Positions 1 to 64,000 of a DNA stretch of 64,000 nt are shown piece after piece. Within the stretch, counting starts at the first letter, position 1, and every line of letters starts with the position of its first letter. The translations under genes and the position numbers were made by a program. The stretch is from Candidatus Zhuqueibacterota bacterium (GTDB lineage: Bacteria; Zhuqueibacterota; Zhuqueibacteria; Residuimicrobiales; Oceaniaggregativiventaceae). The notes beneath the pieces were generated by a model. That model had not been told where the DNA came from, searched no databases, and was given only the letters and a program-made list of their open reading frames with translations. The DNA is taken from positions 1 through 64,000 of the forward strand of contig WJMF01000153.1 in the NCBI GenBank assembly GCA_014728085.1, given 5' to 3'.

Positions 1-13
1 CTATCTTTTGCAT
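1..13 (-). CDS. Start of a minus-strand gene running off the left edge
   Basis: An ATG at 13-11 on the minus strand is preceded by AGGAGA (26-21) at a spacing of 7 nt, a good ribosome binding site. Only four codons lie in the window, so the product cannot be identified. The terminator at 177-202 separates it from the DUF151 gene upstream, so it is probably a separate transcription unit. Confidence 0.35.
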
Positions 14-176
14 TTTCTAGTCTCCTGTATATATTCAATCCCTTTAGTAAATAATCAACCCTGTTCTGCTACATTTGATCCTTTTCGATTCAGCCCACCC
101 CTGCACGATACCGAAGGACACCCCGAATGACCTGATGGGTGCATATAAATATAGACCTGATCCGTTTGATTCGGGC

Positions 177-202
177 AAAAAAAAAGCCTCATTAAAGAGG
201 CT
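177..202 (-). terminator. Rho-independent terminator of the DUF151-UVR gene
   Basis: On the minus strand the inverted repeat GCCTC/GAGGC (186-190 and 197-201, six-base loop) is followed directly by a run of nine T (185-177). It lies about 40 nt beyond the stop codon of the DUF151-UVR gene, where an intrinsic terminator is expected. Confidence 0.8.
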
Positions 203-238
203 GAACGTTTTTTCATATTTTGATAGATGATGGGATCA

Positions 239-817
239 TTAGCCCAATTTTTCACGTAAATCAGCTTTAAGACGCTTTATCTCGTCCCGAATACGGGCTG
301 CCTCTTCATAGCGTTCGTCCTGAACAGCTTTACGGAGCTCAACATTTAACTGCTCCAGCTGATCGCTGACCGCCAACTCTTCATCATCGTCGCTTTCATC
401 GAGTTTTTCATCTATTTGGTCCATAATAGCAGCACGGTTCATGACATCATCCTCTACGAAAATATCGGCCTGCATGCGCAGTGCCAAAGCGATGGCATCA
501 CTGGGACGGGCATCGATTTCCCGCTTCTCACCATTGAGGATCAGCGTCACCAGAGCATAATAGGTGTTCTCTTTGAGATCATTCACAACAATTCGATCAA
601 CATTGACGTCAAGATCGAACAACAAATTCTTGATCAAGTCGTGCGTTAACGGACGGGGAGGTACAATATTTTCAAGTTGTAATGCAATCGCCTGAGCTTC
701 AGTAGACCCGACCACTATAGGAAGCCATCGACTTTTTGCGTCATCTTTAAGAATAACAACAAACCGACTGGTCGCAGTATCCAGGGTAACACGTTCAACA
801 TTAACGCGAACCAGCAT
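239..817 (-). CDS. Bifunctional nuclease family (DUF151) protein with C-terminal UVR motif
   Basis: 192 aa. Residues 1-130 match the BFN/DUF151 fold: an N-terminal strand ending in 'RVTLD', 'LPIVVGSTEAQAIAL', a central helix 'THDLIKNLL', and the conserved 'DARPSDAIALALR' segment. An acidic linker (about 135-150) leads to a UvrB/UvrC-type UVR helical hairpin at about 152-187 ('YEEAARIRDEIKRL'). DUF151 proteins are small cytosolic proteins, with nuclease activity reported in some plants and bacteria; the UVR motif mediates protein-protein contacts in UvrB-UvrC and is also found in McsA and ClpC. The fusion length is normal for FCB and Thermotoga-like genomes. It is a single gene with a good sigma-70-type promoter upstream and a terminator downstream. 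The family assignment is secure; the cellular role is not. Confidence 0.9.
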   Translation of the reverse strand: MLVRVNVERVTLDTATSRFVVILKDDAKSRWLPIVVGSTEAQAIALQLENIVPPRPLTHDLIKNLLFDLDVNVDRIVVNDLKENTYYALVTLILNGEKREIDARPSDAIALALRMQADIFVEDDVMNRAAIMDQIDEKLDESDDDEELAVSDQLEQLNVELRKAVQDERYEEAARIRDEIKRLKADLREKLG

Positions 818-1159
818 AAAAATCCCTACCTTTAATGATACAAGCTCTTAGTGCTTTAATTGAGTATAATAATTTATTTTTAGACAGTCAAGATTTATTT
901 TCCCGCACCTTTACAGTCGTCTCTGCCCTTACGGCACACAGAGAAACGGCTGTGGCAATGGACATTTTTTGCCATTAAGCACATAATTTTCAATCATTTG
1001 TGGGTGTCAATATAAGTCTTGCAATCTATTAGAGAAATTCGTATGTTGACGCAGTTTATACTTTTGCTTTTTTCCTCAAAGCACAATGGGAAATCCGAAC
1101 CCATAAAAATGGCGGAATTAGTCATCAGCTATCGATAATTTACTTTGTGAGGTTATCAG
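818..1159. other. Intergenic region between divergent genes
   Basis: 342 bp between the minus-strand DUF151-UVR gene and the plus-strand gene at 1160. Apart from the minus-strand promoter at 863-891 I see no open reading frame with a plausible start, no tRNA and no convincing hairpin. A plus-strand promoter for the 1160 gene must lie here, but no strong -35/-10 pair is evident. Confidence 0.6.
863..891 (-). promoter_or_regulatory. Sigma-70-type promoter for the DUF151-UVR gene
   Basis: On the minus strand TTGACT (891-886) and TATACT (868-863) are separated by exactly 17 nt. Both hexamers are one base from consensus. The predicted transcript would start near 856 and leave a leader of about 40 nt before the ATG at 817. 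Confidence 0.7.
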
Positions 1160-1615
1160 ATGCTCGTATTTGAAAAGACCATTATTAAAAAATTTTGGCC
1201 GGCGGATGATAAGGGTGAGGAAGACGAAATTATTCGTCAAATCGTCGTACAAACCGAAGCCAGAGTGGATAACAGTCTGCAGATAAGCGAGTTATACAAT
1301 AATATGGTGAGAGGATTGGTTCGTGTCGTCTTCCTGGATAATGTTTCGGGTGACTCTATCAATCTGCCGGCGGTCACCATCAAACCGTTTAATATCAAAC
1401 AAAAAAAGGTGAAAATTGGAAAAGGAGATCAAACCGATTATGTTAAAGAAGAATATGCGGCCATAACGATGGTCTGTCGAATGGAAGACGATTCCGGCAA
1501 AATGCTGGCCGACCTTTATCCCTTTTTCAATTTCGAATTACAAATGCAAGTTGAAGAGTTTCGCCTCAGTATGGGTAATTCTCAGTCCGAAGACGAAACC
1601 GAAATATCGCTTTAA
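1160..1615 (+). CDS. Conserved-looking hypothetical protein, 151 aa
   Basis: I do not recognise the family. The product is soluble, without signal peptide or membrane segment, and mixes basic ('IKQKKVKIGK') and acidic ('ADDKGEEDE', C-terminal 'SEDETE') stretches, with strand-like patches between ('GLVRVVFLDNV', 'LPAVTIKPF', 'YAAITMVCRM'). This suggests a small beta-rich cytoplasmic protein. ATG at 1160 is preceded by GTGAGG at 1147-1152. It lies about 50 nt upstream of the MFS transporter gene on the same strand, so the two are probably co-transcribed, but no role follows from the sequence. The coding assignment is supported by length, ribosome binding site and position. Confidence 0.7.
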   Translation: MLVFEKTIIKKFWPADDKGEEDEIIRQIVVQTEARVDNSLQISELYNNMVRGLVRVVFLDNVSGDSINLPAVTIKPFNIKQKKVKIGKGDQTDYVKEEYAAITMVCRMEDDSGKMLADLYPFFNFELQMQVEEFRLSMGNSQSEDETEISL

Positions 1616-1668
1616 CCGCTTACGACCTGAAAAACCATTAATCGTTGTCAGAATTGAGGACAAAATTC

Positions 1669-3540
1669 ATGCAAAAACAACGCTCACCCTGGTTTTGGGT
1701 TCCGTCTCTCTATTTTGCTGAAGGCATACCGTATGTCGTTGTCATGACCATTTCGGTCATTATGTATAAACGGTTGGGTATATCAAATGCTGATATTGCC
1801 CTTTACACAAGCTGGTTATATCTGCCCTGGGTCATCAAACCGCTCTGGAGCCCAATTGTTGATATTTTTAAAACCAAGCGTTTATGGATTATCATCATGC
1901 AGCTGCTCATCGGTGCATCGCTTGCCAGCATTGCCCTGACCATCCCCGTAGATAACTTTTTTAAAATAACCCTCGCGATCTTTTGGCTTTTGGCCTTTAG
2001 TTCAGCAACACATGATATTGCTGCAGACGGTTTTTATATGCTTGGGCTCTCACAACATCAACAAGCCTGGTTTGTCGGTGTCAGAAGTACATTCTATCGT
2101 CTTGCGATGCTGACCGGACAGGGGCTACTGGTCATTCTGGCCGGCTATATTGAAAGCCACAGCGGCTTGCAAAGTGTGGAGGTAACCGTCCAGGCCGTTC
2201 AACAGGGCACAAGCGTACAAAAAATGATACCTGCGGAGATCAAACCGGACAGCACCCTTATGGCCAAAAACCAGGATGAAATGAGAATCATATGCGACCC
2301 CCAAACTATCAAAATACCTTATCATAATGTCTCTTCGCATCGAGCCGATAGCTTGTTGCAGTTCACAAAAGAATGGAATCGCAGGCAGGGCCAGCCCCTA
2401 GAACGGCAGCTGCAGCAGCAACAAGCAAAAGTGACACCCACCTGGTGGGACCGCTATGTGGTTCAAAAACTGGAAAGCGCCCTTGAAACCCTATTTAAAA
2501 CCGAAGAAAAAACAGAACCCGCATCAGAGTACAGGGGCAATCTGGGCATGACGCTTTTCTATCTGTCGCAACCTCCGGATTCCGGTAAAAAGGTGACGAT
2601 CAACTTTGGTCGGGAAAAAGGGGATAAAAGCATTATGCTGATCGAGGGGATGCGCATGGTTTTTGATCACAATAACTGGAATAAACCGGTCATCGCGGCG
2701 TTTCAACTCGATCCAAAACTGGACATGAAAAGTTCTGCAACCTTCCAGGCCCGGGCCGGCAACATTCCTTTATCCTGGATTGTCACCTTCACCTTTTTGG
2801 CCGCGCTTTTTCTCGTCTTTTTTATTTACCACCGTTTCATGTTGCCGAAAACAGACAAAGACACACCGCGACAGGTCATCAGCGCCAAACATTTTATCAG
2901 AGAATTTGGCCACACCTTTGCGCTCTTTTTTAAGAAAGATAAAATCGGTATCTCCATTGCCTTTTTATTGCTGTTCCGCCTCGGAGAATCACAGCTGGTC
3001 AAGCTTGCCTCACCTTTTCTGCTGGACAGCCAGGAAGCGGGTGGTCTGGGACTCACCACAGGACAGGTGGGTTTTGTCTATGGCACCATCGGCCTGTTCA
3101 TGCTTTCGGTAGGAGGTATTTTGGGGGGATTGGTCGCTGCCAGACACGGCTTAAAAAAGTGGATCTGGTGGATGGCAATTGCAATCAACTTGCCGGATGT
3201 GGTATATATTTATCTCTCCAATGTTCAGCCGGACAACTTTTTGCTGATCAATATATGTGTGGGCATCGAACAATTTGGCTACGGCTTTGGCTTTACAGCT
3301 TATATGCTCTATATGATCTATGTTTCCGAAGGAGAGTATAAAACAGCCCACTTTGCCATTACCACAGGTTTTATGGCTCTGGGAATGATGTTACCGGGTA
3401 TGATCAGTGGCTGGATTCAGGAGGTGATCGGCTATCCAAATTTCTTTTTATGGGTTCTCATTTCCACTATTCCCGGCTTTATTATTCTGAAATTTTTACC
3501 GCTCGCGCCGGAATTCGGAAAAAAAGAATCTTCTGAATAG
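1669..3540 (+). CDS. AmpG-like major facilitator superfamily transporter with large periplasmic insert
   Basis: 623 aa from ATG 1669, chosen over an upstream TTG (1645) because GAGGA (1656-1660) sits 8 nt before it. N-terminal segments match the AmpG/PAT subgroup of MFS permeases: 'SLYFAEGIPY' in TM1, the loop 2-3 motif 'SPIVDIFKTKR', and 'ATHDIAADGF' in TM4. AmpG imports muropeptides; related FCB transporters have unknown substrates. About 200 residues (roughly 155-365), hydrophilic and charged, are inserted between TM5 and TM6, on the periplasmic side under normal MFS topology. The second half (TM7-12, about 425-615) is regular and ends in a short charged tail. Substrate unknown. Confidence 0.85.
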   Translation: MQKQRSPWFWVPSLYFAEGIPYVVVMTISVIMYKRLGISNADIALYTSWLYLPWVIKPLWSPIVDIFKTKRLWIIIMQLLIGASLASIALTIPVDNFFKITLAIFWLLAFSSATHDIAADGFYMLGLSQHQQAWFVGVRSTFYRLAMLTGQGLLVILAGYIESHSGLQSVEVTVQAVQQGTSVQKMIPAEIKPDSTLMAKNQDEMRIICDPQTIKIPYHNVSSHRADSLLQFTKEWNRRQGQPLERQLQQQQAKVTPTWWDRYVVQKLESALETLFKTEEKTEPASEYRGNLGMTLFYLSQPPDSGKKVTINFGREKGDKSIMLIEGMRMVFDHNNWNKPVIAAFQLDPKLDMKSSATFQARAGNIPLSWIVTFTFLAALFLVFFIYHRFMLPKTDKDTPRQVISAKHFIREFGHTFALFFKKDKIGISIAFLLLFRLGESQLVKLASPFLLDSQEAGGLGLTTGQVGFVYGTIGLFMLSVGGILGGLVAARHGLKKWIWWMAIAINLPDVVYIYLSNVQPDNFLLINICVGIEQFGYGFGFTAYMLYMIYVSEGEYKTAHFAITTGFMALGMMLPGMISGWIQEVIGYPNFFLWVLISTIPGFIILKFLPLAPEFGKKESSE

Positions 3541-3556
3541 AGAATATTTCGCATTT

Positions 3557-4762
3557 TCAGCTCATATATTCAATTCGTTTTGAGATTTCCGCATCGGTCC
3601 ACGTTTTACAGCCCGGAACGATATGCCGCACCCGTGATTTCGCCTCGCTCCTGTCCAACAGCCCCAACCGCAGGGCATGTCTTAAAGGCAGGAAATAATC
3701 ATCCGGCTGAACTCGAAAGCGTGCCTCGCAGGCGGGATGTGGTAAAGGATGGTCAATAAGGCCGGTAAAAGCCAGAAAAATGGCGAGATAATGTCTGTAA
3801 ATCCCAACATTGCCGGGAGTCCAGAAATCTTTGGCTGCCGCTTGTAAATCCTGTTCAATCGCCAGAGAACATGGTTTTGCCGCCACGACAAAATCGCGCC
3901 ACATTTTAAATAGCATCGGACTGATCTGCGAAGCCCCCAGCAAATAACCGTGTTTTTCCAGGTTTTTGCCATAGCGCGCCAGAGAAATGAACCAATCATT
4001 CCCGGTGGAATACTGAACACGGCGCGGCGCTACCTTTTCCACAATATGTATGCGCAATATATCATCGCAAAAATCATAGACACAACGAAACCCGGTTTTT
4101 TGACTGATTAAAGCGCTCTTGTATTCCTGAATCGCTACAGTTTCGCCTAGAATGGATTCGATTTCTTCCGGAGTAAAGTTTGAACCAAAACCTGGAATAC
4201 CGATATCGAGTTCGAAAAAGACCATGCCATAATCGGTAAAATTTTCAACGACCTGACCGATCTCCCGGTAAACTCTGATTTTTTCATCCCTGGAAGCTTG
4301 ATAAAGCCTTTTATCCGGAACCGGCATATACCTGATGCGATCGGTCAGGCGGCGTTCCTTTAGGCCCTTGTCAATTTCCTCGATTTGTTTACAGAGTGTC
4401 GGGGCGATATCATCGAGAGTGATTTCAAAGGAATTGGTATTCAATCCGGCAACCACCAGCGGGCGGTCGTCGCTGAGAAACTGGCTGTTCTCCTGAGCAA
4501 TCCCGGCCGTTTTCCAGACCAATTCTTTCGTCAAGGGCCAGTCGTTGTATATCGCCCAGGTGGTATCGACGTTTGTTGCCGGCACGCTGGAATTCTGTAC
4601 AACATTCTCAACCAGCGTTGTATAGCTTTTCCAGTCAAAAGCGCCTTCAGGCGTCCAGGGACCATACAGTGCCGTTGTTGCCAAAATTTCCTTGTTGCAC
4701 TGACGATCATAGATATCCTGTATGGTAATATCCTTTTCAGATTCTATCGGTTTCATTGTCAT
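3557..4762 (-). CDS. DapA-like TIM-barrel (dihydrodipicolinate synthase/aldolase superfamily) protein
   Basis: 401 aa, cytosolic. The early segment 'GAFDWKSYTTLVENVV' followed by 'VPATNVDTTW' and a helix resembles the first beta-alpha units of the DHDPS/N-acetylneuraminate lyase superfamily, and spacing to 'DRPLVVAGLNTNSFEITL' is as expected for the next strand. I could not place the Schiff-base lysine with certainty, so an altered or lost aldolase mechanism is possible. The C-terminal 90 residues ('YLAIFLAFTGLIDHPLPHP' onward) form a helical extension longer than in classical DapA. It lies 68 nt downstream of a Gfo/Idh/MocA oxidoreductase, on the same strand, suggesting a two-step sugar- or keto-acid pathway. 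Superfamily likely; substrate unknown. Confidence 0.6.
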   Translation of the reverse strand: MTMKPIESEKDITIQDIYDRQCNKEILATTALYGPWTPEGAFDWKSYTTLVENVVQNSSVPATNVDTTWAIYNDWPLTKELVWKTAGIAQENSQFLSDDRPLVVAGLNTNSFEITLDDIAPTLCKQIEEIDKGLKERRLTDRIRYMPVPDKRLYQASRDEKIRVYREIGQVVENFTDYGMVFFELDIGIPGFGSNFTPEEIESILGETVAIQEYKSALISQKTGFRCVYDFCDDILRIHIVEKVAPRRVQYSTGNDWFISLARYGKNLEKHGYLLGASQISPMLFKMWRDFVVAAKPCSLAIEQDLQAAAKDFWTPGNVGIYRHYLAIFLAFTGLIDHPLPHPACEARFRVQPDDYFLPLRHALRLGLLDRSEAKSRVRHIVPGCKTWTDAEISKRIEYMS

Positions 4763-4830
4763 ATTACCTGCATCTGAGTTTAAATGGTTGCATGATGAAA
4801 ACCGGCTACAGGGGAAGCACAGAATTTCAA

Positions 4831-6078
4831 CTAATCTTCAACAGTTCTCAGTTTTCCCTGCAGGCGTTCCGGTTGCCAGTCCGGGCTAACAGGGTTGGGA
4901 TAGTAACGGATGTCAGAAGCACCGACCGGTTTACCTTCCTCAGCTGCACTTTCATATTGCGCTTCAACTTCGCTGAGGATATTAAGGGCGTGAATTGCAT
5001 CTTTTGCATATTTTTCACCTTCGAGAAAACAATTTAAATAGTCGGCCAGCTCGAGTGCAAAGGGATCTTCGTATGACATTTCCACATATTGCCAGTGTTC
5101 CCTGAATTTTATTTTCTCTCCTGACACAGAACGCTCCCAACGATTGGCAGGAGCAGTTTCTTTCCATTGCACTTTTAACCCGTAAAGTCCAAATACGATA
5201 GACCCTTCTTCTCCGTCAATCGTAATTTCAAGAGGGCCGAATTCTGAATTCACCCGACGATACCAGGCCCAGATCGATGTGTTCACCACACCACCTTCAT
5301 GCAATCTACGCAGGGCATTAAAATCTTCTACATTGCAGGTTATAACCGTTTCCCCATCGGTGCTCATTCGCCTGGGAACCTGAAGCCGGGCAACACTGCT
5401 CAGCTGGGCTGTTTTTCCGAAAAAAGCCTCAGACAAATAGCCTTCATGACACATATCCAGGATAATACCGCCGCCGCCTTTTTCCAGGGTCCAGTTAAAG
5501 TCGGGGCGTTGTCCAGAGTACTCTTTATTTCCATTCAATCCCGATCCCACCTCATATCCAAAAAGCATCTGCGCATGCAGCGGTTTGATCTGTGGTATCA
5601 ATTCAAGTGCTTTGCGCACGCCCGGCGTCGCCAACATATGATGCACAACACCATGTAAAAATTCCCGTTTTTCCAGCGCATCTACGATTTCAAAGCCATC
5701 GGCATAATTTGCCGCCAGGGGTTTTTCCATATAGACACCGGTTTCTTTGGGATCGAGTTGCGGTAACACCTGCAACAGAGCGTCTTTGCGAATGCCCGTG
5801 GTAAGGGTGTTGTGGTAGACCTGGGTTTTTTTATTCACCTTTCGCGCAAAATCCATGGCCTCTTCGAGGTCGGTAAAGATGTGTTCAAGGCCTTTTTCGG
5901 AAGCAATCTTTTCCAGTTTGGCTTTCGTTCTTCCCAATCCGATCGGGACTGGATCGACAATCTCACCATCGAGCCTGACCATCTCTTTTTTCCCGATTAC
6001 CTGGAGTGCTTTCAGAGCGATTTGTCCCATTCTGCCGGTGACACCGTGAATGACAACGGGTAAAACTATTTTTGACAT
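4831..6078 (-). CDS. Gfo/Idh/MocA-family (DapB-like N-terminus) oxidoreductase
   Basis: 415 aa. The N-terminus 'VVIHGVTGRMGQIAL' is a Rossmann NAD(P)-binding loop of the kind seen in DapB and Gfo/Idh enzymes. 'GVYMEKPLA' (about 115-123) carries the EKP motif whose lysine is catalytic in Gfo/Idh/MocA dehydrogenases. A GGGG stretch and 'DMCHEGYLSEAFFG' (about 205-220) fit the C-terminal alpha/beta substrate domain. Good ribosome binding site (GGAGGAA before ATG 6078). It is upstream of, and probably co-transcribed with, the DapA-like gene, so the pair would act on the same pathway, with this enzyme as the NAD(P)-dependent step. Substrate cannot be read from sequence. Confidence 0.8.
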   Translation of the reverse strand: MSKIVLPVVIHGVTGRMGQIALKALQVIGKKEMVRLDGEIVDPVPIGLGRTKAKLEKIASEKGLEHIFTDLEEAMDFARKVNKKTQVYHNTLTTGIRKDALLQVLPQLDPKETGVYMEKPLAANYADGFEIVDALEKREFLHGVVHHMLATPGVRKALELIPQIKPLHAQMLFGYEVGSGLNGNKEYSGQRPDFNWTLEKGGGGIILDMCHEGYLSEAFFGKTAQLSSVARLQVPRRMSTDGETVITCNVEDFNALRRLHEGGVVNTSIWAWYRRVNSEFGPLEITIDGEEGSIVFGLYGLKVQWKETAPANRWERSVSGEKIKFREHWQYVEMSYEDPFALELADYLNCFLEGEKYAKDAIHALNILSEVEAQYESAAEEGKPVGASDIRYYPNPVSPDWQPERLQGKLRTVED

Positions 6079-6322
6079 AATTCCTCCATCACTGTTCGAA
6101 TATTGATAAAATTTACGCTTCTAATTTGTGGGTGTAACTCTGATGCGCAAATATACAAATTTTTAAAAATATATAAAATCGTTTTTTCTGTGCAGCAGAG
6201 ATCGGGAGGGATTAAAACCCGGTCGGGTTTACTTTCATCCTGTTCGTTGATAAAAATATTTCAGCATAAAAACTTGAAAAAAGAATACAACAGATTATGC
6301 AGGGTATATTGTCAAGAGCAAA

Positions 6323-8104
6323 TTATTGACCGGATTCAAGCTTTAAATTTTTGGAAATATTTGCAAACAGGGCCCTGGCCGCTTCCTGTGGCCCTTTCTG
6401 TTCATACCCTTCTCGTCCCAGCTGTGTTCGTATTTGTCCGACGATGATATTTAACTTGAACATCTTGTTGATATAATTAATCGCCAGGGTTTCATGCTGG
6501 GTTTTGCGTTGCGGGGCGCCAAAAGGATTGGCAAAATAACTCTCCACCAATCCTTTTTCGCTGGTCGTACCTTTGGCGATCCGTTTTCCGGTGTTAAATA
6601 CTTCCAGGGCCTGGTCCGGAGAATCAAACACTTCAATAGCCGGTTTCTTTTCATTTACTTTTTCGTAATTGTTGGCATAGAGAAAATAATCAATGCTCGT
6701 TCCCTGAATAATCTTGCTATATTTTGTCACCGGTAATATCACCCGGGCGTTGGTGAGATTTGGACTCATAAAAATACTTCGATCCAGCTGCTCGAATGCA
6801 TAGCCCGGCTGCAGATCATCGAGTCGCAAAAAAGCACCAATCTCGGTCCCAAATGCCTTGAATTCGTTGTTGGCAAACTCGATAGAACCCATATCATCAA
6901 AAATAATGGTCATGTCGCTGATATATTCCTGAGCCAGGATACGAAACGCCTCCAAGGTCTCGGATTTTCCGGCGCCGCTATCGCCTATAATGATGACATT
7001 GGCAGAAGCTTTGGATTTTAGCCGTATGGAAACCATAGCGCCATGCAGGGGAAGTCTGTTGCGTTCCAGCATGGTGACATTATGAAGCGTCAGCAACATC
7101 TTTTTCATATATCCAAAATAATCAATCTTGGTGGTATTTACCTCATAACCGACCAATACCTGATTTTGCCGGTCGTGATGAAAAATAGCCAAATCGTTTG
7201 TGTATTGCAGCTGCGGCGCGCCAAACATCAATATCAAATCCGGTTTTTTGCCGACGATATCTTCATATTGGGCCAGTTCGAAAAGATTGGCAAGCGACGC
7301 CCCTTGCGACATAAAGGATTGATGAAAGTAGGCAAAAGCGAGTGTTTTACCGATTTTTGCGGGATAACAAAACCATTCTTCCGGCTGGATGTTTAAATCA
7401 GACAAGGGATTTTCCAAAACCTCGTTGAACAGACCGCTGCGTTTATTCATACGGGGATAGAATATTACCGGCGGTTCGAGCAGAGCAAGGCGAATAAACG
7501 GAATCGATTGAATAGCTTGATATTCCACCGGGCAGTCCCATTCTATGGTCTGTGTCAAAAGCCCGATGTGAGCGCCGGCCGGCAATTGCCGATAGACACG
7601 AAAGGGCTGTTCGATCAGGTTTTCACAAATGGTGCGATAGGTTCGAAGAATCAGTTGTCTTAAGGTTTCGTTCGCTTTGATAAATTGCGCATGGTGAATA
7701 CTGTCTCGTGTTCTCAGCTTTGTTTTGGGAGCGGTCATGATGATATAGCGTTCATAGGATCTCCAGAAATCATATAGCCCTTCAACAAATTCATAAACCA
7801 GCTTTCCGTCTTGTAAAAGCTGTGCGTACCTCGTATTGAGCTCCACGATTTCATTGATTCGATAAGTGGTGAGCAAACGCAAAACCGCAATCAAATCCTT
7901 GTACATGGATAATTTATCATCACTATTATAGCAGCAACTAAAATAGTCGTAAATTGGAGATTCACGTTGCGCCAATTTTTGTAAATACCGCTGCAATATG
8001 TATTCAAAGGGTTTACTCTTGAGCAGTTTCTCTACCGTTTCGCAATAAACGGAAGAGTAATCCACAATAATTCTACGCGCATCGATGGAAAAAGCAGTTT
8101 TCAT
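6323..8104 (-). CDS. HPr kinase/PEPCK-superfamily-like P-loop protein
   Basis: 593 aa, no signal peptide or membrane segment. The C-terminal part (about 340-470) contains 'LHGAMVSI' followed by the Walker A loop 'VIIIGDSGAGKSET', then 'TIIFDDMG', a spacing and wording close to HPr kinase (GDSGxGKSE and a downstream Asp pair) and more distantly to ATP-dependent PEP carboxykinase. The first 330 residues are a helical, charged domain I do not recognise. The family can be described as a P-loop kinase-like protein; substrate unknown. It starts 15 nt after the aspartate kinase stop codon, so it is the third gene of an asd-lysC operon, an unusual partner for aspartate-family amino-acid biosynthesis. 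Confidence 0.7.
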   Translation of the reverse strand: MKTAFSIDARRIIVDYSSVYCETVEKLLKSKPFEYILQRYLQKLAQRESPIYDYFSCCYNSDDKLSMYKDLIAVLRLLTTYRINEIVELNTRYAQLLQDGKLVYEFVEGLYDFWRSYERYIIMTAPKTKLRTRDSIHHAQFIKANETLRQLILRTYRTICENLIEQPFRVYRQLPAGAHIGLLTQTIEWDCPVEYQAIQSIPFIRLALLEPPVIFYPRMNKRSGLFNEVLENPLSDLNIQPEEWFCYPAKIGKTLAFAYFHQSFMSQGASLANLFELAQYEDIVGKKPDLILMFGAPQLQYTNDLAIFHHDRQNQVLVGYEVNTTKIDYFGYMKKMLLTLHNVTMLERNRLPLHGAMVSIRLKSKASANVIIIGDSGAGKSETLEAFRILAQEYISDMTIIFDDMGSIEFANNEFKAFGTEIGAFLRLDDLQPGYAFEQLDRSIFMSPNLTNARVILPVTKYSKIIQGTSIDYFLYANNYEKVNEKKPAIEVFDSPDQALEVFNTGKRIAKGTTSEKGLVESYFANPFGAPQRKTQHETLAINYINKMFKLNIIVGQIRTQLGREGYEQKGPQEAARALFANISKNLKLESGQ

Positions 8105-8119
8105 ATATATATCCCAGGT

Positions 8120-9490
8120 TTATGAAAAAAATTCTCTGTGGATGGCCCGAACAGTCTTTTCAACATCTTTGAGTTTGATAATAAAGTACTGCGCAACCTT
8201 TGAAGCGCCGGATACGATCATTTCGACATTGGTTCCCACCTCTGCTACCGACGTAAAAACCCGCGCAGCCAGGCCTTTGGTTTCGACCAAACCGACACCC
8301 ACCACCGCCACTACAGCGATATCCTTGATCGTTTCTATTGAATCGATATAAGGAATTTTCAGAGAATCAATAAGCAGCTTTCCCCGTGCCAGGTCCGACT
8401 TGGAAAGTAAAAAGTTGACATCGGTTTGAGCCGTAATCACCGACATGATATTAATATTATTCTCGCTCAGAGCGCTGACAACGCCTTTTAAAAACCCGAC
8501 CTGTTGCCCTATAGCTGCTCCGTAAATGCGTAAAACACCGATATTGGAGTTGCAGGTAACGCTTTTAATAACGTCTTTATCCTGTTTCTTTTCCGCACCG
8601 ATAAGGGTTCCAACGGCATCCGGTTCAAATGTATTTTTGATCACAGCCCGTATATTTTTTTTGGTCAATGGTTCGACTGTTCTGGGATGCAATATTTCCG
8701 CACCGAAATAGGCCAGCTCTGCTGCTTCTTCATAAGCCAAATGTTCAATCGGTTTTGCATTCGAAACCAGGCCAGGAGATGCGGTTAAAAATCCGTCAAC
8801 ATCTTTCCAAATCTGCAATTCGGAACAATCCATGGCATAGGCAACAATGGCAGCGCTATAGTCCGTTCCTCCCCGGCCAAAGGTAATCGTATGATTATCA
8901 TGTGTTCTGGCAAAAAATCCGGTTATCACCGGTATGCTATTTCTGTTTAAATAGGGTTTAAGAAAAGCCGGTAAATATTTCGCGGTTGTAATGAGATCAG
9001 CGTTGCCGTTACCAAACTCACCGGTCGCATAGATGCCAATCTTGTCCGCGTCCATCGGGACAGCAGAGACACCCCGATCCTGCAAACAACCGGTCAAAAC
9101 CTGGACGGCAATACGTTCACCACTCGATATCACCAGTTCGCGCGTTTTAGGCGTGCATTCTCCGGTAAAGGTGATACCGAAGAGGAGTTTTTCCAACCGC
9201 GACAACAGGTACTCAATTTCGTCCATGGTTTGATGGCGCAACGAGACGGTCTGAATGCAGCCGACGACAAGTTCGCGATGCAGGAGCCGCAAGTATTCCA
9301 ACAGACCATTGATCTGCCGGTCATTCTTAAGCGCTTCATCGATACTCTTGAACAGATGATCGGTTACCCCTTTGACAGCAGACAAAACAACAATTTTTTT
9401 CAAAGAGGTACGAGTCGATATAATATCCACGACCCGGTTTAACGATTCAGTATCTCGTAAGGACGACCCGCCTATTTTTAGAGTGATCAT
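8120..9490 (-). CDS. lysC: Aspartate kinase with C-terminal ACT domains
   Basis: 456 aa. Catalyses phosphorylation of L-aspartate, the first step to lysine, threonine, methionine and diaminopimelate. The N-terminal amino-acid kinase domain shows 'LKIGGSSL' (residues 3-10), 'ISSGERIAVQVL' (about 125-136) and 'TFGRGGTDYSAAIVAYA' (about 203-219). The C-terminus holds two ACT-like regulatory units ('VGFLKGVVSALSENNINIMSVI', split by the family pattern, and 'VGLVETKGLAARVF'), so feedback control by an amino acid is expected. Its ATG overlaps the asd stop codon by four bases (ATGA, 9490-9487), showing translational coupling. It could be a monofunctional lysine- or threonine-sensitive isozyme; sequence alone does not say which. 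Confidence 0.93.
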   Translation of the reverse strand: MITLKIGGSSLRDTESLNRVVDIISTRTSLKKIVVLSAVKGVTDHLFKSIDEALKNDRQINGLLEYLRLLHRELVVGCIQTVSLRHQTMDEIEYLLSRLEKLLFGITFTGECTPKTRELVISSGERIAVQVLTGCLQDRGVSAVPMDADKIGIYATGEFGNGNADLITTAKYLPAFLKPYLNRNSIPVITGFFARTHDNHTITFGRGGTDYSAAIVAYAMDCSELQIWKDVDGFLTASPGLVSNAKPIEHLAYEEAAELAYFGAEILHPRTVEPLTKKNIRAVIKNTFEPDAVGTLIGAEKKQDKDVIKSVTCNSNIGVLRIYGAAIGQQVGFLKGVVSALSENNINIMSVITAQTDVNFLLSKSDLARGKLLIDSLKIPYIDSIETIKDIAVVAVVGVGLVETKGLAARVFTSVAEVGTNVEMIVSGASKVAQYFIIKLKDVEKTVRAIHREFFS

Positions 9491-10545
9491 AACCTTTTTT
9501 CTCGGTAAGCGAGTTCAGCGTTTAATACCGAGCCACCGGCTGCACCGCGGATCAAATTATTGGAAAGGGTAACAAAACGGATAATATTGTTTTCGACATT
9601 CAATCTTCCGACCACTACCGCCATACCTTTGGCACGCTCCGGGGTGCCGGCCCCGAGATCCAGTCTGGGTTGTGGGCGCAGGGGATCTTCGGTGAACAAC
9701 ACCGGCTTGGATGGCGCTGTGGGTAAATCCCGAACAATCGCCGGAGCGCTGAAATTGCGAAACAGAGCCTCAACAGATTGCGGCTCCACCGATTCTTTCA
9801 GTTTGACATGAACCGATATCAAGTGCCCGATCTCGGTGGGAACCCTGATGCAATGGGCATACACATTCCACTCTTTTAATTCTATAGAATTTTCCCGGAT
9901 ATTGCCAAAAATTTTAAGACATTCCTGACGCATCTTGGGTTCTTCGTTTTTGATATAAGGAATGACATTATTCAGCATATCAAGCGCTGAATGACCGGGA
10001 TAGCCGGAACCGCTGATTGCCTGGTAGCTGGATACAATCAGCTCTTCAATATTAAAACCGGCAAGTGGAAGCAAGCTGAGTGCCAGACCTGTCGTGGTAC
10101 AATTTGCGTTGGTGATAATAAAGCCGGGATATTTTTTTTGCTGCTGTTTAACAAGATCAAGGTGGTCTGCATTGATCTCGGGAATCAAAATCGGTATTTG
10201 TGGATCCATGCGGTAAGCACCGGCATTAGAAAAAACAGCCATTCCTCTTTTAGCCGCTTCCATTTCGACATTAACGGCAATATCTGCAGGTAGAGCCGAA
10301 AAAACAACACGAATATCCTTTTTCTTCAAGATATCCATGCGCATTGGATCGAATTCAAGAGGGGCGAAAACCGGAGGGATTCCCCCGGGAATGAGTTCCC
10401 GGACGTAACCCAACTTTTCGCCAATCCTCGAATCACTGGCGCAAACCGATTTTAATTCAAAATAAGGATGTTCCTGTAATAATCTTAAAAAATTTTGTCC
10501 AACTACCCCGGTTGCCCCCAATACTGCACAATTCATTTTTTCCAT
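9487..10545 (-). CDS. asd: Aspartate-semialdehyde dehydrogenase, archaeal/fungal-type
   Basis: 352 aa. Reduces aspartyl phosphate to aspartate semialdehyde. 'AVLGATGVVGQNFLRLL' at the N-terminus is the NADP-binding Rossmann loop; 'TNANCTTTGLALSLLPL' (about 146-162) carries the active-site cysteine; 'SGSGYPGHSALDMLNNVIPYI' follows, trimmed here to the conserved SGxGYPG core. These wordings match the archaeal/fungal branch of ASADH rather than the typical bacterial one (GNCS). First gene of a tightly coupled operon with aspartate kinase. ATG at 10545; a second in-frame ATG three codons later (MNCAV) is possible. Confidence 0.92.
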   Translation of the reverse strand: MEKMNCAVLGATGVVGQNFLRLLQEHPYFELKSVCASDSRIGEKLGYVRELIPGGIPPVFAPLEFDPMRMDILKKKDIRVVFSALPADIAVNVEMEAAKRGMAVFSNAGAYRMDPQIPILIPEINADHLDLVKQQQKKYPGFIITNANCTTTGLALSLLPLAGFNIEELIVSSYQAISGSGYPGHSALDMLNNVIPYIKNEEPKMRQECLKIFGNIRENSIELKEWNVYAHCIRVPTEIGHLISVHVKLKESVEPQSVEALFRNFSAPAIVRDLPTAPSKPVLFTEDPLRPQPRLDLGAGTPERAKGMAVVVGRLNVENNIIRFVTLSNNLIRGAAGGSVLNAELAYREKRL

Positions 10546-10606
10546 ATCGATATCCCTGAATACTTGAAACCCGCTGTTGAATCCAGACAGTGGATTTTAC
10601 TTTTCA

Positions 10607-10618
10607 TTGACTGGTCAA
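10607..10618. promoter_or_regulatory. Palindrome in the asd leader
   Basis: TTGACTGGTCAA is a 12-bp inverted repeat (TTGAC/GTCAA arms) about 62 nt upstream of the asd start. It could be an operator for the asd-lysC operon; no matching copy was noticed elsewhere in the window. The remaining asd upstream region is AT-rich without a convincing promoter pair. Confidence 0.25.
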
Positions 10619-10736
10619 CTTATACTTTGAAATATTTGTCGATTAAAGCGTTCATGCTAAAATTTTTATGTTTTTCAAAATATAAATTAATTATTTTTAT
10701 CCCCATTGTCAATGAAAAATCCGGACATCCCGGGGT

Positions 10737-10948
10737 CTATTCCAGACCCTCCAGTCGATGCTTGAGCGTTTCGAGCTCTTCGCGAAGCCGTTCGATCCAG
10801 ATCCTGGATACGGACGCCCAGCCAGGCATCTTCCGCTTCCGAAACGCGTACGAAAGTTTTCAACCTCTTCAGCAACCAATGGAGTAACAAGGAACGCAAA
10901 CACAATAGCCATAACCACTAACTTGCTGATATTACTCTTTGCATACAT
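10737..10948 (-). pseudogene. Frameshifted small exported coiled-coil protein
   Basis: Starts at ATG 10948 after AGGAGG at good spacing, and encodes a clear signal peptide ('KLVVMAIVFAFLVTPLVA') followed by 'EEVENF'. The coding signal then moves to a second frame ('VRVSEAEDAWLGVRIQDL') and finally to the third frame ('IERLREELETLKHRLEGLE', stop TAG 10739-10737), which is a perfect heptad-like coiled coil. Two frameshifts within about 90 bp are needed to join them, giving a protein of about 70 residues. Reading straight on in the first frame yields low-quality sequence. I infer a decayed gene, or two assembly errors. The family is unknown; it stands alone between divergent neighbours. Confidence 0.5.
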
Positions 10949-11042
10949 GATGATAATCCTCCTTTGATTTTGATCTGTCTATTAGACGTCTCTACTTATT
11001 CGAGTTTGCGTTTAGACTGAAAAATTAACCATTGCTTTTAAA

Positions 11043-11055
11043 ACAGAGTCTCTGT
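11043..11055. promoter_or_regulatory. Palindrome upstream of the DUF2752 gene
   Basis: ACAGAG-T-CTCTGT is a perfect inverted repeat with one central base. It falls in the 17-nt spacer between a weak -35 (TTGCTT, 11032-11037) and a weak -10 (TACTTT, 11055-11060) for the plus-strand gene at 11099, a position where a repressor would block transcription. Speculative. Confidence 0.25.
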
Positions 11056-11098
11056 ACTTTAATATAAAGAAACCGAGCCGACGTGTATAGGAAACAAT

Positions 11099-11521
11099 GT
11101 GAAGATAGAGGTGACGCTGCTAAAAACACAAAAACTCCATCCTGGTCTTTACTTTTTTTTTATCGGAATTATTTCTTTTTTATTTGTTCACTATTTTCCC
11201 GGTATTCTGCAAATTATTCCACCGTGTCAATTCAGGGAATGGAGCGGAATACCTTGCCCAACCTGCGGCGCAACCCGGGCAGGCGTTTTACTCGGCCAGT
11301 TTCAATTCTATAAAGCATTTATAACCAACCCGCTTTTTTCTATCATCTATATGGCGATTGCGGGATGGGGATTATATTCGGTTTTAGCTTTATTCGTTAA
11401 AAAACAATTGACAGTTTCACCCTCGGCCAAAGAAAAAATGGCTGTTAAACTTGTTATCTTGTTGTCTATACCGGTTAATTGGCTCTATATGATTATTTAC
11501 CAGGTTGTTTCCAAACATTGA
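11099..11521 (+). CDS. DUF2752 family membrane protein
   Basis: 140 aa from a GTG start with TAGGA just upstream. The family signature is clear: 'PCQFREWSGIPCPTCGATRA' (about 42-61), a Cys-rich loop between membrane helices that in DUF2752 proteins reads CPxxxxTGxxCPxCGxTRA. Three hydrophobic segments (about 18-38, 77-100, 112-135) predict an inner-membrane protein. The function of DUF2752 is not known to me. The stop codon is 11 nt before the start of the TIM-barrel gene, so the two are probably translated from one message. Confidence 0.8.
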   Translation: MKIEVTLLKTQKLHPGLYFFFIGIISFLFVHYFPGILQIIPPCQFREWSGIPCPTCGATRAGVLLGQFQFYKAFITNPLFSIIYMAIAGWGLYSVLALFVKKQLTVSPSAKEKMAVKLVILLSIPVNWLYMIIYQVVSKH

Positions 11522-11532
11522 TAAGAACATTC

Positions 11533-12372
11533 ATGCATAAACATCACTGTCGCATCCACTTTTCGGTTCAGTATTATCAGGGGATACCACCCTCACTAAT
11601 TATCTCAGCTTTGAATCTTCTCAACATTGAAGGAGTGGAATTGACCCATGCAATTTTTGATGAAATAGATAATCTCGTTCCCCGGCTCTGTAAAATGTCC
11701 AGCGGATTTCATCTGCCCCTTTTGCATGAAAACGGCTGGGATTTTACCTGTTCAGATTCGCAGGACAAAATAGATAGAACCATACGCCTGATCAACCGAT
11801 ATAAAGACGATCTGAACATGAAATATGCCGTCTTTCATCCCCCGGAGGTGACAACACATTATAAGGAACAAAAACAACTCTTTCGGATTTTGCTCAAAAA
11901 TGTAAAAAAGATCGATTTACCTCTCTGTATCGAGAATATCCCGTCCCTATCCATCGAAGCATTTGAAGATCAATACGAAGAAGCAAAAATACTTTTACAA
12001 AACAGATTGAGTGGCGTCTGTTTCGATGCACCGCATTTTTATATCCAGGGCAATGATCCGATAGAGATGTATCACCGCTTGAAAGACAACATTAAAGTCA
12101 TCCATCTCTCGGATTGTACCCGAGACAGAGATTGCCATCTCCCCTTTGATAAAATTGGACAACTGCCTGTTGAAGACATTCTTAAAACTCTGCAAAAAGA
12201 AAAATTTGCCGGATACATTACGCTGGAGATAAAACCGGAATCACTGCAGGATATGGGTGCATATATAAAAAGTTATCTTAAAACGTTGAGAAGATGCAAC
12301 CGTATAAAGTATCTAAAGACACTCTTTCTGTTATTTTACTTACGGCCCATTATGAAAAAATTCTCAAGTTAA
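11533..12372 (+). CDS. Xylose isomerase-like TIM-barrel (AP endonuclease 2 family) protein
   Basis: 279 aa from ATG 11533; a longer reading from 11479 would overlap the previous gene and is not needed. The protein has the strand-end residues typical of the xylose isomerase-like/Endo IV barrel: 'GVELTHA', 'YAVFHPPEV', 'LCIENIP' (metal-ligand Glu), 'VCFDAPHFY' (Asp/His), 'VIHLSDC' and 'YITLEIKPE' (final Glu). This is the set that binds divalent metals in sugar isomerases, epimerases and endonuclease IV. No DNA-binding loops are evident, so a sugar isomerase/epimerase is more likely. The last 30 residues are basic and hydrophobic ('LKTLFLLFYLRPIMKK') and may touch the membrane. Follows the DUF2752 gene. 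Confidence 0.75.
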   Translation: MHKHHCRIHFSVQYYQGIPPSLIISALNLLNIEGVELTHAIFDEIDNLVPRLCKMSSGFHLPLLHENGWDFTCSDSQDKIDRTIRLINRYKDDLNMKYAVFHPPEVTTHYKEQKQLFRILLKNVKKIDLPLCIENIPSLSIEAFEDQYEEAKILLQNRLSGVCFDAPHFYIQGNDPIEMYHRLKDNIKVIHLSDCTRDRDCHLPFDKIGQLPVEDILKTLQKEKFAGYITLEIKPESLQDMGAYIKSYLKTLRRCNRIKYLKTLFLLFYLRPIMKKFSS

Positions 12373-12589
12373 AAAACCCTTGCATTTTTTTTCCAAACCG
12401 CATATTTTAATAACAGAGGGCGAATTGATGAATTTTAAAATTATAATCACACCTTTCAAAAAACTTTCTGTTTTTCATTCCCAAAGCTTTAATAAAATTC
12501 ACGAAAAAAGTCAGAATATACTGATGAAATTAGATTCTAAATGACTTTTGTTTAACAAATACAATTATGTTTAATTGAAAGGGCAAAAA

Positions 12590-13732
12590 ATGGCACCCCG
12601 GTTCAATTCTATTATTCCTGATTTTAAAGAGCTTTTTCTTGACAAATTTAGTCGTAAAGTTACTGCCGATAGCGACGATTTGCTGGGTCTTCCCTATCCC
12701 TATGTCGCTGCAGGGGAGAATGCCAAAGATGCGTTATTTTATCTGGACACCTTTTTCATTAACATGGGTCTGCTTCGACTCGGGCTTGTGCCACAGGCAA
12801 AAAACAATGTCGAGAATATCTTATATCTGATCAGAGAATATGGATACGTACCTGCCGCCAATAGAAAATCAATGTCTTCATATTCTCAATTACCCTTGTT
12901 GGCGTGGATGGTTCGGGATATTTACCGTTCAACCGGAGACAAAGGATGGCTGAGACGGGCAATGCCGGATGTTCTCAAAGAATTCAATTTTTGGAACAGC
13001 AAGGAGCACAAGTCTTCAACAGGATTATCGTCCTATCTTTCCGGTGATCAAAAAGAAAATATTCTCACAGAACAAGAGTCCGCATGGGCGGGCTCGCTTC
13101 GTTTCGAAAAAACAAAGAATTATAACCCAGTGGACCTGAATAGTATTCTTTATCGCAATGCGCTGATTATCAATGATCTGTTTAAAGAACTGGAAGGAGA
13201 AGAAAATACCACTCTTCTCAACAGAGCCAGGCAGATCCAGGAACTTTTAGATTTATGCTGGAACGATTCTGAACAATTTTTCTATGACAACAACATAGAT
13301 GATAAAAAACCCGGCGATATAAAAACCCTGGCAGGATTTACACCGCTTTTCACAAAACTGGTGGAAAAGCAACAGGCTGAAGAAATTCAGAAACATATTA
13401 AAGATTTCGTAAGACCGGGAGGACTCGCCTGTACGGAAAAAGGCAAAGCGGAAAATGGCAAACCATGGACTGCTCCACTCTGCTATGCGCCATATCTCTA
13501 TTTTAGCATAAAAGGATTCTTCAATTATGATTTTATGGAGGACAGCGCCGATATCGCCATCAATTGGCTCGACATGGTTAAAAAAGTGTACAAAGAAACG
13601 AACCAAATATGGGAATGGTATAATGTCGAAGAAAAAACACATCTCATGGAGGGCGTTGAAAACAGAGCCGGTGCCGGCTGGACCATGGGCACATATATTG
13701 CATTAACCGATGAACTGGGGCTCGATAATTAG
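12590..13732 (+). CDS. GH37 trehalase-like (alpha/alpha)6-barrel glycosidase
   Basis: 380 aa from ATG 12590 (GAAAGGG just upstream; an in-frame TTG at 12575 is less likely). Segments line up with GH37 trehalases: 'YLDTFFINMGLLRLGL' (cf. WDSYF..LGL), 'GYVPAANR' (cf. GxIPNGNR), 'SQLPLLAWMVRDIY' (cf. SRSQPP..A.MV), 'PVDLNSILY' (cf. PVDLN), and 'ENRAGAGWTMG' near the end (cf. GEY...GFGWTNG). There is no signal peptide, so it is cytosolic. At 'ESAWAGSLRF' the family normally has ESGWDxSSR, whose Asp is the general acid; here it is Ala. The fold is likely correct, but trehalase activity is doubtful. It is monocistronic and ends 7 nt from the convergent gene. Confidence 0.75.
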   Translation: MAPRFNSIIPDFKELFLDKFSRKVTADSDDLLGLPYPYVAAGENAKDALFYLDTFFINMGLLRLGLVPQAKNNVENILYLIREYGYVPAANRKSMSSYSQLPLLAWMVRDIYRSTGDKGWLRRAMPDVLKEFNFWNSKEHKSSTGLSSYLSGDQKENILTEQESAWAGSLRFEKTKNYNPVDLNSILYRNALIINDLFKELEGEENTTLLNRARQIQELLDLCWNDSEQFFYDNNIDDKKPGDIKTLAGFTPLFTKLVEKQQAEEIQKHIKDFVRPGGLACTEKGKAENGKPWTAPLCYAPYLYFSIKGFFNYDFMEDSADIAINWLDMVKKVYKETNQIWEWYNVEEKTHLMEGVENRAGAGWTMGTYIALTDELGLDN

Positions 13733-13739
13733 ATCCCCT

Positions 13740-14462
13740 TCAGTTATTACTTATAAAATCCAATCGGTCCCTTAAAAAGGCAGCTCTTTCAAAATCCTCG
13801 TTTTTTACGGCATATTTTAATTCATCTTCCAGGCTAAAACGGGTATGGGTGTATTTCTTTATAAGGGACCGCCTTGTTTTTTCCAAACGTAGAATTTCAT
13901 AACTGTTGTCAATAAGATTATATTTTTTTTTTAAAGTTTTAATACTGTCCTGTGTATATCGAATTGCTTCATCGCCATTTCCTTTTTCCTCACTCATATT
14001 GACCAAAGATTTGTTATAAGTCATAGAAAGATAAGGTTTTAGGCGATTAAGACGCTCTTTTGTTTTTTTATTATCAATATAGAGCAGCATGTTATCGACC
14101 AGATGAACATTTCTGCGGATATCCCGGGCGCTTTTGTGATACTCTTTGATTTTCATAAAAGCAATCGATCGCGCATGATAGAGCACTATTTCCTGTAAAA
14201 GCTGAGCAATATCGCCGTCATCAAGACGAAATTGCCTACCTTCCCGCTTTAGTTGTTCTATCTTTGTTTTTATATATTTCCAATAATTTTCAGAAGAAAA
14301 CGGTCTTGCACCGTCCGGACGCCCCTCCGTGTGCATGGTAATTTGGCCCGCCCCATATACAAGCTTTAAATACTCGTCATCGCCTATCCTTTCTCTATGT
14401 ACCTCCATCTCATTTGAGATAAATTCCCAATAGCGTAAGATAGGTGCAATATCAATATTCAT
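13740..14462 (-). CDS. Hypothetical helical protein with C-terminal UVR motif
   Basis: 240 aa, soluble, highly charged and alpha-helical throughout. The C-terminal 32 residues ('LEDELKYAVKNEDFERAAFL' region) match the UvrB/UvrC UVR hairpin, which mediates dimerisation or partner binding in UvrB, UvrC, McsA and ClpC. The rest is not recognised; 'YHKSARDIRRNVHLVDNMLLYI' and 'LKPYLSMTYNKSLVNMSEEKG' have a TPR-like character. A GGAGA ribosome binding site precedes ATG 14462. It converges on the trehalase-like gene with a 7-nt gap. A stress-response adaptor role is possible but not shown. Confidence 0.7.
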   Translation of the reverse strand: MNIDIAPILRYWEFISNEMEVHRERIGDDEYLKLVYGAGQITMHTEGRPDGARPFSSENYWKYIKTKIEQLKREGRQFRLDDGDIAQLLQEIVLYHARSIAFMKIKEYHKSARDIRRNVHLVDNMLLYIDNKKTKERLNRLKPYLSMTYNKSLVNMSEEKGNGDEAIRYTQDSIKTLKKKYNLIDNSYEILRLEKTRRSLIKKYTHTRFSLEDELKYAVKNEDFERAAFLRDRLDFISNN

Positions 14463-14599
14463 CTATTCTCCAAATTTTAAATCCAAAAAATCCATTGCAA
14501 ACTCAATGCCAACTTTTATAGATATGCATCAAAAATAGTGGGTCGCTAAGTATTGTTAAATAATGATTTATAAAAAGGTGGGTCCGAAAAAAAAACAAC

Positions 14600-14687
14600 T
14601 TTATTCGTTTTTGGGCAAATCACGAAGAATCTTGAATTGGATTGGGCATTTGACGAAGGAATAACAGTCCTTTTTATTCGTTTTTGG
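14600..14687. repeat. 15-bp direct repeat at the 3' end of the TPR gene
   Basis: TTTATTCGTTTTTGG occurs at 14600-14614 and again at 14673-14687. The second copy contains the stop codon and last codons (K-N-E-stop) of the TPR lipoprotein. The first copy, 73 bp downstream on the minus strand, can be read as another tail ending in the same K-N-E-stop, followed by a run of nine T (14595-14587). It may be the remnant of a tandem duplication; a weak terminator at the T run is possible. Confidence 0.4.
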
Positions 14688-16899
14688 ATTTCAATAGATT
14701 TAAATATTCATCTCCGGCTCTATGGCCAAATTCGACCGCCAGTTGCAGGGATTTCCAGGCCTTGTCGTATTGCTGAAGGAAATAATGATTGATGGATTTT
14801 GCATAATGAGCTTCGGCATAGTCGGTTTTGTTCGCCAGAGCCCTGGACAGGTATTGGATCGCCCTTTCATGATTCTGGTTTTCACCGGCGAGCACACCGA
14901 GACCATACAGGGATTTGGCATTATCGGGATTGATCGCCAGGGCCTGCATGAAAAGCTCTTTTGCAGTTTCATTATGATGTTTTTTTAGATGAATCAATCC
15001 CCGGGCCGCTAAATATTCACTGTTGTCAGAGTCCAGTTCACTTGCATTCTCATATGCACTCAGCGCCTGATCCCATAATCCAATCGTTTCTTTTTTCTGT
15101 CCTCTGATATAATGATACTCGGCCATGATTTGATCCGCCTTATCATCCTCACCGGTTTGACGATAGGCTTCAATCAGATTTTCTCTTGTTGTCAAAGATT
15201 GATTGTCGATATTCAAAAACTGATGAAAAATATCAATGGCCTTTTTAAATTGTCCACTCTTTTTTAAATAACGTCCATATAAAGAAAGGCTTTCCGGGTC
15301 GCCGGCATCGATTGCCATTGCTTGATTGAAAAACCGCTCTGCTTTACCCGAGTTTCCTCTCAAAAAGGCGATATAGGCCAAAGAGGCATAGATTTCAGGC
15401 ATTTCAGGGTTAAAATAAAGCCCTTCGTTTAAATATTTTTCTGCCATCTGCAAAGAGTCCGCCTGCATCGACCTGCGCGCCAAAATATAACGGGCAATTG
15501 CCAGGAAACGCCTGGCTTTGTCTTGCTCTTGTTCATTTTGATAAATCCACGCCAATTGTTCGTATGCATCGAGCAACATTGGATCGCTCTTGACGGCCAT
15601 TTTAAAGGCGGATTTTGCTTTTTCAGGCTGATTCATCTCAAGATAGGTTGTTCCCAAATTTGTATATATCTTGGCATAATTAATCAAAAACTGCTGTTCC
15701 TGGTCGCAAGCACCCAGAAGATCGGTTATGCCCTTTTCAATGTTTTGGTTGGTGAGAAAATAGCGCTCCTCGATAAATTGAGGATATAAATCCAGCGCCT
15801 TTTCATAAGCTTTACTGGCCCGCTCGACATCATGTTCCCGAAAGTACAAATTTCCCAGATTATTGTAGATAAACGGAAAAGTCGGACTCAACCGAATCGC
15901 ATTCTTATAGGCGACAAAAGCATTTCTGTGATCCCGAAGCTGCTCGAGGATATTGCCCTTTTGCAGATAGAATACCGAATAGGATGAGTCGAGTTCAATG
16001 GCTTGGTTGATCAGCTCAAGAGCTTTGGAAAAATTTTCGGTTCGTTCATGCACAATGGCCAGGTTAAAGTAGACCGGCGCCTGAGTAGAATCAAACTCCA
16101 AAGCGCGATAAAAATCTTCTATAGCGGCAGTATAACTCTTTAAAGAAAGAAGACATAATCCACGATTGTTATAGGCATTGGAGAATTCCGCCGAGATGTC
16201 AAGAGCCTTGCTGTACTTGGCAACCGCTTCCTCCAGTTCGCACAGACGCGCCAGTGAATTCCCCCAGTTAAAAAAGATAATCTCATTCGCGGAATCAATT
16301 TTCATAGCCTGCTCATAAAGCGATATGGCTTCATAAATCATTCCCTTGCGATAATATAATACCCCCAAATTTATATAGTATCTGGTCACCGTAGAGTCAA
16401 TTTGAATGGCCTGCTTGTAAGCGGCAATAGCATTATTCGCCTTATTCATTTTTTCATAGACCGTGGCAAGCAGCCCGTGAGCGGTGGCATCTTCCGGAGC
16501 ATATTCAAGAGATTTTCGCACGGCTAATAATGCAAGATCATTTTCTTCCTTTTCCAAATATGCATTGGCGAGATTAAGATAGGCCTGGACGTATCCGGGG
16601 CGTAAACTCAAAGCTTGCTGATAAGCGGCGATCGAGGAATCCAGTTCGCCGATCCTGAAATATGTCACGCCCAGATTATTGTGGACAACCGGCTCATAAG
16701 AAATAAGATCAATAGCTTTTTTATAATGCTCGATAGCTTTTTCATATTTCGCGCTATCCGTCTTGGCGTTTCCCTGCCTGAGATGATAGGTAAAAGACAT
16801 ATTTAATATCTTTTGCATCTCTTCTTCCTTCTTTCTGTTCCCGGCACAGGCCAGGAAGAGAAAGAGAAAAAGACATAAAAATAGTCTATCAATTCTCAT
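14674..16899 (-). CDS. Tetratricopeptide-repeat lipoprotein
   Basis: 741 aa. The N-terminus is a lipoprotein signal ('LFLFLFLACAGNRKKEE', with Cys near residue 18 as the lipid site). From residue 30 to the end the protein is an almost continuous TPR array (about 18 repeats) with the usual W/G/A/Y/A/P pattern, e.g. 'AIAAYKQAIQIDSTVTRYYI'-type units. The array interacts with other proteins; it has no catalytic domain. Promoter TTGATC-17-TATTAT lies upstream and GGGAGA precedes the ATG at 9 nt. It sits just after the UbiA-like gene and the giant secreted proteins, so a role in an export or envelope complex is an inference. Confidence 0.88.
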   Translation of the reverse strand: MRIDRLFLCLFLFLFLACAGNRKKEEEMQKILNMSFTYHLRQGNAKTDSAKYEKAIEHYKKAIDLISYEPVVHNNLGVTYFRIGELDSSIAAYQQALSLRPGYVQAYLNLANAYLEKEENDLALLAVRKSLEYAPEDATAHGLLATVYEKMNKANNAIAAYKQAIQIDSTVTRYYINLGVLYYRKGMIYEAISLYEQAMKIDSANEIIFFNWGNSLARLCELEEAVAKYSKALDISAEFSNAYNNRGLCLLSLKSYTAAIEDFYRALEFDSTQAPVYFNLAIVHERTENFSKALELINQAIELDSSYSVFYLQKGNILEQLRDHRNAFVAYKNAIRLSPTFPFIYNNLGNLYFREHDVERASKAYEKALDLYPQFIEERYFLTNQNIEKGITDLLGACDQEQQFLINYAKIYTNLGTTYLEMNQPEKAKSAFKMAVKSDPMLLDAYEQLAWIYQNEQEQDKARRFLAIARYILARRSMQADSLQMAEKYLNEGLYFNPEMPEIYASLAYIAFLRGNSGKAERFFNQAMAIDAGDPESLSLYGRYLKKSGQFKKAIDIFHQFLNIDNQSLTTRENLIEAYRQTGEDDKADQIMAEYHYIRGQKKETIGLWDQALSAYENASELDSDNSEYLAARGLIHLKKHHNETAKELFMQALAINPDNAKSLYGLGVLAGENQNHERAIQYLSRALANKTDYAEAHYAKSINHYFLQQYDKAWKSLQLAVEFGHRAGDEYLNLLKSKNE

Positions 16900-16931
16900 C
16901 GAGATGATTCTCCCAATTGTCTGCTTACCGA

Positions 16932-16960
16932 ATAATAAACATTTATCATATTGGGATCAA
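16932..16960 (-). promoter_or_regulatory. Sigma-70-type promoter for the TPR lipoprotein gene
   Basis: On the minus strand TTGATC (16960-16955) and TATTAT (16937-16932) are separated by 17 nt; the -35 matches consensus at four positions and the -10 at five. Transcription would start about 25 nt before the ATG at 16899, leaving room for the GGGAGA ribosome binding site. Confidence 0.5.
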
Positions 16961-17024
16961 GTGATTTAAAACCAGACCGGTAAAGTTATGATATCAAAGA
17001 GGTGCGAGTTGGGTTTAAAGGAGA

Positions 17025-17894
17025 CTAAAAATAGATAACCAGTGCTCCTGTAATGACAAAAAGCATCACACACAATACGAGGGGTTTATCACCCAGAATG
17101 GCAAGTTCAGGTGTTTCTCCGATATCCTTATGATCAACAATATAGAGATAGCGAAACAAACCATAAATCACAAATGGTAAGGTTAATATGAGATATCGGG
17201 TATCAAATTTATCAACTGTCTGATCATCGAGGGTATAGAGTGCATAGGAGATTAAACAGGCAGAGGTCACTGTATTGATCATTTGGTTTAACAGCTCTAT
17301 AGAGTATTTTTTCAGTGTCTTTCGTGTTTTTTGGGCATTTTGTCCAAGGGCGATGAATTCCGAACGCCGTTTATTGATTGCCAAAAACAGGGCTAAAAAT
17401 GTTGTGCAGATAATTAACCAGGAAGAAAGCTTTTCGGAAATAATAATCGTTCCACCAATAGCACGTAACATAAAACCAGATGCAATGATGAGCACATCGA
17501 GTATGATAACATGTTTCAGGCCAAATGAATACCCAAAGGTTAAAACCAGATATGTTGCCAAAATAAGCGTGAACGGCCTGCTGATCGCAAAACTGCCGCC
17601 AAAAGTTGCAATTAACAATATAACCGCAGTAAAAACGGCAATGGTCGGTGAAATTTTCCCGGCAGCAACAGGTCTGTGTTTCTTTTTGGGATGTTGAGCA
17701 TCGCGTTCCCGGTCTACAACATCATTGATCAAATAACCACTGCTGGAAACCAAACTAAAGGCGATAAAAGCGACTACCGCCAGAAAAATCTTTTCCACAA
17801 CAAATATATCTTCTGCGAAAAAAAGTCCGGCAAAAACAATAACATTCTTAGTCCATTGCTTTGGCCGCAAAGATTGAAATAGATGTTTCAGCAT
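17025..17894 (-). CDS. UbiA-family prenyltransferase, decaprenyl-phosphate phosphoribosyltransferase-like
   Basis: 289 aa, polytopic membrane protein with about eight hydrophobic segments. The first Asp-rich motif 'YLINDVVDRERDAQHPKKKH' (about 53-72, NDxxDxxxD) binds prenyl diphosphate/phosphate and Mg; 'RPKQWTKN' near the N-terminus is typical of the decaprenyl-phosphate 5-phosphoribosyltransferase subgroup, as is 'HRPVAAGKI'. That subgroup makes polyprenyl-phosphoribose, the precursor of polyprenyl arabinose used in envelope glycans. Ubiquinone or menaquinone synthesis (UbiA, MenA) is less likely on these motifs. It starts 47 nt after the stop of the last giant secreted protein, so it is probably in the same transcript. 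GGGAAAG precedes ATG 17894. Confidence 0.85.
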   Translation of the reverse strand: MLKHLFQSLRPKQWTKNVIVFAGLFFAEDIFVVEKIFLAVVAFIAFSLVSSSGYLINDVVDRERDAQHPKKKHRPVAAGKISPTIAVFTAVILLIATFGGSFAISRPFTLILATYLVLTFGYSFGLKHVIILDVLIIASGFMLRAIGGTIIISEKLSSWLIICTTFLALFLAINKRRSEFIALGQNAQKTRKTLKKYSIELLNQMINTVTSACLISYALYTLDDQTVDKFDTRYLILTLPFVIYGLFRYLYIVDHKDIGETPELAILGDKPLVLCVMLFVITGALVIYF

Positions 17895-17941
17895 TGATAA
17901 TCTTTCCCGTAAATTCAGTGCAGACGCATTAAATCGATTTA

Positions 17942-20900
17942 CTATTTAATCAGCACAAGTTTTCTACTCTCGTCAAATTCATCTGTTTTCATTCTATAAT
18001 AATAGGTTCCCGTAGGAACTTTCATACCGCTATCATCACAGCCGTTCCATACCACACGGTAAGATCCTCTTTGGTAGAATCCATTTGCCAGCGTTCGAAT
18101 CCTTTGACCGGAGGCATTATAGACGCTGATATTGATCCAGGTTGCTTTGGGAACAGCAAAAGGAATCGTCGTTTGTGGATTAAAGGGATTGGGATAATTC
18201 TGCATCAGGGCATATTGCACCGGAACCTCTCCTTCAGAGATGATCTTGGTCTGGACATCTAAATACCAGGAATGCTCAATCCATGTCATTCCATCTGAAA
18301 CCCGAACGCGCACTCTGTAATGGCCGTCTGTTCTTGCGGTCGGATCCAGGGTAAAATCGGAGCCCTGGTGAACAAGCGAATCATCCATAAACCAGCGAAA
18401 CACGAGAGAATCCTGATCCGGATCCGAAGCTTTTATTTCAAAATGAACAGGATCCGTCGCTGTAATATGCAGCAGGCTGTCTGCCGGAAAGGCATAAGTA
18501 ATATGAGCGGGCCGATTCTTGTTCAATACCGTAATAATCAGTTGTTTCTCCTTCGTAGCACCGTATTGATCGGTTGCCTGAAGATGCAAGGTATAGTCTC
18601 CCTGTTGTGTCCACTCCGGCCGCCAGGAAAAATGTCCGGTTGTGGAATCAAATTCAGCACCATCAGGGAGAGGATCAACCAAAAGCGCAACAGAGTCACC
18701 ATCCGCATCTGATGCAGTAATGGTAAACTCCAGGAGCTGATTCTCTTCAATGCTCGTATCTGCAGGGCATGCAATCGTCGGGGTTGTATTTTCAGATAAA
18801 ACAGCTCTGAATTCCGCCTGTATCATTTCATCGTCCGCAACCCAGGCCACCAACTTTTGCTCGCCATGGGTTCCCAATTGCCAGCAACAGGCAATCTTTC
18901 CCTCGCGATCACTATGTGCGGAATCAACTGTACATAGCGTGCCTCCGCCGGATGATACCCTGAATTTGACCAATTTCCCCTTTACGGGTTGATTGCGGTC
19001 ATCCATAACCTGAACGACCAGAGAATCGGGCAAGACCATGCCGGGACGGCCACTCTGGTCATTGCCGCCAGTGATTCGCAGTTGAGCAACCTGATAAGGC
19101 TGAAGTGTAAATGAAAATTTTGCCGGCGTTGCCAACCCCTCAGCAAGAGCATAAATGATGCCCTGACCGGGCGAGTCACCTAGCATAAAAGATATTTGTG
19201 CTTTTCCCTCCTGGTCAGTGGTATCGCAGTTGCCTTGATAAAAAGATCCGCTCCCCGATTGAAGCGTATATTGCACCGGAATTCGACAAAGGGGTTTATC
19301 ATTCTCACTTTTCACGCAAACTTGCAGGGGTTGTAAAAGCAGGGTATTGGACAGGCCCGACTGATGATCCCCGTTGATTTTCTCAATGGTCGCCGGGATC
19401 GGAAGAACGGCCGTGGCGGAAAGAACAAGAGGATCAAAGCTTTTATACCTGACCTCGAGAGTATGCTGACCCGGTTGATCGCTCATTTGCCAGGAATAAT
19501 GAAAAAACCCCTGTTCGTCCGCTTGCAGGGTAACCGGAGCAATTTTTTGACTGTCCGGAAGTTGAATCTGAATATTGACTTTATGATCAGCCACGGGGTT
19601 GTCGAATGAATCCACAACGGCAAAGACCAGGGTGGAATCCAGGTATTGACAAACAAAACCCTCCATTTGCGTTGGAGAAAATGCAGCGAGATGGTGCGGA
19701 GCACCGGGCTTGAACACAATGCGTTCTGAATCTGCTGTTACCGGCTGATTTTCATATAAAGGCCACAGCTTATAGTCTCCGGCGACTATGGATTTACAAA
19801 AAGCGACCAACTGCCCAAGCTCGTTTGTGGCCGAATCGCCGTTAATGCTGATTAAAGGATATTCGGAATCGATTTTCAGGTCGAGTTTTACGTCCGGAAC
19901 CGCATTATTATATTTATCCCGTATCGTCACGACGATTCGGGATGAATCGTTTCCATTTGCGACATGAGGAGAGGTCGCTTCAATCATGGAATGAGAAAGT
20001 GAGGGGTGCTTTCCGATGATATAAACAGATATATATAAAGGTGATTTCATCAAATGGACGTTTTGATTCGTACTGGCCACCTTGATCAAAACCTGACCGG
20101 CCTGATTACCCGTGCTCAAGTCTGGGCTGACAAAACCATAGGGATCAGTTGAGAGCGTGATTTCAGCATTACCATTAAAATCTGCATCGCCTTTGATGAT
20201 TTCCAGGTCAACAGGATGGTCATAGATCGCATATCCAAGGGAATCCGTCACCTGAATCTGTATGGGCTCGAACAATGCGGAATCCGGAGGAATTGTATAG
20301 GTGTCCTGCGATAAGAGCTGCAGCACAACAGGAGAGCGGGAACCCACCTGAGCCGTAAGCTTGAGCGGTGATCCCTGCAACGTTCCCGCTGTAACCGTTA
20401 CCGCTTGTTCGCCGGTTTTGCTTCCGAGTTTCCACTCGAATTGAATGATACCTTGATCATCCGTGATTAAAGTCAGCGAACTTTTACCATTCATCAGGCC
20501 GCTGCCATCCGTCTCTGCAGAGACGGCGAAATTCTTCACCGGTTGTCCACCTTGTTGTTTCACCGCTATAATGATGGAATCTCGGATAGCGGTATTCCGG
20601 TTTCCTTGAAAGGGGGTATCATTCAGACAAACCACCTCATAGGCATCCGGATGTTTTGCCGTTGCCGTAAAAGTCACAAAGAGCTCCGGCTGGTCCGGCA
20701 GATATACAATAACGTTTTGCTCAAGGCCGGCTGTTGGACCCAAAATCCATTCACATTTTGCCAGTCCATTGGCATTTGAAACGGCCAGATAAAGCGAATC
20801 CGTACCGACCTTGCCGGCACCTGACTTGACCCGGAAATAAACGCTGGCGCCGGGAACGGAATTATTGTATTGATCATAGACATTGACCACAAGTGAATCG

Positions 20901-23233
20901 CCAAGGGTTTGATTGATAAATCCGCTTTGGTCATCTCCATCATATTTGAACAGAGCAACCGGCTCACCCGGCTGTGCGAACAGTCGCAGGGTATCCGGAG
21001 AATTCAATAAATGACGTCCTTCGCTTTTCGATTCGACGATCAATTCGTTTACCATAGAGACCGATGGTCCCAATTTCCAGGCCACGGCCGTATATCCGGA
21101 ATCATCACTAACAACAGTAAGAGAATCGGACTGGTTATGATTGAGTTTGCCATTACCGGAGGCGATTCGAAAAGTAACCGGATGTCCCGCTTGACCCTCT
21201 CCAAATCCATTTTGCACCTGGTAGCGAACAGAGTCGCTGAGAAATGACCCCGCTTTTCCCTGTAAAGAAAGTTGCTCATCCCGTTTCAGCAATGCCGGCC
21301 CTTCCGCCATCAAATGACAGGTAAAGGTTAGCGCTTGACCCGGAAGCATCGGGCTCTGTACGTCGACGGTCTGTTCGATACTCTCACTGCCGGGAATGAA
21401 ATACAATCTTGCCGCGCCCTGCAGATCAGAATAGACGGTAATGGTGTCCTGTTGGTTTGAAAGAAAAGATCCTCCACCTGAAAGAACCTTAAAATGAAGG
21501 GGAACGCCGGCAAGATGTTCACTTGCATCATTGGTGACAATTCGCAGGCTAAAGGGTTTCTCCAATGCAGAATCGATGAATCCGGTTTGATTGTCGCCAC
21601 CGGCTTTTACCAAACTGGATGGCTTGCTGAAGAAGAGACGTATTTTTGCCGGTGCGGAATAGGTTTGAAACACAGAGCCATCCAATAACTGAACTTTAAC
21701 ATCGCAACTATCGCGATCCCGAAGACCAAAATGCTGCACAGGATCGTCCTGGCTGAGATATCCATAAGCAGACTGGATTTGTTTATAACCGATCAAGTGC
21801 TCCATATCGTTCATGTGCCCGGCTTCAAATACCCATACTTTACTGCCAAAAGCACCCATGTCCCCTTTGGGACCACGACCGAATATTTTTATCCAGTTAA
21901 AGCCGTCATCGGTTCGGTTTTCCAAAAGATGGTTGGAAAAACCTGAATCCCTGCCTTTATTGGCATCGACGAAATAAACATCAAGGTCTCCGTCATCATC
22001 AACATCTGCGACCGCGCCGGCTCTGGGATCGATAACCCGGACTTCTGCCCCGGTTCCCGATACATAGTTAAATCTTCCATTGCCATCATTCAAAAAAACT
22101 TTTACTTCCACCCAGTCTGCACGCCCACTATAAGGAAGAACCATCATATCCAGGTCGGTATCGTTATTCATATCGAACAACAACACTGAAAAGCCGTCCT
22201 GAGGTATTTTATGAACATCGGTAACATCTGTAAAATGACCATTGCCCTGATTCTCAAAAATCTTCATATCCTGCTTCCACGATTTTATTGTATTTGCCAG
22301 GAAGAGATCCAGGTCTCCGTCGTTGTCGTAATCAGCAAAGGTGGATCCGTTGCTGTTGTTAAAATAGGCATCGGTCCTATCATAGTAAACACCTCGTTCA
22401 CGGGTTTTGTCGGTAAAGTGACCGGTACCGTCATTAATCATTAACTGATTATGGGCATCGTAGACAGCGGAACCGTAATTACGCCGACTGATGTAGACAT
22501 CAATATCACCATCATTGTCGACATCGATCGCTGATATCCCCTGCACACCTTCGCCGATTCGAACCATATCTTCGCCGGTCAAGCCATATTCGTTATCCGG
22601 ATCAGCAGTAAAGGTTCCATCTCCATTGTTCAGATAAAATTCATGGGGTTCAGCATCATCTTCAATTCGGGCATTTCGCCAGTTGACAGCATATAAATCC
22701 ATAAAACCATCACTGTTCGCATCAAAAGCGCAGACGCCCCGGGTACCGCGTCTGGTAATATAGGTCTCGCCGTTATAGAGTATATTGTCACTAATGTCGG
22801 TAAAAAATCCCAATCCATCATTTTGATAAATACGGTTCTTTATATCGGTGGTACCGTTGAAAACATCATAATCACCATCATTATCAATGTCGGTAAAAAC
22901 AATACCATGGCTGCCGGTATCCCAATAGCGATCCTCAAGGCCGCGTTCGACCGCTTCCTCGGTATAAGGTCCGCCTCTTTGACTCATATACAACAACTCC
23001 GGCAATACTCTGGCAGCGTCCATGCGCATGGCATTGGAAACATACATATCGGGTAGCGTATCATTATTGACATCGGCAAAAGCAATACCATGTCCATAAC
23101 AAAAGCCGCCCTGGTAGTAAAATCCTCTTACTTTTTTTTCATAGCTCATATCTTTAAAACGCACTCTGGCGGATAAAGAGGTGATCAACATGAGAAGAAC
23201 AAAAACAGCAAGACTGTATTTGCTTTTCAACAT
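17942..23233 (-). CDS. Giant exported FG-GAP/VCBS, UnbV-like and Ig-like repeat protein (copy 1)
   Basis: 1,763 aa from ATG 23233 (AGGAGA 6 nt upstream; a TTG one codon earlier is also in frame). In order: signal peptide (1-22); seven-bladed-type FG-GAP/VCBS repeats (about 40-445) with DxDxDG calcium loops such as 'DVDNDGDIDVY'; ASPIC/UnbV-like domain (about 455-540, 'QDDPVQHFGL'); nine Ig-like BIG1-type repeats (about 545-1490), each opening like 'GGDNQTGF' and ending near 'W.LG'; two cadherin/PKD-like domains (about 1500-1675); and a C-terminal secretion/sorting tail with 'QNYPNPFNPQTTIPF' and 'KLVLIK'. Such tails direct type IX-like secretion in FCB bacteria. Surface adhesin or matrix role inferred. 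Confidence 0.9.
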   Translation of the reverse strand: MLKSKYSLAVFVLLMLITSLSARVRFKDMSYEKKVRGFYYQGGFCYGHGIAFADVNNDTLPDMYVSNAMRMDAARVLPELLYMSQRGGPYTEEAVERGLEDRYWDTGSHGIVFTDIDNDGDYDVFNGTTDIKNRIYQNDGLGFFTDISDNILYNGETYITRRGTRGVCAFDANSDGFMDLYAVNWRNARIEDDAEPHEFYLNNGDGTFTADPDNEYGLTGEDMVRIGEGVQGISAIDVDNDGDIDVYISRRNYGSAVYDAHNQLMINDGTGHFTDKTRERGVYYDRTDAYFNNSNGSTFADYDNDGDLDLFLANTIKSWKQDMKIFENQGNGHFTDVTDVHKIPQDGFSVLLFDMNNDTDLDMMVLPYSGRADWVEVKVFLNDGNGRFNYVSGTGAEVRVIDPRAGAVADVDDDGDLDVYFVDANKGRDSGFSNHLLENRTDDGFNWIKIFGRGPKGDMGAFGSKVWVFEAGHMNDMEHLIGYKQIQSAYGYLSQDDPVQHFGLRDRDSCDVKVQLLDGSVFQTYSAPAKIRLFFSKPSSLVKAGGDNQTGFIDSALEKPFSLRIVTNDASEHLAGVPLHFKVLSGGGSFLSNQQDTITVYSDLQGAARLYFIPGSESIEQTVDVQSPMLPGQALTFTCHLMAEGPALLKRDEQLSLQGKAGSFLSDSVRYQVQNGFGEGQAGHPVTFRIASGNGKLNHNQSDSLTVVSDDSGYTAVAWKLGPSVSMVNELIVESKSEGRHLLNSPDTLRLFAQPGEPVALFKYDGDDQSGFINQTLGDSLVVNVYDQYNNSVPGASVYFRVKSGAGKVGTDSLYLAVSNANGLAKCEWILGPTAGLEQNVIVYLPDQPELFVTFTATAKHPDAYEVVCLNDTPFQGNRNTAIRDSIIIAVKQQGGQPVKNFAVSAETDGSGLMNGKSSLTLITDDQGIIQFEWKLGSKTGEQAVTVTAGTLQGSPLKLTAQVGSRSPVVLQLLSQDTYTIPPDSALFEPIQIQVTDSLGYAIYDHPVDLEIIKGDADFNGNAEITLSTDPYGFVSPDLSTGNQAGQVLIKVASTNQNVHLMKSPLYISVYIIGKHPSLSHSMIEATSPHVANGNDSSRIVVTIRDKYNNAVPDVKLDLKIDSEYPLISINGDSATNELGQLVAFCKSIVAGDYKLWPLYENQPVTADSERIVFKPGAPHHLAAFSPTQMEGFVCQYLDSTLVFAVVDSFDNPVADHKVNIQIQLPDSQKIAPVTLQADEQGFFHYSWQMSDQPGQHTLEVRYKSFDPLVLSATAVLPIPATIEKINGDHQSGLSNTLLLQPLQVCVKSENDKPLCRIPVQYTLQSGSGSFYQGNCDTTDQEGKAQISFMLGDSPGQGIIYALAEGLATPAKFSFTLQPYQVAQLRITGGNDQSGRPGMVLPDSLVVQVMDDRNQPVKGKLVKFRVSSGGGTLCTVDSAHSDREGKIACCWQLGTHGEQKLVAWVADDEMIQAEFRAVLSENTTPTIACPADTSIEENQLLEFTITASDADGDSVALLVDPLPDGAEFDSTTGHFSWRPEWTQQGDYTLHLQATDQYGATKEKQLIITVLNKNRPAHITYAFPADSLLHITATDPVHFEIKASDPDQDSLVFRWFMDDSLVHQGSDFTLDPTARTDGHYRVRVRVSDGMTWIEHSWYLDVQTKIISEGEVPVQYALMQNYPNPFNPQTTIPFAVPKATWINISVYNASGQRIRTLANGFYQRGSYRVVWNGCDDSGMKVPTGTYYYRMKTDEFDESRKLVLIK

Positions 23234-23263
23234 CAATGCTCTCCTGATTTTGGAACAAATTGA

Positions 23264-26200
23264 TTATTTTATCATAATCAATTTCTTTTGCGATTTAAAA
23301 TCTGTCGTGCTCAACCGGTAATAATAGATTCCGGAAGGCATTCGATTGCCCCTGTCATCACAACCGTCCCATGAAACCGTCCAGGTACCGGTAGCAAAGG
23401 TCTGATTGACGAGCGTCCGTATCTTTTGACCGAATGTATTGTAGATCGACAATTCAACATGACCGGATACAGGAAGGGCAAAACGGATGGTGGTAGAAGG
23501 ATTAAATGGATTCGGATAATTCTGTTCCAGATGATAAAAATGTGGCTGCTGATCTGTTTGCGAAACAGAGGCAAGCAATCGCAGGAACCACTGCTTTTCA
23601 ATGCTGTTTTTCCCGTCTGAAATCCTGACTTTAACGCTGGAGCTCGCCGGATAGGCTGTTGTGGGAGTTATAGAAAATGCAGATTCAGACCCCACAGGCA
23701 TATCATTGAACAGCCACCGGTATCTGATTTCATCGCCGTCAAGGTCATGGGCCATGACCTCAAATTGCAGGGGTTTTCCGTAGCCGGCAACAATTATACT
23801 GTCTTCAGGTGTAAATGACTGTAAAACAGGCAAGCGGTTTTTCTCCTGAACAATAATTCTAATCGTTTTCTGAGTGACCGCTCCGAGTACATCTTGAGCA
23901 AAAATGAACATCTGATACATTCCAGCCTGAGAATAATCCGGCTGCCATTGGAATATATTGTCAGAATGAAGAGTTGCACCGGGTGGAATCCGGTCGGCCC
24001 AAATCCAGCATGAATCAGCTTCCGCATCGATAGCGGCAATCGTAAAAACGAGGCTTTGCATCTCCCAAATAACCGTATCGGAGGGACATATAATCCTCGG
24101 ACCGGTATTATCTGCAAGCTCGGCATTAAATTCCGCGAAAATGGTCTTATCCCCCTCCAGGTATACGATTAAGCTCTGTTTGCCCTGCTCTCCGAGAACC
24201 CATCTGCAGGAGGCCCTACCATTCTCATCGCTGTAAACCGAATCCGGGGTGGAAATCCAGCCACCACCTGAGGAGACCATAAAAACCACCTTCCGGCCCT
24301 CTACCGGTCGCTTGAGTTCATCAAGCACCTGAACCTCTATCGGTGAGGGCAGGGCTGTGTTGATCCGGGCAAACTGGTTATTACCACCGACCACCTTAAT
24401 CTCACGAATCGTCGCTTCCCGAACAAGACAGCTAAATTCAACCGGTATATCCAACCCGTCGGCAAAGACTCGAACAAGAATAGTTCCCGGACTGTCGCCA
24501 AGTTGATATCTCGCTTGTGCCTCTCCCAGAGAATTGGTCGTATCCACAGATCCCTCAGTGAATTTTCCACCACCGCTAATAATATGAAAATTGACCTGAA
24601 TTTGCCCAAGAGGTATATTGTTTTTATCCAGAACCCTGACTTTGAACGGTTTTGGTAAAAGAGTGTATGTCAGACCGGATTGATTATCTCCTTCGATCTT
24701 AATGACCCTGGCAGGAACGCCTTTAACCGCAAAAGCATTAAAAACAAGCATTTCCAGCCCCGGTCGCTCGATCATGAGACGATGCAGCCCTTCATGTTTA
24801 CTGAGACGCCACTGATATCGAAACAAACCATCGGTATCGGAGAATCCATCTTCAATATCGATGACCTGATCATTCGGCAGCTGAATCTTTAATTTCAAAA
24901 AAGCATTGGGGATGGGATTATAAAAAGAATCTTGCAACGAAAAAACGAGTAAAGAGTCCAGAACCTGGCCAGGGTATCCGGTTTGATTATCTCCTGTCAG
25001 TTTATGCAGGCGGAACGCCTTTCCGGGGTTAAATTCGATGCGGGCAGAGTCCCTGGTGGCCTGTTTTCCATCTCGTTCCGGCCACAGGTGAGTTATGACC
25101 GATTTTGTACTTTTGACATCACCTGTAATTTGGCCCCTCTCATTGGTGACAAACTGATCCTGATTAATAACCGCATTGGGATTATCACATTTTATAATTA
25201 AGGGAATCGAGGGAACCGGGTTTTGGTATTGATCCCTGATAGTAACGATAAAGTTGGACAGATCCTTACCATTCGCGATATGGGGAGTAGACGCCTGGAT
25301 AGTCGATTGCGTTATTAGAGGGGTACGGCCGACCAAATCGATGCTCACGATTTCAGGAGAGTCGATAAGTGGATTACCCCTCTGGTGGCTCGATATTTGA
25401 ATCAAAATTCTTCCTGCTGTAGTACCCACATTCAAGGGCGGCTGAACCTTTCCATATTTATCGGATAACAAATTAATCGTTTTTCCGCCATCAAATGTTG
25501 CTTCTCCTTCAATAATTTCAAATTCAACCTGATGACCGACGACAGCATAGCCGCTTGAATCGGTAATCTGAACCCGAAGGGGTTCCAAAAGCAAGTTGGG
25601 GTAGGCAAGTGAAGATTTTTGTGATAGCAGCCGCATGAGCGCAGGCAATTTATCACGTACATCAGCTTTGATAATAACAGGGGAGCCGGCGAGTTTACCG
25701 GCTGAAACATACAAACGCTGTTCACCAGTGCTCGCACCAAGCTGCCATTCACATTTGGCCTCACCCTGACTGTTGGTCAGAATATAGGTATTCGCATTGC
25801 CATTTATTTTTCCTTCCATTGGTGATGAGAAATAGACTGCATACCTGTTAACCGGGTTTCCCATCTGATCTTCAACTTTTACCGCAATCGAATCGGATAA
25901 AACCGCATTTACATTTCCACTATGGTTTGTCTCTCCCATCAAAAGCAGTCGAGCGGCATTGCGGTTATCACTCATCGCCTCAAAGGTTACGGAGGCCGAT
26001 GGGTTGTTTTCAAGAAAGGCGATCAAATGCTGTTCAATACCGGCGATCTCACCCAGGGTCCAGGAAACCTTAACAAGACCATTCTCATCGCTCAACAGGG
26101 ATATATCCGTGCTGTTGTTTACCCGGCCATTGCCATCCTGAACCTGGAACCTTACCCGTGTATTCGGAACCGGATTGTCATAACGGTCATAAACAACAGC

Positions 26201-28495
26201 CGCCAGAGAGTCCGACAAAGGTTCGTGTATGTATCCTTTTTGATGATTACCGGCCGAAATGAGCAGTTGGGCCGCTGTCGCAGGTCTTGAATCTGCATAT
26301 ATCATCAGCGGTGAATTGATTAATGGAAGATTTTCATGTTCTGAAGAAATTTGTAATTCATTCATTAAAAAGGTAGAGGTTCCGAGCTTCCATGCAACAG
26401 CAGCGTAACCCTGACTATTTGTATAAACATCGACTTGCGCTCCGGCACCGGGATAAAGGGTGCCATTACCCCCGACAACTCTGAAAGTAACTTTGTGATC
26501 AGCCTGCCCCTGATTTAATCCATTATTCACCTGAACTTTGATTGAATCCGGCAATAACTGATTCACATATCCCTGTATGGTGGTGGGGCCCGTCCAGGTC
26601 AGTATTGCAGGACCGAGATTGAGAATATGACAATTAAACGTCAAGGTTACGCCGGGCATAGCTGCACTGGTAACTTTGACATTCTGATCAAAACTCTCAT
26701 CGCCGAGTACCAGGTCAGCCTCGGCATAGCCGTCCTGGTCGCTTTTCACCACCAGGGTATCGGCATTATTTTGCAAAAAGGTTCCCCCACCGCTGACAAT
26801 TCTGAATTTGATGTCAATGTTGGCCATACCGTCATCATTGGCATCCAGCACCCTTACCTTTAAGGGTTCATCCAGGGATTGATTTACCAGTCCGGATTGT
26901 TCATCCCCCGAGACCTTGATCATATCCCCGGGTTTGGCAAAAAAGAGCCTTGTCTCGGCGGGGACATTGCTATAGGTAAAAATGGTGCCATCGAGCAATT
27001 TTATCTTTACATCACAGAAATCGCGTTTTCCCAGGCCAAAATGTTGGACCGGATCATCCTGGCTCAGGTATCCGTATGTGGACTGGATTTGTTTATAGCC
27101 GAGCAGATGATTCATGTCATTCAGGTATCCGGGTTCAAAAACCCATATTTTGGTACCAAATGCCCCCATATCGCCGGCAGGCCCTCTGCCGTATATTTTA
27201 ATCCAGCGGTTATCATTTTGCGAAGTGTTGATGAACAGACAGTTGTAATACTCAGAGTCCAGTGTTTTGTTGGCATCAACGAAATAAATATCCAGATCAC
27301 CGTCATTATCGATATCTGCAATGGCACCGGCGCGGGGATCAACCAGGTATTTTTCTGCGCCTGTATTGGCTATATGCGTAAAATTACCCTTGCCATCATT
27401 TAAAAACATGATAGAGGTGCCCCGGGTGCTGAGAAGATAGAGATCGAGATCGGCATCGTTGTCGACATCGAATAGCAAAACTGAAAACCCATTATGGCCA
27501 ATTTCGTATCTGTCGCTAATATCCACAAAACGCCCGTTTCCCTGATTCTCAAAAATACGCAAAGAATGATCACGCATTCCATCGGTGTCGTTGGCCAAAA
27601 AAAGATCAAGGTCGCCATCGTTGTCAAAATCGGCAAAATGGCCACCATTGCAGTCATTAAAGTAATACAGGGGTTCCCTGTAGGTTAGCCCATATTCCTC
27701 GATTTTATTGGTAAAGTTACCGTTTCCGTCGTTGATCATGAGCTGATTGTCGGCATGCAAGCTGTATTTTCGACGGGCGATAAAGACATCCATATCACCA
27801 TCATTCTCGACATCAACAGAAGTCACTCCCTGAACGCCTTTATTGTTTTCGTTCAGATGAATCAATCCATTGTCGACCGGCGTAAAGGTTCCATCTCCAT
27901 TGTTGAGATAAAATTCATTGGGATTGGGCTCATCGGTGTTTCTACTGTTATACCAATTCACCGCGAACAGATCCATATAACCATCGTTATTGGCATCGAA
28001 GGCGGTCACTCCCCGTGTACCCCAATTCACCCGCTCCAAACCCGAGTCATCTGTTCCGATCTCCTGAAAATTACCATTACCCAGGTTTCGGTAAAGACGG
28101 TTGCGTAAATCAGTGGTGCCGTTAAAAATATCATAATCTCCGTCGTTATCTATATCGACGAAAACGATACCATGCGAGCCCGTCGTTCCAAAGGGATCGT
28201 CACAGTTCCTCAATTTTGCTTCTTCACTGTATTTATCCCCGGCATGTGAAATATACAATAATTCCGGCAGCTTGTAAGCATTGCGCACGGCATTGGAGAC
28301 AAGGACATCCGGCAGCTGATCCCCGGTTATGTCTGCAAAGCAAACACCATGTCCATACCCATATCCACCGTCTTTATAATACCCCATAACCTTTTTAGCG
28401 CCGGAGGCATTCCAAAATTTAACGGACTGACTCTGAACAGTAAAAGCCGTGAAAAGCATGATCACGACAAGAAACCACCCAATCGATCTTTGCAT
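23264..28495 (-). CDS. Giant exported FG-GAP/VCBS, UnbV-like and Ig-like repeat protein (copy 2)
   Basis: 1,743 aa from ATG 28495 (AGGA upstream; an in-frame TTG at 28504 is a weaker alternative). Same architecture as copy 1: signal peptide ending near residue 23, FG-GAP/VCBS repeats (about 45-450, e.g. 'DIDNDGDYDIF'), UnbV-like domain ('QDDPVQHFGL', also present in copy 1), nine BIG1-like Ig repeats ('SGDEQSGLVNQSL', 'EGDNQSGLTYTL'), two cadherin/PKD-like domains and the tail 'QNYPNPFNPSTTIRF ... KLIMIK'. It is close to copy 1 over the full length, so the two arose by tandem duplication. The gap to copy 1 is 30 bp. Confidence 0.9.
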   Translation of the reverse strand: MQRSIGWFLVVIMLFTAFTVQSQSVKFWNASGAKKVMGYYKDGGYGYGHGVCFADITGDQLPDVLVSNAVRNAYKLPELLYISHAGDKYSEEAKLRNCDDPFGTTGSHGIVFVDIDNDGDYDIFNGTTDLRNRLYRNLGNGNFQEIGTDDSGLERVNWGTRGVTAFDANNDGYMDLFAVNWYNSRNTDEPNPNEFYLNNGDGTFTPVDNGLIHLNENNKGVQGVTSVDVENDGDMDVFIARRKYSLHADNQLMINDGNGNFTNKIEEYGLTYREPLYYFNDCNGGHFADFDNDGDLDLFLANDTDGMRDHSLRIFENQGNGRFVDISDRYEIGHNGFSVLLFDVDNDADLDLYLLSTRGTSIMFLNDGKGNFTHIANTGAEKYLVDPRAGAIADIDNDGDLDIYFVDANKTLDSEYYNCLFINTSQNDNRWIKIYGRGPAGDMGAFGTKIWVFEPGYLNDMNHLLGYKQIQSTYGYLSQDDPVQHFGLGKRDFCDVKIKLLDGTIFTYSNVPAETRLFFAKPGDMIKVSGDEQSGLVNQSLDEPLKVRVLDANDDGMANIDIKFRIVSGGGTFLQNNADTLVVKSDQDGYAEADLVLGDESFDQNVKVTSAAMPGVTLTFNCHILNLGPAILTWTGPTTIQGYVNQLLPDSIKVQVNNGLNQGQADHKVTFRVVGGNGTLYPGAGAQVDVYTNSQGYAAVAWKLGTSTFLMNELQISSEHENLPLINSPLMIYADSRPATAAQLLISAGNHQKGYIHEPLSDSLAAVVYDRYDNPVPNTRVRFQVQDGNGRVNNSTDISLLSDENGLVKVSWTLGEIAGIEQHLIAFLENNPSASVTFEAMSDNRNAARLLLMGETNHSGNVNAVLSDSIAVKVEDQMGNPVNRYAVYFSSPMEGKINGNANTYILTNSQGEAKCEWQLGASTGEQRLYVSAGKLAGSPVIIKADVRDKLPALMRLLSQKSSLAYPNLLLEPLRVQITDSSGYAVVGHQVEFEIIEGEATFDGGKTINLLSDKYGKVQPPLNVGTTAGRILIQISSHQRGNPLIDSPEIVSIDLVGRTPLITQSTIQASTPHIANGKDLSNFIVTIRDQYQNPVPSIPLIIKCDNPNAVINQDQFVTNERGQITGDVKSTKSVITHLWPERDGKQATRDSARIEFNPGKAFRLHKLTGDNQTGYPGQVLDSLLVFSLQDSFYNPIPNAFLKLKIQLPNDQVIDIEDGFSDTDGLFRYQWRLSKHEGLHRLMIERPGLEMLVFNAFAVKGVPARVIKIEGDNQSGLTYTLLPKPFKVRVLDKNNIPLGQIQVNFHIISGGGKFTEGSVDTTNSLGEAQARYQLGDSPGTILVRVFADGLDIPVEFSCLVREATIREIKVVGGNNQFARINTALPSPIEVQVLDELKRPVEGRKVVFMVSSGGGWISTPDSVYSDENGRASCRWVLGEQGKQSLIVYLEGDKTIFAEFNAELADNTGPRIICPSDTVIWEMQSLVFTIAAIDAEADSCWIWADRIPPGATLHSDNIFQWQPDYSQAGMYQMFIFAQDVLGAVTQKTIRIIVQEKNRLPVLQSFTPEDSIIVAGYGKPLQFEVMAHDLDGDEIRYRWLFNDMPVGSESAFSITPTTAYPASSSVKVRISDGKNSIEKQWFLRLLASVSQTDQQPHFYHLEQNYPNPFNPSTTIRFALPVSGHVELSIYNTFGQKIRTLVNQTFATGTWTVSWDGCDDRGNRMPSGIYYYRLSTTDFKSQKKLIMIK

Positions 28496-28580
28496 AAAAA
28501 ACAATCCTAGAGAATAGATAAGGTTTCGCTATATATCTATACGAAAAAAACAGTTGTTTACGGAAAAAAATTGATTTCCC

Positions 28581-31500
28581 TCACTTCATCAAAACGAGCT
28601 TTTTACAAAGCGTATGTTGATCGCTTATCAATCGATAATAGTATACACCTGAAGGCATTACTGTACCTTCTCCATCTCTTCCGTCCCAGATGGCCTCGTG
28701 TCGGCCGGGATTCATAACCTCGTCGCACAGCGTGTCGACACATTGTCCGGAAATATTATAAATGGATAATCTGACGTGTGTCATTTCAGGTAAATCAAAA
28801 GAAATCGTCGTCGTCGGATTGAACGGATTCGGATAATTCTGGCCCAGGGTCATACGTTTGGGCATAGAAACAGTGACTGAGACAGGTCCGTGTTCGGTTA
28901 CCATGCCGTTCTGATCAATGTCCCGAAGAATATAGTATAATGTCTCGCCGGCCTGAACATCCGTATCGATGAAATGATATTGATTCTTTATGTTGGGTTC
29001 AATTAAGGTCGAATTCAAGGGACCAAACGAGCTGTTCGCTTTGCGGCTTTTCAAGAGATTAAAACCGCGATTATATTTTTCGCTGGAGGTTGTCCATTGA
29101 ATTTTAACCCGGCCGTCAGATTCTGTTGCCGTAAAGGAACTCAATTCTACAGTGGTCTTTACTTTGATATGCCACTGCATTTCAGTGTAGCTGCTTTTAT
29201 CTTGAACCCGTACATTAACAACAAATTCCGCAGGATGAATGTATGGATTGAAAATAATCTCGATGAATGTGGTGTCGCCGGCCCAGGAATCATTGACTCG
29301 CCATTCATATCCAAGTTTATCATCATCCGGATCATCTGCAATCACCTGAAAAAGCACTTTGCTGCCGTATTGAAACGTCTGCGTTGTATCCAGAGGCGTA
29401 TATGCCTGAATAACCGGCCTTTGATTAAAGGCGTTTACCGTAATCTTGACCCTGGCTGTATCGCTCATTCCATAAATATCTTCGGCGATAAAGATAACAG
29501 TGTAATCACCTGTCTGATCCTTGCTCGGATACCAGGAGAATTGCGGAACACTTTTTGTGGAATCAAAGAGGGCAAAATCAGGCAACTGACGGGCCTTGTA
29601 AATCACCGCATCCTGATCAGGATCTGAAGCGGTTACATCAAAGCGCACCAACTGGCCCGAGTTGACGATGATATCTCCCGGTGTGGTAATATCCGGAGCG
29701 GAGTTGATTATGCTGGCGATAAAATACACCGGATCACTTGACCCTGTTGCCGGTAAAACTTGTACGCGTTGTTCACCGATGGGGCCCAGACGCCATTTGC
29801 ACTGAGCAATTCCATTCTGATCCGTCATCACAGGCTGAGACTCGGCAATACTCCCTTCTCCTGAAATAACCTGAAAAATGACTGGTGTGTTTGTCATAAG
29901 ATTATTAAAAGCATCTTTAACCCGTACCCGCAATGGAGAAGGCAATAATATTCCGGGTCTTGACATTTGACCGTTACCTGAAACAATCTCGAGCTTGAGC
30001 ATTAATTCGTTTTGAATGATACACTGAAAAATCACACTCTGCTCCAGCCCGACGGCATTAACGCGGATCTGATGCATGCCGGTTTGCATGCCGGGCTTGT
30101 ATAATACCGCCGCATATCCGGTACTGTTGGTCTTGACATAAGCATTTGGCAGAAGAACACCATCACCCTGTTCCAGGATGAAACTGACATTGAGGGAAGG
30201 TATGGGTTCATTATCTTTATCCAGAACCAGGACTTTAAACGAATCCTCGAGTACCGTGTTGATTAAACCGGTTTGTTCTCGACCGGAAATCACCTGGATA
30301 GATGCTGCATCCGGTGCCAGCGCAATGGTGGTAATATCCAGAGGTTTGGACAAAACACTCGGAACACTGATATACAAGTGCTGTTCTCCGGGTTTTCCTA
30401 CCGTCCAATGAACAGCAACTCTGCCCAGCACATTGGTGTAAAAGGGTCCCTGCTCCGAAATAAAACCATTATTCTCGGCTACTGTAATAGTAACAGGAAC
30501 GTTTGCAACAGGATTTCCAAACTGGTCTTTAACGACAACACCCACGGGTTCAGCCAGCATCTCATCCATAAGAACCGTTTGCCCAATACCGAATGCAAAA
30601 ACCTGAGAAGGTGGTCCGGGATGAAAGCGAACATGAACGGTATCATTTGGAACAGGATTTCCTTCCACCAGCGCCCATAGATGAGCCTCACCGGCGGTAT
30701 TTGATGTCACAGAAGCCATGGCACGGCCACTGTTATCCGTCGGCTGTTGTGGTTGCGAAATAGAGACATTGATTCCTTCAGATACAAAGGTCACATTTTT
30801 ACCTGAGATTGGATTTCCATATAGGTCGACAACGGTGACAGTGATATCAATTGCACTGACACCGTTTGCAATAACCGCTGAATCAGAGTGGGTAATGATT
30901 GATCTTGACGGATCAGGCTCTCCGATACGAGTGGAAATTGAAAATGAAATCGGGGAGTTCTGTAATTCGTTAACGCCGTCATTGGCACTGGACTCTAATT
31001 TCGTATCACCGGGGGTTTTGGGATGTTTAAAACGTGTAAAAGCGATTCCTTTTTGGTTGGAGAGAACGGTTCGGGAGTTTCCTCCATCTTCAAAGCCTCC
31101 CTCGCCCTCGGTAACTTTAAAAACCACCGGTTGTCCTCCGGCCGGTTGATTATTTTTATCCAGTATTTTAACCTTTAGAGTATCGCTTGACATTTCACCG
31201 ACTGTTCCGCTGAGCTGATCACTGTGCGGTGTCATGTTTACCATTTTAACGCCTACACTCAGGCGGCCGGATGCATATAGACGCAAAGGCCATTCAACAG
31301 TTTTCAAGGGAACCCGATTCTCGTTGTAGGCACGAACTTCAAATATATAATTGTTTTCGCCCACGCTGCTGCCCAGCGATGGTCTTACCATTGCAAATCC
31401 ATCGCTATTTGTTTCAACCGTCAGGGAAGACTTGCCGGAAAAATTTGCTCCGGAAAAGGCAAGAAACTCGACAGGATGGCTCTCTATCGGGATTCCGTTA

Positions 31501-34500
31501 CTATCCACCACTCTGACACGTATCGGTTGAGGCAGAGGTTGATTCACCTGACCGATCTGATAGTTGCCGCTGACATATTTAAGCGAATCGGGTTCGCCGG
31601 CACCGCTGGTGGCCCGGAAAAGGAGCGGACTCCCGCCCAGTTCAACGCCATTGTAGGATGAAATAACACTGACCTCGTTGAGATAGTGCGTCGTACCCAT
31701 TACAAGATATGCAGAAGCGTGTCCATTTGCATCAGTGAGTGCGGTGTATTGTGAATATCCATTTATCGAACCACCCCCCTGAATAACTTCAAAAATAACC
31801 GGGTGATCGGCAAGCGGATTGGCAAATGAATCCGTTATCATCACCACAAAAGGGCTGGACAGGATCTCCCCGATCTCACCCTTTTGGTAATCTCCGGAAA
31901 CCTTTTGTAAATAAGCAGGATTACCGGCCGTCGCTTCGATATCAAACGTAACTGTGCCATTGGCAACACCATCCGCGTGCGCCCGGACAACCAGCTGTCC
32001 GATGGTGGCGCCGAGTTTTAGATAAGCCGGAGCGTATCCCTGTTTGTTGGTTGTAACCGAAATGGTATCAGCTCCGTTAAAACTGCCGTCACCGCTGTGA
32101 ATCCGGTAGGTAACCGATGCAAGCGCAACGGGATTTTCAAAGGCGTCCAACACCTGTACGACCAGGGGATCATCTAAAACCTGCCCAACCTGGTGGGATT
32201 GTTTGTTGCCGGAGACATATTTCAATTGCGTCGGCGATCCCGCCCTTGCCGAGGCTTTGAAGACAATGGGCGAATTTTTTGCCCCCGTTACGCTGGCATG
32301 ATAAACATAACTTGTGTCGCCCGCAACCACTCCCAGGGTAGCAAATGCACTTGCTCTTCCGGAAGCATCTGTTTCTACGGTTACTTTTCGCATATTGGTA
32401 AATTTGCCGCCATCCGTAATGGCCCCAAAGGTCACCTCCTGCCCGGCGATGGGTTTATTTTCCATATCGGCCAGCTGAACAACAAATGGTTCCGACAAAC
32501 TTTGATTAACCACACCGGTCTGCCGGTCACCGGAGACATAATAAAGATTCATATCCGGTTCTTCACCCGTAGCGGAAAAGGTGAGCGGACTGCTTAACAA
32601 GGGCTGACCGTTGAATTCAGATTCCACCTTTGCCTGTTGTAATCCCAGATTCCGGCCCAATGTCCATATCACTGCCGCCTGTCCGTGTATACCAGTGGTT
32701 TTGTTGACAAGAGTATCAACACCCTCAAGATATCCATTCCCGTTATCCACTTTAAAGGTCACGGAATGGTTTTCAATGGGATTGCGGAATTGATCCACCA
32801 CCCTGACGGTTAGCGGATCCGGTAAGGGTTGTAGAATTTTGGCGGTTTGATTGTTTCCGGAAACAATTTCGATATCATAGGGATCATCCGGAATGGCCGT
32901 GGCTGTGAGAATTCGCGGTGAATTCACCAGGTGATTTCCGTTTTTTAAACAGGAAATTCTCAGCCGGTTGGAATCAACGCCGGCTACTGTTCCCAACTTC
33001 CAGTCAATTCTGGCAAGGCCATACTGGTTGGTGAGCAATTGAATTTCTGTGCTGTCATAAGCATTTATTCCGCCCCCACCCGCAATAATTTCAAAGCGTA
33101 CCGGATAAGAGATCACCGGTTTATCTTCTGCGCTTAAAACCTTCACCACAACGGAATCGCTCAAAAAGTCATTAACGTTACCGCTTTGCGTTTCACCGGA
33201 TAAAATTTCTATTCGATAAGGTTCACTTTGATACGGACGTACAACAAAATGCTGATTGGTTTCCAGATTTGGATAGACCAATTCCTTGCCGTCCGGAAGA
33301 ACGACTTTGAGGTCGACAACGGAATGCTGACCGACACCAAAGTGGAGAACGCTGGAAATTTGAGCCTGGTACCCTTGCCAGGGATAGAGTTCACGATAAC
33401 CGAGTAAATACTGAGATCCCTGACCCAAATGTCCGGCCTGATAGACATAGAGTTTGGAGCCGATGGGCATAATCTGCCCTGTAGTATCGCGAATGGAGAC
33501 TTGCAGATATTGATTGGACGTCAGAGTGGCATTTTCAAACAAATAATGAGCTCCATACTCTTGCTCGGCAATCTCGCCTCCCTTTGGAACAATGTATATA
33601 TCGAGTAAACCATCGTTATTAAAATCCGCAAATGAACTTCCCCGACCATCTACAAGTGTAACCTCCGCACCGGTACCGGTCATTTCGCTAAATGTACCAT
33701 CAGCGTTATTCAGGTACAGTCTGCAGGAAACATCCGGTAAAACAGCGGCCCGAGCTCCCCGCCGAGGAAAAAAAAGATCAACGTATCCGTCGTTATTAAA
33801 ATCCGCAGCCAAAACACCAAATGCTTCATTATGGATATCGATAACATCGCTTTTGTCGATAAAACGGTTGCCCTCATCATTTTCAAAAAACAGTACCTGC
33901 GGATCGATATCTCCCTGACTGCTGGCTATAGAAATTAGCAGATCCATATCGCCGTCATTGTCGTAATCGAACAGGGTTGGACTGTTTGTTCGTGCTGTTA
34001 CCTGTAGGTCCCAGGAAGCAGCCTGATCGGTAAAATTACCGTTTCCGTCATTGATGAATAGCATGACCGGCAAATCCCGTCTGGTATAGACAATATCAAC
34101 ATATCCGTCCAGATTAAGGTCTCCGGCAGCCACTCTGGCCACATCTCCTTCAACAGCCACGGTCAACTCCCGGACACTAAAGTTGCCGCTGCCGTCATTG
34201 ATCAACAGTTGATGTTTTTCAGAAGAATTGCTGACATAGATATCGAGGTCACCGTCATTTTCAACATCGATAGCCAGTGAAGCAGCCGTGCTGCTGGGTA
34301 CAGACGGCAGCCCCCGCTCGAAGGATTTATCGACAAAACTGGAGCCGTTATTGATATAAAGCCGGTTTTCCTCATACAGATTTCCGACAAACAAATCGTT
34401 GTCACCGTCCAGATCATAGTCGGCAAATGTACCGCTAAACGAACACCCTCCATCAGCAATATTCCAAAGCATGGCCTCTTCTGCAAAGGTTCCGTTCTGC

Positions 34501-35366
34501 TGTTGAACGAAGAGTTTATTCTCGCTGCCGCAAATTGTTACATAAATATCTTCAAGACCATCGGCATTGACATCGGTAAACGAAACCGCCTGTCCGCCAT
34601 ATAGATAAGGAATCCAGGCATTGGTGGATTTACTGACATTTCGAAACATAATATCGGCATCCGGTACATAGACAGTGAGATCGCGATAGGTCGGCCCGAG
34701 CATAAAATTGTACCTGTTATCCTTGTTCAAAAAGATATATAGAAAACCTTCAACCTGGCGAGTATCATACTTTGTGTTCTGGAAGGGGTGTACATTTTGT
34801 ATTTGACCATCGATAAGGAACCAGATGTTTTGTTGGTTCCAGATAAATTTAAAGGTATATTCCTTTGATGGATCCCAATTGGGCGGATTCAGCATATCGG
34901 ATGAACGGCGATAATCATTTGGATATCCGCCATAAAACGGACAGGTAAAAAAACGAAAAGACTGTTTACCGTCTTTCAACTGACCGCTTTCGGTTTTGAT
35001 AAAAGCATAGGAGCCGGGCGTTGGATCAACCAGATGGAAATTTCCTTCCGGCCTCGACCACATAGATAGAGGTACCCAGTCATCCAGTACTTGCGGCATG
35101 TAACCGCTAACCTTGACTTCGAGTGTCCCTTCCGGCGGCAACGGATTCTTGAGGTCGATCCGCATCTGTGGACAGTCATCGGTTGGCGTCCAGCCGGTCT
35201 GATCAAAACTGCCGTCATTCGCAACAACATTACCAAAGCCTTTGCTGCCATCCGTCGTCAGTGGATCACTGAAAAATACCTTGCCATGATTCGGCGGGGC
35301 TTGAGCCATAACGGCTTTAGCCAGCAGAATCAATGCAATGATGAAATAACGTATATACCTGATCAT
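28581..35366 (-). CDS. Giant exported repeat protein with LamG-like N-terminal domain (copy 3)
   Basis: 2,261 aa, AGGTGG 6 nt before ATG 35366. Signal peptide (1-21); a beta-sandwich LamG/concanavalin-like domain (about 28-240, 'YTFKFIWNQQNIWFLIDGQ') absent from copies 1 and 2; FG-GAP/VCBS repeats (about 250-640, 'DVENDGDLDIYV'); UnbV-like domain (about 645-735, 'SVLHFGVGQHSVVDLKV'); eleven BIG1-like Ig repeats (about 740-1890, e.g. 'VSGNNQTAKILQPLPDPL'); two cadherin/PKD-like domains; a fibronectin-like 'VELSSFTATESDG' module that commonly precedes sorting tails; and the tail 'QNYPNPFNPTTTISF ... KLVLMK'. Probably surface-exposed or secreted, calcium binding through VCBS loops. Role unknown. 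Confidence 0.9.
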   Translation of the reverse strand: MIRYIRYFIIALILLAKAVMAQAPPNHGKVFFSDPLTTDGSKGFGNVVANDGSFDQTGWTPTDDCPQMRIDLKNPLPPEGTLEVKVSGYMPQVLDDWVPLSMWSRPEGNFHLVDPTPGSYAFIKTESGQLKDGKQSFRFFTCPFYGGYPNDYRRSSDMLNPPNWDPSKEYTFKFIWNQQNIWFLIDGQIQNVHPFQNTKYDTRQVEGFLYIFLNKDNRYNFMLGPTYRDLTVYVPDADIMFRNVSKSTNAWIPYLYGGQAVSFTDVNADGLEDIYVTICGSENKLFVQQQNGTFAEEAMLWNIADGGCSFSGTFADYDLDGDNDLFVGNLYEENRLYINNGSSFVDKSFERGLPSVPSSTAASLAIDVENDGDLDIYVSNSSEKHQLLINDGSGNFSVRELTVAVEGDVARVAAGDLNLDGYVDIVYTRRDLPVMLFINDGNGNFTDQAASWDLQVTARTNSPTLFDYDNDGDMDLLISIASSQGDIDPQVLFFENDEGNRFIDKSDVIDIHNEAFGVLAADFNNDGYVDLFFPRRGARAAVLPDVSCRLYLNNADGTFSEMTGTGAEVTLVDGRGSSFADFNNDGLLDIYIVPKGGEIAEQEYGAHYLFENATLTSNQYLQVSIRDTTGQIMPIGSKLYVYQAGHLGQGSQYLLGYRELYPWQGYQAQISSVLHFGVGQHSVVDLKVVLPDGKELVYPNLETNQHFVVRPYQSEPYRIEILSGETQSGNVNDFLSDSVVVKVLSAEDKPVISYPVRFEIIAGGGGINAYDSTEIQLLTNQYGLARIDWKLGTVAGVDSNRLRISCLKNGNHLVNSPRILTATAIPDDPYDIEIVSGNNQTAKILQPLPDPLTVRVVDQFRNPIENHSVTFKVDNGNGYLEGVDTLVNKTTGIHGQAAVIWTLGRNLGLQQAKVESEFNGQPLLSSPLTFSATGEEPDMNLYYVSGDRQTGVVNQSLSEPFVVQLADMENKPIAGQEVTFGAITDGGKFTNMRKVTVETDASGRASAFATLGVVAGDTSYVYHASVTGAKNSPIVFKASARAGSPTQLKYVSGNKQSHQVGQVLDDPLVVQVLDAFENPVALASVTYRIHSGDGSFNGADTISVTTNKQGYAPAYLKLGATIGQLVVRAHADGVANGTVTFDIEATAGNPAYLQKVSGDYQKGEIGEILSSPFVVMITDSFANPLADHPVIFEVIQGGGSINGYSQYTALTDANGHASAYLVMGTTHYLNEVSVISSYNGVELGGSPLLFRATSGAGEPDSLKYVSGNYQIGQVNQPLPQPIRVRVVDSNGIPIESHPVEFLAFSGANFSGKSSLTVETNSDGFAMVRPSLGSSVGENNYIFEVRAYNENRVPLKTVEWPLRLYASGRLSVGVKMVNMTPHSDQLSGTVGEMSSDTLKVKILDKNNQPAGGQPVVFKVTEGEGGFEDGGNSRTVLSNQKGIAFTRFKHPKTPGDTKLESSANDGVNELQNSPISFSISTRIGEPDPSRSIITHSDSAVIANGVSAIDITVTVVDLYGNPISGKNVTFVSEGINVSISQPQQPTDNSGRAMASVTSNTAGEAHLWALVEGNPVPNDTVHVRFHPGPPSQVFAFGIGQTVLMDEMLAEPVGVVVKDQFGNPVANVPVTITVAENNGFISEQGPFYTNVLGRVAVHWTVGKPGEQHLYISVPSVLSKPLDITTIALAPDAASIQVISGREQTGLINTVLEDSFKVLVLDKDNEPIPSLNVSFILEQGDGVLLPNAYVKTNSTGYAAVLYKPGMQTGMHQIRVNAVGLEQSVIFQCIIQNELMLKLEIVSGNGQMSRPGILLPSPLRVRVKDAFNNLMTNTPVIFQVISGEGSIAESQPVMTDQNGIAQCKWRLGPIGEQRVQVLPATGSSDPVYFIASIINSAPDITTPGDIIVNSGQLVRFDVTASDPDQDAVIYKARQLPDFALFDSTKSVPQFSWYPSKDQTGDYTVIFIAEDIYGMSDTARVKITVNAFNQRPVIQAYTPLDTTQTFQYGSKVLFQVIADDPDDDKLGYEWRVNDSWAGDTTFIEIIFNPYIHPAEFVVNVRVQDKSSYTEMQWHIKVKTTVELSSFTATESDGRVKIQWTTSSEKYNRGFNLLKSRKANSSFGPLNSTLIEPNIKNQYHFIDTDVQAGETLYYILRDIDQNGMVTEHGPVSVTVSMPKRMTLGQNYPNPFNPTTTISFDLPEMTHVRLSIYNISGQCVDTLCDEVMNPGRHEAIWDGRDGEGTVMPSGVYYYRLISDQHTLCKKLVLMK

Positions 35367-35386
35367 AATACCACCTGTTTATCTAT

Positions 35387-38300
35387 TTATTTAAGTAATA
35401 CCAGTTTGATATGGTCGCGAAAAGAATCCGCGGAAATGATACAATAGTATACTCCACTACCGACCAGTTGTCCAATTTCATTCTTTCCATCCCAGGACAT
35501 CTTGTAAAAACCACTTTTACGGGAATCATTCAATAATGTCCGGACAAGTTGACCGGATATGTTGTAAATCTGCAAACAAACCTGTTCTTGTTTAGCCAGT
35601 TCAAAGGAGATCGTCGTCTCAATATTAAAAGGGTTGGGATAATTGGTCAACAGACGGCTTTCAAGCGGTTGTTCAAAAGAAAGCCGGATCGAATCCGTAA
35701 AGACAGCAACATTATCGTGGTAAATCATTTCCAGTTTATAGTATAGATCATTTTGTCTGGATTCCAGAGCCGTGCTGTAACTAAAATCACTGCTCTCTCG
35801 GACAGGGATAATAGTGGAATTTAATTTTCTAAAGCTACCGGTAGCATTTTCACTCATGTAAATATTAAAACCAACCAATCCCCTGGTATCACCTGTCTTC
35901 CAGTTCAGGGTCACGGTTCCATACTCAAATCCGGCATTAAAGGATTCAAGCTCCACCGCTGTTATCGTCTCGTCCAGCACCACATGCCAGGTATGGGCGA
36001 TGGTGTTTTTGCCGTCGCTGATTTGCAAACGAATACAAAATTCCTTCGGGTAGCTGGTATTTGTGTAGAGGACGAGCTGACCCCCATTTTTCTGAATAAG
36101 CACATCGTCGCGAAACCAGGAATGCTCGAGTTTGTCGTTATCGGGATCAATGGCATTTACAAGGAATTTTAGTTCCTGAAAATAACCGACGCGCAAGTAA
36201 ATATCTTCAGGTGACCACGCATTCAGTACGGGGAAATGATTTTGAGCGATCACATCGATTTGAACACGGTGGCTGGAGGTGCCTCCATTGATATCCGTTG
36301 CAGTAAAATCAACCATATGCGTACCCAGTTGATCGATCGACGGCTTCCAGACAAAGTAAAAGTGATTTAGGGAATCAAAATGAGCATGTTGCGGTAAATG
36401 ACGCGCAGACAATGTCAAATCCTGATTTTCGGGATCACTCGCCAGAATCTGAAACATTAAAGTTTGACCGACGGTTACAAAGGTGTCGGACAGAGCTGAA
36501 ATTTGTGGCGGCAAATTGGATTGCAGATTGGCGGTAAACTGAAGTGATTTGGCTGGTAACGAGTCAGTTGTAACCGTCACACTTTGAGTCCCATCGGTAC
36601 CCAGTCTCCACTGACAGGCGGCAACTCCGCCAGCATCGGTATTAACCAGGTTTCCCCCCAAAATTTCGCCAGCATTAAAACGGGGATTAAAGAGAACCGG
36701 AACCGCAGGCACCCCATTTCCATGCTGGTCGGTTACCTTAACCTTTAGCGAATCTTTCAAAATTTCTTTTCCCCGTGCGGTTTGTCTGTCACCAGCGATT
36801 TTCTCAAACTCAAAAACCTTGTCAGGCATGGCATCTATAGAAAACAAAACCGGAGACCCCTTTAAAGAGGTGTTCTGCGCCCGAAAATGATATACTTTGG
36901 CTGCGGTCCCCAGCTTGACGCTCACGAATGCCTGACCATTACTGTTGGTTTTAACCGGTTGTTCAGGAATAACGGTTCCATCTTCTGATTCACTTACAAA
37001 AGTAACCGGGACATTCGGTACCGGACTATTGAGTCGATCAACCACTTTAACCGCCAGTGGTGAAACAGTATCATTTACACGTGCCGCCGGATTATTTCCA
37101 AACAATAGAAACATGCTATCCGGCTGGGTATTCGCTATTGCACAATTGAACACGACCTGACGTTCTGCATCTATGGAGGCGCGCACTTTTACCGGACCGA
37201 TCTGACCTCTGGCGCGTAAAAATGACCGCGCATATCCGTGCATATCGGTTGTGTCCTTTGCAATCTCCAGGGATACATCGCCCTGTAACACCATAAAGTC
37301 AACGGCTATGCCTGCCAGAGGCGCTGACTCCTGCGCCACGACCTGAACGATTAAAGAATCGGCAAAGGGCTGGTTGGGTATTGAAAATTGTTCATCCCCT
37401 TTAATGATGGATATGTTCTTGTCGGTCGGCGTTTGGACGTAAGCTTTGAATGTTTGAACCTGGGTTAGGCCTTCCACCCGAACAACTGTCTTCTGCTCCC
37501 CGATACTGGAACCGAGTACCCAGGACACGCGGCAAGTGCCGGCCGAGTCACTGACGACGGGTTGATCCTCCAGGATATAACCCGCTGCAGGAAGAGGATC
37601 AAAAAACACAGGAATATCTGAAATCGGATTTCCAAAGATATCGACGACGCGAACAACGAGTGGATTTTCCAATCTGCTATTGATAGCACCATTCTGATTG
37701 TTGCCGGCTAAAATATAAAGCTCACTTGGCGGCCCCGCATAAAAATTGACCGTACTTTTTTGATCAAGAACTTTATTCTCGCCGATACTTACCTGAATCA
37801 CCTTTTTGCCGACACGGGTAGAGCGAAGCGTTGCCGTCGTTTTGCCGCTCATATCCGTTGGGGCAATCGGATCAGACAGAAGGTTGTTCTCTCCACTGAT
37901 CTGCAGCCGGATCTCCTTGTTGGGCACCGGATTTCCCAAAGAATCGACCAGAGTTACTTCAATCCGGCATTGTTCCACCCCATCTGCGCGAACAGGTGTC
38001 GTCGCCGTTATGGAACAAGTCGAAAGGTCCACATGCCCGTAAGGGGCGCTGGCGTAAAATTTCAAGCCGGAACCGTTCAGGGGATCTAACCCGTTATCAG
38101 CGGTCACGCGCACAACATGCACATCATTTCCGATTACAGGCCCAAGCTGATAGATCACAGAGGCAATCCCTTCAATATCCGTAAATACATCCAGCTGGCT
38201 CTTTTTTTCATTACCTATTTTACCGCCGCCGGATATGACCGAGAACGTAACGGGATGGCCGGGAATTGGCTTGTTTTGGGCATCGACCACTTTAACTTTT

Positions 38301-41300
38301 AAGGGATGCGGCAAAACATTGCCGGCCTGTTGCATCTGACCGCTGCCGCTGACAAGGGAGATGGCCTGAGCCATGCTGTTTTTTACGGATACATAAAATT
38401 TTAATGGCGAGTTAGCCAGTGGCGCTCCCAGATGATTAAAGGATTGAGCTTCAAAAATAGTACTCCAACGGCCGGTTTCATTTCCCACTTTCGGTATGAT
38501 CGATGCAACACCTTCATGGTCGGTCATCACGATTTCTTCAACATCTCCGTTCAACAAAGCCGATCCCTGTCTCACTAGAAATTTAACCGGATGGGAAGAA
38601 ACCGGATAGCCAAAACTATCAACAACCTTAACGCGAACCGGTTCTGAAAGCGGTTGTGATGTCAGCGCAATCAGGCTATCAGGTGACATGGTGATTAGTG
38701 CAGTGGGAGCCGAAGAGGCGATAGCAGAAAATTGTAAGGGAGACCCTTCGAGTTCATATCCGCCAAACCAGGATTCTGCCAGAAGCGACTGAGTTCCAAA
38801 TTCATTTCCCAGTTTAACCTGCACTGTGGCGATGCCAAAACTATCGGTTATGCGCTCGCTGCTGCCGGTACCATCAACCAGAACATCCTCTATGCCGCTA
38901 AAGACAACAATCTGACCCTGTACCGGATTACCGTACTGGTCTGTTACCTGAACCGAAACCGGATTGGGTAGCGTTGCTCCCGCATGAGCTGCCTGCATAT
39001 CCCCTCCGGCCTTGGATAAATGATAAGGACTATCGGCATCTGATGAAGCCGTAAAGACAATTTCCGTACCGAGCTCATTAATCGACGCCGCCACGCTGTG
39101 ATTGTTGACGCCGGCCCGTTCTCCCAGCGTTAAAACGATAGAGGCTTTGCCATCACTATCGGTACTGATACTTTTTTGTTTGGCATTCGATATCAATCCT
39201 TCCGTACTGGTAACGGAAAATTGTATTGGATAGCCGGAACAGGGCAAACCGCTTTCATCCAAAAGCTGGACAACAAAAGGATCATCCAGCTCGGAACCCA
39301 CAGTACCACTCTGACCATCGCCGCTCACTTTGATGATTTGAGCAGGCGGACCGGACGTGGATGTTGCATAAAAAACCACCCCCGGACCCGCATCGGTCAC
39401 ACTTGCTCCCAGACTATGGGCCCGAACGCCACTGTTTGGACCGAGAGTCCAGTCTACAGCTGCAATACCAGCCGAGTTGGTGAATACCGTTTTTTGAGAA
39501 GCACCGTCAATATTTCCACCCCCACCGAGCACCTGGTAAACAACAGAAAGATTCTCATGCGGATTACCAAATCCATCATGAACAAATACCTTTACTGAAT
39601 CTGAAAGCGGACGGTTTCCGGTACCGGTTTGATCTTCCGGCGATCTTCGCTCCACTACTTTTTCCGGACCCACATTAACAAATGCAGAGAACAAAATCGG
39701 TGAACCACTTAATTCATTTTGCAGATGAAACGCCTCGGCTTTAGCCGACTCGGTTCTACCCGCTATTGTACCCATCGTCCATTCTGTTTCAGCATACCCG
39801 TCCTCATTTGTGGTTACATATACCGAAGATAAATTATCCGGACCAAGAGAACCATTTCCCTGGAGGATCGAAAATTTAACAGAAAAACCAGGGAGCGGGT
39901 TGTCTCTGTCATCAAAGACACGAACCCGTAGGAGTGCATCCAGAGGCTGGCCGGCCTGACCCTGTTGACTGGCTGATGAAATACGCACTATTCGTGCGGG
40001 TTCGGATTTTTTTTCAACAATCGAAACTATTTGATCCGCATCTACACCCGTATATTGAGATATCAAGCCGTTATCAAATTGTACCTTCATATCGCAAAGG
40101 GCAAACTCGCCCAAACCAAAATGCTGCAAGCAAGAGCTCTGGCTGTTATATCCCTGACTGGCCGAAATAGACCGGAATCCCAAAATATGATCGCTGCTGT
40201 TGAGATGACCGGGTTGGTAGATCCAAATCTTGCTCCCCAAACCGGTTCGGCGATTCTGATCGTCGACAATTTCAACCAGCAAATAATGGTTGTTGTTTTG
40301 ACTATTATTGACCAGGAGGTGGTTTCTGCCATACTCACGTCTGTTGGTGCCATAATATCCCCCATTGGCGACACCGACCAAATCAATCCACCCATCCTTG
40401 TTCAGGTCTGCAGCTGCGCCTCCCCGGCCATCAGCGAAAATGACTTCTGCACCCGTACCCGGCTCCGGGGTAAAAGAACCATCACCGTTATTCAAATAGA
40501 TCTGCGAATAATTATTATTATAATTTTGATCACTCTTTAAAATATAAATATCGACAAAAGAATCATTATTAAAATCTCCCGGATAGACGGCATAAGCATC
40601 GGTGACAATACCGATTTCCTGACTCTTATTGACAAAAGTTTGATTATTTTGATTTTCATAAACAAGCAGGTGTGGCGCCGGTTCGGTAACATCATAACCT
40701 TGTGGTAAAAAGAGATCCAGGTCACCATCGTTATCATAGTCTGCAAAAACGGGGCTGTTCACTTTGGCCGTAATATCTAAATTAAATGCTTCCGCCTGGT
40801 CCGTGAATTCACCCAGACCATTATTAACAAGAAGAACACAAGGGGCATTGCGTCGGGCCAGGAAGAGATCGGTGGCACCATCCTGATTGACATCAACATC
40901 TGTAACCGAGGTAAAATACTGACTACTGGTAGCGCGAATTGAGCTGGTGCCGCGATCCTCGAGTACGAATTGAGCATCTCCCTGGTTGATATAATACTCG
41001 GGCGCATAGACAGCATTCAAAACAAAAATATCCGTATCGCCATCGCGATCGGAATCAAAAGCCACAACACCCTGGCTTAGATTGTTCTGTTGTGAGATAC
41101 CCCGTTGGGAAGATTCATCATTAAAACGTTTATCGAATTGCTGAATCATCAGTTGATTCGAGGCATCTTTTCGACTTCGAAATAGATCAAGAAGGCCATC
41201 CTGATTGAAATCCGCAAAAACAGCGGCGCCCGAACAGTCTGAATTTTGCAGATTCAGCGCTTGTGATTGTTCTGTAAAGGTTCCTTCACCGCTCTGTACA

Positions 41301-42178
41301 AAGAGAAGGTCAGAGTGGTTCCGGATAGAGTTACAATAGGAAACATAAATATCATCCCGTCCATCGGCGTTGACGTCGGCGATAGAAACCGATTGTGCAC
41401 CCGCCAGGGTATCGACATCAAAATATGAAGAACGCGACCGGCTCTGGAACGAGACCTGCGCATCCGGGATATAAAGCTTTAAATCCGAAAATTTTGCCCC
41501 GTACAGGGATTTATATGCATTGGTATGATCATCTCCGATCAAAATGTAATAATATGGCTCTACCCAGCCGGGATTGCCTTTGTTGCTCAACTCACCCACG
41601 TAATTATCCAGAATCATATAAACTTTTCCCTGTGTCCAGACGATTTTAAAGGTGTAGGTTTGTTGCGGATCATAAGCCTGTTCGGCAAAACCGGATTCAG
41701 TGCGCATGTATCCCAACCCACCACCCGGTTCAAAGGCAAACGGAGTGGATACAATTTTCCAGAAGAGCTGGCCGTTTTCGATATATTTCGGTTCTGTTTT
41801 AAAGGTGGCATAAGCTGAAGAGGTGCCATCTACATTGTAGTAAAATCCTCCCGGATCAGACCAAATCGAAACCGGAACCCAGTCATTATCCAGATTGGAT
41901 ATACGAACATTGGTCACTTTTACTTCAAGCGTGCCTTCAAAGGGAAGATAATCCTTCATCTTCACAAGCAAGCGGCTATCAATGGCCCTGGACTGCCAGC
42001 CCTGACCTGAGATAAAATCACCATTCAGATTTTCTATTTTGACGATATCCGTATCGATTTCACCATCCAGTTTGTGCTGAAAAATCAATTTCTGATGGAC
42101 AGGATAGTCAGCGGCAAATCCCTGTGAACACAATAGAAAAAGAGTAATGACAGCTATGAGATATTTTTTTACAGACAC
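35387..42178 (-). CDS. Giant exported repeat protein with LamG-like N-terminal domain (copy 4)
   Basis: 2,263 aa, first gene of the tandem array. It begins at a GTG (42178) with GGAG 8 nt upstream; no other start precedes the signal peptide ('LIAVITLFLLCSQGFA'). Order as in copy 3: LamG-like domain (about 30-245, 'YTFKIVWTQGKVYMILDNYV'), FG-GAP/VCBS repeats (about 255-645, 'DYDNDGDLDLFLPQGY'), UnbV-like domain ('SCLQHFGLGEFALCDMKV'), eleven BIG1-like repeats, two cadherin/PKD-like domains, fibronectin-like 'VELESFNAGFEYGTV', and tail 'TNYPNPFNIETTISF ... KLVLLK'. The gap to copy 3 is 20 bp, so the four genes are likely one operon. Confidence 0.9.
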   Translation of the reverse strand: MSVKKYLIAVITLFLLCSQGFAADYPVHQKLIFQHKLDGEIDTDIVKIENLNGDFISGQGWQSRAIDSRLLVKMKDYLPFEGTLEVKVTNVRISNLDNDWVPVSIWSDPGGFYYNVDGTSSAYATFKTEPKYIENGQLFWKIVSTPFAFEPGGGLGYMRTESGFAEQAYDPQQTYTFKIVWTQGKVYMILDNYVGELSNKGNPGWVEPYYYILIGDDHTNAYKSLYGAKFSDLKLYIPDAQVSFQSRSRSSYFDVDTLAGAQSVSIADVNADGRDDIYVSYCNSIRNHSDLLFVQSGEGTFTEQSQALNLQNSDCSGAAVFADFNQDGLLDLFRSRKDASNQLMIQQFDKRFNDESSQRGISQQNNLSQGVVAFDSDRDGDTDIFVLNAVYAPEYYINQGDAQFVLEDRGTSSIRATSSQYFTSVTDVDVNQDGATDLFLARRNAPCVLLVNNGLGEFTDQAEAFNLDITAKVNSPVFADYDNDGDLDLFLPQGYDVTEPAPHLLVYENQNNQTFVNKSQEIGIVTDAYAVYPGDFNNDSFVDIYILKSDQNYNNNYSQIYLNNGDGSFTPEPGTGAEVIFADGRGGAAADLNKDGWIDLVGVANGGYYGTNRREYGRNHLLVNNSQNNNHYLLVEIVDDQNRRTGLGSKIWIYQPGHLNSSDHILGFRSISASQGYNSQSSCLQHFGLGEFALCDMKVQFDNGLISQYTGVDADQIVSIVEKKSEPARIVRISSASQQGQAGQPLDALLRVRVFDDRDNPLPGFSVKFSILQGNGSLGPDNLSSVYVTTNEDGYAETEWTMGTIAGRTESAKAEAFHLQNELSGSPILFSAFVNVGPEKVVERRSPEDQTGTGNRPLSDSVKVFVHDGFGNPHENLSVVYQVLGGGGNIDGASQKTVFTNSAGIAAVDWTLGPNSGVRAHSLGASVTDAGPGVVFYATSTSGPPAQIIKVSGDGQSGTVGSELDDPFVVQLLDESGLPCSGYPIQFSVTSTEGLISNAKQKSISTDSDGKASIVLTLGERAGVNNHSVAASINELGTEIVFTASSDADSPYHLSKAGGDMQAAHAGATLPNPVSVQVTDQYGNPVQGQIVVFSGIEDVLVDGTGSSERITDSFGIATVQVKLGNEFGTQSLLAESWFGGYELEGSPLQFSAIASSAPTALITMSPDSLIALTSQPLSEPVRVKVVDSFGYPVSSHPVKFLVRQGSALLNGDVEEIVMTDHEGVASIIPKVGNETGRWSTIFEAQSFNHLGAPLANSPLKFYVSVKNSMAQAISLVSGSGQMQQAGNVLPHPLKVKVVDAQNKPIPGHPVTFSVISGGGKIGNEKKSQLDVFTDIEGIASVIYQLGPVIGNDVHVVRVTADNGLDPLNGSGLKFYASAPYGHVDLSTCSITATTPVRADGVEQCRIEVTLVDSLGNPVPNKEIRLQISGENNLLSDPIAPTDMSGKTTATLRSTRVGKKVIQVSIGENKVLDQKSTVNFYAGPPSELYILAGNNQNGAINSRLENPLVVRVVDIFGNPISDIPVFFDPLPAAGYILEDQPVVSDSAGTCRVSWVLGSSIGEQKTVVRVEGLTQVQTFKAYVQTPTDKNISIIKGDEQFSIPNQPFADSLIVQVVAQESAPLAGIAVDFMVLQGDVSLEIAKDTTDMHGYARSFLRARGQIGPVKVRASIDAERQVVFNCAIANTQPDSMFLLFGNNPAARVNDTVSPLAVKVVDRLNSPVPNVPVTFVSESEDGTVIPEQPVKTNSNGQAFVSVKLGTAAKVYHFRAQNTSLKGSPVLFSIDAMPDKVFEFEKIAGDRQTARGKEILKDSLKVKVTDQHGNGVPAVPVLFNPRFNAGEILGGNLVNTDAGGVAACQWRLGTDGTQSVTVTTDSLPAKSLQFTANLQSNLPPQISALSDTFVTVGQTLMFQILASDPENQDLTLSARHLPQHAHFDSLNHFYFVWKPSIDQLGTHMVDFTATDINGGTSSHRVQIDVIAQNHFPVLNAWSPEDIYLRVGYFQELKFLVNAIDPDNDKLEHSWFRDDVLIQKNGGQLVLYTNTSYPKEFCIRLQISDGKNTIAHTWHVVLDETITAVELESFNAGFEYGTVTLNWKTGDTRGLVGFNIYMSENATGSFRKLNSTIIPVRESSDFSYSTALESRQNDLYYKLEMIYHDNVAVFTDSIRLSFEQPLESRLLTNYPNPFNIETTISFELAKQEQVCLQIYNISGQLVRTLLNDSRKSGFYKMSWDGKNEIGQLVGSGVYYCIISADSFRDHIKLVLLK

Positions 42179-42337
42179 TCCCGGGACTCCATTCGTTCAG
42201 ATTAATCACTTAAATTGGGCACATCCATTGATAGAATTCTCCGACGCCTATGTTGCAATAACCAGGCCGGGAGCAGAAAAAGCAGGAGAGAAAAAAAGCA
42301 GTAAAATTCTTCTTAAAAGCGAACAATAAATACAATA

Positions 42338-42367
42338 AAAACAGCCTGGCATCTTGTGGCCTGTTTT
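42338..42367 (-). terminator. Possible terminator in the leader
   Basis: AAAACAGCC (42338-42346) pairs with GGCCTGTTTT (42358-42367) with one bulged C. On the minus strand the stem ends in five T, as in an intrinsic terminator. It lies about 260 nt past the surface-protein stop codon and could instead be an attenuator ahead of the giant genes. Confidence 0.35.
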
Positions 42368-42462
42368 CCGTTTTTCGGGCAAATCCCGATAGCCGCTGTA
42401 CAACTGTTCCAACATTTAACATGTTGTATCAAAACGAAATTAAAAGTGGTTCGTTCGTTGGG

Positions 42463-42479
42463 ATGCGGTCCTAACGCAT
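42463..42479. repeat. Inverted repeat in the leader
   Basis: ATGCG (42463-42467) and CGCAT (42475-42479) flank a seven-base loop. A short perfect hairpin; no T run follows on either strand. Confidence 0.3.
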
Positions 42480-42536
42480 AAGCTACAGGAGTTGAGTGTT
42501 AAAAAAACGGAAGGAAAAATAAAGGACCTATCAACC

Positions 42537-42572
42537 CAGATTTCGCCAACTACAATTCAGTTTCGAAATCTG
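42537..42572. repeat. Nine-base perfect inverted repeat in the leader
   Basis: CAGATTTCG (42537-42545) and CGAAATCTG (42564-42572), separated by 18 nt, form a perfect 9-bp stem about 55 nt beyond the stop of the surface-protein gene. On the minus strand it is not followed immediately by a T run, so it is either an mRNA 3'-end stabilising stem, a protein site, or an imperfect terminator. Confidence 0.4.
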
Positions 42573-42624
42573 CGGATGACAGGTTAAATTCAGAGATACA
42601 GTACGGGGATTTTTGTTTATTTGT

Positions 42625-43653
42625 TTATTTCTCTTTTTCCAATAAACGTGCGTTCTGACGCTCGAGCTCTTTAATGCGCTTGTTGAGGCCAAGAATTTGC
42701 AATTGGAGATTTTCCACAGTTTCGAGGGTCTCGAATGACATTCTGGTCATATCGATAAGATTTTTATCTTCCTCGTCTGCGGGCGTTGCCCAGGGCAGGT
42801 GATGGTTCTTCTCTATGAATTTTTCAATTTCATCCAGCCCGAGTTTATCATAACCTTCGGAAAAAACATAATCAGGTTTGGTATACGGTGTCCCGGCACC
42901 CGCACCATAGTAAACGCTGCCGGTAGCACGGATATCACCATCGACATCGAGTTCAAATTGCGGAGACCAACTCCAGCTGTTACCAATTCCGACTTTATCC
43001 ATAAAAAGGGATTTTGCTCCCAGGGCCGCAAAAGCAAATACATTATCAAATGGACCATAGGGTTCCTTGTTGCCGTTAACGGTTGCCATCATAGCAACAG
43101 CCTTACCATCGGATAAGGACCCGATATCGATTTGTATTTCATCAGCATCCAGCACAGATTGAGCCCCGTAAAGATTTTTTTGCATCATCAGCGGATTTTC
43201 ATTATTGGGTTCCCAATTGTAGACGCCGAGCTGCGACCGCATCGCCAGATGATTGGAACCGGATCTATAGATATGCGCAGTCATTGCAGCATTGTTCATG
43301 TAGAGATCATTCACATCCGGAGCTTCAACAGTGGCATAGACCCCCGTGTGCGTATCGATAAAGTAACCGATATTTTGGCTCATGGTGATGGTCGGTACCC
43401 TGACGGCAATACCGGCTCTGGTGATGATTTCGCTCTCACTGCTGCCATAAAATCCACCCACATGAAGAGAATCATTTGTTCCATATATTTGTAAGGTTGC
43501 ACCGGGTTCTGTTACGCCAATGCCAACATTACCTGCTTTGGTTACGCGCATGTATTCTTTTGAGGGATTATCGCCATCTCGCACAATCATTTGTGCTGAT
43601 ACCAGGCCTGCCCAAACAAGATAAATGACCAAAAGAGTTGCTGTCTTTCCCAT
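42625..43653 (-). CDS. Exported tail-fibre-like surface protein with C-terminal coiled coil
   Basis: 342 aa. Signal peptide (1-20, 'LVIYLVWAGLVSA'). The body has the repeated short beta signature of phage tail-fibre-like and FCB surface proteins ('GNVGIGVTEPGATLQIYG', 'GDIRATGSVYYGAGAG'). The C-terminal segment 'PDYVFSEGYDKLGLDEIEKF' with 'HLPWATPADEE' and a closing coiled coil ('LQILGLNKRIKELERQNARL') matches a common FCB cell-surface module in which the coiled coil trimerises the shaft. GAGGAG precedes ATG 43653. It lies upstream of the giant operon, in the same direction, with a 446-bp gap. Function unknown, probably structural or adhesive. Confidence 0.75.
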   Translation of the reverse strand: MGKTATLLVIYLVWAGLVSAQMIVRDGDNPSKEYMRVTKAGNVGIGVTEPGATLQIYGTNDSLHVGGFYGSSESEIITRAGIAVRVPTITMSQNIGYFIDTHTGVYATVEAPDVNDLYMNNAAMTAHIYRSGSNHLAMRSQLGVYNWEPNNENPLMMQKNLYGAQSVLDADEIQIDIGSLSDGKAVAMMATVNGNKEPYGPFDNVFAFAALGAKSLFMDKVGIGNSWSWSPQFELDVDGDIRATGSVYYGAGAGTPYTKPDYVFSEGYDKLGLDEIEKFIEKNHHLPWATPADEEDKNLIDMTRMSFETLETVENLQLQILGLNKRIKELERQNARLLEKEK

Positions 43654-43836
43654 GAATTTTATCTCCTCTGTTTACATCACCTGATAAATTATGGCATATA
43701 ACGGCCAATTTGGTGATCTCATCATAAACCGATGTTGTTTTTTAATGTTTTAACAACTTTCCAGGTCGCCTGACAGCAAATATGCAATATTTATACCAGC
43801 AATTAACCAATCGGTATAAAGCAACAAGAAATAAAC

Positions 43837-43865
43837 TTGACAAAAAAAGAAATGCTTGGTATTTT
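43837..43865 (+). promoter_or_regulatory. Sigma-70-type promoter for the DnaJ-domain gene
   Basis: Consensus TTGACA (43837-43842), 17-nt spacer, TATTTT (43860-43865). The predicted start near 43872 leaves a 25-nt leader with GGAG before the ATG at 43897. Confidence 0.55.
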
Positions 43866-43896
43866 AATAATCAGAAAATGATCCAACGGAGTTGTA

Positions 43897-44298
43897 ATGC
43901 CCAAAAATTATTATGTTATACTCGGGATTCCGAGAAATGCAACCCAGGAGCAAATAAAGGCTGCATATCGTCATCGTGCAAAAATTTTACACCCCGATCA
44001 CTATGGCGAGGATCGCAATCCCTTTCTAGAGGTTCAGGACGCCTATCAAACGCTGAGCTGCCCGGAAAAACGCAAGGCGTATGACCACCAGCTCGATGAA
44101 GCCAAAACGCAACCGACGGTTACCCTTTCAACTCACCGCTCTACCAGATCACCTATTGAACCCAATGAACCTTACCGCGGACGACAACAATCAAAAGTAG
44201 ACTCGCCATTTGATCAGTTAGAAGATTTTGTTTTCAGCTGGCTCACAAATATTTACTATTTTTCCGATCAGCCCTTTTCCCGGGGGGAATCAAAATAA
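43897..44298 (+). CDS. Small DnaJ-domain protein
   Basis: 133 aa. Residues 1-65 are a J domain: 'YYVILGIPRNATQEQIKAAY', the diagnostic HPD tripeptide in 'ILHPDHYGED', and 'AYQTLSCPEKRKAYD'. J domains stimulate Hsp70 ATPase. There is no G/F region, zinc finger or C-terminal substrate-binding domain; the remaining 70 residues are basic and Pro/Ser-rich then aromatic ('FVFSWLTNIYYF'), a tail I do not recognise. It is therefore a specialised type III co-chaperone-like protein rather than DnaJ. Own promoter upstream; a 56-aa ORF follows after 20 nt. Confidence 0.85.
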   Translation: MPKNYYVILGIPRNATQEQIKAAYRHRAKILHPDHYGEDRNPFLEVQDAYQTLSCPEKRKAYDHQLDEAKTQPTVTLSTHRSTRSPIEPNEPYRGRQQSKVDSPFDQLEDFVFSWLTNIYYFSDQPFSRGESK

Positions 44299-44318
44299 TT
44301 TATTTCGAGCGGGAGGTT

Positions 44319-44489
44319 ATGATGAACAAGACACCGAGTGACCTGGATATTGCCCAGCGGGCCAGCCTGAATGCTATCGAAACCCTCGCAGACAAAATTG
44401 GTCTGGACGAACGCTATCTGAACCTCTACGGAACATATATGGATGTCAATATTGATATGGAAAGCGGTGAGATTAAGGGATTATTCTAA
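44319..44489 (+). CDS. 56-aa ORF resembling the N-terminus of formate-tetrahydrofolate ligase (truncated)
   Basis: ATG 44319 (a second ATG follows directly) lies 2 nt after GGGAGG (44311-44316), or 5 nt if the second is used. The product contains 'PSDLDIAQRASLNAIETLAD', then 'IGLDERYLNLYGTYM', which reads like the first 40 residues of formate-tetrahydrofolate ligase (PSDxEIAQ..I..IAxKLGI....LELYGKY). The enzyme has about 550 residues, so everything after the LYGxY segment is missing, and the last 15 residues do not match. The stop codon overlaps the convergent dGTPase gene by 4 nt. Either a decayed fhs gene fragment with a retained ribosome binding site, or a small protein derived from it. 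Confidence 0.55.
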   Translation: MMNKTPSDLDIAQRASLNAIETLADKIGLDERYLNLYGTYMDVNIDMESGEIKGLF

Positions 44490-45739
44490 ACAAAATCAAT
44501 AATAGAGCCATAGTCTGGATCCATCAGGCGCTTGTAGGTGCGGATGGCAAAACCATCGCTCATAGCTGATATATAATCGCATATAGTTCTTGCAATCTGG
44601 CCCTTGTCTGATAGGCCGGAAAAAATTTTTTCGTAAACAGAGGGTAACAAAACGCGCCTCGTGGACGTTTTATCACAATAATTATCGAAATAAATAGTAA
44701 ACAGTTCCCGCAATATACGGTCTTCTTTATGTTCGAGTTGATAAATTTGCGGCGAGGTAAAAACGAGATCATAGGATAATTTTTTATACATTTTACATCG
44801 TTGCTGAATTTCCGGGTCTATGCAAAGTTTGTAGGAATAGCGGTTGCTCAGATCGCTCATAAAGTTTTGCCATTTTTCCAAATGGCAGGCACGGATAAAT
44901 TCACCGATTTGAAAGGCAAAAGCCCGGCTTACCCGATTTTCCCTGATAAAACGGGTGATATTGATCAGATGTTCACTCTGATCGCGGCTCAACGCCTGAT
45001 CTTGTCCCCATCGTTCGATATTTTCCAGTGTCAAAAAGCCGGCGCTGATTCCATCGACAATATCGTTTATGGAATAGGCAGTGTCATCCGCCCAATCCAT
45101 GATCTGGCATTCGATGCTGCGAAACGTGTCGCGGTCTTTGTCTTTGGGAAAAACCCTTCCGGAAAAAATAAAATCAAGATAAGCCTCTTGATCATCGTAT
45201 AAAAAATGATTGGAGGGGTTGACGAGGGCCGAAAATAACGATTTATATTTCATAATACCATCTAAAAAAGCTCGCGTTGGATTCATTCCCTTTCGGTTGA
45301 CGGTATCGCTGTAGATGATTTCGCTGATAATGCGCAAGGTTTGTGCGTTGCCTTCAAAACCGCCAAACGCGTTCATGAGGCCATGGAGACTCTTCTCGCC
45401 CGCATGCCCAAAAGGCGGATGCCCTAAATCATGTGAGAGACAGACCGCTTCAACGAGATCCGAGTCGACATAAAAATGGACACCGAGAAAGTCGCTCTCG
45501 TGCTGTAAATAATGGCAAATCGATCTGCCGATCTGGGCCACCTCGAGGGAATGGGTCAGCCGGGTTCGGTAAAAATCATATTCCCCCGAAATAAATACCT
45601 GCGTTTTCGCCTGCAGACGTCTAAAGGCCGAGGTGTAAAGAATCCTGTCCCGATCCTTCTGAAAAGGCGTACGAATTTCATCAAGCCGCTGACGTTCGAG
45701 GCATGCGAAATCAAAACCATTGTAAAAATCATTCATCAT
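44486..45739 (-). CDS. dgt: Deoxyguanosinetriphosphate triphosphohydrolase-like HD protein
   Basis: 417 aa from ATG 45739 (an in-frame TTG at 45742 is less likely). Hydrolyses dNTPs to the nucleoside and tripolyphosphate in the dGTPase family. The HD metal site is visible: 'RTRLTHSLEVAQIGRSI' (H), 'LSHDLGHPPFGHAGE' (HD and HxxxxGH), and 'DWADDTAYSINDIVDG' (about 216-231, distal Asp). The N-terminal 'DRILYTSAFRRLQAKTQVF' is typical of dGTPase type 1. The start codon touches the stop of the beta-barrel gene upstream (TGATG), so translation is coupled. Confidence 0.93.
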   Translation of the reverse strand: MMNDFYNGFDFACLERQRLDEIRTPFQKDRDRILYTSAFRRLQAKTQVFISGEYDFYRTRLTHSLEVAQIGRSICHYLQHESDFLGVHFYVDSDLVEAVCLSHDLGHPPFGHAGEKSLHGLMNAFGGFEGNAQTLRIISEIIYSDTVNRKGMNPTRAFLDGIMKYKSLFSALVNPSNHFLYDDQEAYLDFIFSGRVFPKDKDRDTFRSIECQIMDWADDTAYSINDIVDGISAGFLTLENIERWGQDQALSRDQSEHLINITRFIRENRVSRAFAFQIGEFIRACHLEKWQNFMSDLSNRYSYKLCIDPEIQQRCKMYKKLSYDLVFTSPQIYQLEHKEDRILRELFTIYFDNYCDKTSTRRVLLPSVYEKIFSGLSDKGQIARTICDYISAMSDGFAIRTYKRLMDPDYGSIIDFV

Positions 45740-46455
45740 CAAAACGCAAAAGAAACACCAACATTCACTTGAATTAAATCCGTTGTCGATTTATAGACCT
45801 GCCAGTTCACTCTATTATTCTCATCAACCCAGCGGGAGCCTTTTTTGAGATACTCCGCTTCATTTCCCCGAATATATTGGACACCGGCGTCAACAAAGAC
45901 GGCTGCAAGGGTTGTATTCTTCTTCTTATCCACCTCATGCCAGACACGGATCATAACGCCGCCGCCGGCACCATAACTGAACGCCATATCGGACTGATTG
46001 GTGGAACTGGCTATGCGGCTGTCGTTGTCGTTATCGATCCAGTCTTCACTCTCGATATCAGTGGTAGTGGAAAAATAATTAAATCCCAGTAAACCATCCA
46101 GATAGGGTCGAACAGAACCGACGGGAGATTGCACCCGCAACATCAGATGACCCAAAAGAATACTGTAATTGGTATTGACATCCACAGTCACATCCGGAAT
46201 CGTACTGCTAAACGCTTCTTTACGTGCTTCATGCCCATAAATTAAAAAACCGACCTGGCCACCTAACCAAAAGGGGGTTCGGGGCAGGTTATAGGCAAAA
46301 TGTCCCTTCATGCCGTAACCATTATTATCAATGTTGTCTCTGAAATCATTCTGCGGAACACCCACCGCAAAAGAAGCGCCGAATTGAAAACGGGGTTGCG
46401 CAAATGCCAGACTCGCAAAAAAAAGCAGGATGAAAACACAGGCATAGTTTTTCAT
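45739..46455 (-). CDS. Outer-membrane beta-barrel protein
   Basis: 238 aa. Signal peptide (1-19, 'FILLFFASLAFAQ'). The mature protein is built of alternating amphipathic strands, starts with 'FQFGASFAVGVPQ' and ends in 'NVGVSFAF' with terminal Phe, the signature recognised by the BAM complex. Similar to OmpA/OmpW-like or opacity-type eight-strand barrels of FCB bacteria; no periplasmic domain follows. GGAGAAA precedes the ATG, and a weak promoter lies upstream. It is followed by dgt with overlapping stop/start. Function unknown. Confidence 0.8.
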   Translation of the reverse strand: MKNYACVFILLFFASLAFAQPRFQFGASFAVGVPQNDFRDNIDNNGYGMKGHFAYNLPRTPFWLGGQVGFLIYGHEARKEAFSSTIPDVTVDVNTNYSILLGHLMLRVQSPVGSVRPYLDGLLGFNYFSTTTDIESEDWIDNDNDSRIASSTNQSDMAFSYGAGGGVMIRVWHEVDKKKNTTLAAVFVDAGVQYIRGNEAEYLKKGSRWVDENNRVNWQVYKSTTDLIQVNVGVSFAF

Positions 46456-46496
46456 TTGTCAGTTTCTCCTGTTGAAAGACATGCTGTTGAGGGTGC

Positions 46497-46525
46497 AAAA
46501 TAATCAAATATCGGCAAACTTGCAA
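46497..46525 (-). promoter_or_regulatory. Possible promoter for the beta-barrel/dgt pair
   Basis: On the minus strand TTGCAA (46525-46520), a 17-nt spacer and TATTTT (46502-46497), each matching consensus at four positions. It sits between the rubrerythrin stop codon and the beta-barrel ATG. Confidence 0.35.
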
Positions 46526-46533
46526 GTGCTGCC

Positions 46534-47007
46534 TTAGAGTTTCTCCAACAACTGATTCAACTGATTGACATGAGCTTCTTCTTCTTCAATGGTCAAATCG
46601 ACGTATTGAACCTCGCCTTTATCTATATGCCGGCGTAATTCTCGCAGTAATTTCAGGGTGGCATATTCGGTTTTTAACGCCAACTGTAGTGCATCGACAT
46701 CAGAAACATTTTTGGCGGTTTCTTCAGCATGGGCGGGATCATTAAAAATCCGGTTGCCTTTCAGGGCATCGATATAGGCATTAAATTCACCGGGATACTG
46801 CTCTTCCGATTCCCGGTGCTCAACACGGCCAAGAAGGTCTTGAAAACGCTTTTCATGCATTTTTTCCTGGCTGGCAATATCTTCTGCGGTTGATTTTACG
46901 AGCTTGTTCTTGCTTTTTTCCGCCAGAGCCGTATAGAAAGCAGCACCATTGCGTTCTTCTTCTACATTGATTTCAAGTATTTCGCTTGCGAGGAATAAAT
47001 TAGCCAT
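46534..47007 (-). CDS. Rubrerythrin/ferritin-like diiron protein
   Basis: 157 aa, cytosolic, four-helix bundle. Carboxylate ligand motifs: 'NVEEERNGAAFYTALAE' (Glu in helix 1), 'QEKMHEKRFQDLL' (ExxH in helix 2), 'LQLALKTEYATLKLLREL' (Glu in helix 3) and 'IEEEEAHVNQLNQLL' (ExxxxH in helix 4). Members reduce peroxide or store iron; there is no C-terminal rubredoxin domain, so this is an erythrin-only type. AAGGAG precedes ATG 47007. It is the last gene of the hyp series, 27 nt after hypE, suggesting protection of oxygen-sensitive hydrogenase assembly. Confidence 0.88.
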   Translation of the reverse strand: MANLFLASEILEINVEEERNGAAFYTALAEKSKNKLVKSTAEDIASQEKMHEKRFQDLLGRVEHRESEEQYPGEFNAYIDALKGNRIFNDPAHAEETAKNVSDVDALQLALKTEYATLKLLRELRRHIDKGEVQYVDLTIEEEEAHVNQLNQLLEKL

Positions 47008-47034
47008 TTTTTGACTCCTTTTTTTATGAATGCG

Positions 47035-48045
47035 TTAACATATACGCGGTAATAATTCACCGAGCGGCATATCAATCAGGCGGTTGCCCCCGATTCGGGT
47101 ATTTAAAACGACCTGGCCGTTACCGGCTCTTACAGTACCTATTCTTGCTGCATGCACACCCAAAGGCTGTGATCCAAGTATCTGTAAAAGCCGCCCACAA
47201 TCATCCGGGGCGACAAAAAACAACGCCTTGCCTTCATTGGCAATGGAGAAAGGATCCAATCCCAATAACTGGCAAACAGATTCAACTGTATCTGAAATCG
47301 GGATATGATCTTCGTCGATGTACATATCCACGCTCCGGAGCTGCGCTATCTCATTCAAAGTCGAAGCCAAACCTCCGCGCGTTGGATCCCTCATGGCATG
47401 GAGTTTTACATCTGCATCCAGCACCTTGCGAATCAAGGACGATAACGGATTTACATCCGATTCGATATCGGTTATCAGTCCAAAATCTTCCCTGGCCAGC
47501 AATACGGCCAGCCCATGGTCGCCGATATTACCGTTGATGATGATCTCGTCTCCGGGTTCGATATACTTTGCACCCAGTTTCAAATTTTCCGGCACCGAAC
47601 CGATACCGGCAGTATTGATGAACAGTTTGTCAGCCGATCCTCTGGAAACCACCTTTGTATCGCCGGCGACGATTTTTACGCCGCTCTGTTTCGACGTTTC
47701 AGCCATAGACCGGACGATATTGTCCAAAACAGATATTTCCAATCCTTCTTCCAAAATAAAACCAGCGGTAAGGTACAATGGTTTCGCTCCCCGAACCGCC
47801 AGGTCATTGATGGTACCGGAGACAGCGAGTTTACCAATATCCCCGCCGGGAAACTGCAACGGATCTACAACATAGGAATCGGTTGTAAAAGCAATATTTC
47901 CGTTCCACCCTTCTAAAACAGCACTGTCTTCGAGATCACTCAAATATGAATTGCGAAAGTGAGGAATAAAAACATTCTCCAGCAAATCATGACTTTGTTG
48001 CCCGCCACTACCATGGCTTTTTCTTATTTTGGTGTTATTTTTCAT
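47035..48045 (-). CDS. hypE: Hydrogenase maturation protein HypE
   Basis: 336 aa. HypE binds ATP and dehydrates the thiocarbamate on its C-terminal cysteine to thiocyanate, the source of the CN ligands of the [NiFe] site. The conserved C-terminus is present: '...LLPRIC' ends in the reactive Cys336. 'AFTTDSYVVDPLQFPGGDIG' and 'GDTKVVSRG' (ATP-binding PurM-like half) and 'MRDPTRGGLAST' are typical. N-terminal 'SHGSGGQ' is the family start. Follows hypD by 51 nt and precedes the rubrerythrin gene. Confidence 0.97.
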   Translation of the reverse strand: MKNNTKIRKSHGSGGQQSHDLLENVFIPHFRNSYLSDLEDSAVLEGWNGNIAFTTDSYVVDPLQFPGGDIGKLAVSGTINDLAVRGAKPLYLTAGFILEEGLEISVLDNIVRSMAETSKQSGVKIVAGDTKVVSRGSADKLFINTAGIGSVPENLKLGAKYIEPGDEIIINGNIGDHGLAVLLAREDFGLITDIESDVNPLSSLIRKVLDADVKLHAMRDPTRGGLASTLNEIAQLRSVDMYIDEDHIPISDTVESVCQLLGLDPFSIANEGKALFFVAPDDCGRLLQILGSQPLGVHAARIGTVRAGNGQVVLNTRIGGNRLIDMPLGELLPRIC

Positions 48046-48096
48046 GTAACCATTTAAACCGTTAAAATCGTTTTAAAATTCCATTCAGGATAGCCG

Positions 48097-49173
48097 TTAA
48101 GCACAAGATTTCACAACCTGATATTTAAAAAAAGCGGCACATGTACCTTCGCTCGATACCATACAAGCTCCGATGGGTGAGTCGGGCCGGCACTCTTTGG
48201 CAAACAAACCGCATTGCAGGGGTGTTTTTATACCCTTCAGAATATCTCCGCAAATACAACCGGAAGGGGTCGGGGATTTTTTCACTTTAACCGGAAATCG
48301 GTAAAGAGCATCAAAACGCCTGAACCCGGATTTGATTGCCAGGCCACTGGCAGGAATCATGCCCAAACCACGCCACTCTGAATCACACGGTTCAAAGACC
48401 CGATGCATTAGTGCCAGAGCTTTTGTATTTCCTATCGCTTTAACCACGCGGTCGTATTGTATCCCGGCAACACATTCGTTTCTCTTGATTTGCCGACAAA
48501 GCATCAAGACGGAAACAAGTATATCACCCGGATCAAAACCGGAAACCACACAGGCAATATTATGATGCTTGGCCAGCCATTCATAAGCCTGAATGCCAAT
48601 GATAGCACTGACATGCCCCGGACAGATCAAACCCTGAATTTGTATCTGACGGTCCGCGGCCAGGCGCTTCAATGCTTCCGGCATGGTTTTATGGGCACAA
48701 GCCACCGAAAAATTGGTTACCTTGTTTTCCCTGGCCATTTCAATGACAGCAGCAACAGCCGGAGCAGTGGTTTCGAATCCAACACCGATAAAAATATAAT
48801 GAAGATGCTTGTCTCTTATTGCCATTCTCAACGCATCAACCGGAGAGTAAACCACACGCACCTGATGTCCGTTCATTTTTTCACTCTCAAGGCTGGCTGA
48901 GCTTCCCGGAACCCGTATCAAGTCTCCAAAGGTGCAAATTACGGTATCATCCCGAGTGGCCAGCTGTAAAACCGCATCGATGAAATGAATCGGCGTCACG
49001 CATACAGGGCAGCCGGGACCGGAGACCAGTTGCAGATTCGATGGCAGCATTGACCGCAACCCGTACCGGTGTATAGCCATGGTATGGGTTCCGCATACCT
49101 CCATCAGGCGGATGGGCTCCTCTCCGCATTCGGTATGAATCTCATCTACAATTTTTTGAATTTCAGCCTTCAT
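48097..49173 (-). CDS. hypD: Hydrogenase maturation protein HypD
   Basis: 358 aa. HypD, with HypC, holds the Fe(CN)2CO intermediate on a [4Fe-4S]-containing scaffold. The family motifs are present: 'MEVCGTHTMAIHRYGLRSML' (Cys and His), 'SGPGCPVCVTP' (CxxC), 'GVGFETTAPAVAAVI', and a C-terminal Cys cluster ('PSGCICGDIL', 'PLQCGLFAKECRP'). Starts 8 nt after hypC. The usual length for the family is 350-375. Confidence 0.97.
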   Translation of the reverse strand: MKAEIQKIVDEIHTECGEEPIRLMEVCGTHTMAIHRYGLRSMLPSNLQLVSGPGCPVCVTPIHFIDAVLQLATRDDTVICTFGDLIRVPGSSASLESEKMNGHQVRVVYSPVDALRMAIRDKHLHYIFIGVGFETTAPAVAAVIEMARENKVTNFSVACAHKTMPEALKRLAADRQIQIQGLICPGHVSAIIGIQAYEWLAKHHNIACVVSGFDPGDILVSVLMLCRQIKRNECVAGIQYDRVVKAIGNTKALALMHRVFEPCDSEWRGLGMIPASGLAIKSGFRRFDALYRFPVKVKKSPTPSGCICGDILKGIKTPLQCGLFAKECRPDSPIGACMVSSEGTCAAFFKYQVVKSCA

Positions 49174-49181
49174 TTATTCGA

Positions 49182-49403
49182 TCACAAGGTAGAAATACCG
49201 TAATCCTTTCTCAATTTGATAGATTCCTGCGCTGCCGTGGCATCCATTTTCTCAATCGCAAATCCTGCATGCACAAGAACATAATCACCAACGCCTATAT
49301 TATCGATTAGATTAAGCTGGACTGTGCGTTTCACACCTTCCACTTGTGCAACAGCTTCATCACCGTCGATGGAGATGATTTTCATGGGGATTCCTAGACA
49401 CAT
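49182..49403 (-). CDS. hypC: Hydrogenase maturation chaperone HypC
   Basis: 73 aa, the normal size. It begins 'MCLGIPMKI', with the Cys2 that binds the Fe(CN)2CO unit and the large-subunit precursor. Family features 'EGVKRTVQLNLID' and 'VGDYVLVHAGFAIEKMD' follow. It shuttles between HypD and the hydrogenase large subunit. It starts 8 nt after hypF and is 8 nt before hypD. Confidence 0.97.
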   Translation of the reverse strand: MCLGIPMKIISIDGDEAVAQVEGVKRTVQLNLIDNIGVGDYVLVHAGFAIEKMDATAAQESIKLRKDYGISTL

Positions 49404-49411
49404 AAAGGCCT

Positions 49412-51742
49412 CTAATTATCAAGGTTCATCGCTGCGACCACAGCTTGCCCGAGCGATATGCCCCCGTCATTTGGAGGCACAATCCGATGGTTCAGGACGG
49501 TAAAACCATGTTGTCGCAGTTTTTGGTTAAACATTTTATTCAAATAATAATTTTGAAAACAACCACCACTCAGGACGACTTTGTTGATATGGTATTTTTC
49601 TCGCAATATTTCAGCCAGTTGAGTAAAAATCATGACCAGCGACCGGTGAAATCCGAAGGCTATTTCCGCCACGGGCTGTTTGTTCAACAGATGTTCAACA
49701 ATCGAATTCATGACATCCCGGGTCCTGACCCGGTAATCCCGGCCGCCATCATCAATACAAAAGGGAAGGGACAGTGAAGAAATTGATTTTTCCGACTCGA
49801 GAATATCCGGAAAAAAACGGTACATAGATTTTTCGAGATCTATTGCAGCCTGTCCTTCATAGTTATTGAATTTGCACACATTAAGCAACGCCGCAACAGC
49901 ATCGAACAATCGCCCCATGCTTGAAGTGGGGATGCAGTTGAATCCGGATTGTACCATGCGCCAGACCGCATTTATCTTCATTTCGTTCATCCCCAGAATC
50001 TGTGCCAGCATTGTTTCGTTGACCGGACCGTTTTCCTGGGCGGCAAAATGGGAAACCGCCATTCTCCAGGGCTCCTTTACGCCGCTATCCCCTCCCGGCA
50101 GGGGTGTATAATCGAGATGCGCGATGCGCTGAAAGCGGGAACAATCGGCCAGCAAAACTTCTCCTCCCCATATCGCTCCATCCGTACCAAATCCGGTTCC
50201 ATCAAAAGCAAAACCGATAACCCGTTCATCGGCCTGATTTTCCGCCAGACAAGAAGCGATGTGGGCATGATGATGCTGGACACCGAATGACTTTGGTTGT
50301 TTTCGCGCCCAGCGACTCGAAAAGTAGCCGGGATGCATATCATGTGCAATCACAAGAGGCTCTGTTTTCAGCATCTGTTTTGTCTGATGAATGGTTTCTC
50401 GAAAAAAAATCTGGCTGGAGACAGCATCCAGATCGCCGACATGTTGACTCGGATAGGCTTTATTTCCCTGTATCATACAGACTGTGTTTTTCAGGTCGGC
50501 ACCAACAGCAAGGATAGCAGGCCATTTTGCGGTCAGAGGAACAGCTTGAGGCACATACCCCCGGGCACGACGGATGTACAAGGGAGTTTTATCGATTAGG
50601 CGCACCACCGAATCATCACAGCGGCTTAGAATTTCTCTGTCATGTAATAAAATATAATCTGCAATCTTTCCCAGACGGTCGAGAGCCTGTTGATTATCAA
50701 TGACAATTGGCTCGTCAGACAAGTTTCCCGAGGTCATTACCAGGGCATCCAGGTGGCGCAGAAGCAAATGATGTAAAGGGGTATAGGGCAGCATAACGCC
50801 GCAAAAAAGATCCTGTGGCGAGACGGCATCTGCAAGAAAATCGTTTTGTTTCATTTTGACGATAAGAATGGGGCGTGCCTTGCTTTCGAGATAATTCTGT
50901 TCATCCTCACTGAGCACACAAAACTTGAGGATTGTATTTATATCTCGCAGCATTACTGCAAACGGCTTTTTCCAGCGATGCTTCCTCGTCCGCAATCTTT
51001 CCACCGCTTGCTGATTTTTAGCATCCACAACCAGTTGAAATCCACCAAGGGCGCGAATGGCCAAAATCTTACCTTCGTTCAACAAAGCAGCGATAACAGT
51101 CAACGAGTGATCGATATCTACTCTGTTGCCCCCGGCGTCGACGAGCTTGAGCCCCGGACCGCAAAGCGGACAGGCATTCGGCTGGGCATGGAATCGTCTG
51201 CTCAATGGATCATCATATTCCCGTTGGCACTGCGGACACATTTGGAAAGAGTTCATCGAAGTGTTGCAGCGATCATATGGTAACCGGGCGGTAATGGTAA
51301 AACGGGGCCCGCAATTTGTACAATTAATGAAAGGATAGAGATATCGTCTGTCAGAAGGTGTAAACAATTCCCGCAGGCAGTCCTCGCAAAGAGTAATATC
51401 CGGAGGAATATTGGGAGCAAAGGATTTCGTTAGGGCACTCTCGCGAATTATAAAATCCGTATAACCAAGCGGCTGTAGAGATTGAATGTCCAAACTCGAG
51501 ATATGAGCCACTGCCGGAAGTTCTTCGCGCAAAGCCAGGAGAAATTTTTCACTACCGCCGTTTTTACTTTCTATATCTATGATTACATCAGAGGAACGGT
51601 TGGCAATAAATCCACAGAGATTGTATCGCTTTGCCAGGCGGTAAACAAACGGACGAAAGCCGACACCCTGTACCGTGCCGGATATGATCAACCGTTTTCG
51701 TTCAATCGTTTCTCTCTTGCCGTTTTGAGGTAATTTATCCAC
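49412..51742 (-). CDS. hypF: Carbamoyltransferase HypF
   Basis: 776 aa. HypF uses carbamoyl phosphate and ATP to carbamoylate HypE. In order: acylphosphatase domain ('SGTVQGVGFRPFVYRLA', about 20-95), two zinc-finger-like motifs ('INCTNCGPRFTI', 'CPQCQREYDDP', about 110-200), YrdC/Sua5-like domain ('ALGGFQLVVDA', about 200-380), and the Kae1-like carbamoyltransferase domain ('VQHHHAHIASCLAEN', 'FDGTGFGTDG', 'VVLSGGCFQNYYLN'). The predicted start is a GTG at 51742, inside hypB (55-bp overlap), with GAAGG 9 nt upstream. A shorter reading would lose the acylphosphatase N-terminus, so the overlap is probably real. Confidence 0.95.
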   Translation of the reverse strand: MDKLPQNGKRETIERKRLIISGTVQGVGFRPFVYRLAKRYNLCGFIANRSSDVIIDIESKNGGSEKFLLALREELPAVAHISSLDIQSLQPLGYTDFIIRESALTKSFAPNIPPDITLCEDCLRELFTPSDRRYLYPFINCTNCGPRFTITARLPYDRCNTSMNSFQMCPQCQREYDDPLSRRFHAQPNACPLCGPGLKLVDAGGNRVDIDHSLTVIAALLNEGKILAIRALGGFQLVVDAKNQQAVERLRTRKHRWKKPFAVMLRDINTILKFCVLSEDEQNYLESKARPILIVKMKQNDFLADAVSPQDLFCGVMLPYTPLHHLLLRHLDALVMTSGNLSDEPIVIDNQQALDRLGKIADYILLHDREILSRCDDSVVRLIDKTPLYIRRARGYVPQAVPLTAKWPAILAVGADLKNTVCMIQGNKAYPSQHVGDLDAVSSQIFFRETIHQTKQMLKTEPLVIAHDMHPGYFSSRWARKQPKSFGVQHHHAHIASCLAENQADERVIGFAFDGTGFGTDGAIWGGEVLLADCSRFQRIAHLDYTPLPGGDSGVKEPWRMAVSHFAAQENGPVNETMLAQILGMNEMKINAVWRMVQSGFNCIPTSSMGRLFDAVAALLNVCKFNNYEGQAAIDLEKSMYRFFPDILESEKSISSLSLPFCIDDGGRDYRVRTRDVMNSIVEHLLNKQPVAEIAFGFHRSLVMIFTQLAEILREKYHINKVVLSGGCFQNYYLNKMFNQKLRQHGFTVLNHRIVPPNDGGISLGQAVVAAMNLDN

Positions 51743-52356
51743 TCTTCAATACCTTCTCCGGTAGCACATGAACAATTTATCCAAACAAGATCAGGATTTA
51801 ATGCATATGCCTCTCGTTTCGGTTTTTCAACATCAAACGACTGCAATGTCAAATAATCGATCTTGTTTAAAATTATACAATCGGCTTTCTGAAATGTTGC
51901 AGGATATTTTTCCACTTTCTCATCACCTTCCGGAATGCTAAAGACTACCGTGCGGATATGCTCACCCAATTTGAATCCGGTTGGACAGACAAGATTACCG
52001 ACATTTTCAATAAAAAGAATATCAATGGTTTTAAGATCAAAATCCTTCAAGGCCTTATTGACTTGTTGCGCCTCCAGATGACAGGCTCCCCCGGTCGTCA
52101 GTTGGGCACAGGGAATGCCATGCTGCTGTATGCGTTCGGCATCACGCGACGTAGCGAGATCTCCAACCAGAACAGCCGGGCGAAGATTTACATTCTTCAA
52201 AGCGGAAATTGTTTTTTCCAACAAGGTGGTTTTCCCTGCTCCCGGTGATCCCAGGATCCCAACCACAAAAACCCGTTCCCGGTTAAAAAGGTCTTGATTC
52301 TCCTCAGCCAGGTAATCATTTGACTTTAATATATTCTCATAAATCGGAACTTGCAA
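51688..52356 (-). CDS. hypB: Hydrogenase nickel-incorporation GTPase HypB
   Basis: 222 aa. SIMIBI-class GTPase that drives nickel delivery to the [NiFe] centre with HypA. P-loop 'GILGSPGAGKTTLLEKTI' near 32-49, 'VLVGDLATSRDA' (Walker-type Asp), 'GGACHLEA' with the switch/Ni-site Cys and His, 'IENVGNLVCP' and 'LNKIDYL' (NKxD). There is no N-terminal His-rich stretch. The start is TTG (52356), with GGAGGT 5 nt upstream, and overlaps hypA by 20 bp. Confidence 0.96.
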   Translation of the reverse strand: MQVPIYENILKSNDYLAEENQDLFNRERVFVVGILGSPGAGKTTLLEKTISALKNVNLRPAVLVGDLATSRDAERIQQHGIPCAQLTTGGACHLEAQQVNKALKDFDLKTIDILFIENVGNLVCPTGFKLGEHIRTVVFSIPEGDEKVEKYPATFQKADCIILNKIDYLTLQSFDVEKPKREAYALNPDLVWINCSCATGEGIEEWINYLKTAREKRLNENG

Positions 52357-52699
52357 TTTCTACCTCCATATTCTCCACCATTAGGTCATCATCTGGTTCG
52401 ACCTGAACATCCTTGCTGCCGCATTCCGGGCACTCGAATAAAAGTCTGTCACTGCTTTTGAACAAAGCGTTGCATTGTTTGCATTTGATTTGAAAAGGAC
52501 TGGTGACAACTTTTAACTCTGCCCCCTCAGCCATCGTCTCTTTTGAAACCACCTGAAATGCCGTGGATAGCAAATCCGCCTCAATGCCGGATAATCTGCC
52601 GATTCGAAGGGTAACAGAACGAATCCTCTGCGCTTTTGCCGCTTTTGCTTTTTCAACGAGGATCTTGAACAAACTCTGCATAATAGACATTTCGTGCAA
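52337..52699 (-). CDS. hypA: Hydrogenase nickel-insertion protein HypA
   Basis: 120 aa. HypA carries nickel through its N-terminal amine and His2, which are retained only if translation begins at the TTG at 52699, giving 'MHEMSIMQ' as in the family. GGAGAG lies 5 nt before it. The zinc finger follows ('KCKQCNALF' and 'FECPECGSKD', two CxxC pairs, about 74-97). The acidic C-terminus ('EPDDDLMVE') is slightly longer than usual. First gene of the hyp series, 12 nt after the GHKL ATPase gene. Confidence 0.96.
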   Translation of the reverse strand: MHEMSIMQSLFKILVEKAKAAKAQRIRSVTLRIGRLSGIEADLLSTAFQVVSKETMAEGAELKVVTSPFQIKCKQCNALFKSSDRLLFECPECGSKDVQVEPDDDLMVENMEVEIASSDL

Positions 52700-52711
52700 A
52701 CGTACTCTCCC

Positions 52712-53260
52712 TTAAATTTCCGATTGAATGCGTTTTAGCTCTTGCTGCAAGTATTCCTTAAGGGGACGACCGAGCTGATATTTTACACATTCGTTATCCT
52801 CCATGCGGGCAAAAATCCAGTAGGAATCAAATAATAAACGGGCAAAGTCCGTTTGGTGTAAATATGCCAGATGAATATCGGTTGAACAAATAGCGATATT
52901 GACGATGGTATCCTCAATATCTCCCATTGGAGCGCGGTTCACATGATTCATTACAAATCCTATATCCAGTTCGGTTCCTCTGCCCCGTATCGACTGTATA
53001 TTAAAGTGCCCGTTACACGAAATGGCAGCCTGCTTTAAAAGCGGAATTCCAAGCCCCACGGTTCTCTCCTTACGAGAGGTGGTAAAAGGATCGGAAATGG
53101 TTTCTAAAAGATCTTTGGGTATACCTTTACCGTTATCTCTCAACCGTATACGTAAATAATTTTCGCTCTTCCGTTCCTCTATCGATATAACAAGCCTGCT
53201 TGCTTGGGCTTCAATGGCATTCATAGCTATATCCAGGATATGAAGTGAAAGTTCACGCAT
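52712..53260 (-). CDS. GHKL/HATPase-domain protein (anti-sigma/kinase-like)
   Basis: 182 aa. Residues 1-110 form a HATPase_c domain: N box 'ILDIAMNAIEAQA', G1 'RLRDNGKGIPKDLL', F/G2 'TVGLGIPLLKQAA' and 'SIRGRGTELDI'. No phospho-accepting His (HisKA) is present, so it is not a complete kinase; it resembles ATPases found beside multisubunit [FeFe]-hydrogenase genes and anti-sigma factors. The C-terminal 70 residues ('IHLAYLHQTDFARLLFDSYW') are unrecognised. It lies between the REC-PAS kinase gene and hypA, with small gaps on both sides (13 and 12 nt). Confidence 0.75.
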   Translation of the reverse strand: MRELSLHILDIAMNAIEAQASRLVISIEERKSENYLRIRLRDNGKGIPKDLLETISDPFTTSRKERTVGLGIPLLKQAAISCNGHFNIQSIRGRGTELDIGFVMNHVNRAPMGDIEDTIVNIAICSTDIHLAYLHQTDFARLLFDSYWIFARMEDNECVKYQLGRPLKEYLQQELKRIQSEI

Positions 53261-53273
53261 GGCAGACTCTTGA

Positions 53274-54746
53274 TTAATCTTTTTTTACAGGCAGGAATAC
53301 GCGAAAGGTCGATCCCTTTCCCTCTTCACTTAACAGTTCCAGGTATCCGTTGTGATTATCCGCAATCTTTTTGGCAATCGATAATCCAAGACCGGTTCCG
53401 GAAATTTTTCTCGTTACAGCATTATTGGAACGATAAAATTCTTCAAAAATATTTTTCTGATCTTCTTGGGAAATACCTATTCCCGTGTCTTGTACAGCAA
53501 CCGCAAGATAGCCGTCATTCATTTTTGCCGACACAGAAACAACTCCTCCTTCCGGCGTATATTTGATGGCATTGCTGATAAGATTGGAAAAAAGACGGGA
53601 GATTTCCTCATCGATGCCCTGAATAGCAGGAAGATTTTTATCACAGCCGAACTGCAAATCCAGTTTTTTTTCTTTAGCTTCATTTTCAAAAAAATTCACC
53701 GTTTCATGTAGAATGGTACAGATATCAATCGTTGTTTTGGTTTTGGATATTTCAGTCTTTTCTGTTCGGGATAAATCCAGTAAATCATTTATCAGATTCA
53801 GCAATGCTTTGGCTTTATTGCGGGACTTGCGAATCATGTCATCTACCTGTAACGTATCGCTGATATAGCCTTCAAGAATCAGATTCAAATAGCCATCTAT
53901 AGCACCCAGCGGTGCTTTGAGTTCATGGGCAACAAGGCGAACAAATTCTGATTTTAGTTTTTCCACCTTTTTTTCTTCTGTAATATCGCGTAACACCGTC
54001 ACCGTGCCCAGGCAATTATGATTCTCATCCAGAAGAGGCGTAATATTGGAATGCAAAAAACGCTCGTCTCTAGTCTGTATCTGCATCGTGGTGGAATTTG
54101 TAGACTTTTGCACTTTTTCCAAGGTTTCCGAGATTTGATTTTTTAGTCCGTCATTATGAATGAGATCATCAACTGTTTTACCGATGACTGCTTTTTGATT
54201 CAATCGCATCATTTTCAAAGCGACCGGATTGATCAGCACGACCTGGCCGGAACAATTGGTTACAATCAGGCCGTCGCTCATGGAATTGACAATTGTATGA
54301 GTACGGGTTTTCTCATTGGATAATTCCAACAGATTTCTATCACGCTCACGGCGCAGTTCGCGGGCTTCGAGGATCAAACGGCGCTTTTCCAGCCCTCTGT
54401 TCACCTTAACGCGAAACTCTTCCGGGGTAAACGGCTTGGGGAGATAATCATAGGCGCCTTTTGTCATTGCCTCTACAGCACTCTCTATGGTGGCAAAACC
54501 GGTGACAATGATGGCTACAATATCAGGATCATGAGCCTGTATTTTTTCCAAAAGTTTCATCCCGTCCAATTCGGGCATGATTAGGTCGAGCAGCACGAGA
54601 TCATATGGGTTTTCCCTGATCTTTTCCAGCCCAATTCGGCCGTTCTCTGCACCGTCCACTTGAAGGTCCATATCGGAAAGAATTCTCTGGCAACCGACTC
54701 GGATAATTTCTTCATCATCAACAACTAGTACTCTGGTGTTTCGCAT
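53274..54746 (-). CDS. REC-PAS-histidine kinase (hybrid, receiver first)
   Basis: 490 aa. In order: receiver domain (1-120, 'VLVVDDEEIIRVGCQRIL' and phospho-acceptor Asp in 'DLVLLDLIMP'), short coiled linker, PAS domain (about 155-260, 'IVNSMSDGLIVTNCSGQVVLI'), HisKA with 'RLVAHELKAPLGAIDGYL' (phospho-His, about 270), and HATPase_c with 'NLISNAIKYTPEGG', 'DTGIGISQEDQ' and 'GTGLGLSIAKKI' (about 370-490). There is no transmembrane segment, so it is cytosolic. An input receiver can be phosphorylated by one of the other kinases of this cluster. It is 12 nt downstream of a receiver-only gene. Confidence 0.9.
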   Translation of the reverse strand: MRNTRVLVVDDEEIIRVGCQRILSDMDLQVDGAENGRIGLEKIRENPYDLVLLDLIMPELDGMKLLEKIQAHDPDIVAIIVTGFATIESAVEAMTKGAYDYLPKPFTPEEFRVKVNRGLEKRRLILEARELRRERDRNLLELSNEKTRTHTIVNSMSDGLIVTNCSGQVVLINPVALKMMRLNQKAVIGKTVDDLIHNDGLKNQISETLEKVQKSTNSTTMQIQTRDERFLHSNITPLLDENHNCLGTVTVLRDITEEKKVEKLKSEFVRLVAHELKAPLGAIDGYLNLILEGYISDTLQVDDMIRKSRNKAKALLNLINDLLDLSRTEKTEISKTKTTIDICTILHETVNFFENEAKEKKLDLQFGCDKNLPAIQGIDEEISRLFSNLISNAIKYTPEGGVVSVSAKMNDGYLAVAVQDTGIGISQEDQKNIFEEFYRSNNAVTRKISGTGLGLSIAKKIADNHNGYLELLSEEGKGSTFRVFLPVKKD

Positions 54747-54758
54747 GAAAAGGGGCCT

Positions 54759-55148
54759 TTATTTAAGCAATTTATGTACTCTGTCCAACAATTCCCGGGG
54801 ATCCAGCGGTTTGGTTGCATAGGAATCGACTTTCATCCAGTCCTTGTCTTCGGAAAATCTAAAGTTAAATCCTGTTTTTTGCGGTGCAGAGGTCAACATC
54901 AAAATCGGCAATTCCTTCAAGTTTTGGTCCTCTTTTAAAGCGTATGCGACCCTGAATCCGGAATCCCGGTCCTCCATCATCAAATCCAGTACAAGCAAAT
55001 CAAAATGTTCGCTTTTCAATTTCCTCAATGCCGCATCCGCACTATCCGCCTCGTCAACGAGGTAACCATTCGATTCCAGAATGATTCGGTTTATTTCCCG
55101 AAATGCAGCATCATCATCTGCTAAAAGTATTTTTTTCCTCTCGCTCAT
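54759..55148 (-). CDS. Single-domain response regulator
   Basis: 129 aa, a stand-alone receiver. 'KILLADDDAAFREINRIIL' supplies the acidic pair, 'HFDLLVLDLMMEDRDSGF' the phospho-acceptor Asp, and 'MLTSAPQKTG' the switch Thr. A loop insertion after 'SAPQKTGFNFRFSEDKDWM' replaces the normal short beta4-alpha4 link, so this is a diverged receiver; the same insertion is present in the next gene. No output domain, so the protein likely relays phosphate or binds a partner. Confidence 0.88.
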   Translation of the reverse strand: MSERKKILLADDDAAFREINRIILESNGYLVDEADSADAALRKLKSEHFDLLVLDLMMEDRDSGFRVAYALKEDQNLKELPILMLTSAPQKTGFNFRFSEDKDWMKVDSYATKPLDPRELLDRVHKLLK

Positions 55149-55179
55149 AGTTGTTTACATTCCGTGTTAGATAAAAAAA

Positions 55180-55620
55180 TCAACTTTTTTTCATTCCGAT
55201 ACCTCTGTCATTCTTTGGTTTTTGCTTTTGCATCGGGTCTTTCTTCAACAGGGCATCTACTCTGTCCAATAATTCCTGGGGCTGTATTGGTTTTTCAACA
55301 AACTCCTGCACCGGCAAAAAGTCTCCGTCCTCTTCCGGTGAAAAACGAAAATCACTCTTGTCATGAATGGACGTAATCATCAGAACCGGAATGCTTTTTG
55401 AAATTTCATTTCGTCTCAGTTTATAGGCAAAATGAAAACCTTCTGTGCCGGTGGGCATCATCACATCCAAACAGATCAGATCGGGCTTGTACGTTTCAAT
55501 TTTTTCCCATGCTGTCTCCGGATTGTTGGCTTCTTCTACCTCATAACCGTTTTTTTCAAGGACGATTCTGTTGATGGTTCTAAAATCCTGATCATCATCT
55601 ACCAGTAATATTTTCGCCAT
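55180..55620 (-). CDS. Single-domain response regulator
   Basis: 146 aa. 'KILLVDDDQDFRTINRIVL' (acidic pair), 'YKPDLICLDVMMPTGTEGF' (phospho-acceptor Asp), 'MITSIHDKSDFRFSPEEDG' (switch Ser/Thr and the same long insertion as the neighbour). It is a paralogue of the 129-aa regulator, which follows after 31 nt. The C-terminal tail is basic ('KKDPMQKQKPKNDRGIG'). A strong AAGGAGG ribosome binding site and a TATAAT just upstream (55643-55638) suggest a new transcript could begin here. No output domain. Confidence 0.9.
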   Translation of the reverse strand: MAKILLVDDDQDFRTINRIVLEKNGYEVEEANNPETAWEKIETYKPDLICLDVMMPTGTEGFHFAYKLRRNEISKSIPVLMITSIHDKSDFRFSPEEDGDFLPVQEFVEKPIQPQELLDRVDALLKKDPMQKQKPKNDRGIGMKKS

Positions 55621-55637
55621 GGTTACCCTCCTTACGC

Positions 55638-55643
55638 ATTATA
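55638..55643 (-). promoter_or_regulatory. Candidate -10 element (TATAAT) ahead of the receiver gene
   Basis: A perfect TATAAT sits 17 nt before the ATG at 55620, but no recognisable -35 is found at 16-18 nt spacing. The 136-bp gap (55621-55756) is the largest within this otherwise compact regulatory series. Confidence 0.25.
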
Positions 55644-55756
55644 GGGTTGTATCGAGTTTTATTAATATAATTGAAATTTTAATAAACGACAAGTATTTAC
55701 CAATTTCCTGTGCCTGTCCTGGTAGTAAACCGGAATCTTTTTTAAACCTTCAGAGG

Positions 55757-57784
55757 CTATACGACCTGGTTATCACCCGCCTTGCGATCATACTCTTCTG
55801 CGCCGGGTAACACGATCTGGAATTCAGCGCCCTTTTCGGGTTGAGATTTAACCTGAATTTTACCTCTGTGTTTTTGAACAATGCCATACGCAATGGCCAA
55901 TCCCAACCCCGTTCCTTTTCCCTGGGGACGTGTGGTAAAGAAGGGATCAAAAATTTTTTTAATCACATCTGCGGTCATGCCCGGTCCGCTGTCTCTGATG
56001 GAAGCGAAAACCTCTCCCTGCCGGTTTTTGGTGGTTAAGGTTAAGGTTCCCTTTCCCTTCATGGCTTCAACAGCATTGAGTATAATATTTAAAAACACCT
56101 GTTGCATCTGACCAACATCAGCGTACACTTTGGAAATGGACGGATCTAGATCCTTGATGATCTCGATGTGGTGAAACATGGACTGATGCACGACCAGCGA
56201 CAGGGTACTTTTGATGATGTTGTTGAGATCAACCATGGCCACTTTGATACGGGTTTGGCGGGCAAAATCCAGCAATCCCTGTACAATCTTTCGGCATCTC
56301 TCGGTTTCGTCCCGGATTTGGCTGATATCCTGGAAATAACCATGATTTTTATCCATCTTTTCCAATAAAAGACTGGAATAGAGCAGAATACCGCCCAAAG
56401 GATTGTTCAATTCATGTGCCACACCCGCTGCAAGCTGCCCCAGTGAGGCCAGCTTTTCCGCCTGAATCAGTTGATCCTGTGTTTTGGATAATTGTAAAAG
56501 CGAATCGGACAATTCCTCATTTGAATGCAGCAATTCCGCTTTTATGTTCTCTAATTTATCAATCATATAAGGCAGACACATCTCCGCCTCCGCCAAACCC
56601 TGAAAGACGGCAACCGCTTTTTCGCGGCACGTACCATATCCACAGGCCCCACAATTCAATTCATCTTCGGGTGAAAATTTGCCAATACGGTGCAGGATTT
56701 TTTCAATATCCCGTTCCGTCGGCTCGGCAGCCGAAAGAGCCCGGTCGGAAAAAGAGCGCTGCAGATTTGTTTTGTCATAGCGTGCATGATCAGCCGCAGC
56801 TTTCTGATGATCGAGATCCTTTTTGATGATATGTAAATAGTTAACAATTTTTTCTTTTCTGGCAAACATGGTAAGTTCATTTACCATCTTGGGACCATTG
56901 ATACAGCCTTTGCAGAACAAAAGGTCGAGAAATTTGGCACTGATATGATGGTCGGTAACCTCGGATAATATCTCCCGGACGCGATCCTGTCCCTCGGTAA
57001 TAACGATGTCATTTTCCAGCAAGTCTCCCTGCATCTCTCCTGTTCTCAACAAGCCACCCGAGACAGGAAATATTCTGCCAACATCGGCTATCGGCCCGGT
57101 CGGAAATTTTTCCTTCAGTTTTGATAGTACAATATGTCGCCGCTGAAAAAGCGTATCCAGCTCTTCAAAAGTTAAAACTTCATCGATCACCAGCCCTGTA
57201 TCAGGATCATCTTTTTCATGTTTTTTGGCAATACAGGGTCCGATAAAAACCAACTTCGCCTTCGGATCATATTTTTCCCTGATTGCCCGCCCCAACGCGA
57301 CCATTGGGGAAACGATAGGAGCCAGATAGGACATTAGCTCAGGATGGTATTTTTCAATATAATTAACAACAGCAGGACAGGGACTGCTGATCACAAGATT
57401 TTTCTGTTTTTGAAGATATAATTTATAAGCATTGGCCACCAAATCAGCACCAAATGCTACTTCATGAACCTCTGAAAAACCCAGTTCAATCAAACCGGCA
57501 ATGATTTGCAGAGGTTTGGCAGAAAAGGCAGCCGGAAAGGAGGGGGCCAGAAGCGCAATCGTTTTTACCGGGGCTCCCAAAAATGCTTCTGTCTGTTCGA
57601 CACCATCTTTGATTTGTTTCGCATTTTGAGGACATACCTTAACGCAATATCCGCATGCAATACATCTTTCGGCAATAACATGAGCCTGCTCGTTCTCCAC
57701 CCGTATCGCCTTCACCGGGCAATTGCGGATGCAGGAATAGCAGCGTTTACATTTTGTTTCAATTGTTTTTACAATCTGATCCAT
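55757..57784 (-). CDS. [FeFe]-hydrogenase-like sensor histidine kinase (copy A)
   Basis: 675 aa from ATG 57784 (a TTG two codons earlier is possible). In order: two [4Fe-4S] ferredoxin motifs (about 10-55, 'CKRCYSCIRNCP', 'CIACGYCVKVCP'); iron-only hydrogenase large-subunit-like domain (about 70-345) with 'SSPCPAVVNYIEKYHPEL', 'IGPCIAKKHEKDD' and 'LFCKGCINGP'; a second Fe-S motif 'LNCGACGYGTCREKAV' (about 385-400); a coiled linker; HisKA with phospho-His in 'AAGVAHELNNPLGGILL' (about 462); HATPase_c ending in 'GKGTGLGLAIAYGIVQKH'. The order Fe-S, hydrogenase-like, Fe-S, kinase is that of a redox- or H2-sensing kinase. No transmembrane helices. Ligand-site changes are described in the findings. 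Confidence 0.92.
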   Translation of the reverse strand: MDQIVKTIETKCKRCYSCIRNCPVKAIRVENEQAHVIAERCIACGYCVKVCPQNAKQIKDGVEQTEAFLGAPVKTIALLAPSFPAAFSAKPLQIIAGLIELGFSEVHEVAFGADLVANAYKLYLQKQKNLVISSPCPAVVNYIEKYHPELMSYLAPIVSPMVALGRAIREKYDPKAKLVFIGPCIAKKHEKDDPDTGLVIDEVLTFEELDTLFQRRHIVLSKLKEKFPTGPIADVGRIFPVSGGLLRTGEMQGDLLENDIVITEGQDRVREILSEVTDHHISAKFLDLLFCKGCINGPKMVNELTMFARKEKIVNYLHIIKKDLDHQKAAADHARYDKTNLQRSFSDRALSAAEPTERDIEKILHRIGKFSPEDELNCGACGYGTCREKAVAVFQGLAEAEMCLPYMIDKLENIKAELLHSNEELSDSLLQLSKTQDQLIQAEKLASLGQLAAGVAHELNNPLGGILLYSSLLLEKMDKNHGYFQDISQIRDETERCRKIVQGLLDFARQTRIKVAMVDLNNIIKSTLSLVVHQSMFHHIEIIKDLDPSISKVYADVGQMQQVFLNIILNAVEAMKGKGTLTLTTKNRQGEVFASIRDSGPGMTADVIKKIFDPFFTTRPQGKGTGLGLAIAYGIVQKHRGKIQVKSQPEKGAEFQIVLPGAEEYDRKAGDNQVV

Positions 57785-57793
57785 ATGCAATTA

Positions 57794-58285
57794 TCATCGA
57801 ATGGCCAACAGATAAATCAATACCATAAGCACCATAAAACTTACCAGGGCGGTAATCGCAATGTGCAGGATATGTTTTCTCTCTTTTTGTAACTTTACAT
57901 TTTCCCGCTGTAAATCCTGGTGTTCCAAAATATGACTGAGCAAATTGGATAATTTCTCAGGAGGAAATGGTTTACAAATAAAATCATAGGCACCATCTTT
58001 CATAGATTGTACCGCATTTTCAACTGTTGCAAAAGCTGTCATTATAATGACGGGCAATTCCCTGTTTTTTTCCTTTAATTTCTTGAGCAAGGTAACGCCA
58101 TCCATTCCCGGCATTTTAATATCGACAACAGCAACGACAGGCTGTTCGGTATCATACTTTTTCAACGCTTCCATACCATTTTCCGCCGTTATGACGGAAA
58201 ATCCGTCACTTTCCAGCCACTCCGACAAAGAGTCACGTATAATTTCCTCATCATCTACAAGTAAAACTTTACTTTTAAAAGCCAT
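57794..58285 (-). CDS. Response regulator with C-terminal transmembrane helix
   Basis: 163 aa. Start taken at ATG 58285 because AAGGAGG lies 10 nt upstream; an earlier ATG at 58306 overlaps that site. The receiver (about 1-118) has 'VLLVDDEEIIRDSLSEWL', phospho-acceptor Asp in 'AVVDIKMPGMDG', switch Thr in 'IIMTAFATVENAVQSM' and Lys in 'DFICKPFPPEKL'. A coiled helix (about 120-135) leads to a hydrophobic segment 'ITALVSFMVLMVLIYLLAI', predicted to span the membrane. A membrane-anchored receiver without DNA-binding or enzymatic output is unusual. It lies between the two [FeFe]-like sensor kinases. Confidence 0.85.
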   Translation of the reverse strand: MAFKSKVLLVDDEEIIRDSLSEWLESDGFSVITAENGMEALKKYDTEQPVVAVVDIKMPGMDGVTLLKKLKEKNRELPVIIMTAFATVENAVQSMKDGAYDFICKPFPPEKLSNLLSHILEHQDLQRENVKLQKERKHILHIAITALVSFMVLMVLIYLLAIR

Positions 58286-58305
58286 AAGGCTATATCCTCC
58301 TTGCA

Positions 58306-60261
58306 TTATCGGTCATGAAATTCTGGAATTTTAAGAATAAAACACGTTCCTTTTCCGACTTGCGACTTTACTTCAATATCACCGTCATGCATCAGAATGA
58401 TGCTATATGCCGTAGATAAGCCCAGGCCGATGTTTGAATCATGGTCTCTGGTCGTAAAAAAGGGTTCGAAAATTTTATCCTTGTGCTCCGGTGAAATGCC
58501 GACACCCGTATCCTCTATTTGGATCTGAACAAATCCCGTATCGGCAACCTTTTTAACCCGAAAAATAATGGAACCACCATTCGGCATGGCTTGAGCAGAG
58601 TTTATGATCATATTGATCAAAATCTGCTGTAACTGGGTAAAATCCGCTTTGATATAAAGATCCTGATTCGGAAACTCCTTTTCAATTTTAATATTTTGCA
58701 ACGAAACCTGATGTGAAACGATGAAAAGAGTTTTCTCAATTATCGCTATTGCAGAGACCTTTTGAATCTGTGGCTCGGCCGGTTTGGCAAAATCCAGCAA
58801 TCCCTTGACAAATTCGGATACTCTCGTGGTCTCTTTTTCCATTGTGACGAGATATTTTTTGAATCTTTCCAAATCAAGGGTATCAGAATCGATCAGCTTT
58901 TGCATAAATTTGAGATAATTTAAAACGCCGCTTAACGGATTATTGATCTCATGGGCAATATTGGCGGCCATCTTACCCATCGTGGCGAGCTGTGCTGATC
59001 TGACCACCCGCTGCTGGGCATTCATAAGCTCTTTGTTTACCTTTTCCAGCCTCTCGATGAGGTAGGGAAAACACATTTCAACTTCTGCTATGCCCTGGTA
59101 AACAGCGATCGCCTTTTCCCGACAGGTGGAATAGCCACAGGCACCACAATTGAGCTCATCTTCAGGTTTAAATTTATTGATTTGGGCAAATATCTTTTGA
59201 ATTTCCTCTTCACTTGGCTGTTCCGCGGATATTGCTTCCACCTCATAATCTCGCTGTAAGGAAACTTTATAGACAGAAGGTTTACCGGGAGGGTCCACCT
59301 GCAAATATTTTTTGACAAAATTGATGATAATATCCTTACGGGTAAAAACCGATAAATCATTTACCATGCCGGGGCCGTTGATACACCCCTCGCAAAAGAG
59401 GAGATCAAAAAAATGTTCCTCCAGTTCTCCTTCCTGCAATCGCTGCAGGATATTTAAGACCCGTTCACTTCCCTCAGTGACAATAATATCATTTTGCAGC
59501 ACATCTTTTTCCAGGCCGGCAGCTCGCAAAAGCCCGCCGGAAATCGGAAAAATCGCTCCCAACCGGGGCCGGGGATCGTCAAATTGTCTCTCCAAAGAGT
59601 CATTGATCGCGATCTGTTGATCATCAAATATCTGATAAAGCTCTTCAAAGGTTAAGACCTGATCGATCAGGTCTTTCACATTTCTGTCGTCTTTTTCCTT
59701 CTTTTTTGCAATGCATGGGCCGATAAATACGACCCTGGCATTTTTGTCGTAGAAGGAACGAACGATTTTGGCAGTGGCGATCATGGGAGAGACCAGCGGA
59801 GCCAGATATGGCAAAAGATCGGGATGATATTTTTCTATAAAGTAGACCACTGCCGGACAGGGTGTAGAGATGACCGGTTTCTTTTCTATAGCCAGCTCTG
59901 CGTATTTAGCGGCCAATGCATCAGCACCAACAGCGACCTGCACAACGCGGTCGAATCCCAGCCGATGCAACGCGCCAACCACCCGTAATGGATTCTGATC
60001 GTGAAAAGCAGCTGGAAAAGAGGGCGCCAGCAGGGCAATAGTGTTCTCCCTGGAAGAAAGATAATCCAGGGTTTCCCGAACACCGCTTTCAATTTTTTTG
60101 GCTTTTTGAGTACAAACCCGGACACAATTGCCACAACCGATACACCTCTCTTCGATCACCATGGCCTGACCTTGTTCGATACGAATCGCTTTCGAAGGAC
60201 AATGCCTGACACATGCATAACACCGTCTGCAACGATCTTTTATGGTCTCAACCACTGCCAT
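58306..60261 (-). CDS. [FeFe]-hydrogenase-like sensor histidine kinase (copy B)
   Basis: 651 aa, paralogue of copy A with the same order: ferredoxin motifs ('CRRCYACVRHCP', 'CIGCGNCVRVCT', about 9-55), hydrogenase-like domain (about 70-345; 'STPCPAVVYFIEKYHPDL', 'IGPCIAKKKEKDD', 'LFCEGCINGPGM'), Fe-S motif 'LNCGACGYSTCREKAI' (about 380-395), and HisKA/HATPase ('ANIAHEINNPLSGVLNYL' with the phospho-His, 'NIGLGLSTAYSIILMHDG'). The ATG lies 20 nt beyond the T run of a strong terminator, so this gene likely has its own promoter, or depends on readthrough. The 5' end lacks a clear Shine-Dalgarno sequence. Confidence 0.92.
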   Translation of the reverse strand: MAVVETIKDRCRRCYACVRHCPSKAIRIEQGQAMVIEERCIGCGNCVRVCTQKAKKIESGVRETLDYLSSRENTIALLAPSFPAAFHDQNPLRVVGALHRLGFDRVVQVAVGADALAAKYAELAIEKKPVISTPCPAVVYFIEKYHPDLLPYLAPLVSPMIATAKIVRSFYDKNARVVFIGPCIAKKKEKDDRNVKDLIDQVLTFEELYQIFDDQQIAINDSLERQFDDPRPRLGAIFPISGGLLRAAGLEKDVLQNDIIVTEGSERVLNILQRLQEGELEEHFFDLLFCEGCINGPGMVNDLSVFTRKDIIINFVKKYLQVDPPGKPSVYKVSLQRDYEVEAISAEQPSEEEIQKIFAQINKFKPEDELNCGACGYSTCREKAIAVYQGIAEVEMCFPYLIERLEKVNKELMNAQQRVVRSAQLATMGKMAANIAHEINNPLSGVLNYLKFMQKLIDSDTLDLERFKKYLVTMEKETTRVSEFVKGLLDFAKPAEPQIQKVSAIAIIEKTLFIVSHQVSLQNIKIEKEFPNQDLYIKADFTQLQQILINMIINSAQAMPNGGSIIFRVKKVADTGFVQIQIEDTGVGISPEHKDKIFEPFFTTRDHDSNIGLGLSTAYSIILMHDGDIEVKSQVGKGTCFILKIPEFHDR

Positions 60262-60280
60262 TTTAAAACCAGTTTATTAT

Positions 60281-60357
60281 AAAAAAAAACGAGCCCTGCA
60301 ATATCCGGCTGCAAATCGTGTTTGCAATATACGAGATGGGATAATGCAGAGCTTGGG
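60281..60357 (-). terminator. Strong terminator after the hydrogenase structural genes
   Basis: On the minus strand a long stem (arms 60339-60354 and 60306-60291, 13 of 16 positions paired) carries an internal perfect hairpin (TGCAAA/TTTGCA, 60326-60310) and is followed by CG and nine T (60289-60281). It lies 34 nt past the small-subunit stop codon and 20 nt before the start of sensor kinase B. Intrinsic terminator or attenuator. Confidence 0.7.
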
Positions 60358-60390
60358 CCACCTGAAACTGATGAATTAAAAAAGATACTC

Positions 60391-60906
60391 TCAATGTTCT
60401 TTGGGCAATATCATCGGCTCGTCAAGTTCCTGAAACTCGGGAAAGTCACTCTTGACTTTTTTGCTTACTTTTTTGGGCAACAAACCCAATGCAACTCCGA
60501 CACCATACAAAATAGCTTCTGGTCTGGGTGGGCAACCGGGAACATAATAATCTACTGGTATCGCCTTGTCCACTGCACCGTACATGTTATAGCTGTCAAA
60601 AAAAACATCGCCACCACAGGCACAGGAGCCGATCGCAAATACCAGTTTGGGATTCGGCGTGGCATTGTAAAGCCGTTTAACAGCCGGAGCAATTTGCCGG
60701 CTTACGCCTCCGGTTACCAGGAGTACATCGGCATGGCGCGGTGAACCTACCAGCTTGATACCAAAACGCTCTGCATCATAATAAGGTGTGAGTACATTGA
60801 TAATTTCAATATCACAGCCGTTACAGGCGGCACAGTTTGTATGATAAACCCAAAGTGCTTTGGGAAAGGCCTTTTTACATAGTTTTTTTAACATAATCTT
60901 CCTCAT
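60391..60906 (-). CDS. Group 4 [NiFe] hydrogenase small subunit (NuoB/EchC/HycG family)
   Basis: 171 aa. Carries the proximal [4Fe-4S] cluster: 'CAACNGCDIEIINVL' (CNGCDIEI is diagnostic for Ech/Mbh/Hyc small subunits rather than NuoB), 'IGSCACGGDVF' and 'VPGCPPRPEAI' supply the remaining Cys ligands. It passes electrons from the ferredoxin subunit to the large-subunit [NiFe] site. No Tat signal, as expected for the cytoplasmic face of the membrane. Last gene before the terminator; the catalytic large subunit is outside the window. A second ATG four codons downstream is an equal start candidate. Confidence 0.92.
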   Translation of the reverse strand: MRKIMLKKLCKKAFPKALWVYHTNCAACNGCDIEIINVLTPYYDAERFGIKLVGSPRHADVLLVTGGVSRQIAPAVKRLYNATPNPKLVFAIGSCACGGDVFFDSYNMYGAVDKAIPVDYYVPGCPPRPEAILYGVGVALGLLPKKVSKKVKSDFPEFQELDEPMILPKEH

Positions 60907-60917
60907 TACCTTTCAGA

Positions 60918-62444
60918 TTATACACTACCGAGAGACCAGATAGATAAAACAGCTCTGGTTGCATTGTCCAGAATGGGATACAGGATTTGCGGATAGACGC
61001 CGATCAATATACACAAAAGAGCCAGTAGAACGATACTGAAATACATTAAGAAAGGAACTTCTTTTAGTTCGCCGTTTTCAAGATCGTTTATCGCTTTTGA
61101 CGGGGCGCGCCAGAAAACCCGATAAGCCGCTGAGACCAGACAGGCAAGCGTCAGCAGACCGGTAAGAATCGAAATAACCATCGCCCAATAAATACCCTGC
61201 TCACCAACAGCGAAAAAAAGTGTAAATTTACTCATAAATCCATTAAAAGGCGGTAACCCGCCAATGGCAAGGGCGCCGACGACGAAACAGAATGCGGTTA
61301 TTGGCATTTTCTTCGCCAGCCCTCCCAACTGGGAAATTTTACGCAGCCCCCCGGTAGCATACATGATCGCGCCCACACTCATAAAGAGCAATCCTTTTAT
61401 CAATGTATGGTTGACCAGGTGAAAGAGACCGCCGTAAATTCCCAGATAGGTGCCAAGACCGAGACCTTCAAAGACATAGGCAATCTGACTAACACTTGAA
61501 TACGCCAGCATTCGCTTCAGATCATCCTGCACCAGAGCCAGAAAGATACCGATGAGCATACTCGCTGAACTGAGAATAGCAATAAAAATAACGATGGAAT
61601 TATAGGTCGGAGCGAAAATAGTCACGGTTCGGGCCAGCGCATAAGCGCCGATATTAATAATCAAACCGGACAACAGAGCACTGATGGGTGAGGGCGCTTC
61701 AGAGTGAGCATCAGGCAGCCAGGCATGAAACGGTACAAGGCCCGCCTTGGTGGCAAAACCGACCGTCATAAAAGCGACACCCAACAAAGCGATATTTTTC
61801 GGTATGAGTTGAGCGATTCGCCCGATTTCGGTAAGCAAAAGCGCGTGGGCTCCCACTTTGAGATGTGGATATGCTGCGGAAAAAATCAGAACGATACCCA
61901 GCAGGGCAAAGGTTATACCGACCACCACCAGTAAGACATATTTGTACCCGGCTTCGAGCGAAGCGCGTTTTCGATAAAAAGCCACCAACAAGGCTGTTGC
62001 CAGCGTCGTGCCTTCCATCGCCACGTACAACATCACCATATGGTTGGTGCTAACCGTCCAATTCATGGTACCGGTAAAAAGCAAAATGAGCGCGTAATAG
62101 AGGGTAAGACGCCCGTCGGTAACCAGGCCGAGCTCCCGCTCGTGTTTCATGTAGCGGATGGATTGCAGGGTTATCAGAATAACCATTCCATCAACAAGCA
62201 AAATGATCAATGCGCTCAATCCATCAACAAAAATACCCTGCCCCAATGCGGTTACCGTATTGCCGGCAAAGACAATCGCGGCCAAACGAATGGCAACGAA
62301 AAATTCCACCACCAGAATGATCAGGGTGGTAATTTCACGTGCATTTTTAAATTTGCTAAAGCCAAACAGGACCGTAAAGATCGCCCCTAAAATAGGCAAT
62401 AGGATTAAAATCAATGGTAAAAATGACTGGATGGGTTCTGCCAT
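60918..62444 (-). CDS. Hydrogenase membrane subunit, antiporter-like (HyfF/NuoM family)
   Basis: 508 aa, about 14 membrane helices. Proton-pumping antiporter-like subunit. Conserved residues appear in 'MLYVAMEGTTLATALLVAFY' (TM5 Glu), 'GVAFMTVGFATKAGLVPFHA' and 'WLPDAHSEAPSPISALLSGL' (TM7-8 Lys/His region). The wording is closest to HyfF/HycC of hydrogenase-4/formate hydrogenlyase. AGAGG precedes ATG 62444. It is in a compact series with the HyfE-like gene (12 nt) and the small subunit. Confidence 0.92.
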   Translation of the reverse strand: MAEPIQSFLPLILILLPILGAIFTVLFGFSKFKNAREITTLIILVVEFFVAIRLAAIVFAGNTVTALGQGIFVDGLSALIILLVDGMVILITLQSIRYMKHERELGLVTDGRLTLYYALILLFTGTMNWTVSTNHMVMLYVAMEGTTLATALLVAFYRKRASLEAGYKYVLLVVVGITFALLGIVLIFSAAYPHLKVGAHALLLTEIGRIAQLIPKNIALLGVAFMTVGFATKAGLVPFHAWLPDAHSEAPSPISALLSGLIINIGAYALARTVTIFAPTYNSIVIFIAILSSASMLIGIFLALVQDDLKRMLAYSSVSQIAYVFEGLGLGTYLGIYGGLFHLVNHTLIKGLLFMSVGAIMYATGGLRKISQLGGLAKKMPITAFCFVVGALAIGGLPPFNGFMSKFTLFFAVGEQGIYWAMVISILTGLLTLACLVSAAYRVFWRAPSKAINDLENGELKEVPFLMYFSIVLLALLCILIGVYPQILYPILDNATRAVLSIWSLGSV

Positions 62445-62456
62445 GAGTTTACCTCT

Positions 62457-63122
62457 TTATCTCTTCAATTCAGAGAGCTTGACTGTGTCTGTTGATCCGA
62501 ATACTTGATAAATATTTGAACTAAGAAATAGCAGCAAAAACACTACAGCCACAACATTTGTGAGAATGCCGATCATTGTTGTTTCGCGCAGAGTCGGTGT
62601 CAAAGCAAGAAGAACAAGATGTACACCATTTTCCAAAAGCGCCAATCCGATTACTGTTTTGACTGCATCCCGCCGGGTCAGCAGGGTCCAGATACCCAAT
62701 GCAAAAATAGTAAAAGCACCGGCAAGCAGACTGCGGACTGGCTCCTGCATGGCTGCTTCCGTTGGTGCCAGTAAAAAAAGATATTTTTTGAATAAATAAA
62801 AGAAAACAACCAAAATAATCGATACCAGGGTTAGAGAGATTCCAAATCCGATAATTGGACGATGTTCAACGGGAGGCAAAATTCTTACAAACCTGAGAAT
62901 CATATAGGGGAGAACAACGACCTTGGTAATAAAGCAGGTAATGGCCCAAAGATAAAGGCTTGGGTTATCCTTTATATAGGCATAGCTGATGATGATTGCA
63001 CATAAAAAGATCGAATGCAGCATATAGGCCAATGCAGTGTTTTTTAAATTCCGTATCTCTGCGGCGGCAATCGAGGCAATTAATATCGCCAGGGTCAGTG
63101 TGACCAGCGTTTGTTCTGTCAT
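62457..63122 (-). CDS. Hydrogenase membrane subunit HyfE-like
   Basis: 221 aa, about six to seven hydrophobic helices. The C-terminal half has 'KTVIGLALLENGVHLVLLAL', the NuoK-like motif with the conserved Glu, preceded by 'LLAGAFTIFALGIWTLLTRR'. N-terminal half 'RNLKNTALAYMLHSIFLCAI' matches HyfE. Its ATG overlaps the ferredoxin stop codon by four bases (ATGA), showing translational coupling. It supports proton translocation with the HyfF-like subunit. Confidence 0.85.
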   Translation of the reverse strand: MTEQTLVTLTLAILIASIAAAEIRNLKNTALAYMLHSIFLCAIIISYAYIKDNPSLYLWAITCFITKVVVLPYMILRFVRILPPVEHRPIIGFGISLTLVSIILVVFFYLFKKYLFLLAPTEAAMQEPVRSLLAGAFTIFALGIWTLLTRRDAVKTVIGLALLENGVHLVLLALTPTLRETTMIGILTNVVAVVFLLLFLSSNIYQVFGSTDTVKLSELKR

Positions 63123-63616
63123 TTTTTATCCTCCTCCCTCTGCGGTGGTGCTCCGGAAGGCATACAATCTCCCAAAAAATTACGCCCCTGCCGCAGACGC
63201 CTGGTCGGAATTTTATCGATACTATTCTCGATTTCAAAACAACGGCCACAGCGAGCGCAGGTCGCCATATAGAGATCCTGTTCAATGTACAAATCGGTTT
63301 TATCATTGGTTGAGGTTTCAAATTCAATCGTCATATTTATTGCTTCTTCCGGACAAACCTCCTCGCAGCGGCCGCAATATGTACAGCGATCGAGGATAAA
63401 TTCCATACGGGTTTGGTCGCCGTCATCATAAAACCGGATCAGCCGGGAAGGACATACATTGGCACAGCCACCGCAGCCGATACATTTGGTTTCATCAATG
63501 TCCAGTTTGCCGCGAAACCCCTCCGGAATTTCAGCGCCGTTACCAAACGGATAAGGAAGCGTAACCCGCAAATTCGAGAAACAAATTGCCGCTTCTTTGA
63601 TTTTAGATTTGAACAT
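63119..63616 (-). CDS. Hydrogenase ferredoxin-type subunit (HyfH/NuoI-like)
   Basis: 165 aa. Two [4Fe-4S] motifs: 'CIGCGGCANVCPSRLI' (about 45-60) and 'CTYCGRCEEVCPEEAI' (about 77-92), as in NuoI/HycF. A third Cys group, 'TCARCGRCFEIENSIDKIP' (about 118-136), is extra for a NuoI-like subunit and may bind another cluster or zinc. It relays electrons from a soluble donor to the small subunit. Start ATG 63616; cytoplasmic. Confidence 0.9.
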   Translation of the reverse strand: MFKSKIKEAAICFSNLRVTLPYPFGNGAEIPEGFRGKLDIDETKCIGCGGCANVCPSRLIRFYDDGDQTRMEFILDRCTYCGRCEEVCPEEAINMTIEFETSTNDKTDLYIEQDLYMATCARCGRCFEIENSIDKIPTRRLRQGRNFLGDCMPSGAPPQREEDKK

Positions 63617-63653
63617 TCTATATCCTCTTTAGACTCTAGACTTTTTTTCAAGA

Positions 63654-64000
63654 TCAGGATCCGGCCAAGGCAAAAGCCAATCCAATGATGGTGATAAAAA
63701 TCAGAACAGCAAAATACCTGACCGCCTGGTCAATGCGCAACCGGGGATTAACAACATGAACAACGCCGACAACGACAAGCATCACCAGGATTTTGACCAG
63801 GGTATAGAGAAAATTTACAATAAAAACCTCTGAATGAAACCAGGGTATGAAAATGGAAACAAAAACCGCCGCAAATATGAGCTCTTTGGCGTAAAACATC
63901 CATTTGAACAATGCCAGTTTGGGGCCGCTTTGCTCAACAAAGGGTCCCTCCATAATTTCCTGATCCGCTTCGACAATATCAAAGGGTAGACGGGCCAGTT
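63654..64000 (-). CDS. Hydrogenase membrane subunit HyfC/NuoH-like (C-terminal part)
   Basis: Partial; the reading frame is open at the right edge (the codon series runs from 63998). Reading in: 'LARLPFDIVEADQEIMEGPF', which corresponds to the NuoH/HyfC loop 'RTPFDLPEAESELV', then 'LALFKWMFYAKELIFAAVFV' and two further helices ending 'GLAFALAGS'. This subunit anchors the hydrophilic arm and forms the quinone-site homologue in complex I. The large subunit and remaining genes lie outside the window. Confidence 0.88.
   Translation of the reverse strand, partial: LARLPFDIVEADQEIMEGPFVEQSGPKLALFKWMFYAKELIFAAVFVSIFIPWFHSEVFIVNFLYTLVKILVMLVVVGVVHVVNPRLRIDQAVRYFAVLIFITIIGLAFALAGS

Follow-up and report, generated by a model that had tools for sequence, protein, structure and literature searches.

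Hydrogenase-derived sensors that control hydrogenases through a histidine kinase are exemplified by the group 2b regulatory [NiFe] system, in which HoxBC acts with the kinase HoxJ. Among [FeFe]-type proteins, TmHydS (group C, M2f) and TamHydS (group D, M2e) contain a 2x[4Fe-4S] domain, an H-domain and a C-terminal Cx2Cx4Cx16C motif and have lost C299 (PMC10055695, PMC8163306), and in TmHydS the loss of C299 and M353 does not alone block H-cluster binding (PMC10055695). HydDB also lists [FeFe] group C1 as 'histidine kinase-linked (putative)' (PMC5037454), a group in which the P1-P3 motifs are hard to find and which often lies beside A3 HydABC (PMC5037454, PMC11406978), and C1 proteins with a HATPase domain occur beside A3 enzymes in Hydrogenedentota (PMC11406978). 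Our literature search found no biochemical work on any kinase-fused member.

The window analysed here is a 64,000-nucleotide stretch of contig C65 from a KSB1-type genome of 5.19 Mb, whose closest named relatives in the contig scan belong to candidate division KSB1. It encodes two kinases, K1 and K2, that resemble each of these systems in part. As in group C1, an H-domain (PF02906) is linked to a histidine kinase, but K1 and K2 pair with a group 4 [NiFe] hydrogenase, fall in a separate clade and have a tail-anchored receiver as partner, the HydDB label being applied by description only. They share the Fe-S domains, the H-domain and the C299 loss of TmHydS and TamHydS, as well as the Gly at M353 of TmHydS, but carry the kinase in cis and have an L3 motif, CxGC, that the PAS-type relative L058 lacks. 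Pfam found no PAS domain in either, unlike HydS of group C3/M2f, and they differ from group D/M2e HydS, which has neither kinase nor PAS in the chain and Ser/Thr at M353, in having HisKA, HATPase and Gly. Compared with HoxBC/HoxJ, the hydrogenase fold is unrelated (PF02906, not the PF00374 of group 2b), sensor and kinase form one chain instead of separate polypeptides, and kinase-fused sensors occur mostly with bifurcating or energy-converting enzymes.

Two sensor kinases between a group 4 [NiFe] operon and the hyp genes

Both kinases are encoded on the minus strand as paralogous open reading frames, 47% identical over their full length, and Pfam assigned to each a 2x[4Fe-4S] ferredoxin pair, Fe_hyd_lg_C (E-values 1.9e-49 and 3.5e-48 in the two), an FeS domain (PF04060), HisKA and HATPase_c, which is the domain order given in the initial annotation. 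The second Fe-S motif fits Cx2Cx4Cx16C exactly, and the kinase boxes are complete, comprising the HisKA H-box and the HATPase N, G1 and G2 boxes (HEINNP/HELNNP, DTGVGI/DSGPGM and GLGLS/GLGLA). Gene content confirmed the reported location, with a formate-hydrogenlyase-like group 4 [NiFe] operon upstream and hypABFCDE downstream (Table 1). The complete minus-strand order is FdhA-like, sulfhydrogenase beta-/gamma-like, HycI protease, HyfD-like, HyfB-like, large subunit, NuoH-, NuoI-, HyfE-, HyfB- and NuoB-like, K1, RR170, K2, RR146, RR129, the hybrid kinase, the HATPase protein, hypA, hypB, hypF, hypC, hypD, hypE and rubrerythrin. Since this arrangement recurs across several families of KSB1 relatives, it is far beyond chance. 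Among solved structures, the large subunit is nearest to E. coli formate hydrogenlyase HycE (406 bits), followed by P. furiosus MBH.

Table 1 Features of the hydrogenase and sensor-kinase locus (window positions unless noted)
Feature	Coordinates	Strand	Basis
K1: 2x[4Fe-4S] ferredoxin, H-domain, FeS (Cx2Cx4Cx16C), HisKA, HATPase sensor kinase, 651 aa	58306..60261	-	Pfam; in [NiFe]-linked clade
K2: K1 paralogue, identical domain order, 677 aa	55757..57790	-	Pfam; in [NiFe]-linked clade
RR170: receiver + C-terminal transmembrane helix (tail-anchored), directly downstream of K1	57794..58306	-	Pfam Response_reg; hydropathy
RR146: single-domain receiver	55180..55620	-	domain search; cassette-conserved
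RR129: single-domain receiver	54759..55148	-	domain search; cassette-conserved
REC-PAS-HisKA-HATPase hybrid kinase	53274..54746	-	domain search; cassette-conserved
Small HATPase-domain protein, 182 aa	52712..53260	-	domain search; homologues also adjoin HydABC operons
Group 4 [NiFe] hydrogenase small subunit (NuoB-like)	60391..60906	-	domain search
Group 4 membrane antiporter-like subunit (NuoL/M/HyfB-like)	60918..62444	-	domain search
HyfE-like membrane subunit	62457..63122	-	position + sequence; name by inspection
NuoI-like 2x[4Fe-4S] subunit	63119..63616	-	domain search
hypA	52337..52699	-	name by inspection
hypB	51688..52356	-	name by inspection
hypF	49412..51742	-	name by inspection
hypC	49182..49403	-	name by inspection (MCLGIP start)
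hypD	48097..49173	-	name by inspection
hypE	47035..48045	-	name by inspection
Group 4 [NiFe] large subunit	contig C65 64594-66297, just beyond window	-	homology

The C-terminal helix of RR170 has a mean hydropathy of 2.76 over 19 residues and is common to nearly all RR170 homologues linked to K1, and RR170 may work at the membrane, the site of the hydrogenase. The cassette in the window holds only receivers and kinases and no DNA-binding regulator, leaving the proposed control of hydrogenase synthesis conjectural in this genome. A motif scan found no sigma-54-like site directly upstream of the [NiFe] operon. A sigma-54 promoter for this operon was rejected, as matches with one mismatch in the window and two in the locus L005 were not significantly above chance and none lay immediately 5' of the operon; scans for sigma-70 promoters and terminators were near chance level.

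Kinase-fused sensors form a widespread family that follows hydrogenase type

A context-blind scan of genome contigs yielded 586 tblastn-confirmed relatives, ruling out that the fusion is unique to the window, and the best 80 of the 586, drawn from many phyla and therefore leaning towards the query, were taken further. In 65 of these 80 loci the neighbour was an [FeFe] enzyme, as expected for this sensor type. With KSB1 relatives added, the scored set came to 116 sensors (106 with histidine kinase output, five with sigma-54 and five others; four from contigs represented twice), and by reference-based labels the nearest hydrogenase was [FeFe] HydA in 80, group 4 [NiFe] in 18, and none or hyp only in 18. 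Inspection of the last 18 added seven hydrogenase-linked loci: L034 and L035 adjoin sulfhydrogenase-like genes of a second group 4 type, L029 has the same operon split across two contigs, L070 adjoins HydB/HydC, L083 (Dehalococcoidales) lies beside a group 3-like [NiFe] enzyme, and L128 (Peptococcaceae) and L142 (Desulfosporosinus) lie beside group 1 [NiFe] enzymes. Hydrogenase genes are thus close by in about 105 of the 116 sensors, which are therefore not scattered away from hydrogenases, and the hydrogenase-linked role in the initial annotation is upheld; L033, L072, L100 and L145 have no hydrogenase nearby. The usual neighbour of kinase-fused sensors is bifurcating [FeFe] HydABC, and two Hydrogenedentota contigs (L073, L082) hold family members beside HydABC genes. 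The fusion thus belongs to a large, widespread and little-studied family, probably HydDB group C1 plus kin, a placement taken from the literature description (PMC11406978) and the Hydrogenedentota members rather than from the HydDB classifier. The initial annotation knew of no such fusion in this setting; the fusion itself is already on record in the C1 entry (PMC5037454) and in the HATPase-bearing C1 proteins of Hydrogenedentota (PMC11406978).

In a tree of 119 sensor regions, built quickly and without bootstraps, the group 4 [NiFe]-linked sensors formed one clade of 26 rows (SH-aLRT 96), with one subclade of K1 (98) and another of K2 and the second group 4 type (97), while most [FeFe]-linked sensors fell in a separate group of 78 (support 92). 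The FeFe label changed eight times on the tree, compared to a shuffled mean of 35.8, and at least nine KSB1 genomes carry both sensor kinds, each next to its own enzyme. New here are the KSB1 group 4 [NiFe]-linked sensors as a clade of their own, apart from the [FeFe]-linked ones, and sensors beside group 3-like and group 1 [NiFe] enzymes, the latter with sigma-54 output; outside subscription papers, our literature search found no paper on such a sensor beside a group 4 [NiFe] hydrogenase. Rubrerythrin genes were found downstream in many cassettes, though by the same search in none of the [FeFe]-linked ones.

The sensors of L128 and L142 carry, in place of a kinase, a sigma-54 AAA+ activator with an HTH, and they lie upstream of the group 1 [NiFe] genes. 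The gaps between sensor and hydrogenase contain TGGTATGCTTTTTGCA and TGGCATGATATTTGCA, with two mismatches and one mismatch to the -24/-12 consensus, respectively; matches per whole locus did not exceed chance, and only the like position in the two loci favours these sites. An NtrC-like regulator follows the sensor in L083 and, by sequence inspection, in two KSB1 genomes (L025, L026).

The H-domain is remodelled

The H-domains of K1 and K2 were compared with CpI and with the HydA proteins of the same genome. L1 retains a single Cys, the one before Pro, with C299 lost; Gly occupies the M353 position; L2 retains GPCxAKKxE; and in L3 CxGC replaces CxxxC and is one residue shorter than in hydrogenases. 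The enzyme motifs of the H-cluster (CxxxC in L3 and a TSCCP-type L1) are therefore replaced by CxGC and x-C-P. Across 17 aligned sensors, one L1 Cys, the L2 Cys, both L3 Cys, the L2 Lys and the L2 Glu are invariant; the degenerate KSB1 member L056 keeps the Cys and has lost the L2 Lys.

Among the 116 sensors, 103 of 106 kinase-fused and all five sigma-54-fused members had CxGC; no PAS-type kin did, and these read CxxGC or were unscored. The exceptions are L121 (CxxGC) and L023 and L073 (unscored), in which N-terminal extensions probably shifted the motif outside the searched interval; the L023 motif reads FCEGCING. Pro, Ser, Ala or Thr stands in for the proton-transfer Cys in nearly all kinase- and sigma-54-fused members, and the loss of this Cys in combination with CxGC is, at the level of sequence, a new feature of the family. 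Beyond losses like those of TmHydS, the further change in the kinase-fused sensors is, on the aligned motifs, the L3 deletion. An AlphaFold model of the sensor (mean pLDDT 77.5) matched the [FeFe] hydrogenases CbA5H, DdHydAB variants, TmHydA and CpI best in Foldseek (TMq ~0.65), indicating that the fold is kept.

Maturases are undetected in many hosts

HydE, HydF and HydG jointly exceeded cut-offs in only three KSB1 genomes (G000, G020, G023), and HydEFG is present in the window genome. G028 has HydE and HydG with no HydF over the cut-off, G005 has fragments, and none of the three was found over the cut-off in 18 other sensor-bearing KSB1 genomes, each at least 90% complete (G001 has a HydE-like match below it). 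The occurrence of sensors in such near-complete genomes is likewise new. In G022, G027 and G032 full HydA is also absent, and K1 still adjoins the group 4 [NiFe] enzyme. HydABC is retained by several KSB1 genomes in which HydEFG went undetected; either these HydABC are not ordinary hydrogenases or their maturases escape detection, so that undetected maturases may not mean a missing cofactor; this weakens the argument from maturase absence except for G022, G027 and G032, on which most weight is placed. Outside the KSB1 set, HydG exceeded the cut-off in 17 of 25 sensor-bearing genomes.

A selenocysteine codon in the neighbouring large subunit

In the [NiFe] large subunit gene, the position of the second Cys in the N-terminal RxCGxC motif is occupied by an in-frame TGA. 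Each of the 15 close homologues in the class, counting that of the window genome, has exactly one TGA at this site; the second group 4 type encodes Cys instead, and the C-terminal motif is DPCFSC wherever matched. A frameshift or split gene was rejected. In 14 large-subunit genes the codon was invariant at nine of 234 degenerate positions with an invariant amino acid, and seven of the nine lie at the TGA, namely that codon, its immediate predecessor and five of those just following; an RNA hairpin (z -3.85) lies at the codons just past the TGA, and the genome has SelA and one tRNA-Sec over the cut-off. By established numbering, we take the TGA position to be that of a bridging Ni-Fe ligand. 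In known [NiFeSe] enzymes the Sec is a non-bridging ligand (PMC11212049), N-terminal Sec in [NiFe] large subunits is not among the cases found in a 2026 review (PMC13188914), and our search outside subscription papers found no paper on Sec at this position.

A proposed redox-sensing role for the kinase-fused sensors

Starting from the observed domains, conserved ligands, gene pairing and clade structure, and from the many hosts without detected maturases, we consider it moderately probable that these two soluble histidine kinases, K1 and K2, sense redox state and specifically serve the adjacent group 4 [NiFe] hydrogenase. The proposed cluster content, electron path, phosphotransfer partners and output are as follows. 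Electrons from the ferredoxin pool would enter through the N-terminal 2x[4Fe-4S] domain and equilibrate with a cluster bound by the four H-domain Cys, most likely a [4Fe-4S] cluster rather than a full H-cluster, so that the H-domain has probably turned into a redox sensor in place of an H2-splitting site. The Cx2Cx4Cx16C cluster, which abuts the helix into HisKA, would then change state and switch autophosphorylation. The tail-anchored RR170 is the probable phosphorylation target of K1, and the single-domain receivers probably receive their phosphate from K2 and the hybrid kinase. The output would tune hydrogenase synthesis or activity to electron pressure, and H2 would be no more than an indirect input. 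On this reading K1 and K2 are Fe-S redox sensors of the electron pool of the neighbouring hydrogenase, perhaps lacking the 2Fe subcluster. Counter to this proposal, all four Cys that could bind a cluster are kept, as is the Lys whose counterpart in hydrogenases contacts the 2Fe cyanide, HydEFG is in the window genome, and the cassette has no DNA-binding regulator and the operon no sigma-54-like site directly upstream.

The initial annotation named H2 among the possible signals. In a rather unlikely alternative the kinases are true H2 sensors, in which HydEFG would insert a complete H-cluster and the kinase would be switched by bound H2, as suggested for HydS of groups C and D. The invariant ligand Cys, L2 Lys and L2 Glu, the HydEFG of the window genome and the HydG in 17 of 25 genomes of other loci are consistent with it, as are TmHydS and TamHydS, which hold an active H-cluster despite C299 and M353/M497 changes (PMC10055695, PMC8163306). 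However, the ligand pair that holds both subclusters reads CxGC in place of CxxxC, members occur in genomes with neither detected HydEFG nor full HydA, and L056 retains the Cys yet loses the L2 Lys; with the H-cluster motif altered and 2Fe maturation genes undetectable in many hosts, H2 sensing is unproven. It is quite improbable that the kinases are general Fe-S or O2-stress sensors that respond to cluster damage, rather than pool redox or H2, and protect an O2-labile hydrogenase: the many clusters per chain and the downstream rubrerythrin would suit this role, but the branches track hydrogenase type and not rubrerythrin, which was not found in [FeFe]-linked cassettes by the same search. That the kinases are neighbours by inheritance alone and act on unrelated targets, in line with the lack of an output domain in the cassette and the four loci without a hydrogenase, is very doubtful, given that the pairing recurs with four hydrogenase kinds and with kinase or sigma-54 output and that on the tree the context labels group together strongly.

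Extending the redox-sensing proposal, we tentatively suggest that the whole kinase- and sigma-54-fused family may have lost the H2-activating 2Fe subcluster to become [4Fe-4S] redox sensors of the ferredoxin pool, with separate branches wired to [FeFe] and [NiFe] enzymes and one KSB1 branch controlling a group 4 [NiFeSe] hydrogenase with Sec as its N-terminal bridging ligand. A Sec hydrogenase next to K1 and K2 would naturally test Sec at the bridging position. Annotation as a sensory [FeFe] hydrogenase carries the assumption that the protein senses H2; if the kinase-fused branch cannot hold the 2Fe site, a redox sensor has been misfiled as a hydrogenase, and hydrogenase counts in metagenomes would be inflated. 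One sensor module that occurs with [FeFe] and three kinds of [NiFe] enzymes offers a way to test how anaerobes adjust H2 metabolism to the supply of ferredoxin.

Divergent sensors and a predicted selenocysteine codon

In five sensor fusions (loci L128, L142, L144, L145 and L098), a sigma-54 activator replaces the kinase, and a group 1 [NiFe] hydrogenase adjoins two of the five (L128, L142). In a degenerate KSB1 sensor kinase at locus L056, where a search found no hydrogenase genes nearby, the H-domain motif L2 reads ITACLAQ, with the Lys gone and the Cys retained. The maturases HydE, HydF and HydG were undetected in a search of a set of KSB1 genomes carrying HydABC-like [FeFe] genes (G002, G003, G004, G006, G008-G011, G013, G014, G017 and further KSB1 genomes). 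The formate dehydrogenase alpha-like protein has a Tyr (SARFYQAPT) at the expected Mo-ligating Cys/Sec position.

Coordinates of the sensors, neighbouring genes and long reading frames
Feature	Position	Strand	Remark
Formate dehydrogenase alpha-like protein	L005:12336-14303	minus	
Sensor and sigma-54 activator fusion	L128:9989-12199		
Sensor and sigma-54 activator fusion	L142:2797-5016		
Degenerate KSB1 sensor kinase	L056:8980-11100		
Group 4 [NiFe] large subunit	Contig C65 64594-66297 (L005:4595-6298)	minus	Just outside window
Four very long ORFs	Window 17942-42178		1746-2263 aa

In the gene for the group 4 [NiFe] large subunit, an in-frame TGA stands where the N-terminal motif RxCGxC has its second Cys; this TGA is kept in all 15 of 15 genomes, and a conserved hairpin lies 3′ of it. 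The conserved TGA is predicted to be a selenocysteine codon.
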